Below the pieces are notes generated by a model. That model searched no databases. It worked only from the letters and a program-made list of their open reading frames with translations, and had not been told where the DNA came from. A stretch of DNA of 12,629 nucleotides, taken from contig PMST01000702.1 of assembly GCA_003168295.1 (NCBI GenBank), forward strand, positions 1-12,629. Direction: 5' to 3'. This stretch comes from Actinomycetota bacterium (GTDB taxonomy: Bacteria; Actinomycetota; Actinomycetes; Streptosporangiales; Streptosporangiaceae). Below, piece after piece: positions 1 to 12,629 of the stretch (the first letter of the stretch is position 1; the number at the start of each line of letters is the position of its first letter). The translations under genes and the position numbers were made by a program.

Positions 1-132
1 CACCTGTACCGGCTGACGGCGGCCGGCCTGGCCAGCGCCGTCGCCCCGCGACGGTCGCCGCAGGCCACGGCCGCCGCCAAGGCGGCGCGGAGGCCGGCCG
101 TCCGCGGCGCGGTCGTGAGGGTGCTGCCATGA
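1..132 (+). CDS. C-terminal end of a PadR-like transcriptional regulator (5' end outside window)
   Basis: Frame 1 is open from the first base and encodes 43 residues ending at TGA 130-132. The piece begins HLYRLTAAGLA, which matches the beta-wing end of PadR-type winged-helix regulators (usually YRLTxxG), followed by a basic Ala/Arg-rich tail. The stop overlaps the next start as ATGA (129-132), so the two genes are translationally coupled. PadR regulators are commonly encoded immediately upstream of the membrane protein they control, which supports the call. Only the last part is visible, so the DNA-binding helices cannot be checked; another winged-helix family is possible. Confidence 0.6.
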   Translation, partial: HLYRLTAAGLASAVAPRRSPQATAAAKAARRPAVRGAVVRVLP

Positions 133-1283
133 ACAGGCTGAACGAGGCGGCCGCCGCGGCCAGGCGCGCCGCGGTGGGGCTGCTGCCCGCCGGGCCGCGG
201 GAATGGATCTCGGCGATCTGGGCCGAGGCGTACGAGGTGCCGTCCGGAGTGGCGAGGCTGGCCTGGCGGGCCGGCGGGGCCTGGGTGATGGCGCGGGAGG
301 CGCTGATTCCGCGCCGGCTCGGCCGCGCGGCGCTGTTCGCCGCGGCCGCCGGAGCCGCGGCGTTTGCGGCCTGGCCGCAGCCGGGGGTCGGCCATGCGGC
401 GGTCAGCCAGTTCCACGTGATCGCCACGGTGCTGCTGCTGGCCGGGCTGCCGCTGCTGGCCCGGCGGTTCTTCGGGCCGGCCAGTCCCAGCCGGGCCGGC
501 CGGTCGCTGCGCGTCTTGTGCTGCGCGGCGATCCTGGCCTACCTGCCGGCCCTGTACATCGTCGAGGCTTTCGCCAACCTGACACCGGTACAAGCCGCCT
601 ACCGGCGCATCGTCTGTCCCTTCCAGGGCTGCGGCGGGGCGCCAGGTAAGTCGACCGGGGGCCCGCCCTGGGCGGGCGAGATCGCGTTCTTGCTGATGAC
701 CATCGCATACCTGGGCGTCATCTTGTTCCTGACCTCGCGGCGCTCTCGGGTCACCCGGAGCACGCTGGCCATCGGCACCGGCACGGGCCTGCTGTTCGGC
801 GTGGTCATGTACGCGGTGGCACCGCTCGGGCTCACTAACGACGCCACCGATCCGTGGCTGCCGGGATCGACAGCCGACCCGCTGGTGGCGCTGGCCTGGA
901 TCCTGCTATTCGGCGGGCCGGCCGCGGCCGCCGCGCTGGCCGCGTGGCGCGGCCGCGACCCGGCCGGCACCGCGCTGCCCCGCAACGTCAGGATCGGCCA
1001 GGGCATCGCCGCCGGGGTCCTGGCGAACGGGACCGCCGCGTTGTTCGTCTCCGCGCTCGGCACCAGCACGACCGCGCTGATGCTCAAGTCAGCACGGCTG
1101 CTGCACTGGTTCAACCACGGTCACCAGCTGACCGCGTTCGCCGCGTACCGCTACGAGGCCAGTGCCGCCGGGGGCACGACCGTGTACCTCTTCATGCTGA
1201 TCTGGTTCCCGGTCATCGGGCTGATCATGAGCGCGCTCGGCGCGGCCTGCACCCCGCCCGGCCGACCCGCGTCGGGGAACTGA
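129..1283 (+). CDS. Eight-TM actinobacterial membrane protein, coupled to a PadR-like regulator
   Basis: This 384-aa protein has a basic, amphipathic N-terminus (about residues 1-64) containing REWISAIWAEAYEVPSG. I recognise this as a recurring opening of actinobacterial membrane proteins encoded beside PadR regulators. About eight hydrophobic segments follow, near residues 65-82, 94-112, 126-148, 183-202, 212-232, 250-273, 290-312 and 350-373. A loop at 155-180 carries two cysteines (C163, C168) and many glycines. There is no ATPase, transporter signature or catalytic motif I can name. The ATG at 129 overlaps the upstream stop (ATGA), which fixes the start. Function is unknown; the coupling suggests that its level or activity is tied to the regulator. 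Confidence 0.85.
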   Translation: MNRLNEAAAAARRAAVGLLPAGPREWISAIWAEAYEVPSGVARLAWRAGGAWVMAREALIPRRLGRAALFAAAAGAAAFAAWPQPGVGHAAVSQFHVIATVLLLAGLPLLARRFFGPASPSRAGRSLRVLCCAAILAYLPALYIVEAFANLTPVQAAYRRIVCPFQGCGGAPGKSTGGPPWAGEIAFLLMTIAYLGVILFLTSRRSRVTRSTLAIGTGTGLLFGVVMYAVAPLGLTNDATDPWLPGSTADPLVALAWILLFGGPAAAAALAAWRGRDPAGTALPRNVRIGQGIAAGVLANGTAALFVSALGTSTTALMLKSARLLHWFNHGHQLTAFAAYRYEASAAGGTTVYLFMLIWFPVIGLIMSALGAACTPPGRPASGN

Positions 1284-1372
1284 CCCCGATTCCCGCCATT
1301 CCCGGTAACCAGTGAACGGTGACCCTGCGATCCGAGGGTCTCAGGCCGGCGGCCAGCTCAGATCATCGGTGG

Positions 1373-1378
1373 CATACT
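1373..1378 (+). promoter_or_regulatory. Candidate -10 element of the methyltransferase gene (leaderless)
   Basis: CATACT matches TATAAT at four of six positions and lies six bases before GTG 1385. Transcription would then start on or next to the start codon, giving a leaderless mRNA, which is frequent in actinobacteria. No clear -35 hexamer is seen about 17 bp upstream. Confidence 0.4.
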
Positions 1379-1384
1379 GGCCCG

Positions 1385-2224
1385 GTGCGTCCCGATGCTG
1401 AGCGCGAGCGGTTGCGGCAGACGTTTGACCAGGCCGCTGACAGTTATGACCGGGTACGACCGGAATATCCTGACGAGCTGTTCGACGACCTCGTCGCGCT
1501 GACCGGGGTGACGCCGGGTGACCATCTGCTCGAGGTGGGCTGCGCCACCGGGAAGGCGACCCGCCCGCTGGCCCAGCGCGGCTTCCGGATCACCTGCGTC
1601 GAGCTCGGTGCCGGACTCGCCGCGACCGCCCGGGTGAACCTGGCCGGATGGCCGGTCGAGGTGATCCAGGGCGCGTTCGAGCAGTGGCAGCCGGAGGAGC
1701 CGGCCAGCCTGGTGTACGCGGCCACGGCCTGGCACTGGATCGATCCCGCCGTCCGCTACCAGCGGGCCTGGCGGGCGCTGCGCCCCGGCGGGCACCTGGC
1801 CATCTGGGGGGCGGGACACGTGTTCACTGACGGCGGCGACCCGTTTTTCCTCGAGATTCAGGACGTCTACGACGAGATCGGCGAGGGGGTGCCGCCCGGC
1901 GTCGCCTGGCCGTCGCCGTGGGCCGGGGAACAACCCGACGACCGGGCCGAGATCGAGGCCACCGGGCTCTTCCAGGTCACCGCCATCCGGCGGTACGACT
2001 GGGAGCGCGTCTACCCCGTCGAGGAGTACATCGAGCTGCTCAACACGTTTTCCGGGCACCTGTCCATGGCGGACTGGAAGCGCCAGCGTTTGTACACCGA
2101 GATCAGGCGGCGGCTGGCGATGCGCCCGGGCCACTCGGTGCGGCGGCACTGGGGCGCGGCGCTTCAGGTGGCGCGGCGCCGCGACGAGGTGGGGGCGGCT
2201 AGCGGGCCCGCTGGATCTGGCTGA
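1385..2224 (+). CDS. Class I SAM-dependent methyltransferase
   Basis: The product is 279 aa from GTG 1385. It has a Rossmann methyltransferase fold: the pre-motif FDQAADSYDRVRPEYP (14-29) is typical of a large family of small-molecule methyltransferases. Motif I is LLEVGCATGKAT (48-59), an acidic residue ends strand 2 (E73), and ATAWHWID (113-120) is followed by RALRPGGHLAIWG (130-142, motif III). The C-terminal half probably shapes the substrate pocket; the substrate is unknown. An in-frame GTG at 1319 would add 22 residues, but it has no ribosome-binding site and those residues do not resemble the family. I prefer 1385, which is preceded by a -10-like CATACT at leaderless distance. The last 26 bp overlap the 3' end of the convergent rho gene. 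Confidence 0.85.
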   Translation: MRPDAERERLRQTFDQAADSYDRVRPEYPDELFDDLVALTGVTPGDHLLEVGCATGKATRPLAQRGFRITCVELGAGLAATARVNLAGWPVEVIQGAFEQWQPEEPASLVYAATAWHWIDPAVRYQRAWRALRPGGHLAIWGAGHVFTDGGDPFFLEIQDVYDEIGEGVPPGVAWPSPWAGEQPDDRAEIEATGLFQVTAIRRYDWERVYPVEEYIELLNTFSGHLSMADWKRQRLYTEIRRRLAMRPGHSVRRHWGAALQVARRRDEVGAASGPAGSG

Positions 2225-3353
2225 GGAATTCGGCGTTGGAGGCCGTGTTCCTGGTCTTTTCGATGAGCAGCTCAAGGCCCTGCTGGTAATCCAGGCCGCC
2301 GAGCGCGCGGCGGAGCTGGCCGATCGCCGCGTACTCGTCGGGCGGCATCAGCAGTTCGTCATGACGGGTACCGGAAGGCATCGCGTCGATCGCCGGGTAC
2401 AGGCGCCGCTCGGCGAGCTCGCGGCGCAGCCGCACCTCCATGTTGCCGGTGCCCTTGAACTCCTCGAACAGCACGTCGTCCATCCGGGAGCCGGTGTCGA
2501 TGAGCGCGGTGGACAGGATCGTGAGCGACCCGCCGAACTCCACGTTGCGCGCGGCACCGAGGAACTGGCGGGGCGGCGTCAGCGCCGAGGCCGCGACCCC
2601 GCCGGCTAGCGTGCGGCTGTTGGCCGGGGCCACCACGTTGTAGGCCCGGCCGAGCCGGGTGATGGAATCGAGCAGCACCACCACGTCGCGGCCCAGTTCC
2701 ACCAGGCGCTTAGCGCGCTCGATGGCCATTTCGGCGACCCTGATGTGATCGGTGGCGGGCTGGTCGAAGGTGGAGTAGATAACCTGGCCGCGGACCGTCC
2801 GGCGCAGGTCGGTGACCTCTTCGGGCCGCTCTCCGACCAGCACCATCATCAGCTCGACCTCGGGGTGGCTGGCCGCGATCGCGGCCGCGATGACCTCCAG
2901 GATCATCGTCTTGCCGGCCTTGGGCGGGGAGACGATGAGGCCGCGCGAACCCTTGCCGATCGGCGCCACCAGATCGATGATGCGCGCCGTCGCCGAGGAG
3001 CTGCCGTCCTCCAGGCGCAGGCGCTCCTGCGGGTACAGGGGGGTCAGGTCGGCAAAGTGCGGCCGGCCCCGCGCTTGGTCCGGCGGCATTCCGTTGATGG
3101 TGTCCACCCGGATCAGCGAGCTGGACTTGCCGCCGCGTTTGTCGGGCCGCGCGGTCCCTTCGAGGAGGTCGCTCTTCCTGAGCCCGTACTGCTGGACCTG
3201 CCCGGCGGAGACGTGAACATCGGCCGGGCCGCGCCGGTAGCCGGAGGTCCGGACGAAGGCGCCTTCGGCGCCTATCTCGACGATGCCGGACATCGCAATG
3301 CCGGCCGGAGTTTCTTGCGGCGGGGAAGCTGATTCTTGCAGGGTTGCTGTCAT
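2199..3353 (-). CDS. rho: Short transcription termination factor Rho (probable second Rho)
   Basis: This is a Rho hexameric RNA-dependent ATPase of 384 aa. The cold-shock-like primary RNA-binding domain is at about 22-90 (AFVRTSGY, GPADVHVS, INGMPP). The ATPase core follows: Walker A PPKAGKT (143-149), catalytic Glu in GERPEEV (E175), Walker B VVLLDSITRLGRAYN (D229), the Q-loop (about 249-256), and arginine fingers R317 and R330 (SGTR). Housekeeping actinobacterial Rho usually has 600-700 residues, with a long Arg/Asp-rich insertion. This one lacks both that insertion and the Rho_N helical bundle, so it is probably a paralogue. Departures from the usual sequence include Gly for Asp before the catalytic Glu (G174), GGVAAS for GGVD (A254) and RQFLG for KRFFG. 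The start ATG 3353 has a good Shine-Dalgarno (AAAGGA, 3361-3366). A structured leader lies upstream. Confidence 0.93.
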   Translation of the reverse strand: MTATLQESASPPQETPAGIAMSGIVEIGAEGAFVRTSGYRRGPADVHVSAGQVQQYGLRKSDLLEGTARPDKRGGKSSSLIRVDTINGMPPDQARGRPHFADLTPLYPQERLRLEDGSSSATARIIDLVAPIGKGSRGLIVSPPKAGKTMILEVIAAAIAASHPEVELMMVLVGERPEEVTDLRRTVRGQVIYSTFDQPATDHIRVAEMAIERAKRLVELGRDVVVLLDSITRLGRAYNVVAPANSRTLAGGVAASALTPPRQFLGAARNVEFGGSLTILSTALIDTGSRMDDVLFEEFKGTGNMEVRLRRELAERRLYPAIDAMPSGTRHDELLMPPDEYAAIGQLRRALGGLDYQQGLELLIEKTRNTASNAEFLSQIQRAR

Positions 3354-3511
3354 AAAAATTTCCTTTCGGGAAAGCGAATATTGGCCATCCGCGCTGAATG
3401 TGGGCGCGCCGAAATAAGCGCTGGCGCGGCGGCGGGGTAAAAGCTTGTGCGGTGCGCACGAGCCCGGCTCGTTCGGAATAAAAGAGGTTCCTGCCTGGGC
3501 GGATGAGTCAT
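3350..3511 (-). CDS. Possible 53-aa leader ORF overlapping the rho start (speculative)
   Basis: On the minus strand an open frame runs from ATG 3511-3509 to TGA 3352-3350. The stop overlaps the rho start as ATGA, the same junction seen three other times in this window. The peptide begins MTHPPRQEPLLFRTSR and ends FPERKFL. The rho Shine-Dalgarno lies inside this frame. Against it: no Shine-Dalgarno precedes its ATG, codon use is poor for this genome (two TTA codons, many A/T third positions), and an open frame of this length is not rare in GC-rich DNA. E. coli rho has a leader ORF (rhoL), so a regulatory leader is plausible but unproven. Confidence 0.2.
   Translation of the reverse strand: MTHPPRQEPLLFRTSRARAHRTSFYPAAAPALISARPHSARMANIRFPERKFL
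3458..3472. repeat. Palindrome ACGAGC-CCG-GCTCGT in the rho leader
   Basis: Perfect 6-bp arms flank a 3-bp centre. It lies about 105 bp before the rho start, so it could be an operator or, in RNA, a small hairpin in the leader. No regulator is assigned. Confidence 0.5.
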
Positions 3512-3529
3512 CTATGATGAGCTGTCATC
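3502..3529. promoter_or_regulatory. Paired inverted repeats GATGA...TCATC (operator-like)
   Basis: Two adjacent copies of the same half-sites are present: GATGA-G-TCATC at 3502-3512 (a perfect 11-bp palindrome) and GATGA-GCTG-TCATC at 3516-3529. The half-sites are identical but the spacers differ (1 and 4 bp). Such paired dyads are typical of regulator binding sites. The possible leader ORF ATG (3509-3511) lies within the first dyad. The cognate regulator is unknown. Confidence 0.4.
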
Positions 3530-3596
3530 GCCCGGAAAGAGTCCGGAAACGTCGCGATTCGCTCGACATCAGGTCTGACTGACGGAGCTGAAGTCG

Positions 3597-3616
3597 TACG
3601 GGCCTTTACGGGCCTT
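3597..3616. repeat. Perfect tandem 10-mer repeat (TACGGGCCTT x2)
   Basis: The unit TACGGGCCTT occurs twice in direct succession at 3597-3606 and 3607-3616. It lies in non-coding DNA between nrfD and rho, and may be a slippage product or a pair of binding sites. Confidence 0.7.
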
Positions 3617-3643
3617 GATCCCGCTTATCACGAGATCTCATTA

Positions 3644-3660
3644 ATACGACTGTACCGTAT
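3644..3660. repeat. Inverted repeat ATACG-N7-CGTAT just downstream of nrfD
   Basis: Perfect 5-bp arms are separated by 7 bp in an A/T-rich patch 20 bp after the nrfD stop. The size resembles a dimeric repressor operator. It could lie near a rho promoter, but no -35/-10 pair is clear. Confidence 0.3.
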
Positions 3661-3679
3661 AACCGGGCCGGGCGCTAAT

Positions 3680-4669
3680 TCATTCCGCGGGGCTAGCCGA
3701 GGGGCCGCGGCGGCGGCGCTGCGGGACGATCGTGTATTTCGGGTCCCGGGCCGACGCCATGCCCGCTTCGAAGATCCCGAACCGGGTCATCGCCGAGGCG
3801 GCCAGCAGCGACGCGCCGGACACGGCGGAAACGACGCGGCTCCGCCCGCCGAGCACGGCGCCGGCCAGCCCGCCCGCGGTCAGGAACTCGGCCACCCGCA
3901 GGATCGCGCCGGGCGTGCCGGTCTCGTACGGTTCGGCGATGCTCTGCCCATCGACCGCGGCGAGGCGCACCAGGAGCCGGCGTTTGGCGATCAGTTCCAC
4001 GCTCGCGCCGAGGACGGCCAGGTCGCGGGCGGGGCGGGCGTCCCAGGGGCGGACCGCCAGCAGGCCCAGGCCGCCGGCCGCACTGGCGGCGGAGCCCGCG
4101 AACACGTACGGCATCTCCCGGTGGCCCTCGTGCCAGCCCGGCACCGCCGTGTCGCAGATCAGGGCGGCGGTGTAGGTCGCGATGCCCGGGCCGAGGAGCC
4201 CCGCGCCGAAGGTGGCCGCGAGCCCGGCCTTCGGCAGCAGCCCGGTCCACCCGGAGACGGCGGCGGCGCCGGCTACCGGGCCGTACGCGGCCAGCAGCCA
4301 CGAGCCGACGCTCATCGGCGAACTCGGCTTGAAGACCCGGAGCATGTTCACGAACCGCCCGGGCCGGCCCAGGTCATGCACCAGCGCCACGGCGGACAGG
4401 CTGATCGCGCCGAGCGCGCCGGCCTTCGCGACCTTGGCCAGCTCGCGGTGGCCGGAGAGCTCGGCGCCCGCCGCCAGCACCGACGACCCGCCGGCCAGGC
4501 CGCCGAGGAACAGGTAGCCGGGTACGTCGGGTGTCTTCCACACCGGCTCCTTGATGACCGGGCGGCCGTAGTAGGAGGTGAACTCCGCATCGGGCACCAT
4601 TATTTCGGCCCCCGCTCGCCTCCGGGCGCCCTTGAGGCGGCCGGCGCCCGTTGGCTCGCGGGGGGTCAT
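3680..4669 (-). CDS. nrfD: NrfD-like membrane subunit of formate dehydrogenase
   Basis: This 329-aa integral membrane protein belongs to the NrfD/polysulfide reductase family. It takes electrons from the iron-sulfur beta subunit and exchanges them with membrane quinone. The family signature is clear: VHDLGRPGRFVNMLRVFKP, then SSPMSVGSW, at about 97-124. About eight TM segments are visible, near 51-71, 82-101, 121-140, 149-176, 188-206, 215-233, 256-275 and 279-300; the tail is basic (QRRRRG). The start ATG 4667-4669 overlaps the beta stop as ATGA and is preferred to an upstream in-frame start at 4744, which would lie inside beta. In classical Fdh-N the third subunit is a cytochrome b (FdnI); here NrfD takes its place, so no haem is expected in this subunit. 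Confidence 0.9.
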   Translation of the reverse strand: MTPREPTGAGRLKGARRRAGAEIMVPDAEFTSYYGRPVIKEPVWKTPDVPGYLFLGGLAGGSSVLAAGAELSGHRELAKVAKAGALGAISLSAVALVHDLGRPGRFVNMLRVFKPSSPMSVGSWLLAAYGPVAGAAAVSGWTGLLPKAGLAATFGAGLLGPGIATYTAALICDTAVPGWHEGHREMPYVFAGSAASAAGGLGLLAVRPWDARPARDLAVLGASVELIAKRRLLVRLAAVDGQSIAEPYETGTPGAILRVAEFLTAGGLAGAVLGGRSRVVSAVSGASLLAASAMTRFGIFEAGMASARDPKYTIVPQRRRRGPSASPAE

Positions 4670-5490
4670 GAGCGCCGCCGTCCCAGGCCCAGCGCCGCCG
4701 CCGTGACGGCGAGCCCGGCCGCGGCGATGCCCACGTGCCGCCACATGCTGGCCAGATCGCGCGTCGTCACCACCGGATCCGGCGGCAGGCCGTACACCTC
4801 GGGCTGGTCGAGCAGCAGGAAGAACGCTCCGCCGCCGCCGATGCCGTCGCCGGGGTCGTCGAGGTACAGCTGCGCCTTGTCCTTTCCGGCCGCGCGCAAG
4901 TCCTCGACCCGCAGCTGCGCCCGCTCGCGCAGTTCGTCAAGCGGGCCGAACTGGATGGAGTCGGTCGGGCACGCCTTGGCGCAGGCGGGTTCCATCCCCT
5001 CGCCCAGCCGGTCGTAGCACAGCGTGCACTTGTGCGCCTGGCCGTCCTCCTCGCGCCGGGCGATCACGCCGAACGGGCAAGCCGGGACGCAGTAGCCGCA
5101 GCCATTGCACACATCGTCCTGGACCACGACCGTGCCGAACTCGGTGCGGAACAGCGCCCCGGTCGGGCACACGTCCAGGCAGGCCGCCTCGGTGCAGTGC
5201 TTGCACACGTCGCTCGACATCAGCCAGCGCATCGCGTCCGGCCGGCCCGGGGCGGGCGGCGGGGCCGGCTGCTCGATGAACGCCACGTGCCGCCAGGTCG
5301 AGGCGCCCAGCCCCACCGTGTTGTCGTAGGACATGCCGGACAGGGAAATCCCGTCCTCGGGCACGGCGTTCCACTCCTTGCAGGCCACCTCGCAGGCCTT
5401 GCACCCGATGCAGACCGAGGTGTCGGTGAAGAAGCCCACCCGCGGCGGATGGTCCAGGTGGCCGGCCCGAGCGGCGGGATCGGTGCTCAT
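4666..5490 (-). CDS. fdhB: Formate dehydrogenase beta subunit, four [4Fe-4S] clusters
   Basis: This 274-aa ferredoxin-type subunit wires the alpha subunit to the membrane. Sixteen cysteines form four cluster motifs: C27/C30/C33/C37 (CIGCKACEVAC), C96/C99/C104/C108 (CKHCTEAACLDVCP), C128/C131/C134/C138 (CNGCGYCVPACP) and C155/C158/C170/C174. A single hydrophobic helix near 252-270 followed by RRRS resembles the C-terminal anchor of FdnH/FdoH (about 294-300 aa). There is no Tat signal. The start ATG 5488-5490 overlaps the alpha stop and its own stop overlaps the nrfD start, so the three genes form one coupled operon. Confidence is high for family and role. Confidence 0.95.
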   Translation of the reverse strand: MSTDPAARAGHLDHPPRVGFFTDTSVCIGCKACEVACKEWNAVPEDGISLSGMSYDNTVGLGASTWRHVAFIEQPAPPPAPGRPDAMRWLMSSDVCKHCTEAACLDVCPTGALFRTEFGTVVVQDDVCNGCGYCVPACPFGVIARREEDGQAHKCTLCYDRLGEGMEPACAKACPTDSIQFGPLDELRERAQLRVEDLRAAGKDKAQLYLDDPGDGIGGGGAFFLLLDQPEVYGLPPDPVVTTRDLASMWRHVGIAAAGLAVTAAALGLGRRRS

Positions 5491-8400
5491 AGGGCCGTCC
5501 CGGTGTCGTCGGTGATTCCGGCCCGCCGCGCGTACTCGCGCACCAGCTCGCGGACGGCCGGCCCGCGCGGGCGGCGGCCCGGCCGGATGTCGCAGGCCAT
5601 GGCCTTGACCTCCTGGATGTGCACGTTCGGGTCGAGGGACAGGTGAGCCAGGTCGTTGGCGGAATCGCCGGTGGACAGGCCGTTGGCGCCCCAGTGATAA
5701 GGCAGCCCGATCTGGTGCAGGCGGCGGCCTTGCACCTCGATGGGCCGGATCCGCTCGGTGACCAGGACCCGGGCCTCGATCGCGGTCCTGGCCGTGATGA
5801 TGGTGGCCCAGCCCGCGTTGGTCAGGCCCCGCTCGGCCGCGAGCTCGGGGGAAACCTCGCAGAAGAACTCCGGCTGCAGCTCGGCCAGGTAAGGCAGGTT
5901 GCGCGACATGCCGCCCGCGGTGTGATGCTCGGTGAGCCGGTAGGTGGTGGTGACGTAGGGGAACACGTCCGCACCTGGCTCGTCACCGACCGGCTGGAGC
6001 GGGTTCTGCCGGTGCCTGATGATCTCGCGGAGCGGATTGCGCTGCTGGCCGTACAGCGGGTTGGTGAACGGGGACTCCTGCGGCTCGTAGTGCGTCGGCA
6101 GCGGGCCGTCCAGCACGCCGGCCGGGGCGAACAGCCAGGCCTTGCCGTCCGCCTGCAGGATGAACGGATCAATGCCGGAGATCGCGGCCACGCCGGTGGC
6201 ATCGTCGGCCGGCCGGAACGACGGTGGCCGGTCGGCGACGAAGTCCGCCACGTCGTGCCCGGTCCACTTGCCCGCGTCCTCGTCCCACCAGACCAGCGCC
6301 TTGCGCTCGCTCCACGGCTTGCCGTCGGGATCGGCCGAGGCGCGGTTGTACAAGATCCGCCGGTTCAGCGGCCACGCCCAGCCCCATTCCGGCGCCACCC
6401 AGCTCTGCTCCCGGCCGGGCTTACGCCGGGCGGCCTGGTTCACCCCGTCGGCGCGGACGCCGCAGTAGATCCAGCAGCCGCAGGCGGTGGACCCGTCGTC
6501 CTTGAGCTGTGCGTAGGAGGACAGCGGCCGCCGCTGCGCGTCCCAGCCGTTGATCTCGGCGAGCACCGCGTCGGCCGACGGCTCCGCCAGCGGCCCCGTG
6601 ACCGGGTAATCCCAGGTGAGATCCAGCACCGGGCGGTCCATAGTGTCGGTGGAGGAGGCCAGCTTGGCCCGGATGCGGCGGCCGAGGTGATAGGCGAACC
6701 ACAGGTCGCTGCGCGCGTCGCCGGGCGGCTCGACCGCCTCGTGATGCCACTGCAGCATCCGCTGGGTGTTGGTGAACGAGCCGTTCTTCTCGGTGTGGGC
6801 GGCGGCGGGCAGGAAGAACACCTCGGTGCCGATGTCCTGCGTCCGCATCTCCCGCGTCTCGATCTCCGGCCCGTTCTGCCAGAAGGTGGCGCTTTCGATC
6901 ATGGCCAGGTCCCGCACCACGAGCCAGTCCAGGTTGGCCAGGCCCATCCGCTGCATCCGGCCGTTGGCCGAACCGACCGCCGGGTTCTCCCCGAACAGGA
7001 AGTACCCCTGGCACTTGCCGTCAATCTGCGCGACCACGGTCTCGTAGGTGCTGTGGCTGCCGGTCAGCCGCGGCAGGTAGTCGTAGCAGAAGTCGTTGTC
7101 TTTGCTGGCGGCTTCCCCCCACCACGCCTTGAGCAGGCTGACCATATAGGTGCTCATGTTCGCCCAGAAGCCCTTGTCCATGCTCTCGGCGTCCAGGTAG
7201 GTGGCGAGGTCCTCGTTGCCGTGCACATGCGGCATGGGCAGGTAGCCGGGCAGCAGGTCGAACAGGGTGGGGATGTCGGTGGAGCCCTGGATGGAGGCGT
7301 GCCCGCGCAGCGCGAGTATGCCGCCGCCAGGACGGCCGATGTTGCCGAGCAGCAGCTGCAAGATGGCAGCGGTCCGGATGTACTGCACCCCCACCGTGTG
7401 CTGCGTCCAGCCGACGCTGTAGACGAACGCGGTGGTGCGGTCGGGGCCAGAGTTCTCGGTCAGGGCCTCGCAGACCTCGGCGAACGCATCCGGCGGCACG
7501 CCGCAGACCTGCTGGACCATCTCCGGGGTGTACCGGGAGAAGTGGCGCTTCAGCACCTGGAACACGCACCGGGGCGAGGTGAGCGTCTCGTCCCGGTCCG
7601 GATCGGAGTGGGCCGGGGCCCCGCCGGCGCCGTGCGCCTCGCCGCGTACCGCCGCCCGCACCTCCCGGTGCTTGCGCCGGTCTTCGGCGCTGGGCCGGTC
7701 GCGCCGCCCGGCCGCCGCCGACATGTCGCCGCCCTGGTAGCGCCAGGCCTCGCGGTCGTAGCTGCGGTGCTCGGCGTCGAAGCCGGAGAACAATCCGTCC
7801 AGGTCTTCGGTGTCGGCGAAGTCTTCGGTCAGGATCGTCGGCGCGTTGGTGTAGTTCACCACGTACTCGCGGAAGTACTTCTCGTTGGCCAGCACGTAGT
7901 TGATGATGGCGCCGAGGAACACGATGTCGCTGCCGGCCCGCAGCGGCACGTGCAGGTCCGCCACCGCGCTGGTCCGGGTGAACCGCGGGTCGACGTGGAT
8001 CACCTTCGCGCCGCGCGCCTTGGCCTCCATCACCCACTGGAACCCGACCGGGTGGCATTCGGCCATGTTCGAGCCCTCGATCAGGATGCAGTCGGCGTTG
8101 ACCAGGTCCTGCTGGAACCCGGTGGCGCCACCGCGTCCGAAGCTAGCCCCCAGACCGGGGACGGTGGAGGAGTGTCAAATACGGGCCTGGTTCTCGATCT
8201 GGATCGCGCCCAGCGCCGTGAACAGCTTCTTGATCAGGTAATTCTCTTCGTTGTCCAGGGTCGCGCCGCCGAGGCTGGCGAACCCGAGCGTCCGGCGGGT
8301 CCGGTTGCCGTCCACCTCCCACTGCCAGCCATGCCGGCGGGCGGCCAGGACCCGGTCCGTGATCATGTCCATCGCCGTGTCCAGGTCAAGCGATTCCCAC

Positions 8401-8735
8401 GTAGTACCGAACGGACGCCGGTACAGCACCTGGTGCTGCCGGGCGTCGCCCGTGGTGAGCTGCAGGCTGGCGGAACCCTTGGGACACAGCCGCCCGCGGC
8501 TCACCGGCGAATCCGGGTCGCCTTCGATCTGGATGACCTTGGCGTCCTTGACGTACACCTTCTGCCCGCAGCCGACCGCGCAGTACGGGCAGACCGACTT
8601 GACCACGGAATCGGCGGTGGCCGTCCTGGCCGCGCGCTGGCGGCCGCTCTTGGCCGCGGCGCCGAGACCGCGCCGGTCGGGGCCGGCCAGCTGCCGGTAG
8701 ACCGGCCAGGACCCTATCCAGGTAGGGGTGCCCAC
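5487..8735 (-). CDS. fdhA: Selenocysteine-containing formate dehydrogenase alpha subunit (in-frame TGA = Sec)
   Basis: One gene of 1082 codons, read through TGA 8175-8177 as selenocysteine 187. It oxidises formate to CO2 at a Mo/W bis-molybdopterin guanine dinucleotide centre. The N-terminus has the [4Fe-4S] motif C49-x2-C52-x3-C56-x27-C84 with K86. The sequence ENQARI then Sec then HSSTVPGLGASFGRGGAT is the family's active-site stretch, and EGSNMAECHPVG follows. Frame is unbroken on both sides of the TGA, and both halves have full family similarity to FdnG/FdoG (about 1015 aa). Extra length includes a low-complexity Arg/Ala/Gly-rich insertion at about 335-381, between AWRYQ and SPRCVFQVLKRHFSRYTPEMV. 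No Tat signal or hydrophobic leader is seen. GTG 8735 is the first possible start: an in-frame TGA lies at 8745-8747 and GGAGGTGA lies 9 nt upstream. The true stop is TGA 5487-5489. Confidence 0.93.
8146..8177 (-). promoter_or_regulatory. bSECIS element directing selenocysteine insertion at UGA 8177-8175
   Basis: After the UGA, 18 nt pass before the loop GGUCU (8156-8152). The loop is closed by C8157-G8151, C8158-G8150, C8159-G8149 and C8160-G8148, then U8161-G8147 and G8162-C8146. From memory of E. coli fdhF, the same loop GGUCU stands at the same 18-nt distance, and a U lies five bases before the loop there too. SelB binds this loop to deliver Sec-tRNA. The hairpin lies wholly in coding sequence (VPGLG), as bacterial SECIS elements do. 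Confidence 0.88.
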
Positions 8736-8744
8736 AGCGCTGCG

Positions 8745-8752
8745 TCACCTCC
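8745..8752 (-). promoter_or_regulatory. Ribosome-binding site of fdhA
   Basis: GGAGGTGA on the minus strand lies 9 nt before GTG 8735. It supports the GTG start, which is also the only one possible because an in-frame TGA (8745-8747) lies within this same element. Confidence 0.75.
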
Positions 8753-8772
8753 GGCGTCACCCGTGATCTGTC

Positions 8773-8801
8773 TTGGTGGCAAGTATCCTCTACGCTACGA
8801 T
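8773..8801 (+). promoter_or_regulatory. Sigma-70-type promoter of the GH25 gene
   Basis: TTGGTG (8773-8778) and TACGAT (8796-8801) are separated by exactly 17 bp, predicting transcription from about 8808. The message would carry a purine-rich ribosome-binding site (GGGAGGGAGGAGGGG, about 8815-8829) before ATG 8836. The 100-bp region is divergent with fdhA, so the two promoters overlap or abut. A minus-strand GATACT at 8782-8787 is a weak candidate for the fdhA -10. Confidence 0.55.
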
Positions 8802-8835
8802 CTGTCCGGACGCCGGGAGGGAGGAGGGGCCGCCG

Positions 8836-9747
8836 ATGGCAGATGCCAAGGGTATTGATGTCTCCAACTTCGCCGGGGAATACGACTGGGCCAGCACATC
8901 GGGCTTGTCGTTCGGCATCTGCCGGGCTAGTCAGGGTCTCGGCGGGAGCGGCACGAACTCACCGGATCCCTACCTGGCCTGGAACTGGCCCAGGATCAAG
9001 GCCAAAGGGCTAGCCCGCGGTGCCTACCACTTCCTCAACCCCGGCCTGAGCGGGGCGGATCAGGCGAGCTACTTCGTCGAGACGGTCAGCAAGGTCGGCC
9101 TGGAGACCACCGACATGCTCTGGCTGGACAACGAGACCGCCGGAGCGTCCGTGGCCGGCGTGGCGGCCTGCGCCCGCGACTTCATGGCCAAGCTGGTGTC
9201 CTTGCGGCCGCACAACCCCCGCGGCGTGTACTCGTTCTACGACTTCATCGGCTCGGGCAACTGCGCGGGGCTGGAGTCCTATCCGCTGTGGCTGGCCATC
9301 TACCAGTCGGCCACGCCGAGCGCGCCCGCGCCGTGGAACGCCTGGAAGTTCTGGCAGTCCGGCGGGGCCAGCAACCATGACGACGACGCGTTCAACGGCA
9401 CCGCAGCGGAACTGAGCGCGTGGATCAGCTCATTCCAGCCGAACCTGGAGGAAGAAGTGCAGTCAGGCCAGCTCAACCTCGGCGCCGGTGCCGTCACGAT
9501 CATCTCGGTGCCGTGGGGCAGCGCCACCAACATCGCGTTCGGCTGCGACAACGGAGTCCAGGGCATGGCGCCCGCCGTCCTGCGGGTCGCCATCTGGGAC
9601 ACCCAGTGGCACGTCACGGCCAGCGTCACGGTGGACGGCACCAAGGGCCAGACCGTGCTCCAGTTCCCCGACGGGAAGAAGACCGGGGTGATCTCGGTGG
9701 TGCGGCAAGACGCCGGCCAGGTCATCGTCGGATACGAGGTCTCCTAG
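8836..9747 (+). CDS. GH25-type muramidase (lysozyme) without signal peptide
   Basis: The 303-aa product has a GH25 domain at about 5-200, which cleaves the MurNAc-GlcNAc bond of peptidoglycan. The family marks are KGIDVSNF with D8 near the N-terminus, GAYHFLNPG (62-70), the catalytic acidic pair in LWLDNETAG (D98, E100), and FWQSGG (172-177) followed by an acidic DDDAF segment. The 100-residue C-terminal region (about 205-303) is predicted beta-rich, with repeated WDTQWHVTASVTVDG-like strands. I do not recognise it; it may bind the cell wall or a carbohydrate. No signal peptide or TM is seen. ATG 8836 is chosen for its strong Shine-Dalgarno; an in-frame GTG 21 codons upstream lies at the -35 box and adds no convincing signal sequence. 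Phage origin or an unconventional export route is possible. Confidence 0.88.
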   Translation: MADAKGIDVSNFAGEYDWASTSGLSFGICRASQGLGGSGTNSPDPYLAWNWPRIKAKGLARGAYHFLNPGLSGADQASYFVETVSKVGLETTDMLWLDNETAGASVAGVAACARDFMAKLVSLRPHNPRGVYSFYDFIGSGNCAGLESYPLWLAIYQSATPSAPAPWNAWKFWQSGGASNHDDDAFNGTAAELSAWISSFQPNLEEEVQSGQLNLGAGAVTIISVPWGSATNIAFGCDNGVQGMAPAVLRVAIWDTQWHVTASVTVDGTKGQTVLQFPDGKKTGVISVVRQDAGQVIVGYEVS

Positions 9748-9769
9748 CCGCGGTTTCGTGGTCGGCGGG

Positions 9770-9805
9770 CCTCAGGCCTTGGTGAAGCCTCAGGCCTTGG
9801 TGAAG
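9770..9805. repeat. Perfect 18-bp tandem duplication across the yceI stop codon
   Basis: The unit CCTCAGGCCTTGGTGAAG (plus strand) occurs at 9770-9787 and again at 9788-9805. The unit length is divisible by three, so the last coding residues FTKA plus TGA are repeated in frame after the true stop: TGA 9790-9792 is followed 18 nt later by a second TGA at 9772-9774. The duplication fills most of the short space between two convergent genes. Confidence 0.9.
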
Positions 9806-10578
9806 ACCAGGAGGAACTCGAGCAGGCCGTGATCCTGCGTGGTCACGAAGCCGCCGACGCTCGGGTTCTGGACGTTGTAGTCGGAGAACAGGACCGGGAT
9901 GTGGCCGACCACCTCGATCTGCGCGCCCCCGTCCTTGGCGGTGCTGCGCTCGGCGGTCAGGGTGAACGTCACGGTGCGGGTGGCGCCGTGCAGCGTCAGC
10001 TTCCCGGTGGCGGTATAGCTCTTGATCACGCCGGTGGCGGGCAGCGGGGCCAGGTCGATCGGGCTGGTCAGCGTGAAGGTCCCGGTGGGGTACTGCGACA
10101 CGTCCATGATCCGGCCGTCGAACTGCGCGTCCCGCTGGCTCTTGTCGCTGTGCACGGTGTCCATCGGCACGCTGAAGGTGGCGGCCGTGGCGGTGGTGCC
10201 CGCGATCGTGAGGTGCCCGGTGACCGAGGTGGTGCGGCCGACCGCGGTGGTGCTCTGGCCGAGCAGCACCTCGTTGACGCGGTAGCCGACGACGGAACCG
10301 GAACCGGCGCGGTAGGTGCCGGCCAGTGAACCGCCGGTCGCGGTGCTGCCCGCCGCGGTGCTCGCCGTCGCGGTGCCCCCGGTCGCGGTGCCGCCGGTCG
10401 CGCTGCCGCCGGGCGAGGAGGACGCGGAACCGCTGGCCGTCGGCAGCGACAACGCGGCCGGCGTGCTGCCGTTGAAGAAGTGGATGTAGACGAACGGCCC
10501 GCCGACCCCCAGGACGACGAGCACGACGATGGCTCCGATGAGCCATCTCAGCCAGTGACGCGGCCTCGTAAATGGCAT
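9790..10578 (-). CDS. Membrane-anchored YceI-family protein
   Basis: This 262-aa protein has a basic N-terminus and one TM helix at about 12-33, then an outward-facing linker of Ser/Ala/Thr/Gly repeats (about 48-84, TGG/TATGG motifs) and a YceI domain at about 88-262. YceI domains form a lipocalin-like beta barrel that binds isoprenoid-type lipids. Typical pieces are VHSDKSQRDAQFDGRIMDVSQYPTGTFTLTS (142-172), GKLTLHGATRTVTF (192-205) and the C-terminal VVGHIPVLFSDY. There is no lipobox. The Shine-Dalgarno before ATG 10578 is weak. The ligand and partner are unknown. Its 3' end carries an 18-bp tandem duplication that repeats the stop. The gene is convergent with the muramidase and divergent from gluconokinase. 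Confidence 0.9.
   Translation of the reverse strand: MPFTRPRHWLRWLIGAIVVLVVLGVGGPFVYIHFFNGSTPAALSLPTASGSASSSPGGSATGGTATGGTATASTAAGSTATGGSLAGTYRAGSGSVVGYRVNEVLLGQSTTAVGRTTSVTGHLTIAGTTATAATFSVPMDTVHSDKSQRDAQFDGRIMDVSQYPTGTFTLTSPIDLAPLPATGVIKSYTATGKLTLHGATRTVTFTLTAERSTAKDGGAQIEVVGHIPVLFSDYNVQNPSVGGFVTTQDHGLLEFLLVFTKA
10327..10404. repeat. Degenerate coding repeat for the TGG/TATGG linker of the YceI protein
   Basis: Repeated GCGGT/CGGTCGCGGTG-like units encode the Ala/Thr/Gly/Ser linker (residues about 59-84) between membrane anchor and YceI domain. Such tracts are prone to length change. The linker probably spans the cell wall. Confidence 0.6.
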
Positions 10579-10610
10579 AGCGCTAGCTTTCTGAAGGGCG
10601 TTAGGTGTGA

Positions 10611-10618
10611 TGACGTCA
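10611..10618. promoter_or_regulatory. TGACGTCA palindrome in the yceI/gntK divergent region
   Basis: A perfect 8-bp palindrome lies 33 bp upstream of the yceI start, within the 174-bp divergent intergenic region. A second dyad, ACACT-CTC-AGTGT, lies at 10660-10672. Either could be an operator; no regulator is assigned, and short palindromes arise by chance. Confidence 0.25.
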
Positions 10619-10738
10619 GGGGCCCTGGATTTCAGGCCGCCCGCCGAGTATCCCGCCGGACACTCTCAGTGTGCTCTCAACGGCCTCAGAATCCGCGGAA
10701 CCCGGGCTCCGGGAGTACCCGGGCGTCACGATGGTGAC

Positions 10739-10744
10739 TACACT
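10739..10744 (+). promoter_or_regulatory. -10 element of gluconokinase, leaderless transcript
   Basis: TACACT matches TATAAT at four of six positions and ends 8 bases before ATG 10753. No Shine-Dalgarno lies between (GCGGCCCA), so a leaderless mRNA starting at or within two bases of the ATG is the simplest reading. The -35 is not evident. Confidence 0.5.
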
Positions 10745-10752
10745 GCGGCCCA

Positions 10753-11328
10753 ATGATCCTCATCGTGGCCGGCGTGTCCGGCAGCGGCAAGACGACGGTG
10801 GGAGCCATGCTCGCCGGGCGGCTGGGCTGGCGGTTCGCCGACGCGGACGAATTCCATCCCGCCGCGAACATCGAGAAGATGCGGGCCGGCACCTCGCTGA
10901 CCGACGACGATCGCTGGCCCTGGCTCCGGGCCATCGGGGCCTGGATGGACGAGCGCATCGCCCGGGACGAGTCGGCCGTCATCACCTGCTCGGCCCTCAA
11001 GCGCTCCTACCGGGACACGCTGCTGCGAGGCCGCCCGCAGGCCCGGATGGTCTTCCTGGCCGCGGACCGCCAGGTGCTGGCCCGGCGGCTCGCCGCCAGG
11101 CACGGTCACTTCTTCCCCCAGCAGCTCCTCGGCACCCAGTTCGCCGACCTGGAGCTGCCCCGGCCCGACGAGCACGTGGTCACCATCGTCCCGGCTGAGG
11201 ATCCAGGCGACACCGTCACATCGATCATCGCGGTACTGTTCGGTGGGGAGAAGGGGCGCTCGGCGGGCACCTCTGCCCCACCTAGCGCCTCCGACGCGGC
11301 TGGCGGTGATCATGAAGCTCAAGCTTGA
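10753..11328 (+). CDS. gntK: Gluconokinase
   Basis: This 191-aa P-loop kinase of the thermoresistant gluconokinase family phosphorylates D-gluconate to 6-phosphogluconate, feeding the pentose phosphate pathway. It shows Walker A GVSGSGKT (7-14), the family segment ADADEFHPAANIEKMRAGTSLTDDDRWPWL (29-58), CSALKRSYRDTLR-like (79-92), a lid with arginines (RRLAARHGHFFP, 111-122) and the C-terminal ELPRPDE. The family is usually about 165-180 aa; the last 25 residues here are low-complexity and overlap the Smr gene by 17 bp. No gluconate permease or GntR regulator is in view. A leaderless start is likely. Confidence 0.95.
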   Translation: MILIVAGVSGSGKTTVGAMLAGRLGWRFADADEFHPAANIEKMRAGTSLTDDDRWPWLRAIGAWMDERIARDESAVITCSALKRSYRDTLLRGRPQARMVFLAADRQVLARRLAARHGHFFPQQLLGTQFADLELPRPDEHVVTIVPAEDPGDTVTSIIAVLFGGEKGRSAGTSAPPSASDAAGGDHEAQA

Positions 11329-11563
11329 CCTGCACGACATTTACAACCGGGGCCAGGACATCGACCGGGCGCTGCAGGCGATCATCGACGAAGCCGTGGC
11401 GAAGAAGGCCCCGCTGGTCGAGATTATTCCGGGCAAGGGCTCCGGCCAGCTCAAGAAGCACGTGCTGAAGTTCCTTGACCAAAAAGAGATCAAGGCGAAG
11501 TACCACCGGGTCGAGAAGGACTCGAAGAACTTCGGCCGCGTGTTCGTACATTTCCGCTGGTAG
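11312..11563 (+). CDS. Minimal Smr-domain protein
   Basis: This 83-aa protein consists almost wholly of a small MutS-related (Smr) domain. It has the LDLH motif (KLDLHDIY, residues 4-11), a helical segment (RALQAIIDEAVAK), VEIIPGKGSGQLKKHV (corresponding to the HGxGxGxL loop) and a C-terminal strand VFVHFRW. Smr domains bind or cut nucleic acids and occur at the C-terminus of MutS2; stand-alone copies are poorly understood. ATG 11312 gives a protein that starts right at the domain. Its start lies 17 bp inside the gntK reading frame, so the two are probably co-transcribed. An in-frame start at 11243 would extend the N-terminus by 23 residues that look like out-of-frame gntK sequence. Family good, role unknown. 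Confidence 0.85.
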   Translation: MKLKLDLHDIYNRGQDIDRALQAIIDEAVAKKAPLVEIIPGKGSGQLKKHVLKFLDQKEIKAKYHRVEKDSKNFGRVFVHFRW

Positions 11564-11574
11564 ACGAGATGCCA

Positions 11575-11595
11575 CCGGACGGCGCCGCGGTCCGG
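11575..11595 (+). terminator. Possible stem-loop terminator after the Smr gene
   Basis: CCGGAC and GTCCGG form a 6-bp stem with a 9-base GC-rich loop, 11 bp after the Smr stop. No U-tract follows, as is common in actinobacteria, so it may be a weak terminator or simply a 3' hairpin. Confidence 0.3.
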
Positions 11596-11744
11596 CCGCT
11601 CTGGCCTGGCCGCTTTCCCTGACGCGCGCGTCGGCCTGCGCCGGGTTACTTGCCGCACCTCAGGTCACATTCGGTGCAGACTCTGAAAAGGAACCGCCAG
11701 ACCCCGCCATAATGACTGCCTTCAGCTATACCTCCAACCGAGAT

Positions 11745-11752
11745 AAAGGAGG
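11745..11752 (+). promoter_or_regulatory. Strong Shine-Dalgarno of the lipoprotein gene
   Basis: AAAGGAGG lies 6 nt before ATG 11759, a near-perfect complement to the 16S rRNA 3' end. It predicts high expression. A CATAAT at 11708-11713 may be the promoter -10, but no matching -35 is clear. Confidence 0.8.
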
Positions 11753-11758
11753 CGCGTC

Positions 11759-12331
11759 ATGCGATTCAATCTCTTGGCTCGCTGGATCACGGCCCTGGTG
11801 CTTGGCCCGGCTCTCGCCGTGGCGGTGGCGGCCTGCAGCAGCAGTTCCAGCACCTCCGCGGCGACGTCGCCGTCGAGTTCCGCGGCCTCAGCGGGTGCCC
11901 CATCGCCTGCCTCGGCTCCTGCCTCGGCCCCGGCCGGCAGTTCGTCCGCCCCGGCCAGCTCAAGCAGTTCCGGCGCGGTGGCGCAGATCACCGCGAACTG
12001 GGAGAAATTCTTCAGCTCAAGCACCACGGCCTCCCAGAAGGCCGCCCTGCTGCAGAACGGGAGCAAGTTCACCTCGGCCATCAGCGACTTCGCCCAGCTG
12101 CCCCTGGCCAGCGGAATCGGGGCCAAGGTCACCAAGGTGGTGGTGAACTCCGCCGCCAAGGCCACCGTGACCTACAACATCACGTCAGGCGGAACGAGCC
12201 TGCTGTCCGGCCAGACCGGCACATCGGTGTACCAGGACGGCACCTGGAAGGTCGGCGACGCCAGCCTCTGCGCCCTGTTCAAGCTGATCCCGGGTGGTTC
12301 GGTGCCGGCCGCGTGCAGTTCGGCCGGCTAA
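11759..12331 (+). CDS. Lipoprotein with MTB12-like C-terminal domain
   Basis: This 190-aa exported lipoprotein has a basic start, a hydrophobic core (about 9-24) and a lipobox VAAC with C26 as the lipidated cysteine. A Ser/Ala/Pro-rich linker (27-73) follows. The compact domain (about 74-190) contains ITANWEKFFSSSTTASQKAALLQNG, VTYNITSGG, GTSVYQDGTWKVGDASLCALF and a final AAC. This resembles the low-molecular-weight antigen MTB12-like family of actinobacterial lipoproteins. C171 and C186 may form a disulfide. Function is not established. A strong Shine-Dalgarno precedes it, and it is followed 15 nt later by an exporter gene in the same reading frame. Confidence 0.88.
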   Translation: MRFNLLARWITALVLGPALAVAVAACSSSSSTSAATSPSSSAASAGAPSPASAPASAPAGSSSAPASSSSSGAVAQITANWEKFFSSSTTASQKAALLQNGSKFTSAISDFAQLPLASGIGAKVTKVVVNSAAKATVTYNITSGGTSLLSGQTGTSVYQDGTWKVGDASLCALFKLIPGGSVPAACSSAG

Positions 12332-12346
12332 GGCAAGGCCGCTTCG

Positions 12347-12629
12347 TTGGCTAGCCAGGCGGAGGCCGTCTCCGGTGACCGGCCCGGCGTGGTACCGCGC
12401 GGCGGCCAGGGGCTCGCGCTCGCGACGCTGTGCACGCTGCTGTTCCTGACGTTCCTGGACAACACCGTGGTCAGCGTCGCGCTCGGCGACCTGCAGACCA
12501 GCCTGAAGGCGGACGTCACCGACCTGCAGTGGGTGGTCGGCGCCTACGCGCTCACCTTCGCCAGCATCATGCTGGCCTGCGGGATGATCGGGGACGAACT
12601 CGGCCGCAAGAAGGTCATGCTGGCCGGGG
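12347..12629 (+). CDS. MFS drug exporter, DHA2 (EmrB/QacA-like) family, 3' end outside window
   Basis: The first 94 codons are present, from TTG 12347 to the window end. After a polar stretch of about 26 residues comes TM1 (LALATLCTLLFLTFLD), then DNTVVSVALGDLQ, typical of motif D1 in DHA2 exporters. LQWVVGAYALTFASIMLACG (TM2) and the motif A loop GMIGDELGRKKVMLAG follow. Fourteen TMs are expected in the full protein, which would expel drugs or other small molecules by proton antiport. TTG 12347 is preferred because AAGG lies 8 nt upstream and the previous in-frame codon limit is the lipoprotein TAA (12329-12331). An in-frame GTG at 12389 is the alternative; it has no Shine-Dalgarno. It is probably co-transcribed with the lipoprotein. 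Confidence 0.9.
   Translation, partial: MASQAEAVSGDRPGVVPRGGQGLALATLCTLLFLTFLDNTVVSVALGDLQTSLKADVTDLQWVVGAYALTFASIMLACGMIGDELGRKKVMLAG

Follow-up and report, generated by a model that had tools for sequence, protein, structure and literature searches.

An actinobacterial formate dehydrogenase operon with an in-frame UGA predicted to encode selenocysteine

Introduction

The formate dehydrogenase (FDH) subunit FdnG of Escherichia coli is exported and acts together with a cytochrome b subunit, and the E. coli SECIS element contains a bulged U. Selenocysteine (Sec)-containing FDHs have also been published for Streptomyces and other actinobacteria. Streptomyces incarnatus has a Sec-containing formate dehydrogenase-O with a UGA codon, a SECIS element and selABCD (PMC4498112). 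The report on A. chiangmaiensis DSM 45062 describes three Sec-FDHs (FDH1 to FDH3), with formate removal needing selenite, and gives lengths of 1078 aa and 1089 aa for the Sec-containing alpha subunits of FDH1 and FDH2, respectively (PMC7176365). For the Geodermatophilaceae, a further report records a CUA tRNA-Sec and TAG-Sec genes, with FDHs among them (PMC5330540).

We analyzed a stretch of DNA of 12,629 nucleotides (the window), which almost certainly encodes an actinobacterial Mo/W formate dehydrogenase operon in which the UGA of FdhA would be read as Sec187 by means of SelB and a hairpin. The window and the S. incarnatus FDH-O are alike by description, as both have an actinobacterial FDH alpha subunit with an in-frame UGA and a SECIS element directly after it; a selA-D cluster lies near fdhA in S. 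incarnatus, whereas none is annotated in the 12.6 kb of the window (PMC4498112). Also by description, DSM 45062 shares with the window an actinobacterial multicomponent FDH with a Sec alpha subunit, but DSM 45062 was cultured and has growth and proteome data, whereas the FDH of the window is known from sequence alone (PMC7176365). The fdhA gene described here adds a further case of the kind published for Streptomyces and other actinobacteria, where it is ordinary, and it adds no new mechanism.

Reading frame and product of fdhA

5487..8735, minus strand: fdhA, formate dehydrogenase alpha subunit, a single 1082-residue frame through the UGA (predicted Sec187)
8175..8177, minus strand: UGA codon, predicted Sec, residue 187, aligned with the X of 1KQF and 1H0H and represented by TGA, a Cys codon or TAG among the best 80 relatives
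8745..8752, minus strand: GGAGGTGA, probable ribosome-binding site of fdhA, located by eye

As read from the ORF, the fdhA frame extended from GTG 8735 to the stop codon TGA 5489-5487, and its sole internal stop was TGA 8177-8175, in the context NQARI-U-HSSTVPGLG. A sequence-only reading of this DNA had reported this frame, its one internal TGA and a read-through product of 1082 residues, and both the coordinates and the count were correct. The probable ribosome-binding site GGAGGTGA, at 8752-8745, was 9 nt upstream of the GTG. Relatives were obtained from one scan of genome contigs and consisted of the best 80 of at least 592 that were confirmed, with 70 to 79% identity to the FdhA of the window. 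The best match started at residue 1 in 64 of these 80 relatives and at residues 3 to 10 in the other 16, which supported GTG 8735 as the start of fdhA.

The read-through product was above the cutoff for both NF041513 (formate dehydrogenase; 2002.8 bits over residues 6 to 1071; cutoff, 1400) and TIGR01553 (FDH-N alpha; 940.6 bits; cutoff, 814.2). Pfam domains of the 4Fe-4S, molybdopterin and dinucleotide-binding types were detected, with the Molybdop_Fe4S4 domain at residues 43 to 93. The top match among solved structures was E. coli FdnG (1KQF; 726.7 bits), followed by 1H0H (706.6 bits), and the three proteins share a sequence family and an active-site position: residue 187 aligned with the residue printed as X in both structures, within NQAR[IV]-X-H, where X is Sec in those enzymes. 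An alignment of this kind had been suggested in the sequence-only reading, and it bore out the placement of the TGA at the active-site Sec/Cys position of FdnG-type enzymes. Judged from these matches, the read-through product represents an entire FDH alpha subunit, of the FdnG family.

Substitution was purifying on either side of the internal TGA, with dN well below dS. The dN and dS values before and after TGA 8177-8175 were 0.115/0.568 and 0.145/0.611 in a comparison of the window with L001, 0.107/0.661 and 0.159/0.647 with L002, 0.137/0.531 and 0.184/0.501 with L011, and 0.115/0.547 and 0.166/0.561 with L022. Third-position GC was 0.90 upstream and 0.94 downstream of this codon. The earlier observation that conserved sequence flanks the TGA was in agreement with these values and with matches to relatives over approximately the whole length.

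Codon at residue 187 in relatives

Among the best 80 relatives, the codon at the NQAR[IV]-x-H site was TGA in 70, TGC in 6, TGT in 3 and TAG in 1, and hence was either of the stop type (71) or a Cys codon (9) in all 80; a second motif match in L067, outside fdhA, was excluded from this count. The fdhA gene of the window therefore has the in-frame UGA, at a position occupied by Sec or Cys in homologues, that is characteristic of a selenoprotein gene. The restriction of this codon to stop-type or Cys codons in 80/80 relatives, the near-full-length matches and the purifying substitution on both sides indicated that the internal TGA was not due to chance.

A tree was built from 81 rows by a quick method and rooted at its midpoint. 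All nine Cys genes grouped together in it, with an SH-aLRT value of 99, and the starred group that contains the window also holds L001, L013, L022 and L026, all of which have TGA. The single TAG was found in place of TGA at the Sec codon of Geodermatophilus sp. TF02-6 (L067, position 10565), which has the same hairpin as the fdhA of the window and differs from it in using TAG at the site. A tRNA-Sec-family match of this organism (L090 2257-2352) has the anticodon CTA and is called tRNA-Pyl by ARAGORN. Both the TAG codon and the CTA tRNA-Sec are explained by the UAG-Sec system known in Geodermatophilaceae (PMC5330540).

A SECIS-like hairpin downstream of the UGA

8146..8162, minus strand: apical SECIS-like hairpin of six pairs, recognized by conservation, codon bias and Rfam SECIS_3

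The loop of this hairpin, GGUCU at 8152-8156, starts 18 nt after UGA 8177-8175. The hairpin was scored at positions 16 to 32, counted from the U of the site codon, in the 72 stop-codon genes (the window, 70 TGA and 1 TAG) and the 9 Cys genes. A complete six-pair hairpin was present in 71 of the 72 stop-codon genes, including the window, and in none of the nine Cys genes; the lone stop-codon gene short of six pairs was L070, in which one pair is T-C. Variation was observed among the 72 genes in the loop (GGTCT in 49, AGTCT in 16 and AGTTT in 7) and in the third pair (C-G in 20, T-G in 8, T-A in 42, G-C in 1 and T-C in 1). Codon usage within the hairpin was distinctive, with GTT in 51/72 stop-codon genes versus 2.5% of Val codons in the remainder of the genes, CCC in 72/72 versus 29%, and GGA in 42/72 versus 6.6%. 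This preference at the hairpin for codons that are rare elsewhere in these genes pointed to selection on the RNA. Given that the sequences share ancestry and that all nine Cys genes fall in a single clade, the hairpin and codon counts are not independent events, and the contrast between presence and absence of the hairpin represents one evolutionary event.

Rfam SECIS_3 matched 8122-8180 with 24.6 bits (E of 0.00098 in the 141 bases given), which is below the gathering threshold of 63, and no RNA was detected in the whole window at gathering thresholds. When the 53 nt that start with the UGA were folded, the minimum-energy structure was not this hairpin (-20.7 kcal/mol versus -11.1 kcal/mol for the hairpin alone) and was no better than those of shuffled sequences (z of 0.00, with 88 of 200 as good). 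Overall, the SECIS hairpin that is expected just downstream of a Sec UGA was found on comparative evidence and not on the single-sequence fold.

A doubtful but possible extension is that actinobacterial fdhA genes carry a distinct, bulge-free class of SECIS, with six unbroken pairs, an RGU[C/U]U loop starting 18 nt after the codon and an RNA sequence that dictates the protein. This tentative suggestion is based on Val-Pro-(Gly/Ser), which was invariant after Sec in 72/72 stop-codon genes, and on the Cys genes, in which the Pro is replaced by Ala (7) or Val (2) and the full hairpin is missing. If it were true, the change from Sec to Cys would accompany release of the protein sequence from an RNA constraint.

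Selenocysteine machinery

The search for machinery covered 79 genomes, those of all the best 80 relatives except L048, comprising 69 TGA, 9 Cys and 1 TAG genomes. Each of 14 control genomes gave a tRNA-Sec match at an E of 0.001 and 5 of them passed the family cutoff of 47, and for this reason the tRNA-Sec threshold was set at 60 bits. With this threshold, tRNA-Sec was detected in 68/69 TGA genomes, the TAG genome and 5/9 Cys genomes. SelA was present in 62/69 TGA genomes (61 over the cutoff; the match in L002, under the cutoff, lies where a contig ends), the TAG genome and 5/9 Cys genomes, and SelD was over the cutoff in 68/69, 1/1 and 7/9, respectively. The curated SelB cutoff was passed by only 31/79 genomes, and SelB was separated from EF-Tu-like proteins by judgement from the profile start, open-frame length, score and a SelB query (16 genomes); SelB was thus assigned to 65/69 TGA genomes, the TAG genome and 6/9 Cys genomes, in pieces only in L002, L043 and L058. 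Among the 69 TGA genomes searched, SelA was not found in L001, L022, L037, L043, L047, L055 and L066, and SelB was not found in L022, L047, L055 and L066. Only L066, which has the TGA and the hairpin, had none of tRNA-Sec, SelA, SelB and SelD detected; this locus is a contig of 4,044 bases from a Streptomyces draft assembly, which may be contaminated or incomplete. For the Cys genomes L063, L065 and L077, tRNA-Sec, SelA and SelB were all not found.

The selB, selA, tRNA-Sec and selD genes are adjacent in Prauserella shujinwangii (L016, stretch L089), and ARAGORN detected tRNA-Sec within the fetched stretch of 6 of 23 fdhA loci (L006, L007, L008, L018, L020 and L028). No sel gene was recognized in the 12.6 kb of the window, either by Rfam at gathering thresholds or among nine Pfam-scanned ORFs, which were not SelA, SelB or SelD; the genome from which the window derives presumably carries this machinery elsewhere. 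The main claim of the sequence-only reading, that this FDH alpha subunit is a selenoprotein, was supported by the active-site position, the distribution of TGA/TAG (71/80) and Cys (9/80), the SECIS-like hairpin and the Sec machinery in most relatives.

A nonsense mutation at TGA 8177-8175 in a decaying fdhA pseudogene would be consistent with a single in-frame stop and with the detection of sel machinery in the genomes of relatives only. Such decay is nevertheless very improbable, as 70 of the best 80 relatives share the TGA, dN downstream of it is much lower than dS, the hairpin is intact, and fdhB and the NrfD-like gene are intact after fdhA.

Several minor observations were made in these genomes. 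The Cys genome L075 (G074) had no tRNA-Sec of at least 60 bits and no SelA, and it had SelD and a SelB-like gene that is 51% to the SelB of L091; these two, beside a Cys FDH, may be left over from a former use of Sec. Two tRNA-Sec matches of at least 60 bits were observed in 6/79 genomes (L001, L003, L014, L021, L038 and L072), which may reflect a second sel locus, a mixed MAG or duplication. The SelD matches of L050 and L061, both over the cutoff, contained one in-frame TGA each (G049:C16:48923-49840 and G060:C12:831425-832345), and these proteins are possibly selenoproteins themselves.

Truncated database homologues

Among the 120 database homologues listed of 7997, eight were 89 to 100% identical to the FdhA of the window (P0002, P0003, P0004, P0006, P0037, P0045, P0092 and P0117), and all were 859 to 870 aa in length and covered 79% of the query. 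The four of these fragments that were examined start at MAECHPVG, downstream of the site codon. Their truncation suggests that all eight genes have TGA at the site. P0002 and the FdhA of the window are not identical, with one or more residues differing, and hence P0002 is a separate sequence. These near-identical entries are without the first 223 residues, and hence without the Sec and the entire Molybdop_Fe4S4 domain, and surveys that depend on predicted proteins therefore overlook the catalytic residue and underestimate the use of selenium by actinobacteria. The fdhA finding thus corrects annotation. The sequence-only reading had anticipated that gene callers would give hypothetical fragments or a pseudogene; fragments were indeed present in eight entries, but several of these were named "formate dehydrogenase major subunit" and not hypothetical.

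An error of sequencing or assembly, by which a Cys codon (TGC or TGT) became TGA, would be in keeping with the Cys found at this site in nine of the best 80 relatives and in the full-length homologues P0005 and P0007. We give this explanation hardly any credence. The truncation downstream of the codon of all eight near-identical proteins among the 120 listed indicated that separate assemblies agree on the site codon, and the window carries both the hairpin and CCC, the Pro codon of the Sec type, whereas the nine Cys genes have Ala or Val codons and no full hairpin. Least credible of all is a variant code in which TGA is sense throughout (Trp or Gly), which the open frame alone would favor, since seven of nine ORFs checked in the window end with TGA (fdhA, fdhB and the NrfD-like, YceI, methyltransferase, membrane-protein and kinase genes; the rho and GH25 ORFs end with TAG) and the sense codons found at the site among the best 80 relatives specify Cys and never Trp or Gly.

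Operon partners, proposed function and topology

4666..5490, minus strand: fdhB, Fe-S electron-transfer subunit; TIGR01582, 194.5 bits (below the cutoff of 334.7); PF13247, 84.4 bits
3680..4744, minus strand: NrfD-like membrane subunit; PF03916, 52.1 bits (cutoff, 25.8)

The ATG of fdhB overlaps the fdhA stop codon as ATGA, and the start of the NrfD-like gene is likely to be ATG 4669, which would overlap the fdhB stop. With its score under the TIGR01582 cutoff, FdhB was not assigned as a beta subunit of the FdnGHI type, and the NrfD-like subunit had no NCBIfam match. Matches to FdhB and the NrfD-like subunit co-occurred with fdhA in 62 of the best 80 relative loci, with the FdhB match directly after fdhA (-49 to 199 nt) in 34 of the 62 and elsewhere in 28. 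The remaining 18/80 loci, without both partners, may be cut short or different.

With the UGA read as Sec, the operon would specify a molybdenum or tungsten formate dehydrogenase composed of FdhA (Sec187), FdhB (Fe-S) and the NrfD-like membrane subunit. SelB would bind the hairpin just after UGA 8177-8175 and deliver Sec-tRNA(Sec), and the codon would be read as selenocysteine without ending translation. Sec187 would coordinate the metal of the pterin cofactor, and electrons from formate would reach the membrane subunit by way of the Fe-S clusters in FdhA and FdhB and then, presumably, enter the quinone pool.

The twin-arginine pattern [ST]RRx[FL][LVI], a crude one, was matched in 0/80 relatives, and no such motif was seen by eye in the N terminus of the window FdhA; among 14 relatives inspected, L049 and L073 were without the CPYC anchor and were scanned over a shorter stretch. 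In contrast to FdnG, therefore, the catalytic subunit is probably cytoplasmic. Together with the NrfD-like third subunit, this result indicated that the complex is not simply FdnGHI.

Downstream of the operon, a short Rho of 384 aa (2199-3353, minus strand) scored 518.9 with TIGR00767, above the cutoff of 509.45, and 513 with NF041509, a short-form paralogue model, below the cutoff of 628. Its homologues, among the 120 listed, were Rho proteins of similar length (351 to 412 aa). The neighboring short Rho was considered as a part of the system and was dropped, as tblastn (E of 1e-8) detected it in 0/80 relative loci, some of which are short contigs. Divergent from fdhA is a GH25 lysozyme-like gene (8773-9747, plus strand; PF01183, 89.4 bits), for which the TTG given as the start probably lies too far upstream and ATG 8836 is likelier.
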